Positions 1 to 45,557 of a stretch of 45,557 nucleotides of DNA are shown here, one piece after another. The first letter of the stretch is position 1; the number at the start of each line of letters is the position of its first letter. The translations under genes were made by a program, and so were the position numbers. The stretch spans positions 1 to 45,557 of the forward strand of contig JAIXXV010000006.1 of assembly GCA_027490575.1 (NCBI GenBank), in the 5' to 3' direction. This stretch comes from a bacterium (lineage in GTDB: Bacteria > Patescibacteriota > Minisyncoccia > Phycocordibacterales > CAIZLB01). The notes beneath the pieces are model-generated. The model was not told the DNA's origin. It searched no databases and worked only from the letters and a program-made list of their open reading frames with translations.

Positions 1-331
1 AAGATTTGCTATCCAACATCTCCACACCTTCAAAATAAGTTCTTATTTGAAGAGTATTTGAACCTGTTTGAGGGGGTAAAGGTATATCTGAACCTCCAGA
101 ACTACAGTCCACACTAGTAAAACTATCTTCATTGAAAGCGTAATCACAGACTCCATCATTTGTACCCCAGTTCACGCTTGGTGCCCAATCATTTTGGCTT
201 ACCGCACTGTCTTGAGTCGGGCTAATGATTGTATAGTCATTTGCAAAGGATGAGGTAATTGAAAAACCAAAGTATACAATAACTAAAATAGTAAAAACCT
301 TGACTAGATAAGAAAGAAACTTAAAATTCAT
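1..331 (-). CDS. Secreted protein, N-terminal part (cut by window edge)
   Basis: Reading leftward from the ATG at 331 the frame stays open to the window edge (110 codons), so only the N-terminus is visible. It begins MNFKFLSYLVKVF, followed by a hydrophobic stretch and a likely signal-peptidase site near residue 30 (SSFA before NDYTI). The exported part is polar with several Cys (GVCDYAF, VDCSSGG) and ends in a beta-rich segment, which would suit an extracellular Ig-like or surface protein. No family is recognised. Export is well supported; function is unknown. Confidence 0.7.
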   Translation of the reverse strand, partial: MNFKFLSYLVKVFTILVIVYFGFSITSSFANDYTIISPTQDSAVSQNDWAPSVNWGTNDGVCDYAFNEDSFTSVDCSSGGSDIPLPPQTGSNTLQIRTYFEGVEMLDSKS

Positions 332-485
332 CCCTCAAATTATACCTTGTATTGAGGCTATTTCATAAGCAAATATGTGGAAATCTATATTCGAAATTAT
401 CAAAGGCTGAACCTCAGCGATGCTTTTTTATAAAAACGCGTAATCGCATAACATAGACAGAATATAGACCGAGTTCTAAAACTTG

Positions 486-556
486 TTGCGGGTCGTGGAA
501 TTGCACCACGTCTATAAGGTTATGAGCCTCATGTGCTACTGTTACACTTACCCGCT
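486..556 (-). tRNA. tRNA-Met (anticodon CAU), atypical
   Basis: A complete cloverleaf folds on the minus strand. The acceptor AGCGGGT pairs with ACCCGCA except for an A1.A72 mismatch. The D stem is GTG/CAC, the anticodon stem TGAGG/CCTTA with loop CTCATAA (anticodon CAT), and the T stem CGTGG/CCACG. The unpaired 1-72 position and GCGGG acceptor resemble an initiator tRNA, but the anticodon stem has an A-T pair in place of one of the three initiator G-C pairs. Unusual points are a D loop with AG in place of GG, a T loop TGCAATT instead of TTCRANT, A at position 8, and a 3' end reading ACA rather than ACCA. It is either a derived functional tRNA-Met or a decaying copy. Confidence 0.65.
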
Positions 557-680
557 ATGTGCATCGTGCTTTAGCAGTATAATACAAAAAACCTATTTTG
601 CAAGGCTAAATATAAAGCTTAGGGCAGACCGATTAAAGCACTCTTATACCGTACAGACTCATTGAGCCGGGCCAATACTT
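557..680. other. Intergenic spacer
   Basis: No convincing gene is seen between the tRNA-Met and the end of the following membrane protein gene. A short open frame on the plus strand across 483-665 is the antisense of the tRNA plus spacer. Confidence 0.5.
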
Positions 681-1448
681 CTATATAAAGTAAAACTCCT
701 CAAATACCTTTTTATACAACCTTATTGCCCTGTCAGCTTCATCCTTTGTAAGTTCATAATTGGCACCCTCATGGGCAATGATATTTCTGATTTTGTGAGC
801 TTTCCATGCCTCATCCAATGTTATGAAGGTAGACTTGTCCGCTTGCTTTAGCATCTCTCCTATTGAGTTCCCTTCAAAACCCATTTGACTTAGCATGTCA
901 TATAAAAGTATATCAGCCTCTAGTATAGCGACTCTCCACTCAGACTGCGCGTATGATTGCATATGTCTTTCTATCTCTTCCCACTTTGGGTTTATAGCCT
1001 TCTCTTGCACAAATGATTCAACAGGAAGTTCATTTGGTATAAGAGATCCGTTGACGTCTTCTGTATGACTTGACGAGTAAATGCTTTTTGGAGCAGTGCT
1101 GACAATCTCCCTCTGTGAACCAGACAATATAGAGTCTTTAGCACTTAGCTGTTGATTATGCGCGAGAGCAATTTCCTTATATCCAAGCTTTACATAAATA
1201 ATTCCTAAAATAATAATGAATGATACAAATACTGAAATAAAACTCAATCCCTCAATAAAAGATGTGAACAAAACATAAGCTTTTTCTCCTGTTTCACTAT
1301 TTATCAAATCAACTTCTTTTGTATCAACTCCGAAGAAAGATACGACTGTTGGAATAACAACAAAAACTAGCATTACGGCCATTAGTGCATAAAACACCAT
1401 TTGGTTTTCAGAAGATGCAGGTGCTGGTGCTGGTTTTTTTGGTGGCAT
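681..1448 (-). CDS. Membrane protein with C-terminal HEPN-like domain
   Basis: The predicted protein has 255 aa from the ATG at 1448; a TTG nine bases upstream is possible but less likely. A Pro/Ala-rich cytoplasmic start (PPKKPAPAPA) precedes two membrane helices at about residues 17-40 and 60-90, then a polar linker and a helical C-terminal domain of about 95 residues. That domain contains WRVAILEADILLYDML and later HKIRNIIAHEG. RNIIAH fits the R-x4-H signature of HEPN nucleases and HEPN-like scaffolds. It precedes no recognisable partner gene and sits downstream of the gatCA group. The membrane topology is clear; the HEPN assignment rests on the motif and helical pattern only. Confidence 0.75.
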   Translation of the reverse strand: MPPKKPAPAPASSENQMVFYALMAVMLVFVVIPTVVSFFGVDTKEVDLINSETGEKAYVLFTSFIEGLSFISVFVSFIIILGIIYVKLGYKEIALAHNQQLSAKDSILSGSQREIVSTAPKSIYSSSHTEDVNGSLIPNELPVESFVQEKAINPKWEEIERHMQSYAQSEWRVAILEADILLYDMLSQMGFEGNSIGEMLKQADKSTFITLDEAWKAHKIRNIIAHEGANYELTKDEADRAIRLYKKVFEEFYFI

Positions 1449-1498
1449 TTTGTTCAATGATTATTTACTCAACATTATTGCAACAGATTGATATTAAA

Positions 1499-1891
1499 CT
1501 AACCAGTTACGGAAATATTTTTTAGTTCTAATTCTTGAATTGTTCTGGTAAGCAACATTTCTAAATCTCTTGAGTCCAGTTCTCCACTTTCACCGTCATC
1601 AAAAGGGTCTTTGACTTCATCAGATCTTACTGCATATACCTTGGCTCTTAGACTATCATTTATAAAACGAGCCACAGACTCTTTGGTTAAAACGACTTCT
1701 TTTTCAGACCTACTCATTTCTATAATACTTCCAGCTAAGACTTGAGCAATCTCTATGATTGGATTTTCTGAGGCTTCAATATTTTTTAACTCAAAGTCAG
1801 TGACGGCCTCAGTTGCCCCGCCATTTCCATCAGGTTGTATTTCGCTTTGCTCTTTATGCGCACCACCACCTTCTTCTTGTGGTGCTGGCAT
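1499..1891 (-). CDS. Small acidic protein of unknown function
   Basis: The product has 130 aa from the ATG at 1891. That start is preferred over the ATG at 1912 because AGAAGGA at 1901-1907 lies nine bases upstream of it, a proper Shine-Dalgarno position, while nothing comparable precedes 1912. The N-terminal 30 residues are Gly/Glu/Gln-rich and probably disordered (MPAPQEEGGGAHKEQ). The remainder is predicted helical and acidic (FELKNIEASENP, DSRDLEMLLTRTIQELELK). There is no membrane segment, Cys cluster or recognised family. It lies 35 bp after gatA in the same orientation and may be co-transcribed with gatCA. Confidence 0.6.
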   Translation of the reverse strand: MPAPQEEGGGAHKEQSEIQPDGNGGATEAVTDFELKNIEASENPIIEIAQVLAGSIIEMSRSEKEVVLTKESVARFINDSLRAKVYAVRSDEVKDPFDDGESGELDSRDLEMLLTRTIQELELKNISVTG

Positions 1892-1926
1892 GTGTTGGAA
1901 TCCTTCTCTCATATATATAGTATAAC

Positions 1927-3417
1927 CTATAAAGCTCTGAGTTGCTGAACTTTTTTACCCACAGCAAAAAGTATATCTTCTCGACTATGTGGCGCCGTAA
2001 ATTGAAGACCTATTGACAAATCAGTACCTGTATCAGATTTTGTAGATCCAGCAGGTATAGATATTGCAGGAGAACCCGTAAGGTTTGCCGTAACTGTGAA
2101 TATGTCTTCCAAGTACATTTGGACTGGATCATCACTATGTGAACCTATTTTAAATGATGGAGTTGGAGTCGTCGGAGTCAGAACCACGTCAACATTTTCA
2201 AAAGCTTTTTCGAAATCACTCGATATCAAGTCCTTGGTAATATTTGCTTTGTTATAATAAGCATCATGATAACCACTAGAAAGTACATAAGTACCAAGCA
2301 TTATACGTCGTCTCACCTCTTTTCCTAGAAGCTCACCTCTAGTATTTAGATAGTCACCCAGAAGATCATCTCCTTCTACTTTTGATCCAAACTTTACACC
2401 ATCAAATCTAGCCATGTTTGAAGATACTTCTGCTGGCATCAAGATATAGTAAACTGCAAGTGAATATTTTACATGTGGCAAAGATATTTCTTTAACTTCG
2501 CAACCAGCAGTCCTTAGAAGTTCTATAGTTTTATTTAATGTTTCAATTACTGACTTATCTATCCCTCCTTGATTCATAAGTTCTGGAACAATACCTATGC
2601 GTATTTTTTCAGGATTAAATGTATGTCTTGATATATTTTTTACTTCATCTTCATGTTTTAGACTTGTTGAGTCATATCTATCACCGTCTTGATTTTTTAT
2701 GATATTGAAAATGTATTCTACATCCTCTACTGTATGTGCGAGCGGACCGATAACATCTAGTGATGAACCCATTGCCATCAATCCATGTCTAGAAACACTT
2801 CCATAAGTCGGCTTCAATCCAACTACCCCGCAGTATGCTGCAGGTTGTCTGATAGATCCTCCCGTATCAGATCCAAGACTCACTGGTGCTCCACCCATAG
2901 ATACGACTGCTGCTGATCCGCCAGAAGAACCACCAGAAACTCTCTCAAGGTCATGTGGGTTTTTTGTAACACCGTAAGCCGAGTTCTCAGTTGAACCACC
3001 CATAGCAAACTCGTCCATGTTTAGTCTTCCCAGAAACAATGCACCAGCATTCAACAGCTTTTCAACCACGGTCGCATTGTAAGGTGCTTTATAATTTTCC
3101 AAAATCTTTGAAGACGCACTTGCTACCTTTCCTTCAACTACAATATTGTCCTTGATAGCAATCGGTACACCGAGTAATGGAAACTCAACATAAATCTCAT
3201 TCGCACTTTTACCTGAAGTCAAAAGCTCAGCTCTTTTTTTATCAGCAAGCTTTGCTGACTCAATAGCATCAGTAAAAAACTCAAGGTATGCATTTATGTC
3301 AGTATTTTTCTCCTCATAAATCTTTTTGTACCCATTTACCAAAGACTCACTAGAAGTCTCACCTGACTTTAGTAAGTTAATGATTTCTATAACTGTAAGT
3401 TTCGCAATGTCTTTCAT
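1927..3417 (-). CDS. gatA: Glutamyl/aspartyl-tRNA amidotransferase subunit A
   Basis: GatA is the glutaminase subunit of GatCAB. It releases ammonia from Gln, which is channelled to GatB to convert Glu-tRNA(Gln) and, where used, Asp-tRNA(Asn) into the amidated forms. The 496-aa protein is the usual length. It shows the amidase-signature core: the catalytic Lys in AIKDNIVVEG near residue 90, the Gly/Ser-rich loop SGGSSGGSAAVV, and GSDTGGSIRQPAAYCG with the nucleophilic Ser. It follows gatC by three bases, so the two are co-transcribed and probably translationally coupled. gatB is not in the window. Confidence 0.97.
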   Translation of the reverse strand: MKDIAKLTVIEIINLLKSGETSSESLVNGYKKIYEEKNTDINAYLEFFTDAIESAKLADKKRAELLTSGKSANEIYVEFPLLGVPIAIKDNIVVEGKVASASSKILENYKAPYNATVVEKLLNAGALFLGRLNMDEFAMGGSTENSAYGVTKNPHDLERVSGGSSGGSAAVVSMGGAPVSLGSDTGGSIRQPAAYCGVVGLKPTYGSVSRHGLMAMGSSLDVIGPLAHTVEDVEYIFNIIKNQDGDRYDSTSLKHEDEVKNISRHTFNPEKIRIGIVPELMNQGGIDKSVIETLNKTIELLRTAGCEVKEISLPHVKYSLAVYYILMPAEVSSNMARFDGVKFGSKVEGDDLLGDYLNTRGELLGKEVRRRIMLGTYVLSSGYHDAYYNKANITKDLISSDFEKAFENVDVVLTPTTPTPSFKIGSHSDDPVQMYLEDIFTVTANLTGSPAISIPAGSTKSDTGTDLSIGLQFTAPHSREDILFAVGKKVQQLRAL

Positions 3418-3420
3418 GTT

Positions 3421-3711
3421 TTATTGATTTAGAATCTTCTTAACTTTTACCAGACCGTCTTGAACTGAAGGTGCGCAATTTAAAACAGAGCCTGCATCAG
3501 GGTTCACATTAGTATCAGCAATATCTTCTCTGAGAATATTTCTATGCTCTGGCAATTTCGCCTTCACACTATCTGACGAAACTTCTTTTATTTGCTCAAC
3601 ATAACCAAGTATAGAGTCTATCTCCTTTGTAAACTGGGTAATCTCTTGCTCTGTAAGCTTCATTCTAGACAATGATGCTAGTTTTTTGACATCTGCTTCC
3701 GTAATTGACAT
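3421..3711 (-). CDS. gatC: Glutamyl/aspartyl-tRNA amidotransferase subunit C
   Basis: GatC is the small belt-like subunit that wraps GatA and GatB and stabilises the complex. The 96-aa sequence has the family pattern: an N-terminal VKKLASLSRMKLTEQEI helix, a second helix IDSILGYVEQIKEV, and the C-terminal LREDIADTN plus a terminal VKVKKIL strand. A TGC-TAATAT extended -10 element sits six bases upstream of the ATG, so the gatCA mRNA is probably leaderless. Confidence 0.95.
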   Translation of the reverse strand: MSITEADVKKLASLSRMKLTEQEITQFTKEIDSILGYVEQIKEVSSDSVKAKLPEHRNILREDIADTNVNPDAGSVLNCAPSVQDGLVKVKKILNQ

Positions 3712-3717
3712 GGGGTC

Positions 3718-3726
3718 ATATTAGCA
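3718..3726 (-). promoter_or_regulatory. Extended -10 promoter of gatCA
   Basis: On the minus strand the sequence is TGCTAATAT followed by six bases and the gatC ATG. With the usual 6-7 bp from -10 to the start point, transcription would begin at or within a base of the start codon. Confidence 0.55.
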
Positions 3727-3747
3727 TTTATTTTTGAGATTGGGTAT

Positions 3748-3788
3748 GGCTCAGCAGTTAGCAGTTGGTAGGTAACAGGTAGCAGTTA
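3748..3788. repeat. Degenerate short tandem repeat (TAGCAGTT type)
   Basis: The spacer between gatC and the toxin gene carries imperfect repeats of AGCAGT, GGTAGGTAACAGG and TAGCAGTT. The same kind of low-complexity sequence (TAGCAGATAACAG) recurs at 42346-42411. Confidence 0.6.
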
Positions 3789-3833
3789 AAATTGATATTT
3801 GCTTAATGTTGCAAGAGTATACTTACTCAAAAT

Positions 3834-4205
3834 ATGATTAACTTTCAGCCCAAATCTGGTAGTGTTTTATGGTGTGACTACGAAGGGTTTATAATCCCGG
3901 AAATGATAAAACGGCGACCTGTAATAATCATTTCTAAACACAAGAAAAACTCAAGTCTAGTACTAGTTGTTCCAATTAGCACTAAAATGCCTAAGAAAGA
4001 ACATTATACCAACATAGAGTTACCCAGAGTTATATCAAAAAAATATTTTAAGGACAAAAGAATGTGGTTAAAGTCAGATATGATAAATGTTGTTAGTTTA
4101 AATAGACTATTTCTGATAAAAAACACCTTGACTGTTCCGAATATTGACGAGTCACTAGTACAACAAATAAAAGATGCGATTGTTAAATTTTACTGCTTAA
4201 ATTAA
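3834..4205 (+). CDS. PemK/MazF-like type II toxin, no visible antitoxin
   Basis: The 123-aa protein matches the PemK/MazF beta-barrel plan: GSVLWCDYEG near the start, a basic RRPVIIISKHKK strand-loop, the LVVPIST strand and later KSDMINVVSLNRL. Family members are mostly mRNA-cleaving ribonucleases paired with a small antitoxin encoded just upstream. Here the upstream neighbour is gatC on the other strand and the downstream stretch has no credible gene, so it appears to be an orphan. TATACT at 3818-3823 lies ten bases before the ATG, suggesting a very short or absent leader. A terminator follows directly. The family call is good; activity is unproven. Confidence 0.8.
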   Translation: MINFQPKSGSVLWCDYEGFIIPEMIKRRPVIIISKHKKNSSLVLVVPISTKMPKKEHYTNIELPRVISKKYFKDKRMWLKSDMINVVSLNRLFLIKNTLTVPNIDESLVQQIKDAIVKFYCLN

Positions 4206-4247
4206 AAAACACTGTTCACCTCTTACGAGTATAAACGGTGTTTTTTG
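4205..4247 (+). terminator. Terminator after the PemK-like gene
   Basis: AAAAAACACTGTT pairs with AAACGGTGTTTTTT across a 16-base loop and ends in a T run, the usual form of an intrinsic terminator. The A run on the other arm means it could also act on minus-strand transcripts. Confidence 0.75.
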
Positions 4248-4482
4248 ACGAATGTGCTTTTTATGCACATTGCCTATTTTCATAGGTCTTTAAAGCCCCT
4301 TGCGGGTACAACAGCATATTATCATAAATATAATCAAGTTCAAATATTTTATGTCGAGGTTCAAAGAACTCTTCATAAAATAATATTCCCCTCTTTTTAC
4401 AGAGGGGTGGTGGCGAATGCCAAATGTGACTACATAATATCAACTTGATAAATTATGTCAAACAAAAAACTGGTTTTGTAAT
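4248..4482. other. Gene-poor spacer with one strong hairpin
   Basis: Short frames on both strands here look accidental. The clear feature is an inverted repeat at 4388-4407 (CCCCTCT, six-base loop, AGAGGGG), which lacks a T run and is therefore not an obvious terminator. It resembles palindromic units often scattered in intergenic DNA; no second copy was noticed in the window. Confidence 0.45.
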
Positions 4483-6633
<2,151 letters not shown>

Positions 6634-6694
6634 CATTATGAAAAGTCGCACTTGGTTGAAATCAGGGCGCCAGCCAGTGCAATATCTGACCAGA

Positions 6695-7348
6695 CTAGTA
6701 AGTAAGCACCACCGCTCTTTCTACTATCTTTGGACTATTTAGCTGACACTCACCATTAACAAAGTTAGTATTGTATCCGCGTGATTCTATACGAGTTCTC
6801 TCCAATATAGGTGCATCTTCCTGTGGACCAACAAAAGCAGGGTCCGGATAATTTGATTTTATAACAGTAACAACAGCACAACCTGGATCTGTATCATCCC
6901 CTGATGAAGGCCTAAAATCTGCGTGAAAAAATGTAGTAGTAGTTGCAGGTTGCCAAGGCTGTAAACCAGCTGGCAGAGTTTCTTTTACAAGACTTCCTAC
7001 CCTACCAAATGTATTATCTCCTCCCGAAAAACCACATCTCATATTTATATCCTCAGGGTCGAATTCTCCATATCTTGAGAATGATCCCACAAAAGTAGTG
7101 ACACCTACTGCGTCTTTAACATCCCAATACAGTGCGCACTCAGCACCACTGTCGGCTGCATAGAAAGCGATTTGAGACTCACGCCCAGAACCTGAGAATA
7201 TTAGCTGTTTCAATATGATATTACTAAGTGAAAGTCCGATTGATAGAAGTAGACTAGAGACAATTAGAGCAACAAAAAGTGTGAACCCTGTTTGCTTTTT
7301 TAGGTTTTTATTTACATAGAATTTATTTTTAATTGATGAAATTTTCAT
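6695..7348 (-). CDS. PilX-like minor pilin/pseudopilin
   Basis: The 217-aa protein has a basic leader (KNLKKQTG), a pilin-like helix FTLFVALIVSSLLLSIGLSLSNIIL, and then FYAADSGAECALYW, the AADSGxE-type segment typical of PilX-like proteins. The residue at +5 is Phe instead of the usual Glu, as in many PilX/GspK-type subunits. The rest is a globular domain with paired Cys. It is the last of four consecutive pseudopilin genes and probably helps prime pilus assembly at the tip. The exact counterpart in other systems is not certain. Confidence 0.8.
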   Translation of the reverse strand: MKISSIKNKFYVNKNLKKQTGFTLFVALIVSSLLLSIGLSLSNIILKQLIFSGSGRESQIAFYAADSGAECALYWDVKDAVGVTTFVGSFSRYGEFDPEDINMRCGFSGGDNTFGRVGSLVKETLPAGLQPWQPATTTTFFHADFRPSSGDDTDPGCAVVTVIKSNYPDPAFVGPQEDAPILERTRIESRGYNTNFVNGECQLNSPKIVERAVVLTY

Positions 7349-7371
7349 TTTATTTATTTACAATTATCAAA

Positions 7372-8028
7372 TTATATAGCTTCAAAATTCTCAATTTGCC
7401 AATTGAAAAGATTTTCTCTTATAACAACATTTTTCTCACCAGAAGGAGTGGTCCACTTTACTCTGACAGTTACAACCACCTCTCTGTTTTTTGCCCAATC
7501 AATATTTCTTGAATCACTTTCATCAGCCAGACCTCTATTTAAAATAATCTCTCTAATAAACTTTGAATCAGGAAGACCGGGGTCATCTTCTCCATATGGA
7601 AGTTTAGATGAGTTTGTTGGCACAGATGGATCTGCGTATCTCATATTCGGACAAACAGAATTACATCTTTTTAGCTGATAATTACCAGATTTTTCTAGAT
7701 ACAATTTATTGGTCTCTGCTCCAGGATTATTTATTACATCTATTGTATCTATCTCACCTATACCATCCAACCAATCAGTATGGGTCCTAGTTTCTTGTAA
7801 TGAGTTATTGTCTCTTGTATTTCTAATAAACTCAATCGCCTCTTGAGCAAGATAGTATGCGGTAACCTGATCACGTGAATAGAAAGACGCTCTTAGAGAT
7901 TGGGCAACTATGGCAAGAGGCCCCGTCAATGCAATAGTCAAGATTGATATGGCAACCAAAGTTTCAACTATAGTAAATCCAGTTTTTCCTATATTTGTTT
8001 TTATTTTTATTTTATAAAAGTTTTTCAT
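7372..8028 (-). CDS. PilV-like pseudopilin
   Basis: The 218-aa protein has a leader ending KTG, then FTIVETLVAISILTIALTG with Glu+5, the class III signal cleaved and N-methylated by PilD. It continues QSLRASFYSRDQVTAYYLAQEAIEFIRNTRDNN, matching the PilV/GspI pattern of a region rich in Ala-Gln-Glu followed by RN. The C-terminal domain has one close Cys pair (KRCNSVCPNM). It lies 23 bp upstream of the PilX-like gene and is presumably co-transcribed as a tip component. Confidence 0.82.
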   Translation of the reverse strand: MKNFYKIKIKTNIGKTGFTIVETLVAISILTIALTGPLAIVAQSLRASFYSRDQVTAYYLAQEAIEFIRNTRDNNSLQETRTHTDWLDGIGEIDTIDVINNPGAETNKLYLEKSGNYQLKRCNSVCPNMRYADPSVPTNSSKLPYGEDDPGLPDSKFIREIILNRGLADESDSRNIDWAKNREVVVTVRVKWTTPSGEKNVVIRENLFNWQIENFEAI

Positions 8029-8058
8029 ATTTTAAATGTGTATTTAGGAATTGGCTGT

Positions 8059-8718
8059 CTAGAAACCAATGTTCAAGAGACGTTGTGATACATATGTCTG
8101 GATTATAAAATCAGATTCAGTCGACCCACTCTTTGCTGTACCTGATATTAGTATAAATATACTTGGCTGCCTTCTGTCTCCCGGGGCAGGACTGTCTACA
8201 TAAAACTTTGCTGACTTTATGTCTACATCTGGTGATGTCAGAGATGATCCAGTTACAGATGCGCCAGCACCTGCACTTGTGTACTTCTCTATTTTACCAG
8301 GAACACCAGCACTCCCAGGAACAAATATATATCTAACAGCCTCAGGTTGTGGCTTTAAAAGAGAGACAAAGGATATGTCTGTCTGTGCCGTAGAAGCTCC
8401 AGCTGTACACAAACCAGTCGGAGGTGATGTATAAAAGCTTGCTTGGGAAAAATTGTCCACCCGACCACATCTATAGTAATACCCAGTCTTCATATCTCTA
8501 ACCATACTCTCGATGGCAAAGTTTAGATTGTTTACTACAGCATTTATGTTTTGAGCCTTTCTATTGCCAGCTATGATACTGAAGATAACAGCAACTGATA
8601 TGAGCATTACTACGGTGAAAAGTGCAACAGCTACAAGTAGCTCCACCATCGTAAAACCACCTCTCAATGACTTTTCTTTTTTTAGTTTTGCATTTATCGA
8701 GTTAATTATCTTTATCAT
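8059..8718 (-). CDS. PilW-like pseudopilin
   Basis: The 219-aa protein has leader RGG followed by FTMVELLVAVALFTVVMLISVAV, a class III signal with Glu+5. AIESMVRDMKTGYYYRCG follows the helix, the arrangement seen in PilW/GspJ-type subunits. The remainder is beta-rich and ends with ILISGTAKSGSTESDFIIQTYVS. It is part of the four-gene pseudopilin run, so a role in the priming complex at the pilus tip is inferred. Confidence 0.8.
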   Translation of the reverse strand: MIKIINSINAKLKKEKSLRGGFTMVELLVAVALFTVVMLISVAVIFSIIAGNRKAQNINAVVNNLNFAIESMVRDMKTGYYYRCGRVDNFSQASFYTSPPTGLCTAGASTAQTDISFVSLLKPQPEAVRYIFVPGSAGVPGKIEKYTSAGAGASVTGSSLTSPDVDIKSAKFYVDSPAPGDRRQPSIFILISGTAKSGSTESDFIIQTYVSQRLLNIGF

Positions 8719-8815
8719 ATGTTCTCTATAATTGTATTACACATCGAGCGTTTATGAAACAAAGTTCTTTATTATTTTGACCCGTACTAAAGGTGTAAGT
8801 CAATGCTGGGGTTCT

Positions 8816-9589
8816 TTACTGACTTTTAACGCAAAGCCCCGAACTTGAGTCCACAACTCTAATCTGGCCAGTAGGTTCAACAACCACTACTCTACAGTTG
8901 GCTCTATCCAGAGTATGTACTACCACATATACCCTTTCACCAGCAGGTGCAGGGGTCATTGTACCGACAGCACTACCTTTGTAGATATTTGGTGCAGGTA
9001 CAGGCCTTCTAAAAACTACTTCAGCCACATTTACAATCTCAGGTTGACCTGTTTGGCATGCCCTGACTGGATTACCCTCTAGGTTTCCTACACAGATAGC
9101 AGATATAAAGTTTCCTCTTTGGTTTTCAAAAACATATCTAACTCTAGCCTGAGCATTTGGTCCTGATGGGTCATATGGCACATATGTTTCCGAAGCATTT
9201 CCAAAAACCATGACCTCTCTAGGTGTAGCCATGTTGAAATGAGTTCCGTATTGACCAGAAAATATACCCGTTGCTGTTGTAGAAAAACTAGAATCTCTTA
9301 CTCCTATACCATAAACCTGCGCCTCTCTTACTGATAAGGCAATTTCATATGCCATGTTGGTCAGCAAAGTATTACTGTTTAGGCGAGCCTGATCAAACAT
9401 GGCAATAGTAGTGATAATGGCAAATATAGCTATTACGATGATAAGTTCAGGGAGACTAAAACCTTTTTGACTATTAGAATTATCATTTTCGACGACTTCA
9501 AGTACTTCAACCACTTTATGTAGTCGCTGTTTTTCTACAGCATTTTTGAGAATAACTTTAATATTTTTTAATGTATTTTTGATAAGCAT
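8816..9589 (-). CDS. FimT/GspH-like pseudopilin
   Basis: The 257-aa protein has an unusually long leader of about 43 residues before KGFSLPELIIVIAIFAIITTIAMF, whose Glu+5 and Gly-1 mark it as a prepilin. LLTNMAYEIALSVREAQVYGIGVRD is the FimT/GspH segment. The C-terminal domain is beta-rich with a terminal Cys pair. Given the long leader, initiation at a later codon is possible, but no better-supported start was found. It heads the pseudopilin run. Confidence 0.8.
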   Translation of the reverse strand: MLIKNTLKNIKVILKNAVEKQRLHKVVEVLEVVENDNSNSQKGFSLPELIIVIAIFAIITTIAMFDQARLNSNTLLTNMAYEIALSVREAQVYGIGVRDSSFSTTATGIFSGQYGTHFNMATPREVMVFGNASETYVPYDPSGPNAQARVRYVFENQRGNFISAICVGNLEGNPVRACQTGQPEIVNVAEVVFRRPVPAPNIYKGSAVGTMTPAPAGERVYVVVHTLDRANCRVVVVEPTGQIRVVDSSSGLCVKSQ

Positions 9590-9653
9590 TTTACTTTATC
9601 ATTATACCCTATATATATCTGAGTTTATATACGACAACTCACAAGACCTTTAG

Positions 9654-9681
9654 ACTTGCACTTGCACTTGCACTTGCACTT
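9654..9681. repeat. Hexanucleotide tandem repeat (ACTTGC)
   Basis: Four perfect ACTTGC units plus ACTT sit between pilD and the FimT-like gene. They lie outside both coding regions, so slippage would change spacing, not frame. Confidence 0.9.
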
Positions 9682-9691
9682 TGAGCAGACC

Positions 9692-10525
9692 CTAGAGTAG
9701 GTACCCCACAGATTCAAATATATTGTATCCAAAAAAGTAAGCCAAAAGGAGTCCTGCGATTAAGAAAGGTGCAAAAGGTATTTCACTTTTCATACCAAAT
9801 GAATGACCGTGATGATTCTTCTTAAAATATTTATCAACTATCAACAGACATACAGAAAATACTGCCCCTATCCAGAAACCAAAGATAATGGCTGACGCGC
9901 CGAGCGACAATCCAAGAAACCACCCGATACCAAGTGCCAACTTTGCATCACCCAAACCCATCCATCTACCTTCAGATATTAGCCATAACAGGTAGAAAGG
10001 AAACGCTAGTATTATACCAGTAGATAAAGACAAGAAACTAGGCATTGCTATAGATATTTCACCTAGTGAATCAAATCCAATAAACATTGCCAAAAAAGTC
10101 ACTGTTGCAAATGTGTATGAAAACATATCCGGGATAATCTTGTGCCTAAAGTCATATACCATGATCACTACTAGTATGGACATTACCAATAATCCATAAA
10201 CAGTTGATACGACAAATTGTGCGGGTGCTGCCAGTAACATACTACTGTTTACTGCAAAGACCCCGGCAAACAGCAGCGCCGTTAAGAGCTCAACCGTAAT
10301 GTATTGCCATGAGACTTTACTACCACAGTGACGACACCTTCCTCTTGCCAGAACAAAACTAAAAACAGGTACCAGGTCTCTGGCACCCAGAGTTGTATTG
10401 CATGAAAAACATTTTGACCGCCCTCCTAGGCTCATGCCAGTATTTAGTCTATAGATGACAACATTCAAAAAACTGCCGATTATTGCACCAAAAAGTGCGA
10501 AGAAAATAATAAGTACTGTATTCAC
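9692..10525 (-). CDS. pilD: Prepilin leader peptidase/N-methyltransferase
   Basis: This membrane aspartic protease removes the class III leader from prepilins and methylates the new N-terminus. The 277-aa protein starts at GTG. It has the N-terminal GSFLNVVIYRL motif, two zinc-type CxxC pairs (CFSC and CRHC) and the two catalytic Asp motifs, YDFRHKIIPD and GLGDAK. About seven hydrophobic helices follow the usual order. It lies between the major pilin genes and the pseudopilins that are its substrates. Confidence 0.95.
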   Translation of the reverse strand: MNTVLIIFFALFGAIIGSFLNVVIYRLNTGMSLGGRSKCFSCNTTLGARDLVPVFSFVLARGRCRHCGSKVSWQYITVELLTALLFAGVFAVNSSMLLAAPAQFVVSTVYGLLVMSILVVIMVYDFRHKIIPDMFSYTFATVTFLAMFIGFDSLGEISIAMPSFLSLSTGIILAFPFYLLWLISEGRWMGLGDAKLALGIGWFLGLSLGASAIIFGFWIGAVFSVCLLIVDKYFKKNHHGHSFGMKSEIPFAPFLIAGLLLAYFFGYNIFESVGYLL

Positions 10526-10576
10526 ACTATATATAATATCTTAGTTGTGGCTTTGGGTAAATATAGCGAGGTAATA

Positions 10577-10602
10577 CAAAACCAGCCGGAGGGCTGGTTT
10601 TG
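10577..10602 (-). terminator. Terminator after the second pilin gene
   Basis: CAAAACCAGCC and GGCTGGTTTTG form a perfect 11-bp stem around GGAG. It lies between the pilin gene and pilD and could reduce read-through, giving high pilin but low peptidase expression. Confidence 0.7.
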
Positions 10603-10638
10603 AGTTTATGATCCCGACCTTATGATTATTTGCTGAGA

Positions 10639-11103
10639 TTATAGACCGTCGCAAGTTCCGTCTGGAGCACTTCTTTCAACTGATGAAGTTGTAGTAGCAA
10701 CACCTCTTTGGTCTACACAGTAAGTTTCAGACCCTACAGTTGCTGCAGCTGACCAAGTTGTTGCGTTTGCAAAACAGCCCACGGATGATGTTTTATTTTT
10801 TATACTATTAACTATACCGCCGGCACCAGCATTTGTTAAACCAAATAAACTGCCAGAAGTCGATACACACCCCACACTCACTCCTGCTGTACCATAAGTT
10901 AAAGGTGCGTATGAGCCATTGTTAGTAGCAAAAAATAGCTCTGCTTGCGCTCTAATGTTTGCCAACTCACCTCTAACGGCAGCACCATCACCTCTAGATC
11001 TGGCTGAATTTAAAGCAACCAAGGTAACTGCTGCAAGTACTCCAATTATACCTATCACAACCAGAAGTTCTATTAGAGTAAAACCTCTATTTTTATTTTT
11101 CAT
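10639..11103 (-). CDS. Type IV pilin (second copy)
   Basis: The 154-aa protein starts at the ATG at 11103 (MKNKNRG), which gives a normal short leader; a frame extending 12 codons upstream would lengthen it without benefit. The signal GFTLIELLVVIGIIGVLAAVTLVALNSARSRG is classical, with Gly-1, Phe+1 and Glu+5. The C-terminal half has Cys residues suited to a disulfide-bounded D region (CVSTSGS, GCFANA, YCVDQRG). It closely resembles the neighbouring pilin in plan (ANIRAQAELFF against SNVRAQMELFY), suggesting an old tandem duplication. Confidence 0.92.
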   Translation of the reverse strand: MKNKNRGFTLIELLVVIGIIGVLAAVTLVALNSARSRGDGAAVRGELANIRAQAELFFATNNGSYAPLTYGTAGVSVGCVSTSGSLFGLTNAGAGGIVNSIKNKTSSVGCFANATTWSAAATVGSETYCVDQRGVATTTSSVERSAPDGTCDGL

Positions 11104-11252
11104 TATATTTAATTTATTATTATACTTATATACTATCATATCAGTTAAATTATTTAACTAGCTCAATCCACAACCGCATACATCCAATGAAAAAGATTTT
11201 AACCCCTGTCTTTATTGAATCAACTGAGGTTTCTAAATTATTGTCATGGCTG

Positions 11253-11292
11253 TAATATAAAAAAGACCGATAACTCGGTCTTTTTTATATTA
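11253..11292. terminator. Perfect 18-bp palindromic terminator after the first pilin
   Basis: An 18-bp perfect inverted repeat with a four-base loop (TAAC) places GACCGA/TCGGTC at the tip and A/T runs on both arms. It can terminate on either strand; the likely customer is the minus-strand pilin gene ending at 11310. Confidence 0.88.
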
Positions 11293-11309
11293 CCTCTTTG
11301 TCTATCGGA

Positions 11310-11747
11310 TTATAGACAAGTAAAGTCTGTTCCAGAAAGAGAAGCTGAAGTAGTTGATACACCTGTACTGTCAGCACAGAAAGTACTTCCACCAGTTACA
11401 GCTGATACAGCCCAAGCTGTTGAAGTAGCATAACATGCTACAGTAGCTGCCTTTGATTGCATTCCAGCAACTAGTCCACCTGCACCGTTAGCAGTTGCAA
11501 CTGCAAATGGTCCTGTACCACAAGTTCCTTGTGTAGTAACTGTTCCGTATGAGTTACCGTTTGTAGAGTAGAATAGTTCCATCTGAGCTCTAACGTTTGA
11601 AACTTCGTTTTGAACTGCAGCTGCTGTACCTCTAGATCTTGCCGTTGTTAATGACGCCAATACAACTGATGATAGGATACCGATGATTGCGATAACTACC
11701 AAAAGCTCGATTAGTGTGAAACCTTTTGATGATCTCATATTTTTCAT
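11310..11747 (-). CDS. pilA: Type IV major pilin candidate
   Basis: The 145-aa product has leader MKNMRSSKG then FTLIELLVVIAIIGILSSVVLASLTTARSRG, a textbook type IV pilin N-terminus. The globular part is small, Gly/Thr/Ser-rich and carries Cys pairs (GTCGTGPF, VACYATS, FCADSTG, FTCL). It has its own strong extended -10 promoter, an untranslated leader of about 85 bases and a strong terminator, as expected for the most abundant subunit. Which of the two pilins is the major one cannot be decided from sequence alone. Confidence 0.92.
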   Translation of the reverse strand: MKNMRSSKGFTLIELLVVIAIIGILSSVVLASLTTARSRGTAAAVQNEVSNVRAQMELFYSTNGNSYGTVTTQGTCGTGPFAVATANGAGGLVAGMQSKAATVACYATSTAWAVSAVTGGSTFCADSTGVSTTSASLSGTDFTCL

Positions 11748-11840
11748 ATTTCTATATCTATTAAATTAATTTATATTTTTCAAAAATCTTAAAATCGATT
11801 TTATATTTTTGACCTTTCGACAGACCAAAAACGTGACTAT

Positions 11841-11849
11841 ATTATAGCA
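11841..11849 (-). promoter_or_regulatory. Extended -10 promoter of the pilin gene
   Basis: TGCTATAAT on the minus strand is a consensus extended -10 element. It lies about 94 bp upstream of the ATG, so unlike most genes here the pilin mRNA has a real leader; that leader contains the palindrome AAAATCGATTTT. Confidence 0.65.
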
Positions 11850-11965
11850 ATATATATGTATACAAAGATATACTTACCTGTGGATAGCACTTTATGTATT
11901 TTTGATGAATTTTTTACCTCTTTTTCCACCATCTGTTTATTTTTAATCAACCTATACCCTATCTC

Positions 11966-12023
11966 GAATTCTTAATTCTTAATTTTGCCTCTTTTTTGCC
12001 CAAAATTGCTAATTACTAATTGC
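11966..12023. repeat. AATTCTTAATT / AATTGCTAATTACTAATT repeat cluster
   Basis: Short A/T repeats (AATTCTTAATTCTTAATT and AATTGCTAATTACTAATTGC) fill the spacer before the end of pilC. A matching cluster is found at 16602-16669. Confidence 0.6.
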
Positions 12024-12029
12024 AACTGC

Positions 12030-13238
12030 CTAAATTCCCGAAGATATATTGTATATAGGTATAAGCACCGAAGCGAGCAAGAATCCTACACCCAAACCAA
12101 GCATCACGATCATAATAGGCTCGATAAGATCAACAAGTGTGTCCACAGATGTCATCACTTCTCTTTGATAAAACTTTGATAGCGTCTTAAGTATGTTTCC
12201 GAGTTCTCCAGTCTCCTCTCCTACCCTCATCATTTGCACAAGTATACCTGGTATCTCTGGATACTTACCAATAGCATCTGAAAGTGAGCTACCTGTTTTT
12301 ACAGCATCGAGTGTTTCTCTCATAATCTGCTCATAGACTTTGTTGTCTACTACATTAGCAGTAAGTTCAAGGGCCTTTACCATAGGTATACCACTCGTAA
12401 GCATAGTGTTTAGGTTGTCAGATATACGAGACAGGTAAAGCTTTCTATACAGGTCTCCCATAAAAGGTATATCCAACCTCACCCTCGATGAAGCAGCTTT
12501 TCCAGCATCTGTCTGTAAGAACCTTACCAAGAAAAACAATCCTACAATCAAAAGTATCACTATAAAAGGACCGAAGGCAACCAAAAAGTCACTCAATGCA
12601 ATAACAATCTTTGTATATATAGGTATCTCTTGTCCCGAATCAACTAGTATGGAGCTGATCTTTGGGATAACAACAGTAAGCATCAATGACATAACTGCTA
12701 CGAATGTAAAGATAACAAAGGCTGGGTAAATGAGAGCGTTCTTAACTTTTGATGTAACTTCATAGTTTCTATCTAAGTAATCTGCCAAAAACAAAAATGT
12801 CTCATCAAGTTTTCCTGACTCTTCTCCCGCTTTTACCATGTTTACATAAAAAGTAGAAAATACCTTTGGATGCTTGGACAGTGCCGCTGAAATACTAGAG
12901 CCCCCTTGAATATCATCTGATATTTCTACTAACTTGGCTCGTAAAAGCTTGTTTTCCGCCTCAGCAGAAAGGAGTTTGAAAATACGAAGTGCTGATACTT
13001 GTGAAGTAAACAGCGTGGCCATCTGCCTAGACAAGATAACTATGTCTTTATTTTTTACTCGTTGAAAAATCGTTATCTCTTTTGCAAATAGTCCACCTGC
13101 TTGATCAGCTGGAGTGATACTCTTGATGACAAAGTTTCTACGTTGAAGCGAACTTATAGCAATATCTATATTTACAGCATCTATTGATCCTTCTGTTTCA
13201 GCACCTTGTTCGTTTATGGCTTTGTATTTGAATAACAT
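12030..13238 (-). CDS. pilC: Type IV pilus inner-membrane platform protein PilC
   Basis: PilC is the membrane platform on which the PilB and PilT motors act. The 402-aa protein has two T2SSF domains: the first around LSRQMATLFTSQVSALRIFKLL and ALIYPAF, the second around LSRISDNLNTMLTSGIPMVKAL and RVGEETGELGNIL. There are three membrane helices, the last near residues 375-395. Length and order match the family. It lies 26 bp after pilT in the same operon. Confidence 0.96.
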   Translation of the reverse strand: MLFKYKAINEQGAETEGSIDAVNIDIAISSLQRRNFVIKSITPADQAGGLFAKEITIFQRVKNKDIVILSRQMATLFTSQVSALRIFKLLSAEAENKLLRAKLVEISDDIQGGSSISAALSKHPKVFSTFYVNMVKAGEESGKLDETFLFLADYLDRNYEVTSKVKNALIYPAFVIFTFVAVMSLMLTVVIPKISSILVDSGQEIPIYTKIVIALSDFLVAFGPFIVILLIVGLFFLVRFLQTDAGKAASSRVRLDIPFMGDLYRKLYLSRISDNLNTMLTSGIPMVKALELTANVVDNKVYEQIMRETLDAVKTGSSLSDAIGKYPEIPGILVQMMRVGEETGELGNILKTLSKFYQREVMTSVDTLVDLIEPIMIVMLGLGVGFLLASVLIPIYNISSGI

Positions 13239-13264
13239 ATTTATTTAGATTATCTACCTATATA

Positions 13265-14326
13265 TTATAGCAACCTTTCCAATATCTGTGGATTTAGTGA
13301 ATGCTGATATGCACTCTCTATACTTATCTCACCTCTTCTAACTAAATCAGCTAATGATCTGTTCATATCTATCATACCATCTTGCATACCTGTCTCTATG
13401 ACAGTGTTTATCTCATGGGCTCTTTTTTCTCTTATAAGGTTAGCAACTGCATTGTTTGATACCAAAAGCTCATATGCAGGCACCATACCTCCTGATATAC
13501 GAGGTATAAGTCTTTGTGAAAAGATACCAGAAAGTGAAGCAGCCAACTGTACGCGTATTTGATCTTGTTGACCAGCAGGAAATGTATCTATAATACGGTC
13601 GATACTTTGAGCAGCATTGTTGGTGTGTAGTGTAGAAAATACCATGTGACCAGTTTCAGCAGCCGTCACAGCAGCTGCCATAGTCTCATGTCCTCTCATC
13701 TCACCCAAAAGTATGACATTGACGTCTTGTCGCAACACTGATACCAGACCATTTTCAAATGAATCAGTATCGATGCCAACTTCTCTTTGATCAATAATAG
13801 ACTTTTTTTGGTCGTATACATACTCGATAGGATCCTCAATAGTAACTATGTGCTCTGATCTCTCCTGGTTTATGAGCTCAATCATAGAAGCAAGTGTAGT
13901 TGACTTACCTTGACCTACTGGTCCTACTACCAAGAAAAAACCTTGTTTCTTTCTTGCAAACGTTTCTAGCATCGGAGGAAGATTTAGGTCAGCTATAGTC
14001 TTTATCTGCTTTGGTATAAATCTAAGAGCAATACTATAGTAGCCTTGCTGGATATATGCATTACCTCTGAATCTAGCATTGTCATCTAGCTTATATGAAA
14101 AGTCGAATTCTTTTTGTTGTACAAAAACCTTTTCCCTATCTTCACCAATCATAACTTTTAACATACCAACAATTGCCTCGTGAGTTAGGACATCTTTTTT
14201 TACAAGCGGTAGAAGAGTGCCGTTTGTACGTATCATAGGATGGCGCCCCTCAGACAAGTGAATATCTGAAGCACCTTCTCTTACAACTATAGATAGTAGG
14301 TCTTTTATTTCTTCTTGATGACTCAT
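13265..14326 (-). CDS. pilT: Type IV pilus twitching/retraction ATPase PilT
   Basis: This hexameric ATPase powers pilus retraction. The 353-aa protein has an N-terminal PAS-like domain (REGASDIHLSEGRHPMIR), a Walker A motif GPVGQGKST (usually GPTGSGKST), the Asp box with IEDPIEYVY, Walker B VILLGEMRGHET, and the His box STLHTNNAAQSIDRIID. The family signature AGxxxQIR is present as AGQQDQIRVQLA. It is six bases from the receiver gene upstream, indicating co-transcription. Confidence 0.96.
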   Translation of the reverse strand: MSHQEEIKDLLSIVVREGASDIHLSEGRHPMIRTNGTLLPLVKKDVLTHEAIVGMLKVMIGEDREKVFVQQKEFDFSYKLDDNARFRGNAYIQQGYYSIALRFIPKQIKTIADLNLPPMLETFARKKQGFFLVVGPVGQGKSTTLASMIELINQERSEHIVTIEDPIEYVYDQKKSIIDQREVGIDTDSFENGLVSVLRQDVNVILLGEMRGHETMAAAVTAAETGHMVFSTLHTNNAAQSIDRIIDTFPAGQQDQIRVQLAASLSGIFSQRLIPRISGGMVPAYELLVSNNAVANLIREKRAHEINTVIETGMQDGMIDMNRSLADLVRRGEISIESAYQHSLNPQILERLL

Positions 14327-14332
14327 AATATT

Positions 14333-14728
14333 TTATTTATTTTTAGTTGATAGCATTCGTGTCACCTCTGTAACAACCTCTGAAGGTATAGTTGTAGCCT
14401 TTACTATATAACCATCTATACCAAGTTGTTTTGCTTTATCAATATCAGAAGACTGACCTTGGTTACTAAGCATCAAAACAGTAGCGTTTGGAGCTAGCTT
14501 CTTTTCTCTCATTGCAGCAAGAAACTCAAGTCCGTCCATAACTGGCATGATCACATCTAGCACCATGGCATCTGGTACAAAACCACTTTCTAGTATTTTT
14601 AATGCTTCGGCACCATTGCTAGCTGTAGTTACATCAAATTTCTCTTTTTGAAACTTGATTGCATACATATTTAAAATAAACTTGTCGTCATCTGTAATCA
14701 GTATTTTGTATGCTTTTTCTTCGTTCAT
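14333..14728 (-). CDS. CheY-like response-regulator receiver
   Basis: The 131-aa single receiver domain contains the acidic pocket ITDDDKF, the phospho-acceptor Asp in MVLDVIMPVMDG, the Ser switch in VLMLSNQGQ and the conserved Lys in YIVKAT. There is no output domain. Sitting between pilB and pilT, it could act like PilG/PilH to tune extension against retraction; this is an inference from context. No histidine kinase is seen in the window. A TGCTATACT element at 14753-14761 suggests a promoter inside the pilus cluster. Confidence 0.92.
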   Translation of the reverse strand: MNEEKAYKILITDDDKFILNMYAIKFQKEKFDVTTASNGAEALKILESGFVPDAMVLDVIMPVMDGLEFLAAMREKKLAPNATVLMLSNQGQSSDIDKAKQLGIDGYIVKATTIPSEVVTEVTRMLSTKNK

Positions 14729-14752
14729 AGTTTTAATTATAGGTTTTATTTA

Positions 14753-14761
14753 AGTATAGCA
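14753..14761 (-). promoter_or_regulatory. Extended -10 element before receiver-pilT-pilC
   Basis: TGCTATACT on the minus strand lies about 24 bp upstream of the receiver ATG in a 138-bp spacer after pilB, so receiver, pilT and pilC may form a separately driven unit. The same spacer holds a small hairpin, GTGAC-CATGAGA-GTCAC. Confidence 0.5.
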
Positions 14762-14866
14762 ATTCTTTTACTTATAATATTTGAGTTTTACACAGTAGTG
14801 ACCATGAGAGTCACGGGCTTGAAAACATAAATCAAGTTACGACGCCCAGAAAAGTACACAATCAGA

Positions 14867-16585
14867 CTACAAAGTACTAACTTCCTCAAATGGTATTTGC
14901 TTTTGCAAAGCTTTGAAAATCGCGTCTTCTTTGAGAGTGGTGAACCCTCTCTTTCTAAGTGCATCAAAGATAGAAGGTTCTGTGGCATCCTTAAGTATCA
15001 ATCTTTCAAGCTCCTTATCCATTTCAAAGACTTCAAATACACCTTGTCTACCCTTTGTACCCTTTGGACAATCAGGTGTAGGTTGTATTTTGAATATATC
15101 TACCGCCTTTGGAATTCTAGATTTGAACTCTTGTGGGAGATCTGCAAATTGCTTATCTATCATAGCCTTTATACTATCCTCGACAGGTATACTAACTGTT
15201 GCAGGTTCATATGCCTTACCTACTAGTCTCTGTGCCATACCCAGTATCAAAGTAGGCGCAATCAAGAAAGGATCGATACCCATATCTATAAGTCTCGGTA
15301 CTATACCAATAGAACTATTGGTGTGGATTGTTGAAAATACCAAGTGACCTGTAAGTGCAGCTTGGATAGCAAGTTGAGCCGTTTCTTTATCTCGAATCTC
15401 TCCCACCATGATCACGTCTGGGTCTTGTCGAAGAGTTGTTCTAAGACCAGATGCAAATGTATAACCAATCTCAGGTCTTACTTGTGACTGACTTATACCC
15501 TCAATGTTGTACTCCACAGGATCTTCAAGTGAAAGTACGTTTTGAGTTTCTCTATCTAGGGCATTGAGCATCGAGTAAAGCGTAGTGGTCTTACCTGAAC
15601 CAGTAGGACCAGATATAAGTATAAGACCATAAGGCTTGTTGATAGCTTTCTTTATCATCTCTAGTTGTTCGGGCATAAATCCTAGGTCATCTAGCTTTTG
15701 CACACCTTTTTGCTGATCCAAGATTCTCATAACCACCTTCTCGCCGAAGTAAGTTGGAAAAGTAGACACACGAAAATCAATCTTTCTACCATCTATACGA
15801 GCAGAAAAACGTCCGTCTTGAGGCTTTCTCTTTTCATCAAGCTTCATATTACATAAAACTTTGATACGTGCCACAACAGCATCTAGAACTTTTATTGGTA
15901 ACATCAAAGATGTACTTAGAGATCCGTCTACACGAAAACGTATACGTACTTTATCCCTAAGCGGTTCAATGTGTATATCTGATGCATCGCCTTCTATGGC
16001 ATATCTTAGAGTTGTTGCAACAATCTTTGTAACGGGTGCATCCTCCACTATGTTGACTTGGGCTGTGCCGGACTTAGATATTACATCATCAGCTACCACT
16101 TCCACATTTTCACCAGCAAACTCATTTTCAAGATCACCTAGAGCTTTTGTAACCTCACCCGTAAGTCCCTTATATGAGTTTATAACCTTCTGAAAATCAT
16201 CTTCAGATACTATATATACCTTAAACGGCATATTTATTTTTGATGAAATGAAGTTTAGGGCATCCCTAGCTTCTATGTTCTCAGGATCAACTACACCAAC
16301 CTCGAGCACCCCGTCTTTTACATCAAGAGGGACACTTTTATAGTGCATTGCTGACTCTTCTGGTATATATCTAAGTGTTTCAAATGGTACTTCTCTATCA
16401 CCAAGCTCGTATTTTGGAATATTCAAAAATTCACTCTTAGCATTTGCAATAACTGAAGCACTTATACCTTTATCACGAAGAATATCCTCCACACTTTTAC
16501 CACTCTCACCTGCTTCCGTGAGTATATACTGATGGTCGTCTTCAGATATTATGTTTTTTTCTACAAGTACTTTTAGAAAATTCAT
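14867..16585 (-). CDS. pilB: Type IV pilus assembly ATPase PilB
   Basis: PilB is the ATPase that drives pilus extension. The 572-aa protein has an N-terminal T2SSE domain (KNIISEDDHQYILTEAGESGKS), the CTE ATPase core with DASDIHIEPL, Walker A GPTGSGKTTT, Asp box LEDPVEYNIEG, Walker B VIMVGEIRDKET and His box STIHTNSSIG. The tetra-cysteine zinc motif often found before the C-terminus is reduced to one Cys in PTPDCPKGTKGRQG. It lies immediately downstream of the pilMNOP-type genes. Confidence 0.96.
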   Translation of the reverse strand: MNFLKVLVEKNIISEDDHQYILTEAGESGKSVEDILRDKGISASVIANAKSEFLNIPKYELGDREVPFETLRYIPEESAMHYKSVPLDVKDGVLEVGVVDPENIEARDALNFISSKINMPFKVYIVSEDDFQKVINSYKGLTGEVTKALGDLENEFAGENVEVVADDVISKSGTAQVNIVEDAPVTKIVATTLRYAIEGDASDIHIEPLRDKVRIRFRVDGSLSTSLMLPIKVLDAVVARIKVLCNMKLDEKRKPQDGRFSARIDGRKIDFRVSTFPTYFGEKVVMRILDQQKGVQKLDDLGFMPEQLEMIKKAINKPYGLILISGPTGSGKTTTLYSMLNALDRETQNVLSLEDPVEYNIEGISQSQVRPEIGYTFASGLRTTLRQDPDVIMVGEIRDKETAQLAIQAALTGHLVFSTIHTNSSIGIVPRLIDMGIDPFLIAPTLILGMAQRLVGKAYEPATVSIPVEDSIKAMIDKQFADLPQEFKSRIPKAVDIFKIQPTPDCPKGTKGRQGVFEVFEMDKELERLILKDATEPSIFDALRKRGFTTLKEDAIFKALQKQIPFEEVSTL

Positions 16586-16601
16586 TTGTATTACTCGTGG
16601 G

Positions 16602-16669
16602 TATTAATTGCTAATGGCTGACTTATCTGTTTTGCCGGGAAATTCTTAATTATTAATTCTTAATTTTTC
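16602..16669. repeat. AATTCTTAATT-type repeat cluster
   Basis: The pilP-pilB spacer carries ATTAATTGCTAATGG and AATTCTTAATTATTAATTC, the same type of repeat as at 11966-12023. Confidence 0.6.
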
Positions 16670-17242
16670 TTACTCATCAAGGTTTAAATCGTCAGCAGGC
16701 ACACCTGCAGAGGCTGGTGAAGGTGTGGAAGGTGCTGATGTAGTTGTCCTAGTAGGTGTGACCACTCTAGGTGCTGTAGTTCTTGCAGGAGTATTTGATG
16801 TACTAGTAGTAGTCTGAGTAGTAGTTGTAGTAGCTGGACTAGTTCCAATTGAAACGATAGATGATGAATTTGTAGATGTTACAGGTCCATTGACAGCCGA
16901 TACAGGGCTACCAAAATCGCCTATAGGTGCAAATGGGTTTGGTCTACCGATAGGTTGCTTTTCTATGACCTGACTAAAGTCTTGAAGGTTTCTAAATACA
17001 GGATCATTGAAAAAGTTTAAGTTAAAGTTAATGCTTTGTATTGCCAAAAGCTGTGTTACAAACTCTCTTCCAGCTTCCCCTGTAACATCTTCAACTCCCT
17101 CGGTAGTAGTCTCACCATCAACACCTACAACTTGCCTAGTTGATGTAGAATCTTCCGATGGGCTTCTAGATGATATGAAAATACCATAACCAACTCCAGC
17201 TATTATCACTAAACCTATAATTAAAATTAGTTTTTTATTCAT
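16670..17242 (-). CDS. PilP-like T4P accessory protein
   Basis: The 190-aa protein has one N-terminal membrane helix (LILIIGLVIIAGVGYGIF). A short conserved patch, IEKQPIGRPNPFAPIG at about residues 93-108, resembles the RxNPFxP segment of PilP and its relatives. The C-terminal 80 residues are a Thr/Ser/Pro-rich low-complexity tail (TTTTTQTTTSTSN). Its position directly after pilO supports a PilP-equivalent alignment-complex role, although no secretin is present for it to contact. The tail looks like an exposed, possibly glycosylated stalk. Confidence 0.7.
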   Translation of the reverse strand: MNKKLILIIGLVIIAGVGYGIFISSRSPSEDSTSTRQVVGVDGETTTEGVEDVTGEAGREFVTQLLAIQSINFNLNFFNDPVFRNLQDFSQVIEKQPIGRPNPFAPIGDFGSPVSAVNGPVTSTNSSSIVSIGTSPATTTTTQTTTSTSNTPARTTAPRVVTPTRTTTSAPSTPSPASAGVPADDLNLDE

Positions 17243-17246
17243 ATGT

Positions 17247-17783
17247 TTATTTTAGCCAATAAGTTTGTAATGTAATATTGAAATCATATCGACCATCTCT
17301 AGCTGTAGAGAAACTTAAGGCAGTAATATCTACCAAACGAAGACTAGACTCCAAATCCCTAAGGAATGATATGAAAGTGTTGTAGTCTGAAGTTATTGTA
17401 AATGATAGAGCGATAGAGCCGTATTTCTTTGAGTCAGGACCAATGGTGGCATTAGCACGAGAACCTATTTCAGAAACTTTTGTATTTCTGATATTCATAC
17501 CGTATCTACTAGCGATATTGTCTATGTCTATAACCAAACCAACATTCTCAACACTGTTAGGAAGCATTTTTTCAAGTCTAGTTTCATCATCTACTCTTAT
17601 GAGTTTTCTATCAGTAAGCAACCTATCTCTCTCGGCTCTAAGTCTTGCTGCCTTCTCGTTTGCCTCAACTAGTTGTTTTTGCTCTGATATTTTTGTTTGC
17701 AATGCTTGGTATCTAGGGTTCGTGAAAAAAGCAAAACCAGAGATTGCGATTACTATGAAGATGATTGGCATTAAAAATTTCAT
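17247..17783 (-). CDS. pilO: PilO-like T4P alignment protein
   Basis: The 178-aa bitopic protein has an N-terminal membrane helix (FLMPIIFIVIAISGFAFF), a coiled coil (ALQTKISEQKQLVEANEKAARLRAERDRLL) and a ferredoxin-like C-terminal domain with SIALSFTITSDYNTFISFLRDLESSLRLVDI, the usual PilO pattern. It is four bases upstream of the PilP-like gene and follows the PilN-like gene, matching canonical pilMNOP order. Confidence 0.85.
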   Translation of the reverse strand: MKFLMPIIFIVIAISGFAFFTNPRYQALQTKISEQKQLVEANEKAARLRAERDRLLTDRKLIRVDDETRLEKMLPNSVENVGLVIDIDNIASRYGMNIRNTKVSEIGSRANATIGPDSKKYGSIALSFTITSDYNTFISFLRDLESSLRLVDITALSFSTARDGRYDFNITLQTYWLK

Positions 17784-17792
17784 GGTTTTGTT

Positions 17793-18452
17793 TTATTGTT
17801 GGGCGCCAGGCTGAGTCTGAGCCTGAGCTTCTGTTGTGTTTACAAACCCACCACTATTGAGCTCCTCCCCTTTTAGTTTATAGTAATCGACCAAGAAAGG
17901 ATCTACTCCTGTACTAAATCCAAAAGTTACATTTCCTTTAGTGTCCAAGTTTAGGTCACTAAATATGGGGCTTCTAAAAACATTTTGAAGATTCTGGGCA
18001 GTGAATTCTTTTGCTTGAAGAGCGACTGTCTCATAACTACTTGCAGTACCTTTCATACTTAGGGTTATCTTGTCGTCTGTAGCCAAATAGTTGAAGTCTG
18101 AGAACTGAACATTTTCAAGAGTAGTATTTGTCAAAAGCTGGAAGACAGATGTAACGCTTTTGTGTTGTTTCAAAAGACTAGACGCCGAGTTTATACGGTC
18201 GTTTAACCTTGTGAGCTCGCTTATAGTTGTAGGGTCAAATGCATTTTGGTTCTTTGTAAGATTAGTTTTTTCATTGGCAATGCTTCTGTCTACAATACTC
18301 TCATATATGAGTACGCCTCCAGCTGATGCAAGGCTTACCATAAAAACTATAAATGAAACTAGAAAAAATATACTCGCTGATGAAGTGTGTATAGGACCAG
18401 ATTCGGTTACTGGTTGCTTTGGGATGAATGAAGTTTGAAATTTAGTTTCCAT
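17793..18452 (-). CDS. PilN-like T4P protein
   Basis: The 219-aa bitopic protein has a short cytoplasmic N-terminus, where PilN normally binds PilM, one membrane helix (IFFLVSFIVFMVSLASAGGVLI), a coiled coil (LTRLNDRINSASSLLKQHKSVTSVF) and a ferredoxin-like domain. It lies between pilM and pilO, the pilN position. The typical PilN INLLP box at the N-terminus is not evident, so the assignment rests on topology and gene order. The C-terminus is Gln-rich. Confidence 0.75.
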   Translation of the reverse strand: METKFQTSFIPKQPVTESGPIHTSSASIFFLVSFIVFMVSLASAGGVLIYESIVDRSIANEKTNLTKNQNAFDPTTISELTRLNDRINSASSLLKQHKSVTSVFQLLTNTTLENVQFSDFNYLATDDKITLSMKGTASSYETVALQAKEFTAQNLQNVFRSPIFSDLNLDTKGNVTFGFSTGVDPFLVDYYKLKGEELNSGGFVNTTEAQAQTQPGAQQ

Positions 18453-18534
18453 GTACTTTTCTTTATAAGTATATCACCCTGCGTATGTAAACATCAACAA
18501 GATATATACACATAGACCATTTTACAAAACACAT

Positions 18535-19662
18535 TTAGCCAAGTTCCTGAAGTTTTCTTAAAGCTAATCCTAGCGCTGTTGAAAACTCTAAACCTGTGAC
18601 TTTCAAAACATCCTCAAGAAATGCAGGTGTCTCTACTTTAGAGAAAGGATCGCCCATCTCTACCTCTGTTTGAAAATTCGCCTTTGCGAGCTCGAGAACC
18701 CCTTTCATGGCAGACCCTCCACCCGTCAGTATTACTTTTCCAATAGCCTTGTTGAATCTCCTCTGATAGTTTAGGACCACACTGTTGGCTTCTGAGAAAA
18801 TATAGTCCATGGTCAAAGATATGATTTCATAGACATTTTTTTCTTCGGCAGGAGTAGTTGTGCCGAGATTTCTCTTTATATGCTCAGCCCTGTCGAAGGT
18901 TACACCTAGACCCTTTGATATACTCAAAGTGATATCTTGTGAACCTTTGTTGATAATGTGCGAGTATTTCACTATCCCCTTTTCCAATATATAAACCTTT
19001 GTCGAAGATGCACCCATATCAAATATCATCACGGGTACAGTTTCTCCAGCAAGCAAAGCTCTTGTAGAACTAAACATCTCGATCTCAAAAAAAGTAGTAT
19101 TTAGCTGTGCACCTTTTACAATACTCGTATACGTACTCAAAATATCATTGTGAATAGAAACCACTAGCACTTGCACTTTTTGCTCTTGAGCTTTTAGTTG
19201 GTTGTTTTCTTCGTCGACGCTTTCTATGAAATCCAAGTCATTGGCTTCTGCTGTAGGTATAATCCACCAGTCCATAGTAACCTCACTTACAGGTACAGGG
19301 ATGTACTTTCTAGCTTCAAGCGGAATCATTTCTTGAAGTTGTTTTGGTTCGACTTTTGGTAGCTCGATAAGTGAAACAAGGCTGGATTTGAAAGGTATAG
19401 ATACACCAGCAGAGACACTTGTCACATTGGCCTCTTTTATGACGTCTTTTATAGCCTCAGCTATCTTGTCGGCAGGCAAAACAGTGGCTTGCCCTACAGC
19501 AAGTCCTGCATAAGGACCGAGTGCCAACTCTCCATATGTTTCAAGAACTGCTCTACCCTTTTTCTTTCGTAGCTGAACAATCTTCACAGATGAAGAACCT
19601 ATATCTATACCAATGACACTTTCGTCTGGTTGCTTGAATAAATTTTGAAGAAAACTTGACAT
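18535..19662 (-). CDS. pilM: Type IV pilus actin-like protein PilM
   Basis: PilM is a cytoplasmic actin-fold ATP-binding protein that couples PilN/PilO to the motor. The 375-aa sequence has the phosphate-1 motif VIGIDIGSSSVKIVQLRKK, phosphate-2 VMIFDMGASSTKVYIL and adenosine motif VILTGGGSAMKG. Around residues 140-160 there is a polar insertion (SVDEENNQLKAQEQK). It is the first gene of the pilus cluster and is divergent from the ComFC-like gene. Confidence 0.93.
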   Translation of the reverse strand: MSSFLQNLFKQPDESVIGIDIGSSSVKIVQLRKKKGRAVLETYGELALGPYAGLAVGQATVLPADKIAEAIKDVIKEANVTSVSAGVSIPFKSSLVSLIELPKVEPKQLQEMIPLEARKYIPVPVSEVTMDWWIIPTAEANDLDFIESVDEENNQLKAQEQKVQVLVVSIHNDILSTYTSIVKGAQLNTTFFEIEMFSSTRALLAGETVPVMIFDMGASSTKVYILEKGIVKYSHIINKGSQDITLSISKGLGVTFDRAEHIKRNLGTTTPAEEKNVYEIISLTMDYIFSEANSVVLNYQRRFNKAIGKVILTGGGSAMKGVLELAKANFQTEVEMGDPFSKVETPAFLEDVLKVTGLEFSTALGLALRKLQELG

Positions 19663-19710
19663 ATATATGTGTAGACTATGCTTATACTAGTATATATCAC
19701 TATTGAAACA

Positions 19711-20565
19711 ATGAGAATATCATTTTATGTATTTAGATTGTGTATTAAGCCGCTGATTCGAAAGTTGATGCTATTTGTTAATGTGTTTATTGTTGTGGTC
19801 GTAAATTTTGTTGACATTTTACTACCCAAGAAGGTTGGTTGGCAAAAAAGTAACCCCAGTATTAAAATTAACAGACTGTGCGACAAGGATTTACTGTTGA
19901 CGCTCTTAAATCTCAACATTGAAAGGCTTAGATTAGCAAATCGTGACTCTGCAAGTGTAATTGAAGGGACAAGCTTACTTGCAAGTGATTCAACAATCCT
20001 TTTCTCATATAAAGACCAGAACATAAAGAGAGCCTTATGGAACGCCAAATACTATAAAAAAGAATGTTTTGTAGATTTCTTTGCAAGTGTATGGAGTGAT
20101 GAGTTGATAGCATTTGCGAGCGACAGGGTCAGTTTGTCGAATTTTTCCCTCGATAGCAAAAGTTATATAGTCCATCCTCCTTCATCTAGTTACACACGTG
20201 GGGAAAAAAGTTTTGATCAGATGAATTTGATGGTAGAAAAAATGATGTCCGATTATTCTTTAGATAATTTTTATATTTACTTAAGGTCATTTGTGGTACA
20301 TAACGATTTAGTTGGTGGTATGAATAAAGCACAACATAAAGGCACTAGGCTACAGAGATTTGAATGGTCACGTGACAGATATAAAGTTTCTATAGAGCAC
20401 TTCGGTCAACATAAGTTTTTATCTGGCAATGAAAAGTTGGCACCCAATAGCATCATTTGCCTTGATGATATCCTCACAACGGGGTCAACGATGCAGTCTG
20501 TTAAGAAGGCTATTTCTGACCACTTCCCTGAGACGAGAGTTTATTTTTCAGCAATAGCTCATTAG
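19711..20565 (+). CDS. ComFC-like phosphoribosyltransferase domain protein
   Basis: The C-terminal half carries a PRPP-binding motif, ICLDDILTTGSTMQS, preceded by KGTRLQRFEWSRDRYKV, which corresponds to the Q-R segment of ComFC/GntX proteins used in competence. The N-terminus is hydrophobic (MLFVNVFIVVVVNF) and then VDILLPKKVGW, where ComFC has its Cys4 finger; here the cysteines are missing. The ATG at 19711 is preferred because TATACT lies at 19683-19688; an ATG at 19678 would start before that element and leave only 15 bp to pilM. Proximity to the pilus genes fits a role in DNA uptake. Confidence 0.75.
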   Translation: MRISFYVFRLCIKPLIRKLMLFVNVFIVVVVNFVDILLPKKVGWQKSNPSIKINRLCDKDLLLTLLNLNIERLRLANRDSASVIEGTSLLASDSTILFSYKDQNIKRALWNAKYYKKECFVDFFASVWSDELIAFASDRVSLSNFSLDSKSYIVHPPSSSYTRGEKSFDQMNLMVEKMMSDYSLDNFYIYLRSFVVHNDLVGGMNKAQHKGTRLQRFEWSRDRYKVSIEHFGQHKFLSGNEKLAPNSIICLDDILTTGSTMQSVKKAISDHFPETRVYFSAIAH

Positions 20566-20675
20566 TGCAACCTCTTAAAGATTTGTGGCGAGCGATGCTT
20601 TGCTAATAGCGGTCGGATTTGATATTGTGGTGATATATATACGTTGTGAGCAGTTAACTTACACTATTTATATAC

Positions 20676-20765
20676 GGAGACGTGGGAGAGTGGTTTAATC
20701 TACCTCTTTGCTAAAGAGGCGTACCAGAAATGGTACCGAGGGTTCGAATCCCTCCGTCTCCGCCA
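20676..20765 (+). tRNA. tRNA-Ser (anticodon GCU)
   Basis: This class II cloverleaf has acceptor GGAGACG/CGTCTCC, anticodon stem CCTCT/AGAGG with loop TTGCTAA, a long variable arm (GTACC/GGTAC) and T arm GAGGG-TTCGAAT-CCCTC. It reads AGC/AGU. It is the only tRNA in the window whose gene encodes a complete CCA. TATATA just upstream could be its -10. It is followed directly by a hairpin array. Confidence 0.97.
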
Positions 20766-20961
20766 TGGCTGTGTAGGATATCTACGCAGTAGATATCTGA
20801 ACAGGCATCATGCGGGAGAATGTGTGGGATTGCAAACATCCCTGAATCAGCAGATTCACCTACTGGGTCCGTCTCCGCAAAACAAGGAACGCAGTGACTA
20901 TGTTTTGCGAGAGTGTAGTTTAAGGAGCTGATTTATCAGCGACTATAAACCCACCTCCGCA
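20766..20961 (+). repeat. Hairpin array A with tRNA 3'-end copies
   Basis: Two units follow the tRNA. The first has a perfect hairpin at 20777-20797 (GATATCTAC, GCA loop, GTAGATATC) and ends at 20867-20878 with GTCCGTCTCCGC, a copy of the local acceptor end. The second has the hairpin 20877-20908 (GCAAAACA/TGTTTTGC) with tip GA-AC-GCA-GT-GA, then a nested stem (GTTTA/TAAAC, GCTGA-TTTA-TCAGC), and ends CCTCCGCA at 20954-20961. Bases 20919-20965 are identical to 23160-23206. Confidence 0.85.
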
Positions 20962-21010
20962 TTGACAGTACGAGTCAGCTTTAGCTGGTAAGTGCTGGTA
21001 ACTTTTTTGT
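20962..21010 (+). terminator. Terminator-like hairpin closing array A
   Basis: The arms TTGACAGTAC/GTGCTGGTAA and CAGC-TTTA-GCTG fold around a GA-type internal loop and are followed by CTTTTTTG. It looks like an intrinsic terminator for a transcript that includes tRNA-Ser and array A. The same hairpin at 23015-23054 lacks the T run. Confidence 0.65.
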
Positions 21011-21124
21011 ATAAGGATCATATCTACCCTTCTTTTTTTATACTTATTTATTGCCATAATAAATTTGGTAAAATAGGAAATATAATCAAACAAAAGTTAT
21101 TAAGGTGATATACTTATTAATAAT

Positions 21125-21646
21125 ATGAAAAAAATATTTTTTATACTTAAAGTAGGAATCATTTCGGTTGTTCTATATTATCTGCTTCTCATTTTTATAA
21201 TCGGACCTTTTGTCATAAATGCTTTTTTATCACAAATTAATATAAATGAGACTGTTTTTACATATATTACCAGAGCAATATTTATATTGTTATTTGTAGC
21301 TGTTTGCACTGGGGTAGCATTTTTACTCAAAAAACAAACTTACGAAGTTGACTCTGTACACAGAGACAGTGACTTGCCTATCACACCTAAGCCATCTCCA
21401 GAAATAACTATGTGGGCTGTAGTTTTATCTATAGCCACGATTGTAGTTCCGCAATTACCCAGTGATGATTTGTCTCAAATGGTATATTTATTCACTCTAC
21501 CTTTATTAGTTATATGTTGGATAATTTTAAGCCTGCTTCGATTAAAATATAAAAACACCGCGAATGAGCACATCAGGACAGCAATGTATTTTCTGCTTAC
21601 AGCCTGGACTTTGATTATTTCTTTAATATACCAACAATTATTTTAA
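21125..21646 (+). CDS. Four-helix membrane protein, unknown
   Basis: The 173-aa protein has four hydrophobic segments (IFFILKVGIISVVLYYLLLI, YITRAIFILLFVAVCTGVAF, MWAVVLSIATIVVPQL, LFTLPLLVICWIILSLL plus a final YFLLTAWTLIISLIY). The loops carry no known motif. AAGGTGAT lies 15 bases upstream of the ATG, too far for a good Shine-Dalgarno. It is one of several small membrane genes located between the tRNA-linked arrays, which suggests accessory cargo. Confidence 0.7.
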   Translation: MKKIFFILKVGIISVVLYYLLLIFIIGPFVINAFLSQININETVFTYITRAIFILLFVAVCTGVAFLLKKQTYEVDSVHRDSDLPITPKPSPEITMWAVVLSIATIVVPQLPSDDLSQMVYLFTLPLLVICWIILSLLRLKYKNTANEHIRTAMYFLLTAWTLIISLIYQQLF

Positions 21647-21721
21647 TAAAACATTTTATAACTCCAATTATCTAAAGGCTCACCACGCTTTCCAACCCCA
21701 CCCCTTAAACTTAATTAACCC

Positions 21722-22204
21722 ATGGAAATAAAAGACAAAGAGTTGCATAGGATTGCTATCACTTGCATCATTTACAATGAAGCGCAAAAAGGTGACATAA
21801 AGTACTTACTAACAAAAAGAAGTCCTACAAAAAAAGTTCACCCTAACAGATGGACTGTTCCAGGAGGGGGTTTAAATGTTGATGACTATATAAACAAGCC
21901 AGTATCACACGGGGTTAATGGCTGGTATGGCTCAGTAGAAGATGCATTAATGCGAGAAGTAAAAGAAGAGGTTAATGTAGATATCGGTAAAGCCACTCAC
22001 CTGCTCAACCTAACTTTCATAAGACCTGATGGTGTCCCCGTTCTAGTGCTTAGCTATTTTGCTCCATATATTTCGGGAGAAGTAAAACTAGACGAAGATG
22101 CAGTTGAATATAGGTGGGTATCACTAGAGCAAGCCAAAGATATTGATTTAATAGACGGTATATATAGTGAATTAGAGATGGTGGATAAGTTGTTAAGCAA
22201 ATAA
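21722..22204 (+). CDS. Nudix hydrolase
   Basis: The 160-aa protein of the Nudix fold hydrolyses nucleoside diphosphate-linked compounds; its substrate cannot be told. It has HPNRWTVPGGGL before the box and the core helix ALMREVKEEVNVDI carrying the metal-binding REVxEE. About 18-20 residues (NVDDYINKPVSHGVNGWYG) are inserted between the GGG turn and the helix, and the first Glu of the consensus Gx5E is not aligned, so activity may differ from typical members. It lies between arrays A and B. Confidence 0.88.
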   Translation: MEIKDKELHRIAITCIIYNEAQKGDIKYLLTKRSPTKKVHPNRWTVPGGGLNVDDYINKPVSHGVNGWYGSVEDALMREVKEEVNVDIGKATHLLNLTFIRPDGVPVLVLSYFAPYISGEVKLDEDAVEYRWVSLEQAKDIDLIDGIYSELEMVDKLLSK

Positions 22205-22211
22205 TATATAT

Positions 22212-22219
22212 TGTATAAT
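22212..22219 (+). promoter_or_regulatory. Promoter of the DoxX-like gene
   Basis: TGTATAAT ends nine bases before the ATG at 22229, so the mRNA leader is at most a few bases. Confidence 0.5.
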
Positions 22220-22228
22220 TAACCCATC

Positions 22229-22627
22229 ATGAAAATAATAAACACGATAATAAAAATAATATTGAGCATAATACTAATCATGCCAGTATTTGGAGTTCTA
22301 GGAATATTCCCAGAACCAACAGCTGATATGTATAACAACATCGATGCTTATGCATTTATCAAAGTATTGATGGATAGTCAGTACATCATGATAATGATGT
22401 CAGTAGTATTTCTAATATCACTTGCCTGTCTATGGACAAAGAGAGTAGCACTTGCTTCCCTCTTGCTTCTACCAATTTCACTGAACATAGTAGGCTTCCA
22501 TGCTTTTATAGATGGAGGACTTCTTACAGGTGGAGCTGTTATGGGAAATGTTCTACTACTCATAAACATTTACCTACTATGGCAAAGTTGTGATCAGATC
22601 AAACCACTACTACAACCAAAAGCTTAG
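22229..22627 (+). CDS. DoxX-like small membrane protein
   Basis: The 132-aa protein has four membrane helices (IIKIILSIILIMPVFGVLGI, YIMIMMSVVFLISLACLW, VALASLLLLPISLNIVGFH, MGNVLLLINIYLLW). The pattern of an early Phe/Pro turn, LLPISLNIVGFHAFIDGG and a final helix ending YLLW resembles DoxX-type membrane proteins of unknown function. A TATAAT box directly before the start indicates a near-leaderless mRNA. Confidence 0.7.
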   Translation: MKIINTIIKIILSIILIMPVFGVLGIFPEPTADMYNNIDAYAFIKVLMDSQYIMIMMSVVFLISLACLWTKRVALASLLLLPISLNIVGFHAFIDGGLLTGGAVMGNVLLLINIYLLWQSCDQIKPLLQPKA

Positions 22628-22675
22628 TTTTCTGATTAATCTTATTTGGTAAATTAAAAGGTAAATTAAATAAAC

Positions 22676-22712
22676 TTCAAACCCTGCTCAGGCAACTCAG
22701 CAGGGTTTTGAA
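22676..22712 (+). terminator. Terminator-like hairpin after the DoxX-like gene
   Basis: TTCAAACCCTGCT pairs with AGCAGGGTTTTGAA with one bulged T. The trailing T run is short. It separates the DoxX-like gene from the tRNA-Ser(ACU) promoter, which overlaps its end. Confidence 0.6.
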
Positions 22713-22735
22713 ATTACCGACTTTTAATGTAGTAT
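22708..22735 (+). promoter_or_regulatory. Promoter of tRNA-Ser(ACU)
   Basis: TTGAAA (22708-22713) and TAGTAT (22730-22735) are 16 bp apart. The start would fall two or three bases before the mature tRNA 5' end at 22745. Confidence 0.55.
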
Positions 22736-22744
22736 ACCCGTATT

Positions 22745-22831
22745 GGAGAGATGGATGAGTGGCTTAAATCAACAGTTTACTAAACTGTCGACCCTTAATT
22801 GGGTCCGAGGGTTCGAATCCCTCTCTCTCCG
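22745..22831 (+). tRNA. tRNA-Ser with anticodon ACU
   Basis: A well-formed class II cloverleaf: acceptor GGAGAGA/TCTCTCC, D stem GAT/ATC with GG in the loop, anticodon stem ACAGT/ACTGT, variable arm GACCC/GGGTC, and T arm GAGGG-TTCGAAT-CCCTC. The anticodon loop is TTACTAA, giving A34-C35-U36. It shares its scaffold with the GCU tRNA-Ser 2 kb away, but the anticodon stem and variable arm differ by paired changes, as in a maintained gene rather than a decaying one. The gene is followed by CA, one C short of CCA. Bacteria normally read AGU with GCU, so this anticodon is unexpected. Confidence 0.85.
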
Positions 22832-22833
22832 CA

Positions 22834-23206
22834 TTAACAATATGAGCCAGCTTTAGCTGGTGAATATTGTTAACTAGTGGATATAGTAGGAAGCGTAGCT
22901 TCTGGGGATTCGAAAAGGTTCTTCCATATTTTCGAGAATTGAGCGTAGCGAAATTTAAGAAAATGGAAAACCTGTACTGATCCTGTAAGGATCGAATCCC
23001 TCTCTCTCTCCGCATTGACAGTACGAGCCAGCTTTAGCTGGTGAGTGCTGGCAACTTTAAGGTAGTGGGATCGTACCCATCCCTCTCTCTCCGCAGATTA
23101 ATGAGCGCAGCGAATATAATCTGCGAGAGTGTAGTTGAATCAGAAGATTCAACTACTGGTTTAAGGAGCTGATTTATCAGCGACTATAAACCCACCTCCG
23201 CATTGA
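22834..23206 (+). repeat. Hairpin array B with tRNA 3'-end copies
   Basis: Three units follow tRNA-Ser(ACU). B1 starts with a 10+5 bp hairpin (22834-22873), then a GAAGC-GTA-GCTTC hairpin, then a unit opened by GGGATTCGA (22905-22913) and closed by TCGAATCCC (22992-23000), ending with a 23-base T-arm/acceptor copy at 22992-23014. B2 is the hairpin 23015-23054, ending with CCCTCTCTCTCCGCA at 23081-23095. B3 is hairpin 23093-23124 (tip GA-GC-GCA-GC-GA), a perfect hairpin TAGTTGAATC-AGAA-GATTCAACTA, then a block identical to array A, ending at 23202. Confidence 0.85.
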
Positions 23207-23301
23207 GGCCTTAGTACCGGTATGGCCAGAGTATTTAAGATTGTAGAGAGACCAGATTACTCTTGCTACACAAACATTTAAAATTAAGTTAAAATTAACT
23301 T

Positions 23302-23598
23302 ATGCAAAAATACTCAAGATTCTCACTTTATAGTTTTATCATTCTCGCATCATCCTTTCTTTTGTTGTTTGTAAATCGAAGCGTCGTGAACTTGTCTATG
23401 TCTCCTACATACTCTGATATCTTCGGATATGCCATATTACCGATAGTCTCTCTCATACTTGCAGTAACATCTCTAAGAAAATCCAATTCAAAATCTATAA
23501 ATATTTTACTAATCATTCTTTCCATATTGCCAGTGCTTCTTTTTGTAGCAATTGCTCTTCTGGGCCATTGCGGATTCTATACAGGAAAGTGCAGATAG
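23302..23598 (+). CDS. Small three-helix membrane protein, unknown
   Basis: The 98-aa protein has hydrophobic segments SFIILASSFLLLFV, IFGYAILPIVSLILAVTSL and ILLIILSILPVLLFVAIALL, with a Cys-containing tail (HCGFYTGKCR). No family is recognised. An inverted repeat (TAAGTTAA-AA-TTAACTTA) sits directly in front of the ATG and could be an operator or affect initiation. It lies between arrays B and C. Confidence 0.65.
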   Translation: MQKYSRFSLYSFIILASSFLLLFVNRSVVNLSMSPTYSDIFGYAILPIVSLILAVTSLRKSNSKSINILLIILSILPVLLFVAIALLGHCGFYTGKCR

Positions 23599-23702
23599 TG
23601 AGAAGCTGACCACGACCCATATACTCGTTTCAATCCCTGAAATGGTACCAAAATATATCTACAAGGTCTCACCGCTCTAATACCTAACCCACCATGCCTG
23701 CG

Positions 23703-23902
23703 TAAAGATATTTTCACAAAGTGAAAATATTCCCGCCCGGTACGAGAAAGCGGCCGATGGAGATTCTATAGTTGATTCGAAAAGCTTTACCTTATTTTGA
23801 AGACCTGTGGTCTAATAAAATGGTAAAGGTATACTCAAGACATAAGCTTCGAATCCCTTTCTGTAGGGACCGAATCGTTCATCTTACAACATAAGATGAT
23901 TA
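23703..23902 (+). repeat. Degenerate hairpin cluster C
   Basis: Several stems follow one another: ATATTTTCAC/GTGAAAATAT; an outer GATTCGAA (23774-23781) pairing with TTCGAATC (23848-23855) around CTTTACC.../...GGTAAAG and AGACC-TGT-GGTCT; and CATCTTA/TAAGATG. The plan GATTCGAA-hairpin-TTCGAATCCC repeats that of unit B1 with different inner sequences, so this is probably an older member of the same family. No functional tRNA is seen here. Confidence 0.65.
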
Positions 23903-23917
23903 ATTATTTACATTCAC

Positions 23918-24367
23918 TCACTTTAGTTTGCTCTGACAACCCGTCTTTGCACTAGAGCTTAATAGAAGTTCACATGATTCAAAATCATTATTTTCTATCG
24001 CAAAGGAATAAACACATTTATCAAATTTATTCGGATCAGAAATTAATTTACAAAATGAAACTTTTTTCTTTTGCAAAGCGAAAATACTAATACAATCAGA
24101 GGTATAATCTACCCCCCTATGTCCCACTGTTTCTGCTGACTTAAATTTCAAGCACTCTGAAACATCTTGATTTGTGTCAATTAATTTTTGAGTTTGTTTT
24201 TTCATAACACTAGGGTCTTGAATAACTATATATCCCTGAATTGTATATATTTCCTCAAGAATATATGACTTAATTCCAAGATAAACAAATATATAAAGTA
24301 TTGGAAGCGAAAGGTAAACAAGAAAAGAAACAGCTAATATAGTAAAAAGTTTTATTATAATTTTCAT
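23918..24367 (-). CDS. Membrane-anchored Cys-repeat protein
   Basis: The protein has 149 aa from the ATG at 24367 (MKIIIKLFTILAVSF); the frame extends upstream but would run into the repeat D region. One N-terminal membrane helix is followed by an exported domain with regularly spaced Cys in units such as SDCISIFALQKKKVSFCKLI and DKCVYSFAIENNDFESCELL, the C-x3-A-x(n)-D-x3-C repeat seen in many uncharacterised CPR and archaeal surface proteins. Neighbouring cysteines probably form disulfides. Function is unknown. Confidence 0.7.
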   Translation of the reverse strand: MKIIIKLFTILAVSFLVYLSLPILYIFVYLGIKSYILEEIYTIQGYIVIQDPSVMKKQTQKLIDTNQDVSECLKFKSAETVGHRGVDYTSDCISIFALQKKKVSFCKLISDPNKFDKCVYSFAIENNDFESCELLLSSSAKTGCQSKLK

Positions 24368-24430
24368 TGATAACATAATATCACGCTTAACATAATGTGT
24401 AATATATAGGAACCATGTTATGGTAAGGGT

Positions 24431-24469
24431 GTACTGACCATGTAATGGTCGAATCCCTATCTCTCCGCA
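24431..24469 (+). repeat. tRNA-Ser 3'-end remnant with T-arm-like hairpin (D)
   Basis: GTACTGACCA-TGTAA-TGGTC leads into TCGAATCCCTATCTCTCCGC. The same plan occurs at 22974-23014, where the hairpin arms are GATCC/GGATC instead of GACCA/TGGTC with the TGTAA loop unchanged. The tail copies the T-loop 3' part and acceptor of tRNA-Ser. It could be an attachment-site remnant at the right end of the accessory region. Confidence 0.75.
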
Positions 24470-24503
24470 TTTAACACACTCAGTCTCAACCACCACCCAT
24501 CCA

Positions 24504-24512
24504 TGCTATAAT
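24504..24512 (+). promoter_or_regulatory. Extended -10 promoter of the ABC exporter operon
   Basis: TGCTATAAT ends eleven bases before the first ABC start codon, giving an expected leader of about five bases. Confidence 0.6.
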
Positions 24513-24523
24513 CACCATAAATC

Positions 24524-26245
24524 ATGGAAACCACTAAATCAAGAAAACACGTATTCTCAATACTAAAAAACTACTGGAAATCAGTGGCTTTTTTGTCGTT
24601 GTCTACAATCATTGCCAATGTGCTATATCTCGTTGTACCGAAATACATCTCAACAGGTATAGACTCATATATAGCAGGTAGCATCATTACACAGTCATTT
24701 TATATTCAGTTTGCATTAGTTGCTTTTGGAATGTTTTTATTCACTTATTCACAAGGAATATTTCAAACATATCTGGCCGAAAAGGCATCGTACGATCTCA
24801 GAAATAACCTGGCGGACAAGATATCTAGATTGAGCTACAAACAAATAGAAGACGAAACTCAATCAAAAATACTTACAATCTTTACGTCTGATATTGAAGC
24901 AATTAAAACATTTCTTTCTTTTGCAGTAGCCATCACAATCTCTTCTATAGTTGTAATCATTGGCGCATCTGGACTTTTACTTTACATAAACTGGAAACTG
25001 GCACTGGCCGTACTTACAATACTGCCACTCATAGGAATATTGTTCGGCGTTGTATTTTCAAAACTTGGACCATTATTTAAAAAGAGTCAGGAAATCATAG
25101 ACGGGTTCAACAATATAATTTCTGAAAATGTTGCAGGTTCTGCAATTGTAAGAGTATTAAACTCTGGATCAACAGAATATTCAAAATTTAAAAAGCAAAA
25201 TGACACTGCAAAAGACACAAGCATGGTCATATTGAAATATTTTTCTTTTATGATTCCTATTGTAGGAGCGATAGCGAGTTTGGCAACTTTGATAATACTT
25301 GTACTCGGTGGAAAGTTTGTTATTGATTCCACCATGACACTTGGAGATTTTACCGCTTTCAACAGTTATGTTTTCATATTGATATTCCCTATCATCATGC
25401 TTGGCTTTGTTTCTAGTACTATTTCTAGAGCACAAGAATCATACACCAGACTTCAAGACATACTTGATATAGAAGAAGAAAAAGATTCTGGAACCTTGTC
25501 TGAAAAGATCATTGGCGATATTGATGTAAAAAACATTTACCTAAAATACGATGAGAAGACCATACTGGATAATGTTTCTTTCTCAGTAAAAGCAGGTACA
25601 AAAACTGCAATCATAGGTCCGACCGCTGCTGGTAAAACACAACTCCTTCAAGTACTACTTGGACTGACTCACCCGACATCGGGAGAGGTGCTTTATGACA
25701 AACGTCCGCTGGGAGATTACACCAGGGAGTCAATACACTCTCAGGTTGCATTTGTATTTCAAGATAGCGTTATGTTCAACATAAGTGTTCGCGAAAACAT
25801 AGCATTTAGTCAGATTGCAACTGATGGAAGTATTCAAAAGGCTATTGATACAGCCGAACTTGACGATTTTATACATACACTACCAGATGGTCTTGATACT
25901 GTAGTTTCAGAAAGAGGAACTTCTTTGTCAGGTGGCCAAAAGCAAAGAATCATGCTGGCCCGTGCACTTGCGATAAATCCTCAGATTTTGTTCTTGGATG
26001 ATTTCACCGCTCGAGTGGATGCGATGACAGAAAAGAAGATTCTTGAAAACATAGAGAGAAACTACCCTAATCTCACACTTGTATCTGTCACTCAAAAAAT
26101 CCAGTCAGTTGAGCATTATGATAAAATCATTTTACTAATGGAAGGAGAAGTAGTAGCAGAAGGAACGCATGATGAACTAAAGTGCTCATCTACTGAATAT
26201 GCTCAGATAATAGAATCTCAAAAATCTACACAATCCTATGAATAA
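24524..26245 (+). CDS. ABC exporter half-transporter, degenerate ATP site subunit
   Basis: The 573-aa fused permease and ATPase has an N-terminal six-helix type I exporter domain (to about residue 310) and a C-terminal nucleotide-binding domain. Walker A is GPTAAGKTQ near residue 365, the signature LSGGQKQR near 468 is intact, and Walker B is ILFLDDF near 490, with Asp replacing the catalytic Glu. The switch His is Gln in SVTQKIQ. It is thus the partner with the non-hydrolytic site in a heterodimer. It overlaps the next gene by eight bases. The substrate is unknown: lipid, peptide or drug export are all possible. Confidence 0.93.
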   Translation: METTKSRKHVFSILKNYWKSVAFLSLSTIIANVLYLVVPKYISTGIDSYIAGSIITQSFYIQFALVAFGMFLFTYSQGIFQTYLAEKASYDLRNNLADKISRLSYKQIEDETQSKILTIFTSDIEAIKTFLSFAVAITISSIVVIIGASGLLLYINWKLALAVLTILPLIGILFGVVFSKLGPLFKKSQEIIDGFNNIISENVAGSAIVRVLNSGSTEYSKFKKQNDTAKDTSMVILKYFSFMIPIVGAIASLATLIILVLGGKFVIDSTMTLGDFTAFNSYVFILIFPIIMLGFVSSTISRAQESYTRLQDILDIEEEKDSGTLSEKIIGDIDVKNIYLKYDEKTILDNVSFSVKAGTKTAIIGPTAAGKTQLLQVLLGLTHPTSGEVLYDKRPLGDYTRESIHSQVAFVFQDSVMFNISVRENIAFSQIATDGSIQKAIDTAELDDFIHTLPDGLDTVVSERGTSLSGGQKQRIMLARALAINPQILFLDDFTARVDAMTEKKILENIERNYPNLTLVSVTQKIQSVEHYDKIILLMEGEVVAEGTHDELKCSSTEYAQIIESQKSTQSYE

Positions 26246-27998
26246 ACAAAAAGAACAAATCAACTACTCTCTCAAAGAAGGTGGCGAGTCGCTTCAGAAA
26301 GGAACTGCAAAGGGAGCTATAAAAAGGATTGTGCCGATGCTGGCACAAGAAAAAAAAGGAACGATAATCGCTTTTTTTGCAACTTTATTTACTTCGCTTT
26401 TAAACCTTGTAGCGCCACTACTTATTGGCTATTCGATCGATGCATATTTAGTTAAAGGAAACTATACCGGCCTACTTAGAATGGCGATATTTGTCGCAGT
26501 AGTATATATCGGCTCTTTTATTGCCAGCTACATACAAATGCGTGTTATGGGAGGCGTGGCACAGAGAATACTTTGGAAATTACGAAATGATTTATTTTTA
26601 AAACTTCAAGAATTGCCACTCGCCTTCTTCAACCAAAACAAATCCGGAGATTTGATATCCAGGATAAACAGCGACACGGAAAAGGTAAATGAGTTTTTCT
26701 CACAAAGTTTAATGAGATTCGCGGGAAACATATTTATGGTTATCGGAACAGGTATTTTTATAATATCCATAAACACTAGACTTGCCCTAGTATCACTTAT
26801 CCCCGCTCTATTCATATTAATATTTGCACAACTTGTATCTAGATGGGTAGGTAGCAAAAACAAAAAAAGTTTTAGTGAGAAAGGATTACTTAGTGCAGAA
26901 ATACAAGAATCAATATCAAACTTCAAGGTTATACTAGCCTTCAATCGTAGAGATTATTTTAGAGCCAAGTTTGAACAAGCTAATCAAAAGAACTTTAAGG
27001 CGTCAATGGGTGCCGGCATAGCCAATGAACTCTTTACACCAGTGTTTGAATTCATGGGAAATATTGCACTACTTTTGATGCTAGGTTATGGGCTTTACTT
27101 GGTAGCTTCTGGACAATTTGCAATAGGTCTACTAGTGAGCTTTGTCATATACATCACTCGCTTCTATGATCCACTAAGAGAGATGGCGCGTCTTTGGGCA
27201 ACACTTCAGTCTGCACTAGCTGCATGGGACAGGATCGGTGTCATACTCAATTTCCAATCCGACCTTGTACAAGTTGAAGAATGTGCCCAAGACGGAAAAG
27301 GATTGATTGAGTTTAGAAATGTTTCCTTCCAATACTTAAATGGTAAAGAGGTTTTGAAAGATATAAACTTCACACTAGAAGCGGGTAAAACATATGCCTT
27401 AGTCGGACCAACTGGTGGTGGAAAGACAACTACAGCATCACTAGTAGCACGACTTTTTGACCCTACAGAAGGTACAGTGTACCTAAAAGGAAAAGATATA
27501 AGATCCTATGAACAAGCAGCTCGTGCAAAAAGTATTGGTTTCATACTGCAAGAACCTTACTTGTTTAGTGGAACAATCAGAGACAACCTGGCATATGGAT
27601 TTGGTGATGCAACAAAAATAGATGAAGTAATAAAAAGTTCTGGACTTGGACCACTACTGTCCAAGTTTGATAAAGGTATAGAAACTCAGATTGATTCAGC
27701 TGTAACACTTTCTTTGGGTGAAAAGCAGATTATAGCTTTCATAAGAGCAGTGATAAGAAAACCAGATGTATTGATACTAGACGAAGCGACTGCCAATATA
27801 GACACAGTAACAGAGAAGATTCTGGAAGAAATACTTGAGAAGCTACCCTCTTCTACAACAAGAATAATAATCGCTCACAGACTCAATACAATTCAAAATG
27901 CAGACTGTATCTTTTTCGTCAACGGAACACAAGTGCGACAAGCAGGTTCGATGCAACAAGCAGTAGATATGCTTTTGCATGGTAAAAGAGAGAGTTAG
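26238..27998 (+). CDS. ABC exporter half-transporter, catalytic-site subunit
   Basis: The 586-aa partner of the preceding gene has a six-helix permease domain and an ATPase domain with Walker A GPTGGGKTTT near residue 390, Walker B VLILDEAT with the catalytic Glu, and the switch His in IIIAHRLNT. Its signature motif is altered to LSLGEKQ. Because each composite site uses Walker motifs of one subunit and the signature of the other, one consensus site (this Walker set plus LSGGQ of the partner) and one degenerate site are predicted. Overlapping start and stop codons imply translational coupling. Confidence 0.93.
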   Translation: MNKQKEQINYSLKEGGESLQKGTAKGAIKRIVPMLAQEKKGTIIAFFATLFTSLLNLVAPLLIGYSIDAYLVKGNYTGLLRMAIFVAVVYIGSFIASYIQMRVMGGVAQRILWKLRNDLFLKLQELPLAFFNQNKSGDLISRINSDTEKVNEFFSQSLMRFAGNIFMVIGTGIFIISINTRLALVSLIPALFILIFAQLVSRWVGSKNKKSFSEKGLLSAEIQESISNFKVILAFNRRDYFRAKFEQANQKNFKASMGAGIANELFTPVFEFMGNIALLLMLGYGLYLVASGQFAIGLLVSFVIYITRFYDPLREMARLWATLQSALAAWDRIGVILNFQSDLVQVEECAQDGKGLIEFRNVSFQYLNGKEVLKDINFTLEAGKTYALVGPTGGGKTTTASLVARLFDPTEGTVYLKGKDIRSYEQAARAKSIGFILQEPYLFSGTIRDNLAYGFGDATKIDEVIKSSGLGPLLSKFDKGIETQIDSAVTLSLGEKQIIAFIRAVIRKPDVLILDEATANIDTVTEKILEEILEKLPSSTTRIIIAHRLNTIQNADCIFFVNGTQVRQAGSMQQAVDMLLHGKRES

Positions 27999-28036
27999 TT
28001 TAACAAATGGGTTTTAGTGCTGGGAATCTTCGCCCA

Positions 28037-28852
28037 TTATCTAACAACCTTACTAATGATAAATTGGAAAATTGGAAGAGGATTTACTTTTCTCAAAAGG
28101 ATTAACATTTTTGAAAGAGAATCAACTGTATACCTTAACTTACTACTGTTATCATTTACAGCTCTGTATATAACTTTTGCAGCAAGCTCCGGATCTTTAC
28201 CGTTCTCTCCTCTCTTTATCATATTATTTATATACTCATGCCAATAACTGTCATAAACACTTACCTTATCACTTTCGGATCTAACCAGTGATGTTGTTAA
28301 AAAGTTTGTCTTTATAGTTCCAGGCTCTATGATTTTTACTTGGATATTAAAATCTTTCAATTCGTAGTACAAAGATTCCGACAATCCTTCAACAGCGTAT
28401 TTACTAGAGGAGTATACACTCATGAACGGAAGTGTTATGCGACCAAGCATAGAGGATATATTGATAATCTTCCCTGCTTTGCGCTCCCTGAAGTGAGGTA
28501 ATGCTATACGGACAAGATTTATAGTACCTAGAACATTTGTGTCGAATTGATCTTTCACTTGTTTTTCAGTTGTATTTTCAAGTGGACCAAGTAAACCGTA
28601 CCCAGCATTATTGACAATTGCATCAACTGAGCCAAATTTTGAAATGGCATTTTCAAAGGCAACCTTGATAGATTCAGAATCCGTAACATCAACTTTTGCC
28701 AAAAGCACATTCACTCCATCCTGAAATTCCTTTTCAGAATCAGGGTTCTTCATTGTAGCCACTACGTTCCACCCTTTATTTATAAAGTATCTAGCTGTGG
28801 CTCTACCTATACCACTTGATGTACCAGTTATAAACACAGTTTTATTTATCAT
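28037..28852 (-). CDS. Short-chain dehydrogenase/reductase
   Basis: The 271-aa classical SDR has the NAD(P)-binding TGTSSGIGRATA, the DVTD and NNAGYG motifs, catalytic Ser in INISSMLGR and YSSSKYAVEG with the Tyr-Lys pair. After the fold, PGTIKTNF and a C-terminal extension (YRAVNDNSSKLRYTVDSLSKM) follow the pattern of SDRs acting on lipids or other hydrophobic alcohols, though the substrate is unknown. TGC-TAATAT lies six bases upstream of the ATG. It is convergent with the ABC genes. Confidence 0.92.
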   Translation of the reverse strand: MINKTVFITGTSSGIGRATARYFINKGWNVVATMKNPDSEKEFQDGVNVLLAKVDVTDSESIKVAFENAISKFGSVDAIVNNAGYGLLGPLENTTEKQVKDQFDTNVLGTINLVRIALPHFRERKAGKIINISSMLGRITLPFMSVYSSSKYAVEGLSESLYYELKDFNIQVKIIEPGTIKTNFLTTSLVRSESDKVSVYDSYWHEYINNMIKRGENGKDPELAAKVIYRAVNDNSSKLRYTVDSLSKMLILLRKVNPLPIFQFIISKVVR

Positions 28853-28858
28853 GATAAA

Positions 28859-28867
28859 ATATTAGCA
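28859..28867 (-). promoter_or_regulatory. Extended -10 promoter of the SDR gene
   Basis: TGCTAATAT on the minus strand is followed by six bases and the ATG, identical in sequence and spacing to the element of gatC. Confidence 0.55.
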
Positions 28868-28904
28868 AAGAGCATAAAATTAAGCTAGCTCATAAATCTA
28901 ATCA

Positions 28905-30362
28905 ATGAAAGATAAAATGATAAATATATCTCTTGTATACCCCCATCAGCTGTTTGAACACAATCCAGCAATCAATAAGCTCGAAAAAAGCTCTGATCTG
29001 GTATTTATGATTGAAGATCCTCTTTTTTTTGATCAATATGATTTCCACAATCTAAAAATAGAGTTGCACAAAAGAAGCATGGTTTTTTATAAAAGCTTTT
29101 TAGAGGACAAAGGATACAAGATCATTTTGGCAAAAACTATTGAAGATGCAGTGGAAATTTCAAAGGTGAAGACTAGTGACATGGGTACTATTTTTGTAAA
29201 TGAGGTAGTTGATAATTATCTTGAAAAAAAGATAAAGAAATACTGTGAAAAAAATGAACTGAAACTAGAAATCAAAAAAACTCCAATGTTTCTTACAAGC
29301 AATACAGACATAGATAGCTATATAGGACTGCAAAAAACTCATAAAAAAATTTACTTTATGAAAAACTTCTATGAGTGGCAAAGAAAGAGGCTCGGCATTT
29401 TGATAGATAAAAACGGTAGTCCTACAGGTGGAAAGTGGAGCTTTGATGAAGATAATAGAAAAAAGGTTCCTAAAGGTTTGGAAGTACCACCGGAATACAG
29501 ACCAACGAGTGCTCAAAATGACTCATTTATTTACGCGACCACCTTTAAAGAAGCTCGGATGTGCCTAAAACATTTTCTAAAAAACAGACTTGCTGACTTC
29601 GGCCCTTATGAAGATGCTGTTTTAGAAGGTGAAAATGTCTTGTTCCACTCAGTACTGTCCCCTTACCTCAACATCGGACTTTTAACACCTGAAGAAGTTA
29701 TAAAAGAAACATTAAAGTTTTCTGAAGAAAATGATATACCAATGAACTCTTTAGAAGGCTTTGTTCGACAAATAATTGGATGGAGGGAGTATATTAGAAT
29801 GGTATATATAAAACTCGGAAGTAAGATTAGAAACGTAAACTATTTTGAAGCCAAGAAAAAGATACCGTACACATTTTGGACAGGAAAAACAGGGATACTA
29901 CCGGTGGACAATACCGTCCAAAAGCTAGTATCCACAGCATATTCACATCATATCCCCCGTCTAATGATCATGGGAAACTTTATGAATCTTTGTGGATTTG
30001 ATCCAGATGAAGTCTATAGATGGTTTATGGAAATGTACATAGACTCATACGACTGGGTAATGGTACCAAACGTCTATAGCATGGCACTTTATGCTGATGG
30101 AGGGATGATAACTACTAAGCCATATATTTCAGGTTCAGCATATATACTCAAAATGTCTGATTTTAAAAAATCAAAAGAGTCTGACGATAAGTCATGGGAC
30201 AAGATATGGGATGCGCTATTTTGGACTTTTGTAGGAAAACATTATGACAAGCTAAAATCAGAAGGGCGCCTCGGTTTCATCGGAGTACAGTATGCAAATA
30301 TGACAAAAGAGCGTATCCAAAAGCATGAAGACATTGCGGATGCATTCTTAAAAGGATTTTAG
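28905..30362 (+). CDS. Photolyase/cryptochrome-family protein of the FeS-BCP type, FeS ligands missing
   Basis: The 485-aa protein matches the prokaryotic (6-4) photolyase (PhrB-like) group: N-terminal Rossmann-type antenna domain (ISLVYPHQLFEHNPAI), then the helical FAD domain with VLFHSVLSPYLNIGLLTP, GFVRQIIGWREYIR, FWTGKTG, PNVYSMALYADGG and TTKPYISGSAYI. Known members bind a [4Fe-4S] cluster through a Cys after the WTGKT segment and three Cys after MSDY. Here those stretches read FWTGKTGILPVDNT (324-337) and MSDFKKSKESDDKSW (417-431) without Cys. Flavin use and DNA repair are likely by family; cluster loss is inferred from sequence. Confidence 0.9.
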   Translation: MKDKMINISLVYPHQLFEHNPAINKLEKSSDLVFMIEDPLFFDQYDFHNLKIELHKRSMVFYKSFLEDKGYKIILAKTIEDAVEISKVKTSDMGTIFVNEVVDNYLEKKIKKYCEKNELKLEIKKTPMFLTSNTDIDSYIGLQKTHKKIYFMKNFYEWQRKRLGILIDKNGSPTGGKWSFDEDNRKKVPKGLEVPPEYRPTSAQNDSFIYATTFKEARMCLKHFLKNRLADFGPYEDAVLEGENVLFHSVLSPYLNIGLLTPEEVIKETLKFSEENDIPMNSLEGFVRQIIGWREYIRMVYIKLGSKIRNVNYFEAKKKIPYTFWTGKTGILPVDNTVQKLVSTAYSHHIPRLMIMGNFMNLCGFDPDEVYRWFMEMYIDSYDWVMVPNVYSMALYADGGMITTKPYISGSAYILKMSDFKKSKESDDKSWDKIWDALFWTFVGKHYDKLKSEGRLGFIGVQYANMTKERIQKHEDIADAFLKGF

Positions 30363-30410
30363 TTTTTTGGTTTACAGCACATTGCATGTATTTGTTTACA
30401 ATCACCAAAG

Positions 30411-30419
30411 TGCTAAAAT
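30411..30419 (+). promoter_or_regulatory. Promoter of the zinc-ribbon gene
   Basis: TTGTTT at 30392-30397, a 16-bp spacer and TAAAAT at 30414-30419, with an extended TGC, lie seven bases before the ATG at 30427. Confidence 0.5.
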
Positions 30420-30426
30420 ACTAATC

Positions 30427-30603
30427 ATGGCAATCAAACCTAAATGCGATATGTGCAAAACCGAACTAAATGACTACGGTGCAATACTTCTTAGTCCCCC
30501 GAAGAAAGACTCGACGGTTGTTAAGTATCATCTCTGTAAAGAATGCTATAAATCAATATTAAGTAAAAATAAAATTAGTATTAATAATAACTATAAAAAA
30601 TAA
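30427..30603 (+). CDS. Small zinc-ribbon protein
   Basis: The 58-aa protein starts at MAIKPKCDMCK; a frame 20 codons longer has no supporting signal and would cover the promoter. Two CxxC pairs (CDMC and CKEC) separated by about 30 residues predict a single zinc ribbon. The C-terminus is Asn/Lys-rich. It abuts the EamA gene (TAA directly followed by ATG), so the two are co-transcribed. Function is unknown. Confidence 0.7.
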   Translation: MAIKPKCDMCKTELNDYGAILLSPPKKDSTVVKYHLCKECYKSILSKNKISINNNYKK

Positions 30604-31020
30604 ATGCACTGGATTATATACGCACTACTATCAGCAATCTTTGCATCACTTGTAGCTATCTTCGGAAAAATCGGCCTAAAAGATGTGGATTCAACTTTAG
30701 CAACAACAATAAGATCTGTGGTTATGGCAGTATTTTTGATTGTAGTCTCATTGTCACTTGGAAAATCAAGCCTCTTGAACACATTCGACAGCAAAGCTAT
30801 CGGCTATATCGTACTTTCTGGTATAGCAGGAGCATTATCTTGGCTGTTTTACTTTATAGCAATCAAAAACGGCCCTGTTAGCGGCGTTGCATCAGTAGAC
30901 AGACTCAGTGTAGCCTTTGTCTTTATACTTGCGATACTTTTCCTAGGAGAGGCTTTTACCTGGATGAAACTTGCGGGGGTCATACTCATTGTAGCAGGGG
31001 CAATTTTGATGGTGTTTTAG
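30604..31020 (+). CDS. EamA-family (DMT) transporter, single-domain
   Basis: The 138-aa protein has five membrane helices and one EamA unit: WIIYALLSAIFASLVAIFGKIGL, a TIRSVVMAVFLIVVSL helix, LSGIAGALSWLFYFIAIKNGPVSGVASVDRLSVAFV and FLGEAFTWMKLAGVILIVAGAIL. Most DMT exporters have two such units, so this half-size form probably dimerises. The substrate is unknown. It starts immediately after the zinc-ribbon gene. Confidence 0.9.
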   Translation: MHWIIYALLSAIFASLVAIFGKIGLKDVDSTLATTIRSVVMAVFLIVVSLSLGKSSLLNTFDSKAIGYIVLSGIAGALSWLFYFIAIKNGPVSGVASVDRLSVAFVFILAILFLGEAFTWMKLAGVILIVAGAILMVF

Positions 31021-31094
31021 TATTTTGCTGAAAGTTTCAATCCAGAAATGAGCAATGATATAATTTTATTATATTAAAAACCACCACAGACAAT

Positions 31095-31862
31095 ATGAAT
31101 AAATCAAAAAGCACAAATACATTTACAAACCCGGAAACTGGGCGTATATCTATCACTGAAGCATTCGGAGAAAGTCTGGCTAAACTACTAGCCGAAAAGA
31201 TATCTTCTGCATACCCAGGATTTCAGTCAAAATCATTTATCAAAGACGTAAAAATAGGTGTCAAAGGTAAGAGCTATACGGAGAGAAATGAAGTCCAGGC
31301 AGATATGCTAAAGAAGTATTTACCAAATGATTATGATTCAGCACTTAAAATACTTCTAAAAATACTTGGACCAGAAAATCCGGAAGAAACTGGAATGTTT
31401 ACAAACTATTACTGGATAATGCCTATAGGAAAGTTTGTTGAAAAATACGGATTAGATAATTTTAAATCATCAATAAAAGCTATAGAGGAAATAACCAAGA
31501 GAAATACTGGTGAATATGCAATCAGACCTTACGCAAGAAATTATCCAGATAAAACTATTGCGGTTTGCAAGAAATGGGCCAACAGTAAAAACTTTCATCT
31601 GCGTCGACTAGCCTCTGAGGGTCTGCGACCGAAACTTCCATGGGCACCTAAACTAGACACATGGAATGACAAACCCTCTCCTATTTTTGAAATACTAGAA
31701 ATATTAAAAGAAGATGAAATTAAATTTGTGAAAAAATCTGTAGCTAATCACCTTAGAGATTGGATGAAAGTAAATCCCCAAGAAGCTAAAAAGGTTTTAT
31801 CGAAATGGTCAAAATCCAAAAACGAAAATACTGCGTGGATTATTAAGCATGCCACTCGCTAA
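31095..31862 (+). CDS. DNA alkylation repair protein, AlkD-like HEAT fold
   Basis: The 255-aa all-helical protein has the family's HLRRLASEGLRPKLPW segment near residue 175 and repeated helix pairs (FVKKSVANHLRDWMKVNP, WIIKHATR). AlkD-type enzymes are DNA glycosylases for bulky or cationic alkylated bases; related members of this family may lack activity. It lies next to the photolyase, forming a small repair-related neighbourhood. No lesion-binding residues were assigned. Confidence 0.85.
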   Translation: MNKSKSTNTFTNPETGRISITEAFGESLAKLLAEKISSAYPGFQSKSFIKDVKIGVKGKSYTERNEVQADMLKKYLPNDYDSALKILLKILGPENPEETGMFTNYYWIMPIGKFVEKYGLDNFKSSIKAIEEITKRNTGEYAIRPYARNYPDKTIAVCKKWANSKNFHLRRLASEGLRPKLPWAPKLDTWNDKPSPIFEILEILKEDEIKFVKKSVANHLRDWMKVNPQEAKKVLSKWSKSKNENTAWIIKHATR

Positions 31863-31948
31863 AATAAAATGCTACCAGCTAGACTGTTTTCACAATCATA
31901 CTAGTAGCAACACGGATTAACTTTGATTCAAGCCGAGAGAGACGGTGG

Positions 31949-32341
31949 TTATTTTTCAGGATCACCATTATGCTCACAAAATTCAGTAATGCTCGGCACG
32001 TGAATACCTTCGCTGATACCTGACACAACCTCAACGCATTCTGGCTCGAATACAAAGCAACGATCTTTTCCTTTAGGGTAACCCATGCTTGCCCACCAAT
32101 TGTACGCGCCGAGGTTAACATCCCTCAGCTTAGAAAGTGCTTCCTTTTGTAGCACAAGATATCCCGTCCTTAGACCTTGAACTTTGCCGCCGCCCACCTC
32201 TTCATGATGAATTGGTAACAACTGAAACTTCATATGAAAGCAGCTAAGCTCTATTCCAATCCAAGCTTTTCTCACTCCTAACTCAACTTCACCTGATGGG
32301 GTACTGACAATGCGTATTAACCCTGTGAATCTACTGTCCAT
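31949..32341 (-). CDS. Hypothetical protein with a strong Shine-Dalgarno
   Basis: The 130-aa soluble protein has no family recognised. Visible features are VRKAWIGIELSCFHMKFQLL, a His-His-Glu-Glu patch (LPIHHEEVGGGK), NWWASMGYPKGKDRCFVFEPECVEV and a C-terminal His/Cys segment (EFCEHNGDPEK). GAGGAGG lies six bases upstream of the ATG, a perfect Shine-Dalgarno that is exceptional in this window. Codons appear less AT-biased than those of its neighbours. Both points suggest acquisition from another bacterium. Confidence 0.7.
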   Translation of the reverse strand: MDSRFTGLIRIVSTPSGEVELGVRKAWIGIELSCFHMKFQLLPIHHEEVGGGKVQGLRTGYLVLQKEALSKLRDVNLGAYNWWASMGYPKGKDRCFVFEPECVEVVSGISEGIHVPSITEFCEHNGDPEK

Positions 32342-32429
32342 AATAACCTCCTCTATTTTGGTTTTGACTATTGAAATCTAAAAGAACAAGTACGCCAATA
32401 TGTGCTCCATTTGATAATACTAAATACGC

Positions 32430-33320
32430 TTAATTCTGCAACCTTATAGATTGTGAGAAATCTGTACCCTCTATTTCAGCAGACTTCATCGCCTTATCAT
32501 TCAAAAGATACCTTTGTCGTATTTCTTCTATACTCAAACCCTCTGGAATATCTAGTAATCCCAGTTCATATGCTAGCTGGTCACTATTTGCTGGGAACAT
32601 TATTCTCCAACTCAAAAAAGGTATAGTGCTGGGTGTAACTGTGTTTATGTGATCTGCGATATTTGTAGTGCAAGTGTTGGTTATAGTGTTGTAGAACTCT
32701 GGTTTATCAGCCAAAGCATTTGCTCGACTAAGTATATCTAGCAGTAGCTCTCGAGTCTTTTCAGGAGTTGCTTTTGCAGGGTATGCATACACTAGGTCTT
32801 TACGATGATTGGTTCGAAGCTTCACGAGATCATTTTCATCACCAAGCACATACATGACCTCATACTGATTGAAAAGCCCTTTGATAGGATGAAATGCTTC
32901 TCCCTTTTCTTTTCGTATCTCAACTGATACAGATAGAAAGTCTTTTTTACCAGAAACAGGTTCTTCAAATTCAAAACTCAAAAACGTGTGAGCAGATCCA
33001 GGAATACCAGAAAATGGTGACACTAGATACCAGACACGCTTTATGTTATTGAGGTCAAACTCTTTGTCATAGTATTCCCTATCATAATCTTTAGTTGATC
33101 TATATTTGAAGTTTCTTATATTTTTTATTAATACTTTATTTTCACCTGACTCGTCGGTAGATGTAACAGTGGGTAAAACTGCGGTTGCAAGCCTGTCTTG
33201 ATCAAGTGACCAGTCTCTATCATTGGAAGGTTTAGTAAATACAAATAAAAATACCTTCAACAATATGAATACTATAAGCAGTATTAGTATTATGTATAAA
33301 GGTATTTTTATTATTTTCAT
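32430..33320 (-). CDS. DUF4105 (Lnb N-terminal type) membrane-anchored protein
   Basis: The 296-aa protein has one N-terminal membrane helix (IPLYIILILLIVFILLKVFLF) and an exported domain matching DUF4105: AHTFLSFEFEE, LSVSVEIRKEKGE, GLFNQYEVMYVLGDENDLVKLR and the conserved YNTITNTCTTNI segment. The His and Cys in these motifs suggest a papain-like NlpC/P60-related active site. The biochemical role of the family is unknown. It lies downstream of the secreted-protein and TPR genes and may be in the same unit. Confidence 0.85.
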   Translation of the reverse strand: MKIIKIPLYIILILLIVFILLKVFLFVFTKPSNDRDWSLDQDRLATAVLPTVTSTDESGENKVLIKNIRNFKYRSTKDYDREYYDKEFDLNNIKRVWYLVSPFSGIPGSAHTFLSFEFEEPVSGKKDFLSVSVEIRKEKGEAFHPIKGLFNQYEVMYVLGDENDLVKLRTNHRKDLVYAYPAKATPEKTRELLLDILSRANALADKPEFYNTITNTCTTNIADHINTVTPSTIPFLSWRIMFPANSDQLAYELGLLDIPEGLSIEEIRQRYLLNDKAMKSAEIEGTDFSQSIRLQN

Positions 33321-33388
33321 CTTAAACTTTTCTTAATGGATTATGGTAATATTCCCTGATGCATTTTACCCTCCCATTGCCCCGTCTA

Positions 33389-34264
33389 CTACCTCTCGAT
33401 AAATGCCGGATTTTGTCTACAGCCAACTTCTTTTGAGTCTTGATCATAGAGAACCCATTCATCATCAGCGTTTTGGATTTCTCTTCTACAGTTTAGAACT
33501 GTTGTACCTACAGGTATCATAGATGGAGACGTAGAAGCTGTTGTAGTTGCACCGCCATTTGATTTTAGAGTACACAATACTCTCACATCAGGACTATTGG
33601 TTGTAGCCACCCAATTCAAAGTACATTGGTTTTTATCATTTGCAAATATTGGACTTACAGTACTCTGAGATATAACAGGTCCGAGATCACCAGGTGGACA
33701 ATCTACTCCAGGTGTACAAGTTGTCATAGGCTTTCCATCATCGTCGATGGTTCTATCAGCATCATCCATAACTGGTCTATTTGAATTTGTTATAGGTGTA
33801 CTTGGATTTGGTCTTCGGACAACTGGTGGCTCTACTGGTCTAGGGCAATTTCTTTTAAGGATAGAACATGACTTGCTACCACCATAGTGTCTTCCGTTTA
33901 TATAGAAGTTACCACATCCACTTTTTGAGAAGACTACACATTTACCTGCTACTTTTTTACAATCACCACTCTTAGACTTTTTTGCGTACTTGTTGTTACT
34001 AGCAGTTCCACCTTTTGGCGTACTTGATGAGCTTTTCTTTTTAGATGTAGAAGGTTTACTTGATGGTCTTCTTAACTTTGAAGCTGTTGATTTACGATCA
34101 GCACTTGCTACGTTTGTAGTTATAGTTACTTTAGTCAAAGTAGTCACAGATGGCTTTACATCAACACTTACAGGTGCAACAAAAGCTGAGACTGCCATGA
34201 GAACTGACATAGTTGATACAATCGTATTTCGCAAATATTTTGTTTTAATGTTTTTATTGTTCAT
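33389..34264 (-). CDS. Secreted Ser/Thr/Lys-rich protein with Cys-rich domain
   Basis: The 291-aa protein has a long signal peptide (NTIVSTMSVLMAVSAFVAPVSV), then a basic Ser/Lys/Pro linker (RRPSSKPSTSKKKSSSS) and a Cys-bearing region (DCKKVAGKCVVFSKSGCGNFYING, KSCSILKRNC). The C-terminal 90 residues (QCTLNWVATTNSPDVRVLCTL through GCRQNPAF) look like an Ig-like domain with paired Cys. The basic linker may bind cell wall, nucleic acid or host surface; function is unknown. It is downstream of the TPR gene by 17 bp. Confidence 0.75.
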   Translation of the reverse strand: MNNKNIKTKYLRNTIVSTMSVLMAVSAFVAPVSVDVKPSVTTLTKVTITTNVASADRKSTASKLRRPSSKPSTSKKKSSSSTPKGGTASNNKYAKKSKSGDCKKVAGKCVVFSKSGCGNFYINGRHYGGSKSCSILKRNCPRPVEPPVVRRPNPSTPITNSNRPVMDDADRTIDDDGKPMTTCTPGVDCPPGDLGPVISQSTVSPIFANDKNQCTLNWVATTNSPDVRVLCTLKSNGGATTTASTSPSMIPVGTTVLNCRREIQNADDEWVLYDQDSKEVGCRQNPAFIER

Positions 34265-34281
34265 ATATTTGATTTATTGTA

Positions 34282-35376
34282 TTAACTATTTAGTAGAGCT
34301 ATCAGATTGTTAATATCGTCTCTAACAACAGTCTTCTCATTAAGCCCTAATGTTATATCTGAGCCCACCATTGATAATGCTTTATTGTACAGAGCCAAAG
34401 CCTCAGCCTTTTGACCTCTAGCAAAAGTTAACAACCCCTTTAGAGCAGTCGCATTACTACTTCCTGTATGTAGTGAGAGTGCCTTTTCAATATCAGCACC
34501 AGCCTCTGTGTACAATCTCTCTTTTGTATTAGTATCTTTGTCTTCTGCTAGTAGCATCTTTGCATAAGCTCTATGCTCATATGGCCCTGGATACATAGGG
34601 TCATTTTCTATAGCAAAATCAAAGTACTGTATGGCAAGTTGGAAGTCATCTGTATCTACAGCAACCAATCCAATGAGCTCAGAAGCCACAGCTATAGCAT
34701 ATGAATTTTCAGATTTATCTATAACAAGGTCGGCGAATTGAGTAGCCAAATCAGTATTACTATTTCCACCAGTTCTATAGTAAAGGCGCGCTAGGTTTAG
34801 AAGTGTATTAGCATTGTCTGGATTTATCTCATACGCTTTTAGGTAATCAGCCTGTGCTTTGTTCCAATCACCCGTTAGGTCATATGCATGCCCCCTTTTT
34901 GTATAGGCCGCATCGTACATAGGGTCAACCTCTATAGCTCTATCATAGTAAGTAAATGCATTTAGATACTCTTGCTTTATCTCATATGCATAACCCATAG
35001 CAATCAGTGCTTGGATATTTTTAGGTTGAGTATTTAGTACTTCTTGAAGCAATACGATAGCTTTGTCTGCATACTCATCCTCTTGAAATCTTAGACTGCC
35101 TTTGTTTATATAAGCTTCTGCAAGGTAAATGTTTGCTGTTACCCAGTCAGATCCATTGGCTTTAAGCTTTTCTGCTTCTGCTATCTGCGCATCTACATCT
35201 GCATTGTCATATGCGATTAGTAGATTGTCTTCATAACCCAGAAACTTATACTCAGAGTTTTTGATAAATATTCCGTCAACAATACGATAATTTGCAAATA
35301 TGTACCAACCACCAGCTATTACTAATAAAAGTGCACATATTGCTACGACTAAAAATTTACTTCTAAATGAATTCAT
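34282..35376 (-). CDS. Membrane-anchored TPR protein
   Basis: The 364-aa protein has one N-terminal membrane helix (FLVVAICALLLVIAGGWYIF) followed by about seven tetratricopeptide repeats, clearest in NIQALIAMGYAYEIKQEYLN, AAYTKRGHAYDLTGDWNKAQ and ANTLLNLARLYYRTGG. TPR arrays scaffold protein complexes, here outside the membrane. The adjacent secreted protein gene downstream may encode its partner. Confidence 0.88.
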   Translation of the reverse strand: MNSFRSKFLVVAICALLLVIAGGWYIFANYRIVDGIFIKNSEYKFLGYEDNLLIAYDNADVDAQIAEAEKLKANGSDWVTANIYLAEAYINKGSLRFQEDEYADKAIVLLQEVLNTQPKNIQALIAMGYAYEIKQEYLNAFTYYDRAIEVDPMYDAAYTKRGHAYDLTGDWNKAQADYLKAYEINPDNANTLLNLARLYYRTGGNSNTDLATQFADLVIDKSENSYAIAVASELIGLVAVDTDDFQLAIQYFDFAIENDPMYPGPYEHRAYAKMLLAEDKDTNTKERLYTEAGADIEKALSLHTGSSNATALKGLLTFARGQKAEALALYNKALSMVGSDITLGLNEKTVVRDDINNLIALLNS

Positions 35377-35465
35377 AATACAAATTATACATTATATGTA
35401 CATTTAATCGCATAGATTTACACACATTTGTTTGCGTGGTGATTTATACACCTCTTTGACATACA

Positions 35466-35474
35466 TGGTATAAT
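35466..35474 (+). promoter_or_regulatory. Extended -10 promoter before the DoxX-like/recG pair
   Basis: TGGTATAAT ends six bases before the ATG at 35481, so the transcript should start on the start codon. Confidence 0.6.
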
Positions 35475-35480
35475 ACAAAA

Positions 35481-35957
35481 ATGCTAAGAAACACCCTCAT
35501 AAACCTCACTTTAAAAATCGGGCTAATGATTTCCCTGCTTTACTCAAGTTTGGCTGCCTTTGTTGTACCGGCAAAAGTTGTTGAATATTGGCCATCTTTC
35601 ATATCAAATAATCTCAGTGAGGGCTTTTTGTCTTTGTTCACAGGCCTACTAGCACTTATGTATATATTGTGGATATTTTCTGCAAGGTACAGATTCCAAG
35701 TATTTTCAAGTCTTTCTACCATCATAGCCCTTTTTGCAATATCAAACTTCAGCAATGTTGGCCTACTGTTTAGCATTGCACCCATCTTCTCCATAACACT
35801 TGCCCTATCCTTGAGATACTATCCACGCATCAGAGTTGTAGCACAGACTAAAGTCACTCCATTAGACATTGACGGTGAAGCAGAGATTGACGAAGACTCA
35901 TCTAACCAAAACTCAGAAAAAGATCATGACCAACACCTTTTTGTATCAGGAAATTAA
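35481..35957 (+). CDS. Four-helix membrane protein upstream of recG
   Basis: The 158-aa protein has four membrane helices (ITLKIGLMISLLYSSLAAF type start, FLSLFTGLLALMYILWIF, VFSSLSTIIALFAISNF, IAPIFSITLALSL) and an acidic tail (DIDGEAEIDEDSSN). The arrangement is reminiscent of DoxX-like proteins but no firm family match is claimed. Its 3' end overlaps recG by 32 bases, which implies co-transcription. Confidence 0.7.
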   Translation: MLRNTLINLTLKIGLMISLLYSSLAAFVVPAKVVEYWPSFISNNLSEGFLSLFTGLLALMYILWIFSARYRFQVFSSLSTIIALFAISNFSNVGLLFSIAPIFSITLALSLRYYPRIRVVAQTKVTPLDIDGEAEIDEDSSNQNSEKDHDQHLFVSGN

Positions 35958-38214
35958 GAAAGCCTTTCCTCATACAGAGCCTGCCAAAATCAAATCATTA
36001 GAAAAGCTGGGTATCAAAACTATCAATGATATATTGTATTTTTTTCCAAAAAGATACGAAAGCGCATCATCTGCCAAACTCATAGAAGACCTTGTCTCTG
36101 AAGAATCCGTAACTATATATGGAACCATAGAAAAGCTCGAGACCGGCAAATCATTTAAAAGTAAAATACCCAAGGCTGAAGGCGTAGTCGTCGATAGTAC
36201 TGGTAAAGTAAAAGTAACATGGCTTCATCAGCCGTATATAGCAAAGATCATAAAAGAAGGCAGTCTCGTAAAGGTTCATGGCAAGGTCACAAAAAAAGGC
36301 AGTGTCTCTAGTATGCTCAATCCAGAGATAGAGATGGTTTCAAGTATCCCGGATAATATCGGCGACAATCTTTTTACAGTGGACTATAGCACTGGTGAAA
36401 GTCATCGTGGTGATTTTTCTGCATCGGAGGATAGGTCTGGTGCGATTGGGGGATCATCGGGTGCGGCAGGCTCGATGCAAAGCCTCATGACTCCTGTATA
36501 CCCAGAGACAAAAGGTATCACCTCAAAGTGGCTTTATCACAAGATACAAAAGATATTTAGCCATCCAGAATTTTCATCTATAGAAGATCCGATACCTGAA
36601 AACATTCGCACTGAATATAGTCTGCCAAACTTGCACACTTCCCTCATTTGGATTCACACACCAAAAAAAGATAGCGATGCTCAAGTTGCCAGAAAGCGTT
36701 TTGCATTTGAAGAAATATTTTTAATACAGCTCAAAAACGAGCAGACGCGTGCATCTCACACTAGAGAGCAAGCTTTTGTTATAAAGAAAGAAGGTGGTGA
36801 TGGTGGTCAAAAAAGTGTAGAAGAATTCACTTCACGTTTCCCTTTCCCGCTCACAGGCTCACAGCACACATCTATAAATGACATACTCGATGACTTCACT
36901 AAAGGTTACCCCATGTCGCGACTACTCGAAGGTGATGTAGGTTCTGGTAAGACGGCTGTCGCTGCATCAACATCATATGCAGTAGTAAGCTCAAAACCAA
37001 AAGGTCAAAACTTCGGCACACTACAAGTTGCATACATGGCACCGACTGAAATATTGGCACGGCAACATTTTGAATCCTTTATAGAGTACTTCAAACACAT
37101 ACCTATATCTGTCGGTCTCATCACAGGCAACGGTTGTCGGAAGTTTCCATCGAAGGTCAATCCTTCGGGTTGGACTGATATATCGAGGGCACAGTTTTCT
37201 AAATGGGTTAAGAACGGCGAGATAGCCATAGTGATTGGTACACACGCATTAATACAAAAAAGTATTGAGTTCAAACACCTCGCTTATGTAATCATCGACG
37301 AACAACACCGTTTCGGTACAGCACAAAGACAAAAGCTGACAAAGAAGCAGACTGTCATGCCTCACCTACTCTCTATGACTGCTACCCCTATTCCTCGTAC
37401 CCTTGCACTGACACTCTATGGTGACCTAGATTTATCACTCTTGGATGAAATGCCAAGTGGAAGAAAGAAACCAGTGACAGAAATAGTACTGCCTGGAAAG
37501 CGCGATGAGGTATATGAAAAAATCAGAGCAGAGCTTCATGCAGGCAGACAAGCTTATGTAATATGCCCTCGTATAGATGAGCCAGATCCTGACAAAGCTG
37601 AGACAATGATTATGAAGTCTGTAAAGGTTGAAGCGGCACGTCTCCAAAAAGACGTATTTCCAAACTATAGGATAGACATCATGCACAGTAAGATGAAACC
37701 AGCCGACAAAGAAAAAGTCATGGATAGATTTAGTAAGCATGAGATAGACATACTCGTTTCTACTTCAGTTGTAGAAGTAGGTGTAAATGTGCCCAACTCC
37801 TCCATCATTATCATCGAGGGTGGCGAACGTTTTGGTCTAGCACAACTGCATCAACTTCGCGGACGAGTCATCCGAGGAAACCACCAACCTTATTGTTATG
37901 TGTTTACAACTGACAGCTCTAAGCCAACCGACAAAACTATCGATAGACTAAAGGCGCTTGCAACTGCTAAAAACGGATTCGAGCTTTCTGAACTAGACAT
38001 GGCACAACGTGGCACCGGTGACCTATACGGAAACAAACAATGGGGTATTTCTGACCTCGCCATGGATGCAATCAAAAACCTAAAGATGGTAGAAGCGGCA
38101 CGTAAGGAGGCCAAGTCAATTATCGTATCGTACCCAACAGAATCAGACCTAGAAAAAAATTATCCCCTACTTCACAAGAGGTTGGTGTTGAAGAGAGAGG
38201 TGCACATGGAGTAG
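35926..38214 (+). CDS. recG: ATP-dependent DNA helicase RecG
   Basis: RecG remodels stalled forks and Holliday junctions. The 762-aa product starts at MTNTFLYQ; an in-frame codon 19 residues upstream lies inside the previous gene and adds a basic stretch foreign to the family. It has the wedge/OB domain (LYFFPKRYESA, VTIYGTIEKLE), Walker A GDVGSGKTAVA, DEQHRFG (motif II), SMTATPIPRT (motif III), VSTSVVEVGVNVP and QLRGRVIRG. A Ser/Gly-rich insertion near residues 165-185 (SASEDRSGAIGGSSGAAG) interrupts the wedge-to-helicase link. The helicase core is complete. Confidence 0.96.
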   Translation: MTNTFLYQEIKKAFPHTEPAKIKSLEKLGIKTINDILYFFPKRYESASSAKLIEDLVSEESVTIYGTIEKLETGKSFKSKIPKAEGVVVDSTGKVKVTWLHQPYIAKIIKEGSLVKVHGKVTKKGSVSSMLNPEIEMVSSIPDNIGDNLFTVDYSTGESHRGDFSASEDRSGAIGGSSGAAGSMQSLMTPVYPETKGITSKWLYHKIQKIFSHPEFSSIEDPIPENIRTEYSLPNLHTSLIWIHTPKKDSDAQVARKRFAFEEIFLIQLKNEQTRASHTREQAFVIKKEGGDGGQKSVEEFTSRFPFPLTGSQHTSINDILDDFTKGYPMSRLLEGDVGSGKTAVAASTSYAVVSSKPKGQNFGTLQVAYMAPTEILARQHFESFIEYFKHIPISVGLITGNGCRKFPSKVNPSGWTDISRAQFSKWVKNGEIAIVIGTHALIQKSIEFKHLAYVIIDEQHRFGTAQRQKLTKKQTVMPHLLSMTATPIPRTLALTLYGDLDLSLLDEMPSGRKKPVTEIVLPGKRDEVYEKIRAELHAGRQAYVICPRIDEPDPDKAETMIMKSVKVEAARLQKDVFPNYRIDIMHSKMKPADKEKVMDRFSKHEIDILVSTSVVEVGVNVPNSSIIIIEGGERFGLAQLHQLRGRVIRGNHQPYCYVFTTDSSKPTDKTIDRLKALATAKNGFELSELDMAQRGTGDLYGNKQWGISDLAMDAIKNLKMVEAARKEAKSIIVSYPTESDLEKNYPLLHKRLVLKREVHME

Positions 38215-38217
38215 TTG

Positions 38218-38859
38218 TCAGAATTCAAGCTCATCTCCTTCAAACATTGATATAAATTTTATACCGTGTTCACTTAGAACCTTATCCGGTATACGATGAG
38301 AACCTCCAATTCTTTCCTTTATCAACATACCATCATGCACTGGAAAAGCGTTTTTTGGTTTTAGCTCCAGTGCATACTTTATGGAATCAGCTATCTTGCA
38401 CCAAGGACCTGCAACAGGTAAAGCAAGTATGTCGATTTGGCGATTTGGATTTATAAATGAATCACCAGGATAAAAGAGTCTATCTGCAATAAAATAACCG
38501 GTATTTTGTACTAGTGCCATTTCTTCAAATATTTCAGCGTGCTTTCCATCATATGATTCTAGGTTAAATCCACCAACACTATAGGTTTGACCATTCTCGA
38601 CTACCCTATAATTTACATTTTCTTTTTCTAAAATATTAGCCACACTTGTGTTGGTAATAACAAAGGCTTTAGGGTTATTTTTCAGTACAGCCTTTAAAGA
38701 ATCTGTATGCAAATGATCAGCATGTTCATGAGTAATAAGAATAAAATCAATACCAACAATATCGTTTTGAGAAGTGGAAAAATTACCTGGATCAGTTAAA
38801 ATATTGAACTTTTCAGTTTGAATATAAAGACAACAGTGCCCTAGCTTTTTTATTTTCAT
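38218..38859 (-). CDS. UlaG-like metallo-beta-lactamase-fold hydrolase
   Basis: The 213-aa protein starts at MKIKKLGHCC; a start six codons upstream overlaps the tRNA terminator region. It carries the zinc motif THEHADHLH, GDSF later, and the C-terminal PVHDGM. Proteins of this UlaG-like type hydrolyse phosphodiester or lactone bonds and many are annotated only by fold. It ends four bases from the convergent recG stop. The substrate is unknown. Confidence 0.9.
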   Translation of the reverse strand: MKIKKLGHCCLYIQTEKFNILTDPGNFSTSQNDIVGIDFILITHEHADHLHTDSLKAVLKNNPKAFVITNTSVANILEKENVNYRVVENGQTYSVGGFNLESYDGKHAEIFEEMALVQNTGYFIADRLFYPGDSFINPNRQIDILALPVAGPWCKIADSIKYALELKPKNAFPVHDGMLIKERIGGSHRIPDKVLSEHGIKFISMFEGDELEF

Positions 38860-38875
38860 AATATAAATATAACAC

Positions 38876-38902
38876 AAAAGCCACGCCTAAAGCGTGACTT
38901 TT
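38876..38902 (-). terminator. Terminator after tRNA-Ile
   Basis: AAAAG-CACGC and GCGTG-CTTTT pair with one C.A mismatch around CTAAA, and the T run lies on the minus-strand 3' side. Confidence 0.65.
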
Positions 38903-38917
38903 GATACCTAAAATCTG

Positions 38918-38991
38918 TGCGAGTACCTGGACTCGAACCAGGGACCACAGAGGTATAAGCTCTGCGCTCTAACCAACTGAGCTATACTCGC
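38918..38991 (-). tRNA. tRNA-Ile (anticodon UAU)
   Basis: This 74-nt cloverleaf has acceptor GCGAGTA/TACTCGC, D arm with GCTC/GAGC and GG in the loop, anticodon stem CAGAG/CTCTG with loop CTTATAC, and T arm CCTGG-TTCGAGT-CCAGG. The anticodon is therefore TAT, read as tRNA-Ile for AUA. Most bacteria read AUA with a CAU tRNA modified to lysidine by TilS, so a UAU gene is unusual. It is followed by CA rather than CCA. It lies downstream of ftsH in the same orientation. Confidence 0.93.
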
Positions 38992-39072
38992 ATGTCGGTG
39001 ATGCTGCTGATAATAGCACCAAAACGACCGTATTTCAACACTGACAAAATCAGATGCATTTAAGGAATAACC

Positions 39073-41265
39073 TTAGCCAACTATAGTAACAGGATCTTCT
39101 ACAATCACATCTTTCTTTTTTAGCTCTATACCATGAGCTACTAGAATTTGCTCATACTCTTTTTGCTCTAGGTTTTCAGCAACAACAAGTGCCTTTGCAA
39201 TAGCGTCAAGCACAGACCGCTTCTCGGTAATGATTTTCAAAGCTCTTTCATAAGCATCATTCATAATCTTAGAAACCTCGTCGTCTATATCCTTTCCAAT
39301 AGCATCAGAATAATCCTTATCACCAACACCTTTACCAAACATCGCTCTACCACCAGTAGCTTCTAGTGCTATAGGCCCTATCTTTTCTGACATACCATAT
39401 TTAGTAACCATGTCTCTTGCTAGTGCAGTTGCTACTTGTAGATCATTTGAAGAACCAGTTGTAAGATCACCGAAGACATGTTTTTCAACAACATATCCAC
39501 CAAGTGAAACAATGATATCGTCGATAAACTCTTTTCTTGATTGTAGTTTTCTGTCTTCTAGAGGAAGTTTCAATGTGTACCCAGCTGCTCTACCTCTTGA
39601 GATTATAGACACCTTATGTACCGGATCAGCGTATTCTAGAACAGATGCAAGTAATGCATGCCCTGCTTCGTGATATGCAGTTAGCTCCTTTTCGCGAGTT
39701 GAAAGTATATGACTTTGTCTTTCAGGACCAAGCATAACTTTCTCTATAGACTGGATCAGGTCGTATTGACCTATCTTTGTTCGACTGTCTCTCGCTGCGA
39801 GTATTGCACCTTCGTTCATAAGTGAAAACAGGTCAGCACCAGAGAAACCAGGAGTTCGCTCAGCTATAAGTGGCAAGTGAACGTCTTCTGCCATAGGCTT
39901 GTTTTTTGCATGTACTTCTAGTATCGCAAGTCTGTCACTTCTATCAGGCAGGTCTATAGTCACACGTCTATCAAAACGCCCAGGTCGCAGTAGCGCAGGA
40001 TCAAGAACATCAGGTCTGTTTGTCGCGGCCATCACTATTACTTTTTCATTTGGCTCAAAACCATCCATCTCTACTAGTATCTGGTTCAGAGTTTGCTCAC
40101 GTTCGTCATTTCCACCACCCATACCACTACCTCTCACTCTTCCAACAGCATCTATCTCATCTATAAAAATGATTGCCGGGGCCGTACCTTTTGCAACTTT
40201 GAAAAGATCTCGAACACGAGACGCACCAACACCAACAAACATTTCTACAAATTCAGAACCTGACATTGAGAAGAACGCTACACCAGCTTCACCGGCAACG
40301 GCGCGTGCAAGCAAAGTCTTACCAGTACCAGGCGCACCCATCAAAAGTATTCCCTTTGGAATACGCGCTCCAATATCAATGAACTTTTTAGGATTCTTCA
40401 AGAAGTCCACTATCTCGGCTAGCTCTTGCTTTGCCTCTTTGGCACCTGCAACATCTTTAAAAGTTATCTTTACTTTATTGTCTTCTGGCAAAGTCATACG
40501 AGCTCTAGATTGCCCAAAACTCAATGCTTGAACTCCAGCTCCACGAGATGAACGAGTTAGGAACCAGATGATGAACAAGAAGAAAAGTATCGGTATCAAA
40601 AACGGAAGTATATTTAGTATCCAATACCCAGCACCTCTATCCAAAGTATTTTCAATCTTCACAGCTGAGATCTTTTCAGCAGGAACTCCAAGGTTTGCTA
40701 GTGTTTCTATAAGCGAACTCTGCGGTTCTTTCTTTGTTTCTTTTTTTATAGGAGCGACGGTACCTGCAGACGTTGTAGCCACATCAACACCTAAATCAAC
40801 AACGCTTTTATATGTAGCAGTTACCTTTTCCTCAGAGACCACTACAGATTCAACTCTGTCGTTTTGAATATCATTTGCAAGCTCAGTTATAGAAATAACT
40901 TGAGTTTCTATAGAAGGACCAGCAGTGTATGTATATAGTGCAATGATAGCAAAAAATATAATCACAGAGCCAAGTAGGTTGTTTACTATAGTACGAGTAC
41001 TGTTTGGTTTTTTTACCTGTCTGGGACCCTTAGGATTTTTTCCGCCTTGTCCATCAACACCTTTCACATCACCTTGATTAGCTTGCTTCATACTATCTTT
41101 ATCTTTTTTTGAATCTCCTCCATTTCCTAAAGCTTCGTTGATAACTTCTTCAATCTTTTCTATAGGATCTGGATTTGTCTTGGCTTTCACAGTTTGATCT
41201 GCGCCTTGTTGATTTTGATTGTTGTTATGGTTGTTGTGTTGACCGTTGTGTTGATTTTTTTTCAT
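39073..41265 (-). CDS. ftsH: ATP-dependent zinc metalloprotease FtsH
   Basis: This membrane-anchored AAA+ protease degrades misfolded membrane proteins and regulators. The 730-aa product starts at MKKNQHNGQ; the frame extends 39 codons upstream into non-coding sequence. It has a long Asn/Gln/His-rich cytoplasmic N-tail, helix one ([21 protein letters not shown]), an extracytoplasmic domain, helix two ([20 protein letters not shown]), Walker A GAPGTGKT, Walker [13 protein letters not shown], the second region of homology ([18 protein letters not shown]) and the zinc site YHEAGHALL. The N-tail of about 90 residues is longer than usual. Confidence 0.97.
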
Positions 41266-41346
41266 AATTTCTTTATTTTGGCTATATTTTAGGCTTTTAC
41301 TAGTCAGAATACTTAGGTTAAGACTATAACACAGATTTTGCCAAAT

Positions 41347-41394
41347 GAAAAAACGCCCTTGCCTCGAAGTTAATCTTGGCATGAGCGCTTTTTC
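41347..41394 (-). terminator. Terminator downstream of the cold-shock transcript
   Basis: GAAAAA-CGC pairs with GCG-TTTTTC, and TGCC with GGCA inside, ending in a T run on the minus strand. It lies between the structured 3' region of the cold-shock gene and ftsH. Confidence 0.7.
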
Positions 41395-41413
41395 AAAGCT
41401 TTTGTGCTTGGGT

Positions 41414-41540
41414 AGGTTTTTTCTAAAGTAGATGCAGGTATGCTAGTTGGAAGGATTTTGATGACCAAGACGTATTGTATATACGGCGCGGGAGGCAAAA
41501 TCCTGAAACTAGTGTAGATGCGCTACTTTTGAAAAAACCT
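41414..41540 (-). ncRNA. Large stem-loop in the cold-shock gene 3' region
   Basis: A 127-nt inverted repeat starts six bases after the csp stop codon. An 18-bp outer arm pairs 41414-41431 with 41523-41540 with one mismatch. CTAGTT/AACTAG (6 bp) and AGGATTTTG/CAAAATCCT (9 bp) follow inward, separated by internal loops of about 10 and 2-3 bases, with an apical loop of about 33 bases (ATGACCAAGACG...). It may be a stable 3'-UTR element, an sRNA released from the csp mRNA, or a MITE-like insertion. Confidence 0.6.
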
Positions 41541-41546
41541 AAAGGT

Positions 41547-41747
41547 TTAAACCCTCTCTACGTTAATAGCGTTTGGACCTTTTTGACCATCCTCTACTTC
41601 AAAAGTGACATTGTCACCTTCTCTTAGATCATTGAACTGTACGTTCAATAGAGAGTTTGAATGGAAGAATATGTCTTTTCCACCGTTTTCAGGTGTGATA
41701 AATCCAAATCCTTTATCCATGATCTTCTTGATTGTTCCTTTCATCAT
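41547..41747 (-). CDS. Cold-shock protein, CspA family
   Basis: The 66-aa single cold-shock domain has the RNA-binding motifs KGFGFI (RNP1) and DIFFH (RNP2), and ends KGPNAINVERV. It acts as an RNA chaperone. Two consecutive ATG codons are possible starts. Its stop is followed by the large stem-loop and then by a terminator, so the transcript has a long structured tail. Confidence 0.96.
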   Translation of the reverse strand: MMKGTIKKIMDKGFGFITPENGGKDIFFHSNSLLNVQFNDLREGDNVTFEVEDGQKGPNAINVERV

Positions 41748-41886
41748 TTGATTGATTGTGCTTGCTTAGTTTTAAATAAATACAAAATAGGAGTTATGAA
41801 ATTCGACTTTTTCGAATAAAAGCTTTTTGTGTTGCCATTATTGCATACATTTGGACATATAGATAGTATTTAGTAAGATTAAGGCG

Positions 41887-42342
41887 ATGAAGAGCAAAAA
41901 CATCTTAGTAAACAACAAGAAAGCCTTTTTTAACTATGAGATCCAGGACTCCTATGAGGCTGGTATTGAGCTCATTGGAAATGAGGTAAAATCACTTCGA
42001 GCTGGCCATGCGTCACTTGAAGGCTCTTATGTATTGGTAAAATCAGGACAAGTTTACTTGCACAATGCTCGTATCTCCCCTTTTCAAGGTGTGAATGCTC
42101 CAAAAGACTATGACGAAAACCGTGAGAGAAAACTCCTTTTGCATAAAAAAGAGATAGTTGAGCTTACGAAAAATGAAACCGGTAAAGGGCACACCATCGT
42201 ACCTCTATCTATATATACAAACAATGGAAAGATAAAAGTTGAGATAGCAACAGCTCGTGGTAAGAAAGTTCATGACAAGCGCGAGACCATAAAGAAGCGT
42301 GACACTGATAGAGAGATACGGAGAGATTTTAAGAGTAGATAA
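41887..42342 (+). CDS. smpB: SsrA-binding protein SmpB
   Basis: SmpB binds tmRNA and delivers it to stalled ribosomes for trans-translation. The 151-aa protein has the OB-fold start NKKAFFNYEIQDSYEAGIELIGNEVKSLR, EGSYV, LHNARISPF, and the basic C-terminal tail KKVHDKRETIKKRDTDREIRR used in the decoding centre. AAGG lies four bases before the ATG. The tmRNA gene is 1 kb downstream on the same strand. Confidence 0.97.
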   Translation: MKSKNILVNNKKAFFNYEIQDSYEAGIELIGNEVKSLRAGHASLEGSYVLVKSGQVYLHNARISPFQGVNAPKDYDENRERKLLLHKKEIVELTKNETGKGHTIVPLSIYTNNGKIKVEIATARGKKVHDKRETIKKRDTDREIRRDFKSR

Positions 42343-42345
42343 CAG

Positions 42346-42411
42346 ATGGCAGATATCAGATGACAGTTAGCAGATAACAGATAGCAGATAACAGATAACA
42401 GATAGAATTGT
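42346..42411. repeat. TAGCAGATAACAG tandem repeat
   Basis: Degenerate repeats of AGATAACAGAT and AGATAGCAGAT follow smpB, then AAATTAAAATTAAGAATTG. They resemble the 3748-3788 cluster and, in the A/T part, those at 11966-12023 and 16602-16669. Confidence 0.75.
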
Positions 42412-42482
42412 ACGGCAAATTAAAATTAAGAATTGATAATTTCCGAAAGTGCGAGCTGATATTTAGATTGCAAATTATAAAT

Positions 42483-42521
42483 AAAAAAACGCCTTGGCAA
42501 AACCTTGGCGCTGATTTTTTT
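42483..42521 (-). terminator. Terminator after the lone pseudopilin
   Basis: AAAAAAACGCC and GGCG followed by CTGATTTTTTT pair around TTGGCAAAACCTT. The A/T runs on both arms allow bidirectional use with smpB. Confidence 0.65.
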
Positions 42522-42566
42522 GTGAGGTTGTCTCCTACTCCATCATGATGCGTCGACTTATCGACA

Positions 42567-43085
42567 TTATTCATTAATGATTACCTGCTTATTGTCCTTT
42601 GGCAGCTCGCCGACAAAATAACCTGACACCTCTTCAATATCTGGCTGGCCTTCTACCTTGTAAGTTGTTATTCTCTTCCACAAAGTAGCAATATCTCCGG
42701 CCTTGAGATTCTCACCTAGAAACTTCTGGACAAAGTAGTCATTGGAATACTGGACAACTTGGAAACCGTTGTCTACCAATGAGGCTTTGTAAATGAAGTT
42801 TTCTTCGATGAATGTCCTGGTTGAACAGACCCTCTCACCGTCTTTATCAAGAATCGTAACCGCAATGTTGTTGCATTTTTCGTCTTGATCGTAAACCTCG
42901 ACGTCGCAGACCTTCTCATACCGGTGAGCGTGGGCCGCCTTATCAAAAGATCCAAAAAAATCCTGAATTGCGGCGCTGCCTAGGAATCCGATGATACCCA
43001 CACATGCCAATATAACCATTAGCTCCACTATACTGATAGCAAGCTTTGACCTTGACTTACTCAAACCGACAAGTGAATTTTTCAT
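42567..43085 (-). CDS. Pilin-like protein away from the T4P cluster
   Basis: The 172-aa protein has a basic leader (SLVGLSKSRSKLA) and a pilin-type helix ISIVELMVILACVGIIGFLGSAAI in which Glu sits at +5, but the residue before the cleavage site is Ala instead of the usual Gly. The exported part has Cys pairs (KVCDVEVYDQDEKCNN) and DKDGERVCSTRTFIEENFIY. It may be a minor pilin processed poorly or a surface protein using a pilin-like anchor. It is encoded alone, 23 kb from the main pilus locus. Confidence 0.7.
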   Translation of the reverse strand: MKNSLVGLSKSRSKLAISIVELMVILACVGIIGFLGSAAIQDFFGSFDKAAHAHRYEKVCDVEVYDQDEKCNNIAVTILDKDGERVCSTRTFIEENFIYKASLVDNGFQVVQYSNDYFVQKFLGENLKAGDIATLWKRITTYKVEGQPDIEEVSGYFVGELPKDNKQVIINE

Positions 43086-43351
43086 AACAAAGAACTATCT
43101 ATTTGATTCTGAATTGTTTTGTTTTTGTCCCAATCTGGCTGACAGAGCTAGATTGACAACCTAAACATACCACGATTATCTATTTTGTAAATACTCAGAA
43201 GTGTGGTAATATCTAACCTCTGAACTCGTCATATTTAGTGCATAGAGTTCGGGTTACGGGTTATACAAATACACGCAAATGTATACGTAGACCTGATTGG
43301 ATATGTGCCGGAGATCATTGAAAATACAAAAACACATTAAACACAATACAT
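43086..43351. other. Spacer upstream of tmRNA
   Basis: No gene is seen. It contains an inverted repeat GAACTC...GAGTTC near 43215-43255 and A/T-rich sequence before ssrA. A clear tmRNA promoter could not be singled out. Confidence 0.4.
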
Positions 43352-43809
43352 GGGGATGCTAGGTATCGACATGTATGTACTCTGTTTGGTGCGCAATCGA
43401 GTATTCTAAAACCTCGTAAAACTTATAGAAAACATAAGTGCTAAAGCACAAAAAGCAGTCGTTTCTCCGTTCTTCGCAGTAAACGATTTTGCATTCGCGA
43501 CGGCTCGAGCCTAACACTGCTTCATTGCAGTGTGCTCGCCACACGACATCTCACTTCTCTTTGTTCGCTAGAGGATCTGGGGTGATATACCCGCGAAATA
43601 GGTTGATGAGTTTCTTCACTCACCCTCCGAAACCTTAGAAGATCGACTCTTTGATGTTTTGTTTATTTTTAAATCATTGAGTTCAAAGTCTGTACAGCTT
43701 ATGGATAAGATTAAGATCTCCACCGGCCTAGACAGCAAAAAACAAACTACATTGCGTAGACTCCACTCAGAACCATACTTGCACGCGGGTTCGATTCCCG
43801 CCATCTCCA
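43352..43809 (+). ncRNA. ssrA: tmRNA (transfer-messenger RNA)
   Basis: tmRNA frees stalled ribosomes and tags the nascent chain. The 5' GGGGATG pairs with 3' CATCTCC to form the acceptor; the T arm GCGGG-TTCGATT-CCCGC precedes it, and the length of about 458 nt is usual. The tag frame appears to run from GCT at 43440 to TAA at 43512-43514, starting AKAQKAVVSPFF and ending NDFAFATARA, and the stop is followed by the hairpin CACTGC/GCAGTG. Other frames stop early or give a charged tail. The gene ends ACA, lacking a full CCA, and continues directly into array E. Confidence 0.93.
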
Positions 43810-44010
43810 CAAAAACAACGAGCGAACATGGTGAGCGACTATGTTTTTGTAGGATGCCCGAGTGAATACGAGGGCGCCACATTAAACCTAAGGAACGAAG
43901 TGACTATAATTTTGTAGGATGCCACTGAAAGCGGCGCCACAATCTTATTAAGCGAACATGGTGAGCGACTATGTTTTTGTAGGATGCCCGAACGAAAGTG
44001 AGGGCGCCAC
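43809..44010 (+). repeat. Hairpin array E behind tmRNA
   Basis: Three units of 60-71 bp each end GGCGCCAC (43873, 43933, 44003). Unit 1 begins with a 9-bp stem ACAAAAACA/TGTTTTTGT (43809-43817 with 43842-43850) whose tip is GA-GC-GA-AC-ATG-GT-GA-GC-GA. Unit 2 has tip GA-AC-GAA-GT-GA (43893-43903). Units 1 and 3 share 41 identical bases (43821-43861 and 43951-43991). Each unit also contains TGTAGGATGCC and a second hairpin, such as CCC-GA-AC-GAAA-GT-GA-GGG in unit 3. Confidence 0.85.
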
Positions 44011-44231
44011 AAATAAACTATTTTTTCTAGAGACTTTTATAAGCCTAAATAATCATCAAAATTCCAGGTTGAAAATGACACCAAATCATATCGCCCATTG
44101 AAAACTCCACCCTCAGATGATATATTCCACTCAAACAACTCCCCTTCCTTCATCGCACCACGCGAGAAAGATGAAACAAAACCTTGAGTCTTTACTCCTG
44201 GGAAGGAGAAGATCTTTTATAGAAAACCAGT
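44011..44231. other. Intergenic spacer
   Basis: Nothing convincing was found between array E and the following membrane protein gene. Confidence 0.4.
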
Positions 44232-44681
44232 ATGAAAAAAGTCATCTTAATGTTGGCTGTCCTAATAACCATTTTTTCTGGAGCGTTGAAAGGTTTTGGA
44301 TTCCTCTACTCATTAGGACTTGAGGATTATCCATCAATCAGTGTGGAAACAAGTGATAGTGGTGTAAAGGTTGATTGGAAATACACTGACGCTAACAGCA
44401 AAGGTCTAATCATCGCGCCACATTCGCTCGAGGTACTAAGCAAGATTAAGCAAGAAAGTAATAGGTATCTTGCAGTAGTACTAAATGATATCCAAAACAA
44501 TCAGGAAATGACAGTTACGTACTTCAGCGCTTTATCGATAGTTAACAGTCAAGGAAAGAAAACGGTTGTTTGGGAAACAGGTCACGATAGAATAGGAGGG
44601 ATCGTAGCTATAACTATGCTATCTTTTATAACACTATCAGCAACACTGATAGCAGTCGCATGCATGAAGAGTCATATGTGA
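44232..44681 (+). CDS. Two-helix membrane protein, unknown
   Basis: The 149-aa protein has an N-terminal hydrophobic segment (VILMLAVLITIFSGALKGFGF), an extracytoplasmic beta-rich domain of about 90 residues (SVETSDSGVKVDWKYTDANSK, VTYFSALSIVNSQGKKTVVWE) and a C-terminal membrane helix (IVAITMLSFITLSATLIAVA). No family is recognised. A terminator follows. Confidence 0.7.
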   Translation: MKKVILMLAVLITIFSGALKGFGFLYSLGLEDYPSISVETSDSGVKVDWKYTDANSKGLIIAPHSLEVLSKIKQESNRYLAVVLNDIQNNQEMTVTYFSALSIVNSQGKKTVVWETGHDRIGGIVAITMLSFITLSATLIAVACMKSHM

Positions 44682-44714
44682 TCATGCGTTCAGTAAAAAG
44701 TTTTCAAACAAGAG

Positions 44715-44745
44715 GCCTCGCGACTTACAATCGTGGGGCTTTTTT
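44715..44745 (+). terminator. Terminator after the two-helix membrane protein
   Basis: GCCTCGCGA pairs with TCGTGGGGC (two G.T pairs) around an eight-base loop, followed by a run of six T. Confidence 0.8.
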
Positions 44746-44771
44746 ATTGAATACCCCACTAACAACAATCT

Positions 44772-44780
44772 TGCTATAAT
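44772..44780 (+). promoter_or_regulatory. Extended -10 promoter of the ZIP transporter
   Basis: TGCTATAAT ends seven bases before the ATG at 44788, so the transcript should be leaderless. Confidence 0.6.
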
Positions 44781-44787
44781 ACCCACC

Positions 44788-45557
44788 ATGCCCCTCATCA
44801 TCACAACCACCCTCATCATACTTGCCTCTTTATCAGGGCTCATATTTCTAGCTCACACATTTTCAGAATGGCTTAAACATAAAAGCAAATTCATCATAGC
44901 CTTTTCAGCTGGAATATTTTCAGTTGTAACATACGACCTCTTTGTTGAAACATTCGAGTTTGCACAAAACTGGATGGTTGCCATTGGATCTATATTAGTA
45001 GGATTCTTCATCTTCCATCTTGCTGAGAAACTTTTTCCAGAAATCCACCATCACGAAGAAGACGAGCATGCATGTCATCATTCAAAAAGAAATGTTATCT
45101 GGGGAGACCTTTTGCACAACATAGGAGACGGTGCACTTCTTGCTATAGCATTTACAGTTGATGTCAGAGTTGGAGTCATAGCAGGTATCGGTATCTTTAT
45201 ACATGAGTTCATCCAAGAGATCACAGAATTTTCTATCTTGAAACTTTCAGGAATGTCTACAAAAAAAGCATTGTTCATAAATTTTTTAGTTTCTCTTTCT
45301 ATAATCCCGGGTATTTTCATCGGATTATATTTTGCACAAATAGATTCCTTTGTCGCTATCCTTTTTGGCCTTGCCGGAGGTGCATTCGCCCATCTTATAT
45401 TTACCGACCTCATCCCCCACTCGATATCACATTCAAAAAAAGAGCAAAGATACTTTATCTACGTCTTTATGATTTTGGCAGGTATAGCGACTCTTCTTGC
45501 TGTTAATGAGCTTGGTGGTGGACACGGTCACAGCGACGAAGAACTACATGCGGATGA
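44788..45557 (+). CDS. ZIP-family divalent metal transporter (C-terminus cut by window edge)
   Basis: The frame is open from the ATG at 44788 to the window end (256 codons). ZIP proteins bring Zn2+ or other divalent metals into the cytoplasm. The signature helices are present: LLHNIGDGALLAIAF with the HNxxDG metal site, and IFIHEFIQEITEF with HExxQE. A His-rich loop (PEIHHHEEDEHACHHSK) lies between helices three and four, and another His cluster (GGGHGHSDEELHAD) lies at the truncated end. About seven helices are visible, so little is missing. Confidence 0.92.
   Translation, partial: MPLIITTTLIILASLSGLIFLAHTFSEWLKHKSKFIIAFSAGIFSVVTYDLFVETFEFAQNWMVAIGSILVGFFIFHLAEKLFPEIHHHEEDEHACHHSKRNVIWGDLLHNIGDGALLAIAFTVDVRVGVIAGIGIFIHEFIQEITEFSILKLSGMSTKKALFINFLVSLSIIPGIFIGLYFAQIDSFVAILFGLAGGAFAHLIFTDLIPHSISHSKKEQRYFIYVFMILAGIATLLAVNELGGGHGHSDEELHAD

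Follow-up and report, generated by a model that had tools for sequence, protein, structure and literature searches.

Short geneless units behind tRNA genes of a patescibacterial genome look like very small, unrecognised mobile DNA

Two tRNA-Ser genes on contig JAIXXV010000006.1 of a member of the Patescibacteriota are each followed by a series of hairpin-bearing repeats that carry copies of the tRNA 3' end, which raises the question of what such repeats are and how they came to lie there. The window is the whole stretch of DNA analysed, 45,557 nucleotides long. An earlier note, made from the sequence of this stretch, had reported the two tRNA genes, the tRNA-end copies behind each of them and stem-loops in both arrays, all of which are found, and region 20766-24469 holds two arrays with ordinary genes interspersed. 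The features, all on the plus strand, are as follows, where T stands for nucleotides 57-74 of the adjoining tRNA and T' for its reverse complement.

20676 to 20765, plus strand: tRNA-Ser(GCT) (ARAGORN, Rfam RF00005), with T at 20746-20763
20766 to 20878, plus strand: decayed first unit, seen in the sequence, ending with a 12-nt T copy at 20867-20878
20879 to 20960, plus strand: second unit, with a hairpin tipped GA-AC-GCA-GT-GA (family D6), T' at 20907-20915, a TTTA-loop core hairpin and a short T copy at 20952-20960
20961 to 21002, plus strand: remnant of a third unit, with hairpin 1 and its TTTA loop (family D1), the rest being lost
22745 to 22832, plus strand: tRNA-Ser(ACT) (ARAGORN, Rfam RF00005), with T at 22815-22832
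22833 to 22876, plus strand: hairpin 1 of unit 1, with a TTTA loop and tandem GA (family I10)
22877 to 22912, plus strand: antisense segment T' of unit 1, with the T-stem complement GGGGATTCG at 22904-22912 and split by hairpin 2 (GGAAGC-GTA-GCTTCT, in 22889-22903)
22913 to 22993, plus strand: core A of unit 1 (model R1 match 22902-23011, 116 bits; fold), with a long arm P2 tipped GA-GC-GTA-GC-GA, the motif GTACTG, and P3 with a GTA triloop at about 22979-22993
22994 to 23013, plus strand: T copy of unit 1, with a CT expansion
23014 to 23094, plus strand: coreless unit 2, with hairpin 1, a T' remnant in 23062-23077 and a T copy at 23078-23094
23095 to 23201, plus strand: unit 3, with a hairpin tipped GA-GC-GCA-GC-GA, T' at 23123-23131, two core hairpins and a short T copy at 23193-23201
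23769 to 23866, plus strand: decayed core A (model R1, 30 bits, E 2.6e-05), with a partial T copy at 23851
24411 to 24468, plus strand: 3' half of a core A unit, 1.6 kb downstream of the tRNA, with P3 and a T copy at 24451-24468

Copies in the arrays decay with distance from the tRNA, and the two arrays share sequence, the final 48 nt of unit 20879-20960 being 100% identical to 23159-23206. The tandem-GA hairpin tip, which had been put forward as the notable motif, does not define the units: the pattern of GA, 2-6 bp, a 3-4-nt loop and GA occurs 6 times in 20676-23260 against 1.8 expected, comes to as many as 7 among 500 first-order shuffles, is found 29 plus 42 times in the rest of the window, and is not significant by itself. 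It is the copied tRNA ends, the extended pairing and the recurrence that carry the observation, rather than the GA tips. The description of the units as modular and structured stands, but the hairpin is not the unit, which runs T, hairpin, T', core and T; the TTTA hairpins are in part hairpin 1 of such units and the GNA tips are the ends of arms.

An occupied locus therefore reads tRNA, T, hairpin 1, T', core, T and flank. T' is interrupted by hairpin 2 at the boundary between acceptor and T-stem, and the core is a folded three-way junction set between the antisense and the forward copy of the tRNA tail, in which unpaired GAAAA and GTACTG and a GTA loop are near-invariant (the P3 loop is GTA in 66 of 69). 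Units measure 74-350 nt, mostly 105-190, and contain no genes; they occur also as tandem duplicates (loci L112 and L094). T' matches its own tRNA at 16.3 of 19 positions, compared with 11.8 for other tRNAs. More complete copies at other places in this genome are far more stably folded than shuffled sequences (z -7.9, -6.8 and -5.1), while the window copy at 22877-23013 folds more weakly (z -3.5), with none of 200 shuffles as good.

The earlier note had proposed a covariance search, and matches to a model built from 7 copies in this genome lie nearly always directly behind a tRNA or tmRNA gene. Of the two outcomes that the note named as refuting, a lack of covariation and a lack of linkage to tRNA genes, neither was obtained. 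Core A is found by covariance model in 28 of 41 relatives, with up to 30 per genome, and in 92 of 197 genomes of the order; several of the metagenome-assembled genomes sampled are fragmented. A T copy matching at least 13 of 18 positions within 430 nt downstream accompanies 73 of 153 sampled tRNAs, 39 of them exactly, in a sample enriched for occupied loci; exact copies follow 4 of 32 tRNAs in this genome (G000) and none of 50 tRNAs in 12 genomes of other orders. T and T' track the tRNA isotype; core identity tracks the genome, cores being common to different tRNAs of one genome and the nearest core lying in the same genome in 53 of 69 cases (null mean 16, maximum 30). An exact pattern, which proved too strict, gave only 4 matches in a named genome collection, two of them under Parcubacteria or Nomurabacteria names. 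Among viral contigs, an exact search for core A found none, and the single core B match lies on a contig that seems chromosomal from the genes visible on it. Rfam searches at gathering and loose thresholds returned tRNA and tmRNA, and otherwise chance matches, and the open-licence papers searched do not describe the units.

Comparison with congeners shows sites with and without a unit. The clpC/tRNA-Tyr/rpmG locus holds a unit in this genome, and rpmG directly follows tRNA-Tyr, with no unit, in the parts read of G001-G009; likewise, tRNA-Arg(CCT) carries a unit here and its site is free in G001-G004. Since both sites are occupied here and empty in congeners, the units were inserted. They show the two features by which integrative elements at tRNA sites are recognised, namely borders that each carry the tRNA 3' end as a direct repeat, and relatives with unoccupied sites. 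The units are probably small, non-autonomous insertion elements of DNA whose site is the 3' end of a tRNA or tmRNA gene, and of the three options first offered, the single-stranded DNA mobile element is favoured over an RNA processing element or an sRNA cut from the tRNA precursor.

An RNA function is unlikely. The units would be co-transcribed with the tRNA and take part in its 3' processing or in quality control, T' being able to pair with the tRNA tail or the downstream copy as a switch or tRNA-like decoy; the conserved three-way junction fits this, as does strong covariation, for which the check that had been suggested gives 458 double-change cells against 125 in shuffled alignments, with paired cells at 92.6% in the alignment. 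The position of hairpin 2, precisely where acceptor and T-stem meet, gives a tRNA-like acceptor-T helix. For this reason a tRNA-like structure was considered as the main function, and it was rejected because T' complementarity extends to nucleotides past the discriminator, many distal copies are cut short (often trimmed to about 8 nt in one genome) and the tRNA gene is the better partner. Against any RNA function, the paired positions show no tolerance of G-U, with GT and AC at 47:36 in unit stems compared with 79:8 in tRNA stems of the same genomes (p 4e-7); a unit often lies behind a hairpin resembling an intrinsic terminator; occupancy is patchy among congeners, and most tRNAs of this genome have no unit. 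In 104 of 117 cases the tRNA-sense strand has a better fold than its complement when computed with DNA parameters; it also folds better with RNA parameters, which would suit an RNA as well. Double changes strongly maintain the pairing, yet G.T barely outnumbers A.C, which suggests that the acting form is the tRNA-sense strand folded as DNA and not as RNA.

DNA-level correction would likewise explain the missing G-U bias if, in place of dedicated mobility, replication slippage, quasi-palindrome template switching and gene conversion had produced the units at tRNA loci and kept them alike, and the long inverted repeat of T, hairpin and T' is of the type that template switching perfects, the tandem duplicates being also in keeping with such events. 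This origin is nevertheless distinctly improbable, as the conserved core with its near-invariant loop and unpaired motifs, the same cores at different tRNAs and the clean presence and absence at two loci all need transfer of sequence.

Several sites arrayed behind one tRNA, the folding of the sense strand and a T copy lying 1.6 kb off, beyond two ORFs, recall an integron-like cassette system, in which folded single-stranded sites would use the tRNA tail as attachment site and the genes in 23302-24496 would be cassettes. It is very improbable, however, because the gene-bearing distal copy is confined to the window array, whereas the other 10 of 11 multi-copy arrays are short and noncoding, their copies lying no farther than about 460 nt from the tRNA; a plain gene-cassette array was rejected on this ground. 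Moreover, the two intervening ORFs match no recognisable family, and the recombinase of this genome scores 109.9 bits against the integron-integrase model TIGR02249 (cut-off 265) and 221.8 against NF040815, a broad XerA/integron model (cut-off 220). Hardly credible, finally, is an origin as remnants of casposon-type (Cas1) staggered-cut transposition at tRNA 3' ends, with T as an 18-nt target duplication, which accounts for a fixed-length direct repeat at the tRNA end and for the tRNA body standing where a leader would be, but leaves T' unexplained, and the units have no genes.

In the genomes examined no transposase, recombinase or autonomous copy could be linked to the units, and neither an excised form nor active movement was seen. 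The Y1 (HUH) transposase PF01797 occurs in 18 of 28 genomes with elements and 4 of 13 without, and was not found in G000, G007, G017 and G023 despite 8-20 unit copies each; within 20 Y1 loci, model R1 gave no significant match (best E 0.1), so that Y1 was not found beside units there. A single Xer-like recombinase is equally common in element-free genomes, and reverse transcriptase PF00078 was not found in the element-rich G000, G017, G023, G027, G033, G035 and G038. None of the three discriminates, and all were rejected as required partners.

As insertion elements, the units would enter after C74 of the tRNA and leave the old 3' end, sometimes with the encoded CA of CCA, on the far side, so that the tRNA would remain whole because T is present on both sides. 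The acting form would be sense-strand single-stranded DNA folded through P1 (T' with T), P2 and P3; T' might pair with the target T much as guide and cleavage site pair in IS608, and cutting and joining might fall to a recombinase supplied in trans. The second T may be a staggered-cut duplication or a copy borne by the element, two origins that look alike here. A fuller proposal, a new class of mobile DNA that looks programmable, is tentative and rather doubtful: a folded single-stranded core would direct insertion behind C74 by means of T' as an antisense guide of about 18 nt, remade for each tRNA, whereby one core family could colonise all tRNA genes harmlessly. If T' is such a guide, the units would add a new case to the DNA insertions guided by nucleic acid, and its match to the tRNA poses the question of how an element gains an antisense copy of its target. 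Since the core families are recognisable by covariance model, complete genomes and cultured members already allow this question to be tested. Few mobile elements are generally attributed to the small-genome bacteria of the Candidate Phyla Radiation. Judged by sequence, the units look like very small, unrecognised mobile DNA that resides in tRNA genes without breaking them; if so, they form an abundant element family in such bacteria, which annotation has overlooked because the units are noncoding and located in tRNA spacers.

Some similarities to known systems can be observed. Repeats downstream of E. coli tyrT (rtT) hold part of the tRNA 3' end, as the units do, but the units have no Rfam match, occur at many tRNAs in many genomes and have T' and a conserved core; the tyrT link drawn in the earlier note is analogy only, while its description of the units as modular, constrained and tRNA-linked holds. 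Integron attC sites are folded single-stranded recombination sites in arrays; the units differ in having no integron integrase above cut-off (TIGR02249), no regular gene cassettes and the tRNA tail as their site. Elements of tyrosine recombinases in tRNA genes, such as tycheposons, share insertion at the tRNA 3' end and a direct repeat that preserves the tRNA, whereas the units are 105-190 bp long, geneless (no integrase) and have a tRNA-matched antisense segment and one core at all kinds of tRNA. REP elements are mobilised by TnpA-REP (RAYT) (PMC8266576). They resemble the units as short palindromic noncoding DNA, in many copies per genome and thought non-autonomous, but the units keep almost always to the rear of tRNA or tmRNA genes, their T' and T match the tRNA and their core is three-way, several unit-rich genomes have no Y1 gene, and none of the 20 Y1 loci searched has a significant unit match. 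The target of IS608 (IS200/IS605) is a tetranucleotide (PMC5934647), whereas the units use about 18 nt of the tRNA tail, with a copy on each side and no transposase linked. The likeness to this family is at most a folded single strand and, conjecturally for the units, a guide within the element that pairs with the target; of these IS608-type features, it is observed that T' complements T and that the sense strand folds.

The earlier note had described two tRNA-Ser genes, identified here as GCT and ACT, followed by copies of their 3' ends and by hairpins, all of which lie where it placed them, and had singled out a GA-stem-loop-GA tip. As a motif, this tip is about as frequent as chance allows in this AT-rich stretch (6 occurrences against 1.8 expected; among 500 first-order shuffles the highest count was 7), and a larger entity to which the hairpins belong was therefore sought. 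In the 350 nt downstream of the tRNAs of G000, the genome of the window (772 kb, 42 contigs), a common element is found behind seven tRNAs: Lys, Val(GAC), Leu(GAG), Tyr, Arg(GCG), Arg(CCT) and Ser(ACT). The unit is composed, in order, of T (tRNA nt 57-74), hairpin 1, which is terminator-like in many copies, T' (the complement of T, split by hairpin 2 where its acceptor part meets its T-stem part), core A and a second T. Core A comprises a long P2 arm that opens with AAAAGG(TT) and ends with (AA)CCT, an unpaired GTACTG string, and an arm P3 with a GTA loop; single unit copies fold with z of -3.5 to -7.9.

Units and core A copies in the window (forward-strand numbering)
22833-23013: unit 1 behind tRNA-Ser(ACT), carrying core A
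23014-23094: unit 2 of the tRNA-Ser(ACT) array, core lost, T' directly adjoining T within 23062-23094
23769-23866: decayed core A copy
24411-24468: decayed core A copy

The junction at 23062-23094 resembles a scar left when a core was lost. Unit 3 and the tRNA-Ser(GCT) units carry a different small core. Behind each of the two tRNA-Ser genes, at 20918-20965 and 23159-23206, lie 48 nt of unit core and T copy that are 100% identical, suggesting recent transfer or conversion.

A covariance model built from seven copies (R1) detects core A in 28 of 41 relatives, where a single genome holds as many as 30 copies; across the order Phycocordibacterales, 92 of 197 genomes gave matches. In a phylum sample searched under strict filters, the model matched 9 of the 17 genomes belonging to the order and none of the 363 outside it. 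Organisms named among the hits include a Parcubacteria group bacterium and a Candidatus Nomurabacteria bacterium. The earlier note had proposed testing for clustering behind tRNA or tmRNA genes, and this is borne out: upstream of 58 of 69 aligned matches, on the same strand and no more than 330 nt away, such a gene is detected. Of the remainder, several represent second units or lie behind a tRNA tail whose gene was missed by ARAGORN. The tmRNA at window 43352-43812 is an Rfam match that ARAGORN does not call, and in genome G027 a unit also lies at the tmRNA (L110).

A control set of 50 tRNAs, drawn from 12 genomes outside the order, gave no exact T copies and three near copies, all with the unit frame and other cores. 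The frame is therefore broader than core A and, judging from these few loci, probably class-wide. One of the three is core B (GNCGGAG ... CGAGNCGGGGTCG ... GTGACC), which occurs in the order too and shows a compensatory A-T to C-G change across tandem GA. The frame with core B or short cores is seen behind tRNAs at L264 and L272 (other orders) and at L236, L238, L098, L090 and L284. In L292 (IMGVR_UViG_3300033463_005745), filed as viral, a core B array adjoins chromosomal-looking genes (by eye, serine acetyltransferase, UDP-glucose epimerase and cytidine deaminase), and the contig is probably a bacterial fragment. At both tRNA-Glu loci of G000 (L007 2724-2796 and L027) the downstream repeat is of another sort, flanked by GCACAGATTT on either side, and may be an additional element type.

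In 153 sampled tRNAs, a set enriched for occupied loci, a T copy matching at least 13 of 18 positions lies within 430 nt downstream of 73 and an exact one of 39, spanning most tRNA types. Of 19 positions in T', 16.3 fit the unit's own tRNA and 11.8 fit other tRNAs. T and T' go with the tRNA type, whereas core identity tracks the genome (0.53 within, 0.47 between); for 53 of 69 cores the nearest one comes from the same genome (shuffled mean 16, maximum 30). Cores thus move, or become homogenised, across the different tRNAs of one genome, with ends tailored to each. In G035, units at different tRNAs (L088, L089) have common sequence past the P3 end (CATCCGTCCGCCATCAATCTATCC), where there is no full T copy.

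Insertion is read from two loci that are occupied in G000 and free in congeners. Gene order clpC - tRNA-Tyr - rpmG is conserved across the genus, and at this tRNA G000 carries a unit of 178 nt followed by a T copy, whereas in the loci read from G001-G009 no unit follows it and rpmG is next; likewise, tRNA-Arg(CCT) carries a unit in G000 and is free in G001-G004. After the far T, 13 units have a flank starting with CA, compared with 6 at the near T, and in L179 CCA is kept by the far T copy alone, as would be expected if units enter between C74 and C75 and the former tail remains at the far side.

Covariation, which the earlier note had proposed to test, is evident: 92.6% of cells are paired, double changes number 458 against 125 by shuffling, counts inflated by related copies, with slid controls far lower, and the same P3 positions take all four Watson-Crick pairs. 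G.T cells barely outnumber A.C cells (47:36 in both alignments), against 79:8 in the acceptor and T stems of tRNAs of these genomes (p 4e-7), and G.T makes up 1.0% of cells in P3 versus 4.2% in tRNAs. Under DNA parameters the sense strand gives the stronger fold in 104 of 117 cases, and the G.A pairs and GNA loops fold on that strand only. Together these features indirectly favour units acting as folded single-stranded DNA. The main rival, a functional RNA in tRNA maturation, seems unlikely to us, although strong selection on RNA stability could likewise hold G.U down.

The units are best read, with reasonable though incomplete confidence, as insertion elements acting as folded sense-strand DNA, in which T on both sides would keep the tRNA whole; refitting of T' to a new tRNA could be achieved by template switching between T and T'. 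No helper was found among Y1 (HUH) transposases, reverse transcriptases and the Xer-like tyrosine recombinase. Of the 28 genomes with elements 18 have Y1 transposases, as do 4 of the 13 without; several element-rich genomes lack them, and the richest have no reverse transcriptase. One Xer-like recombinase per genome is nearly universal whether or not elements are present, and its being the sole candidate present in all four Y1-free rich genomes checked is weak evidence. In IS608, guide sequences of the element direct targeting (PMC5934647), and on this model T' might, as a tentative conjecture, guide the targeting of the units.

Follow-up and report, generated by a model that had tools for sequence, protein, structure and literature searches.

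The tRNA-Ser(ACU) gene at positions 22745 to 22831 of the window (the whole stretch of 45,557 nucleotides that was analysed, part of a 772-kb draft genome of 42 contigs that is 93% complete) is probably, with odds that we put at about three in four, a functional serine tRNA that keeps an unmodified adenosine at the wobble position (A34), is charged by SerRS, and acts as a dedicated reader of AGU beside tRNA-Ser(GCU). We infer that in these cells the gene is transcribed and that its product is charged, left unmodified at A34, and confined to AGU in decoding. The gene and its surroundings comprise the following features:

20676..20762, + strand: partner tRNA-Ser(GCU), of the U32 type, with the loop TTGCTAA
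22708..22735, + strand: weak match to a sigma-70-like promoter, TTGAAA-16-TAGTAT, 9/12 (shuffles average 0.7)
22745..22831, + strand: tRNA-Ser(ACU), a full cloverleaf with long variable arm and G73, CCA not encoded (ARAGORN, Rfam, alignment)
22817..23095, + strand: array of repeat copies of the tRNA-Ser(ACU) 3' end; other tRNAs of this genome are followed by comparable repeats
22846..22861, + strand: terminator-like hairpin directly downstream of tRNA-Ser(ACU) (shuffles average 0.2)

ARAGORN places a tRNA-Ser(act) at 22745-22832, and the Rfam tRNA model matches 22745-22831 with 55.6 bits (E 2.1e-9), above the Rfam cut-off; the tRNA-Ser(gct) at 20676, behind which our gene starts by 2 kb, scores 56.1 bits. 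All stems are paired (acceptor GGAGAGA/TCTCTCC; anticodon ACAGT-TTACTAA-ACTGT; T arm GAGGG-TTCGAAT-CCCTC) and the encoded A34 is confirmed, so that the well-formed tRNA-Ser(ACU) described in the earlier note stands. Of the bacterial serine determinants listed in the consulted part of PMC9976931, where serine identity is given as anticodon-independent, the tRNA carries G73, G2-C71, R4-Y69 and G30-C40; C11-G24, one listed element among several, is replaced by A11-U24, and the window's own tRNA-Ser(GCU) likewise lacks it. In the four remaining genus genomes with ACU, the acceptor stem reads GGAGGCG/CGCCTCC. Together with the T arm, the window's acceptor stem resembles the tRNA-Ser(GGA) of relatives, unlike the ACU tRNAs of other genus members (L032-L035); the draft genome of the window yielded no tRNA-Ser(GGA), and gene conversion of these two parts is possible.

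Far from being absent in all relatives, a prospect that the earlier note had raised, the gene is present in five of the six genus genomes (the one without it is 82% complete) and, by a loose sequence pattern, in 13 of 14 sampled genomes of the family and 82 of 397 genomes of the order, spread over 25 of its 90 families. The same pattern read backwards matched 7 order genomes, so a few of the 82 could be due to chance, though all listed loose-pattern matches of the order have a tRNA-like D arm. At the level of the phylum, a stricter pattern found the gene in 14 of 379 genomes. Since the distribution is patchy, with 315 of the 397 order genomes and 365 of the 379 phylum genomes negative by pattern, the tRNA is dispensable. 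A scan of named GTDB contigs yielded at least 118 stretches, and in 117 of 118 ARAGORN called a tRNA-Ser(act). The loci belong mostly to Patescibacteria (Nomura-, Taylor-, Zambryski-, Magasanik-, Kaiser- and Adlerbacteria, among others), some being labelled just "uncultured bacterium"; 13 were set aside, on the strength of a record title or a near-identical sequence, as other phyla (Planctomycetes, Flavobacteriales, Polynucleobacter, and others), leaving 104. Outside Patescibacteria the ACU tRNA-Ser is sporadic (L048, L068, L110, L054, L057, L062, L046, L123), and TadA is present in all eight of these; among the matches listed, none of the 13 loci has a tRNA-Ser(GCU) on the same stretch.

Conservation extends to the fold. 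In 99 distinct ACU copies drawn from the matches listed (genus copies included, the 13 loci of other phyla left out), the positions of the acceptor, anticodon and T stems are each 98 to 100% paired, with many compensatory changes and, at many positions, several kinds of pair. The differences from tRNA-Ser(GCU), which the earlier note had recognised as paired changes, are kept with compensatory changes in independent genomes, far beyond chance. Conservation and covariation together rule out a pseudogene or an assembly error, in agreement with the earlier view that this is no obvious pseudogene. Among the matches listed, the nearest neighbour of 95 of 96 ACU copies is another ACU tRNA, and on a tRNA tree built from some 85 bases, and hence weakly resolved, the label switches between ACU and non-ACU just twice. 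Mean identity of the ACU tRNAs to Ser(UGA) is 0.664, slightly above that to GCU (0.607-0.638). A recent copy of the GCU gene with a single anticodon change is therefore ruled out, the ACU tRNAs forming a clade of their own that lies slightly nearer to Ser(UGA). From their spread across relatives, their covariation, and their resemblance to one another above all, the sequences indicate that tRNA-Ser(ACU) is an old, selected tRNA.

Whether A34 is edited decides much of what the tRNA can read. Were it converted to inosine, the tRNA would read AGU and AGC, and AGA by accident. The arginine tRNAs speak against the machinery for this: among the 36 Rfam tRNA matches of the window genome (93% complete; 35 typed by ARAGORN and the last, at 486-556, read by eye as CAT) there is no tRNA-Arg(ACG), the arginine anticodons being GCG, TCG, TCT and CCT, a set with which a report for the Candidate Phyla Radiation is in line in the part of PMC8629427 consulted. 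The TadA model NF008113 has no match in any of the six genus genomes, although at 93% completeness a missed gene is possible in the window genome, and the deaminase encoded there (a PF14437 match) is ComEB-like and was rejected as TadA. Nothing exceeded the model's cut-off in 197 order genomes either, but this cut-off is strict and was passed by just 5 of 14 control genomes, 12 of which match at any score. Weaker matches occur in ACU-bearing genomes, at 45 bits (G103), 23 (G183) and 19.5 (G012), and two of them (G007, 70 bits; G158, 76 bits) hold TadA-like deaminases under the curated cut-off, which counts in favour of editing, as does the presence of TadA in all eight non-Patescibacteria, whose best matches, by comparison, score 130 to 206 bits. 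The absence of TadA is thus well supported for the window genome and not for every ACU carrier. We also considered the rule that loss of TadA permits the gene, and it is ruled out as stated: all eight non-Patescibacteria checked carry both, so that the loss is not required. According to excerpts of PMC11066159, no inosine was seen in an ACU tRNA used as an orthogonal tRNA in E. coli, where TadA is present, and by the account in part of PMC3711424 the only target of bacterial TadA is tRNA-Arg(ACG). Finally, in the ORFs of the window arginine is encoded most often by AGA (250 of 462), for which reason inosine at position 34 would be costly. The inosine offered by the earlier note is accordingly very unlikely. 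On the TadA non-match in the genus and these two papers, as far as consulted, A34 is taken to be unmodified.

For the preferred reading, the dedicated AGU reader, the following course may be proposed. SerRS, whose recognition is independent of the anticodon, would charge tRNA-Ser(ACU), and the unmodified A34 would decode serine AGU by Watson-Crick pairing, while the accompanying tRNA-Ser(GCU) would cover AGC, and AGU by wobble; a conserved U32-A38 pair and the lack of inosine would keep A34 off the arginine codons AGA and AGG. According to the same excerpts of PMC11066159, the ACU tRNA in E. coli read AGU at 9.4%, with AGC and AGA below detection; AGG, read at 0.36%, is a counterpoint to an AGU-only reader. 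Codon usage, a check proposed by the earlier note, agrees: alongside the heavy use of AGA, the window's ORFs contain 201 AGU against 63 AGC codons. We further compared 20 ACU-bearing with 20 ACU-lacking order genomes, one 19.9-kb stretch each. The share AGU/(AGU+AGC) was 0.66 in the carriers versus 0.52 (p = 0.018, with statistics that ignore kinship), and the excess persisted once other NNU/NNC pairs were corrected for (t = 2.46, kinship likewise ignored); a control with Cys revealed no such rise in the carriers (t = 0.94). AGA use was not lower in carriers (0.27 vs 0.17 of Arg codons). The effect on AGU is modest and is supporting evidence only. Of the roles offered by the earlier note, the specialised AGU reader is the best supported.

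The partner tRNA adds a further line of evidence. Among the matches listed, a tRNA-Ser(GCU) also lies on 76 of the 104 Patescibacteria-type ACU loci, at less than 500 bp from the ACU gene in 55 of these 76 (median gap 142 bp, n = 76), the two genes being on opposite strands at 45 loci and on the same strand at 31. U32 is found in 119 of 123 ACU tRNAs listed. The GCU tRNA has U32 in 30 of 31 listed genomes that bear ACU, and C32 in 61 of 76 listed genomes without it (Fisher p = 3e-14 for the 107 genomes with listed GCU rows, which were read by eye, six genomes with ACU rows alone being left out). With one vote per family and state, again among the matches listed, U32:C32 is 18:1 with ACU versus 11:41 without (p = 2e-8). 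Where a listed family holds both states, the type of GCU tRNA changes along with the presence of ACU in three cases (f3, f41, f57), and U32 occurs throughout in two (f10, f59). Of the 77 GCU partners at listed ACU loci, from the named scan and from the genus, 69 carry U32. The U32 and C32 types of GCU tRNA differ in the D arm too. In a glycine tRNA, as described in the consulted part of PMC10853795, the change from C32 to U32 is detrimental to superwobbling and U32 is able to pair with A38; by analogy, we infer that U32 may keep both the ACU and the GCU tRNA strict. The association suggests a co-evolved two-tRNA system for AGU and AGC. More tentatively, and at less than even odds, some Patescibacteria may have split the AGY box between two tRNAs, an unedited ACU for AGU and a U32-type GCU, often adjacent, that is tuned to AGC, in replacement of an ancestral C32-type GCU that read both. 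If true, the pair would be a natural partition of a two-codon box into one tRNA per codon.

Roles other than reading AGU must be weighed against these data. The tRNA might act mainly outside decoding, for instance as a regulatory RNA or as the donor of serine with which the cell wall or lipids are modified; tRNA-Ser(GCU) already serves its box, and it occurs patchily, as would suit such a role, but the anticodon stem and loop are among its best-conserved parts, where a tRNA with no part in decoding could do without a fixed loop, and AGU use is higher where the tRNA occurs. We consider this unlikely, if the least so of the three alternatives, and for the regulatory tRNA of the earlier note no evidence was found. 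The gene might also have no function in its own right, being either what is left of an attachment site or cargo carried by the mobile array that follows it. The 3' ends of tRNAs are common integration sites, and copies of the tRNA-Ser(ACU) 3' end do follow the gene; against this, the same kind of repeat lies behind other tRNAs of the window genome, the array stretch matched just three of the six genus genomes, against five that have the tRNA, and covariation is strong across the whole tRNA. This last alternative is the most improbable of all.

The repeats themselves, in which 12 nt or more of a gene's own 3' end recur 137 to 190 nt downstream of it, occur behind 6 of the 32 distinct tRNA genes (Val GAC, Leu GAG, Tyr, Arg GCG, Arg CCT and Ser ACT; sites: window 22832-23095; L007, L019, L023, L024, L030); upstream copies were found for none of the 32. 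Ahead of the downstream copies comes a conserved stretch of about 90 nt, and the repeats have the look of a dispersed element that targets the 3' ends of tRNAs. The special link between tRNA-Ser(ACU) and the array that the earlier note envisaged is thus not supported, as similar repeats follow five other tRNAs (Val, Leu, Tyr and two for Arg).

Among known systems, the tRNA-Thr(AGU) of Mycoplasma capricolum (parts of PMC3711424 and PMC11066159) is among the closest, having a natural unedited wobble A, as we suppose for A34 here, in a reduced genome and beside a second isoacceptor. It differs in that its four-codon box makes misreading harmless, whereas the box of tRNA-Ser(ACU) is split between Ser and Arg, and it reads several ACN codons, whereas the ACU anticodon reads essentially AGU. 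The standard AGU/AGC reader, tRNA-Ser(GCU), shares with our tRNA the amino acid, class II structure, G73 and usually the neighbourhood, but has G34 instead of A34 and a mean identity of about 61% to the separate ACU clade. Bacterial tRNA-Arg(ICG) also has an encoded A34, which TadA edits to inosine; the window genome has neither tRNA-Arg(ACG) nor a recognisable TadA. The excerpts of PMC11066159 call unmodified wobble A extremely rare, and the natural cases they name are four-codon boxes of Mycoplasma or organelles. That A34 is possible in serine may follow from SerRS ignoring the anticodon, since several other NNY boxes are served by synthetases that recognise G34 (table in the consulted part of PMC9976931; the general conclusion is ours). 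An ACU family that is conserved in 25 families of a single order and belongs to a box divided between Ser and Arg would offer a natural way to test how A34 decodes and what stops it from misreading arginine codons, and would bear on the set-up of translation in tiny genomes once inosine is lost. Among open-access papers on tRNA-Ser ACU, A34 tRNAs, TadA, and Patescibacteria or CPR tRNAs, a set that excludes the A34 surveys of Rafels-Ybern cited in PMC11066159, no title or opening of an abstract reports such a family; tRNA databases may list the genes without comment.

Two further observations concern the surroundings. The region 20764-24470, which separates the two Ser tRNAs and continues beyond the second, holds a NUDIX gene (21722-22204), two small ORFs (21125-21646 and 22229-22627) without a Pfam match, and tRNA-3'-end repeats in its intergenic stretches, and by its make-up it is a cassette-like variable region. 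A tRNA-Ile(TAT) is located at 38917-38991 of the window, and in several relatives (L055, L064, L108) this tRNA also lies close to tRNA-Ser(ACU).

Follow-up and report, generated by a model that had tools for sequence, protein, structure and literature searches.

What are the three hairpin-bearing units that directly follow the tmRNA gene (ssrA) of this patescibacterial genome, and what ties them to that place? The first-pass annotation of the window (the whole analyzed stretch of 45,557 nucleotides) had seen in them the design of arrays behind tRNA-Ser genes, and had proposed that such arrays are tied to RNAs with a tRNA-like 3' end in general. We followed the units through their own genome (772 kb in 42 contigs) and through related genomes. 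With moderate confidence we read them as members of a family of short non-coding cassettes, specific to one order, which stack on the 3' ends of tRNA and tmRNA genes and spread or convert between loci.

Results

The three units behind ssrA

The three units are present as first described (Table 1), and their GA-layered hairpin tips read as claimed. The tRNA-type 3' end of ssrA is CATCTCC-A43809, with the CCA unencoded (CACA instead), and A43809 is indeed both the discriminator and the start of the first stem. The cap hairpin of unit 1 (43809-43850) combines an A/T stem, in which ACAAAAACA (43809-43817) can pair with TGTTTTTGT (43842-43850), with two GA layers. It is followed by the arm GTAGGATG (43849-43856) and the body hairpin GGATGCCC-GA-GTGAATAC-GA-GGGCGCC (43852-43878), and the unit ends in AC. 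Unit 3 resembles unit 1 in tip and body. Both carry the second hairpin CCC-GA..GA-GGG, with the inner pair GT/AC in unit 1 and AC/GT in unit 3 as originally read, and the outer A/T stem is gone from unit 3. Unit 2 has AAGGAACGAAGTGACTAT at 43890-43907, a shortened body with CCACTGAAAGCGG in place of a GA-flanked second hairpin, and the end GGCGCCAC. AAGGAACGAAGTGACTAT differs by a single base from AAGGAACGCAGTGACTAT at 20884, as had been noted; the pattern common to the two places occurs twice in the window, where 0.17 occurrences are expected, and two were reached in 1 of 100 shuffles.

The array as a whole folds better than dinucleotide shuffles (z −3.89). Taken singly, units 1 and 3 do so as well, and unit 2 folds no better than chance (z −1.56, 17/200 shuffles); a full outer A/T stem is possible in unit 1 only, the 5' strand having diverged in the other two. 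Matches to the tmRNA 3' end downstream of the window's ssrA, whether copy or antisense, do not exceed 6 nt, so the earlier doubt about GGCGCCAC, that it only weakly resembles the tmRNA end, was justified. The array region (43800-44030) has no Rfam match up to E 5. At gathering score Rfam returned nothing except tRNA and tmRNA, and the RtT and T-box models were unmatched.

About 1 kb before ssrA lies an ORF (41887-42342) that we take to encode SmpB, the tmRNA partner. At its end, about ten copies of a 7-base repeat (AGATAGC/AGATAAC) occupy positions 42337-42405 of the window. On the minus strand, positions 486-556 hold a tRNA that scores low (47 bits), has CAT in its anticodon region and was not called by ARAGORN.

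Table 1. Features of the window: ssrA, its trailing units, and related arrays and cores.
Feature	Position	Strand	Basis or score
tmRNA gene (ssrA)	43352..43812	+	Rfam RF00023, 103.8 bits; sequence
Unit 1	43809..43880	+	Sequence; fold z −3.70
Unit 2, worn	43881..43940	+	Fold z −1.56, not significant
Unit 3	43941..44010	+	Fold z −3.57
Array behind tRNA-Ser(GCU)	20766..20960	+	Sequence; 11-nt copy of tRNA end
Array behind tRNA-Ser(ACU)	22832..23202	+	Sequence
Core A (model R1) behind tRNA-Ser(ACU)	22904..23001	+	105.2 bits
Weak orphan core A	23771..23858	+	33.4 bits, E 5e-5; nearest upstream tRNA 939 nt away

Units behind tRNA genes of the same genome

The DNA of the ssrA array matches two sites in its own genome, directly behind tRNA-Ser(UGA) (E 1e-9) and tRNA-Trp (E 1e-5), and the similarity to units behind tRNA genes is thus significant. 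Two kinds of unit occur 3' of the tRNA genes of this genome, a compact kind and a longer kind with a conserved core, termed core A. In compact units a short body comes after a cap hairpin that starts at the discriminator; such units stand behind ssrA, three tRNA-Ser genes, tRNA-His and tRNA-Trp, with a looser form at two tRNA-Glu genes. Seven of the eight core matches in the genome lie directly behind a tRNA gene (Val, Ser, two Arg, Tyr, Lys and Leu).

Both kinds meet in the window. Behind tRNA-Ser(ACU) the order is a cap, a core A unit (about 22872-23015), and compact units that run to 23094 and about 23202, each terminating in the tRNA-Ser-like CTCCGCA. The core A unit terminates in a copy of the tRNA 3' end (17 nt) and also holds 10 nt of antisense to it. 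Behind tRNA-Ser(GCU), a longer unit running to GTCTCCGC (about 20878) is followed by a compact GA-cap unit ending CCTCCGC. Across 34 RNA genes tested in the genome, an antisense of at least 9 nt to the gene's own 3' end lies downstream of 6 (2.5% of cross-pairs) and a copy of at least 10 nt downstream of 7 (1.9% of cross-pairs); ssrA, among the 34, has neither.

Copies of the 5' part of a tRNA (acceptor 5' strand or altered-loop D-arm) stand 40-110 nt upstream of tRNA-Phe (L043, with two tandem copies) and tRNA-Glu (L058, L060) in the same genome. These upstream copies are a 5' counterpart of the 3' units.

Core A is a covarying structure found across one order

A DNA search with the genome against its same-genus relatives gave one 23-base match, too little to use, and we therefore turned to structure models. 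The covariance model R1 was built from six tRNA-linked units of the genome, whose consensus has 34 pairs, 18 of them with both sides changed in some copy. R1 matches 120 of 247 genomes of the order, with up to 16 copies per genome. In a draw from the phylum, 7 of 379 genomes matched at E 1e-6, and all 7 belong to the same order. The core-bearing records that carry a name (19/24) are all Patescibacteria, including Taylor-, Zambryski-, Yonath- and Campbellbacteria, and the exact core pattern was absent from the viral contigs searched.

We pooled 147 core matches (8 from the own genome, 35 in the 29 loci L077-L105, and 104 in L066 and 80 stretches), a non-random sample in that the 80 stretches come from the best-scoring part of the match list. 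Of these cores, 98 have a tRNA or tmRNA gene on the same strand no more than 130 nt upstream. A further 21 follow another core, 5 stand at a distance of 131-350 nt and 3 farther away. The remaining 20 have no ARAGORN call in their stretch; among them are tmRNAs (L139, L066), a tRNA cut by the end of the stretch (L200), and a tRNA gene of G044 that a group I intron (RF00028) appears to interrupt and that is followed by a core A unit (L162). The hosts comprise 18 tRNA isotypes and tmRNA.

Covariation was counted in alignment A6, which holds 109 matches (E up to 1e-12) from 100 sources. It contains 853 cells in which both sides of a pair are changed, as compared to a shuffled mean of 218 (sd 21), and none of 500 shuffles reached that count. 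Pairing in the core is 95.9% and drops to 38-57% when the strands are slid. G-U pairs are more numerous than A-C mismatches (106 against 30), indicating that the forward strand is the folded strand; G-U makes up 3.2% of standard core pairs, as compared to 4.5% in tRNA acceptors and 6.1% in T-stems. A terminator-like hairpin with a T-tract lies between tRNA and core in 54 of 97 units. The conserved, covarying core follows such caps, and the units are thus more than intrinsic terminators. A literature search, whose coverage left out most subscription journals and preprints, listed no description of such units, and this family behind the tRNA and tmRNA genes of one group of Patescibacteria is apparently both large and undescribed.

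Besides core A there is another type of conserved core, core B (GGAATYGAA..CGGGGTCGCG..[hairpin]..CGTGACCRATTCC), which has the same kind of host-matched arms and is common behind ssrA (L018, L020, L011, L009, L031, L017, L137, L219). A hand-made pattern yielded 8 distinct copies, in which 6 of 20 aligned pairs have both sides changed.

The arms match the host gene

After the N73-C-A of the host, a unit consists of a cap hairpin (terminator-like or of the GA/GNA-loop type), a strand P1a complementary to the acceptor 3' strand of the host, a small hairpin hpA, a strand P2a complementary to the host T-loop and T-stem, the structured core and, often, D2, in which the host 3' end is copied directly. 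D2 ends at N73-C-A, where the next unit can begin. The first nine bases of the core region (P2a) are the exact reverse complement of the T-loop/T-stem 3' strand of the unit's own host in 56% of 98 units, as compared to 0.5% with other isotypes; no exact direct copy of the T-stem 5' side occurred.

For the acceptor we used 97 of the 98 units, omitting tmRNA. D2 matches the acceptor at 6 or more of 7 positions in 57 of the 97. Acceptor antisense is perfect (7/7) in 15 of 31 units without D2 and in 16 of 57 with D2, as compared to 0.3% in controls; nine units whose D2 scores 5/7 fall in neither class. We rejected the idea that P1a is a copy of the acceptor 5' strand. In the 35 tRNAs with a non-Watson-Crick acceptor the two can be told apart: 13 have an exact antisense and none an exact 5'-strand copy, and P1a therefore complements the 3' strand. 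P1a was placed at its best tRNA match, which biases the count of D1 against D2 (17 against 3), and that count was not used. The identity of D2 falls at the mature 3' end, from 0.88 at N73 and 0.83 at +1 to 0.62 at +2, 0.53 at +3 and about 0.4-0.5 thereafter.

A unit with D2 is predicted to fold like the acceptor/T-arm helix of a tRNA, with hpA in place of the D/anticodon region and the core in place of the T-loop. P1a could also pair with the tRNA itself; the acceptor antisense arm that some units retain without D2 is unexplained by the minihelix reading.

Units behind ssrA in related genomes

The comparison that the first-pass annotation had suggested, of the DNA behind ssrA and tRNA genes in relatives, was carried out for 29 ssrA loci, taken from the best-scoring 30 places in 61 genomes (L012, with a flank of only 12 nt, was omitted). 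In 11 of the 29 loci and in 0 of 334 control windows, a stretch of at least 11 nt within the 300 nt downstream matches the tmRNA 3' end exactly, as antisense or copy. Two genomes of the window's family, G010 and G013, have intact compact units behind ssrA that share an invariant GACTAT...TTTTGTAGGA with the window's units. These units and the 11 matching loci show that relatives do have arrays behind ssrA. R1 matches lie behind ssrA in G003, G027, G052 and G011 (L066, L007, L028, L010), with weak matches on the ssrA strand in G053 and G045 (L015, L026). No units were found behind ssrA of the same-genus G001 and G002, and the five compact ssrA units, when aligned, show little covariation (2 of 12 pairs). 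In G001 (L064) a tRNA-like sequence with T-arm, acceptor and an odd anticodon loop lies about 170-240 nt behind ssrA.

R1 itself has no match in the window's ssrA array at E 0.01, neither antisense nor copy of the tmRNA end is significant there, and only units 1 and 3 fold above chance. The link of this array to the family therefore rests on its cap, its position, its in-genome matches behind tRNA genes and its homologues in G010 and G013. That it is a decayed, compact, three-copy member of the order-specific cassette family is a reading on which we are evenly balanced.

The GA hairpin by itself is spread more widely. Its pattern AAGGAACGNAGTGACTAT has 31 matches in 247 genomes (3 for the backward control). 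Thirty loci were read: 8 lie within 400 nt behind a tRNA, where about 0.3 of 30 are expected by chance, 1 is the window's ssrA array, and 21 are elsewhere, one of these directly behind a core. Away from tRNAs (L252-L281), AAGGAACGNAGTGACTAT has a complementary stem and is often followed by TTAACCC- or ATCC-like bases, and there the hairpin is a wider repeat family. The proposed tie to tRNA-type 3' ends in general is thus borne out for whole units, found at 18 tRNA isotypes and tmRNA, and not for the GA hairpin alone. It is the whole unit (cap, antisense arm, body and 3'-end copy), and not the tip, that is linked to tRNA-type genes.

Cores are shared between loci of one genome

Core pairs from the same genome at tRNAs of different isotype are at least 80% alike in 32 of 155 cases, as compared to 8 of 321 pairs from other genera at the same isotype; the observed median similarity was never reached in 1000 shuffles of the genome labels. 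In G035, cores 92% alike follow tRNA-Ile, tRNA-Ala and ssrA, and their arms differ with the host. Similarly, cores 92-96% alike follow tRNA-Ala, -Arg and -Asn in G208, and cores 91% alike follow tRNA-Ile and -Tyr in G114, each with its own arms. Between G033 and G113, two genomes of one genus, tRNA genes with the same anticodon differ in occupancy: a core unit is present at Asn, Glu(UUC) and Arg(UCU) in G033 only and at Glu(CUC) in G113 only. Exact empty-site boundaries could not be drawn between these two, the flanks being too diverged. A duplicate in G123 (L078/L130) was set aside. Its second core has only the last bases of the tRNA, but the flank is duplicated in inverted orientation and may be an artefact of assembly.

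Discussion

In the cassette reading that we favor, copying or conversion would carry cores from one tRNA-type locus of a genome to another, and the units would act as a folded single strand, most likely as read-through RNA. The tRNA-matched arms together with D2 would leave the host gene a tRNA-type 3' end that can still be processed, which would let insertions be tolerated and arrays grow. The compact ssrA units have cap and body and lack the conserved core and a recognizable host-end copy. Gene conversion among units already in place would account for the shared cores with no need of mobility. The terminator-like hairpins in 54 of 97 units imply that transcription from the tRNA promoter would seldom reach many of the cores.

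The main rival to the cassette reading is a regulatory role of the antisense arm. In read-through transcripts P1a and the acceptor 5' strand would be rivals for pairing with the acceptor 3' strand, and the unit would thereby switch or check the folding, 3' processing or dosage of the tRNA or tmRNA. The arm complements the 3' strand, with 13 exact antisense and no exact 5'-strand copies among the 35 informative tRNAs; it is retained, and more often exact, where D2 is absent (15/31 against 16/57); and the excess of G-U over A-C fits a folded transcript. Such control is nevertheless on the unlikely side, given a presence so patchy that no units were found in the same-genus G001 and that corresponding tRNA genes of one genus differ, the terminators between tRNA and arm in more than half of the units, and a window in which no arm matches tmRNA.

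A more specific proposal, unlikely on present evidence, is a new class of mobile non-coding element that uses the tRNA 3' end as landing site and also as template. A conserved core would move between tRNA and tmRNA loci, and at each landing the arms would be recopied from the 3' end of the host RNA, in antisense and in sense, so that the element would be hidden behind the mature tRNA terminus. Against the cassette reading itself, we found no mobilizing enzyme, and a Y1 transposase (PF01797) was rejected as the driver because it is absent from the core-bearing genomes G000, G003, G006 and G007.

That absence also weighs against DNA-level hairpin repeats of the REP or attC kind, in which the single-stranded forward strand would fold and be moved by a recombinase or transposase acting in trans at tRNA 3' ends, with D1 and D2 as crossover repeats. 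The direct repeats D1 and D2 do end at the tRNA 3' end, the copies are multiple and patchily distributed, orphan GA hairpins occur away from tRNAs, and the caps carry GNA triloops and GA/GA layers, which are highly stable in DNA as well. We found no enzyme that is linked or co-distributed, however, and the core pattern is absent from viral contigs, which makes this account improbable.

Least likely of those considered is that local tandem duplication, together with template switching at palindromes, amplified the terminators and 3'-trailer hairpins of tRNAs, with arms that have no function and match their host only through the mutation mechanism: the cap stem often continues into the antisense arm (complementarity 0.75-0.82 at +1 to +3), as fold-back copying would give, and units 2 and 3 of the window are worn, but a strongly covarying core, order-wide and common to unrelated tRNA loci, is unexpected from neutral local duplication, and for core-bearing units this explanation is already hard to hold.

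In genomes of about 1 Mb, a structured, protein-free family whose sequence follows that of each host tRNA would amount to a new kind of genetic parasite or a new layer of tRNA/tmRNA control. The family and its working covariance model offer an RNA target for transcriptomes of a barely cultured branch.

Four known systems invite comparison. The rtT repeats (Rfam RtT) in the tyrT operon of E. coli are also arranged in tandem behind a tRNA gene, and each of them terminates in a copy of that gene's 3' end. They are one locus with one tRNA, whereas the units described here serve many isotypes and tmRNA, have antisense arms, hairpin caps and covarying cores, and lack an Rfam match; the host-end copy is present in 57 of 97 core units and absent from the window's ssrA units. 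REP/REPIN elements with RAYT, a Y1 transposase, are also short, multi-copy, structured intergenic repeats. Ours stand behind tRNA-type genes with host-matched arms, and some core-bearing genomes lack the Y1 domain (Y1_Tnp). Mobile DNA classically lands at tRNA 3' ends: the att sites of tRNA-targeting integrative elements use or copy them, and integron attC sites are folded strands. No integrase or cargo lies between the repeats here, the units, a few hundred bases at most, having no room for such genes, and an antisense arm and an RNA-like core are present. Finally, tRNA-like structures and T-box RNAs have an acceptor/T-arm-like helix and possible pairing with tRNA, whereas the present units, unmatched in Rfam, lie 3' of the tRNA gene, and the complementarity seen in them is to the acceptor 3' strand of that gene rather than to the anticodon.
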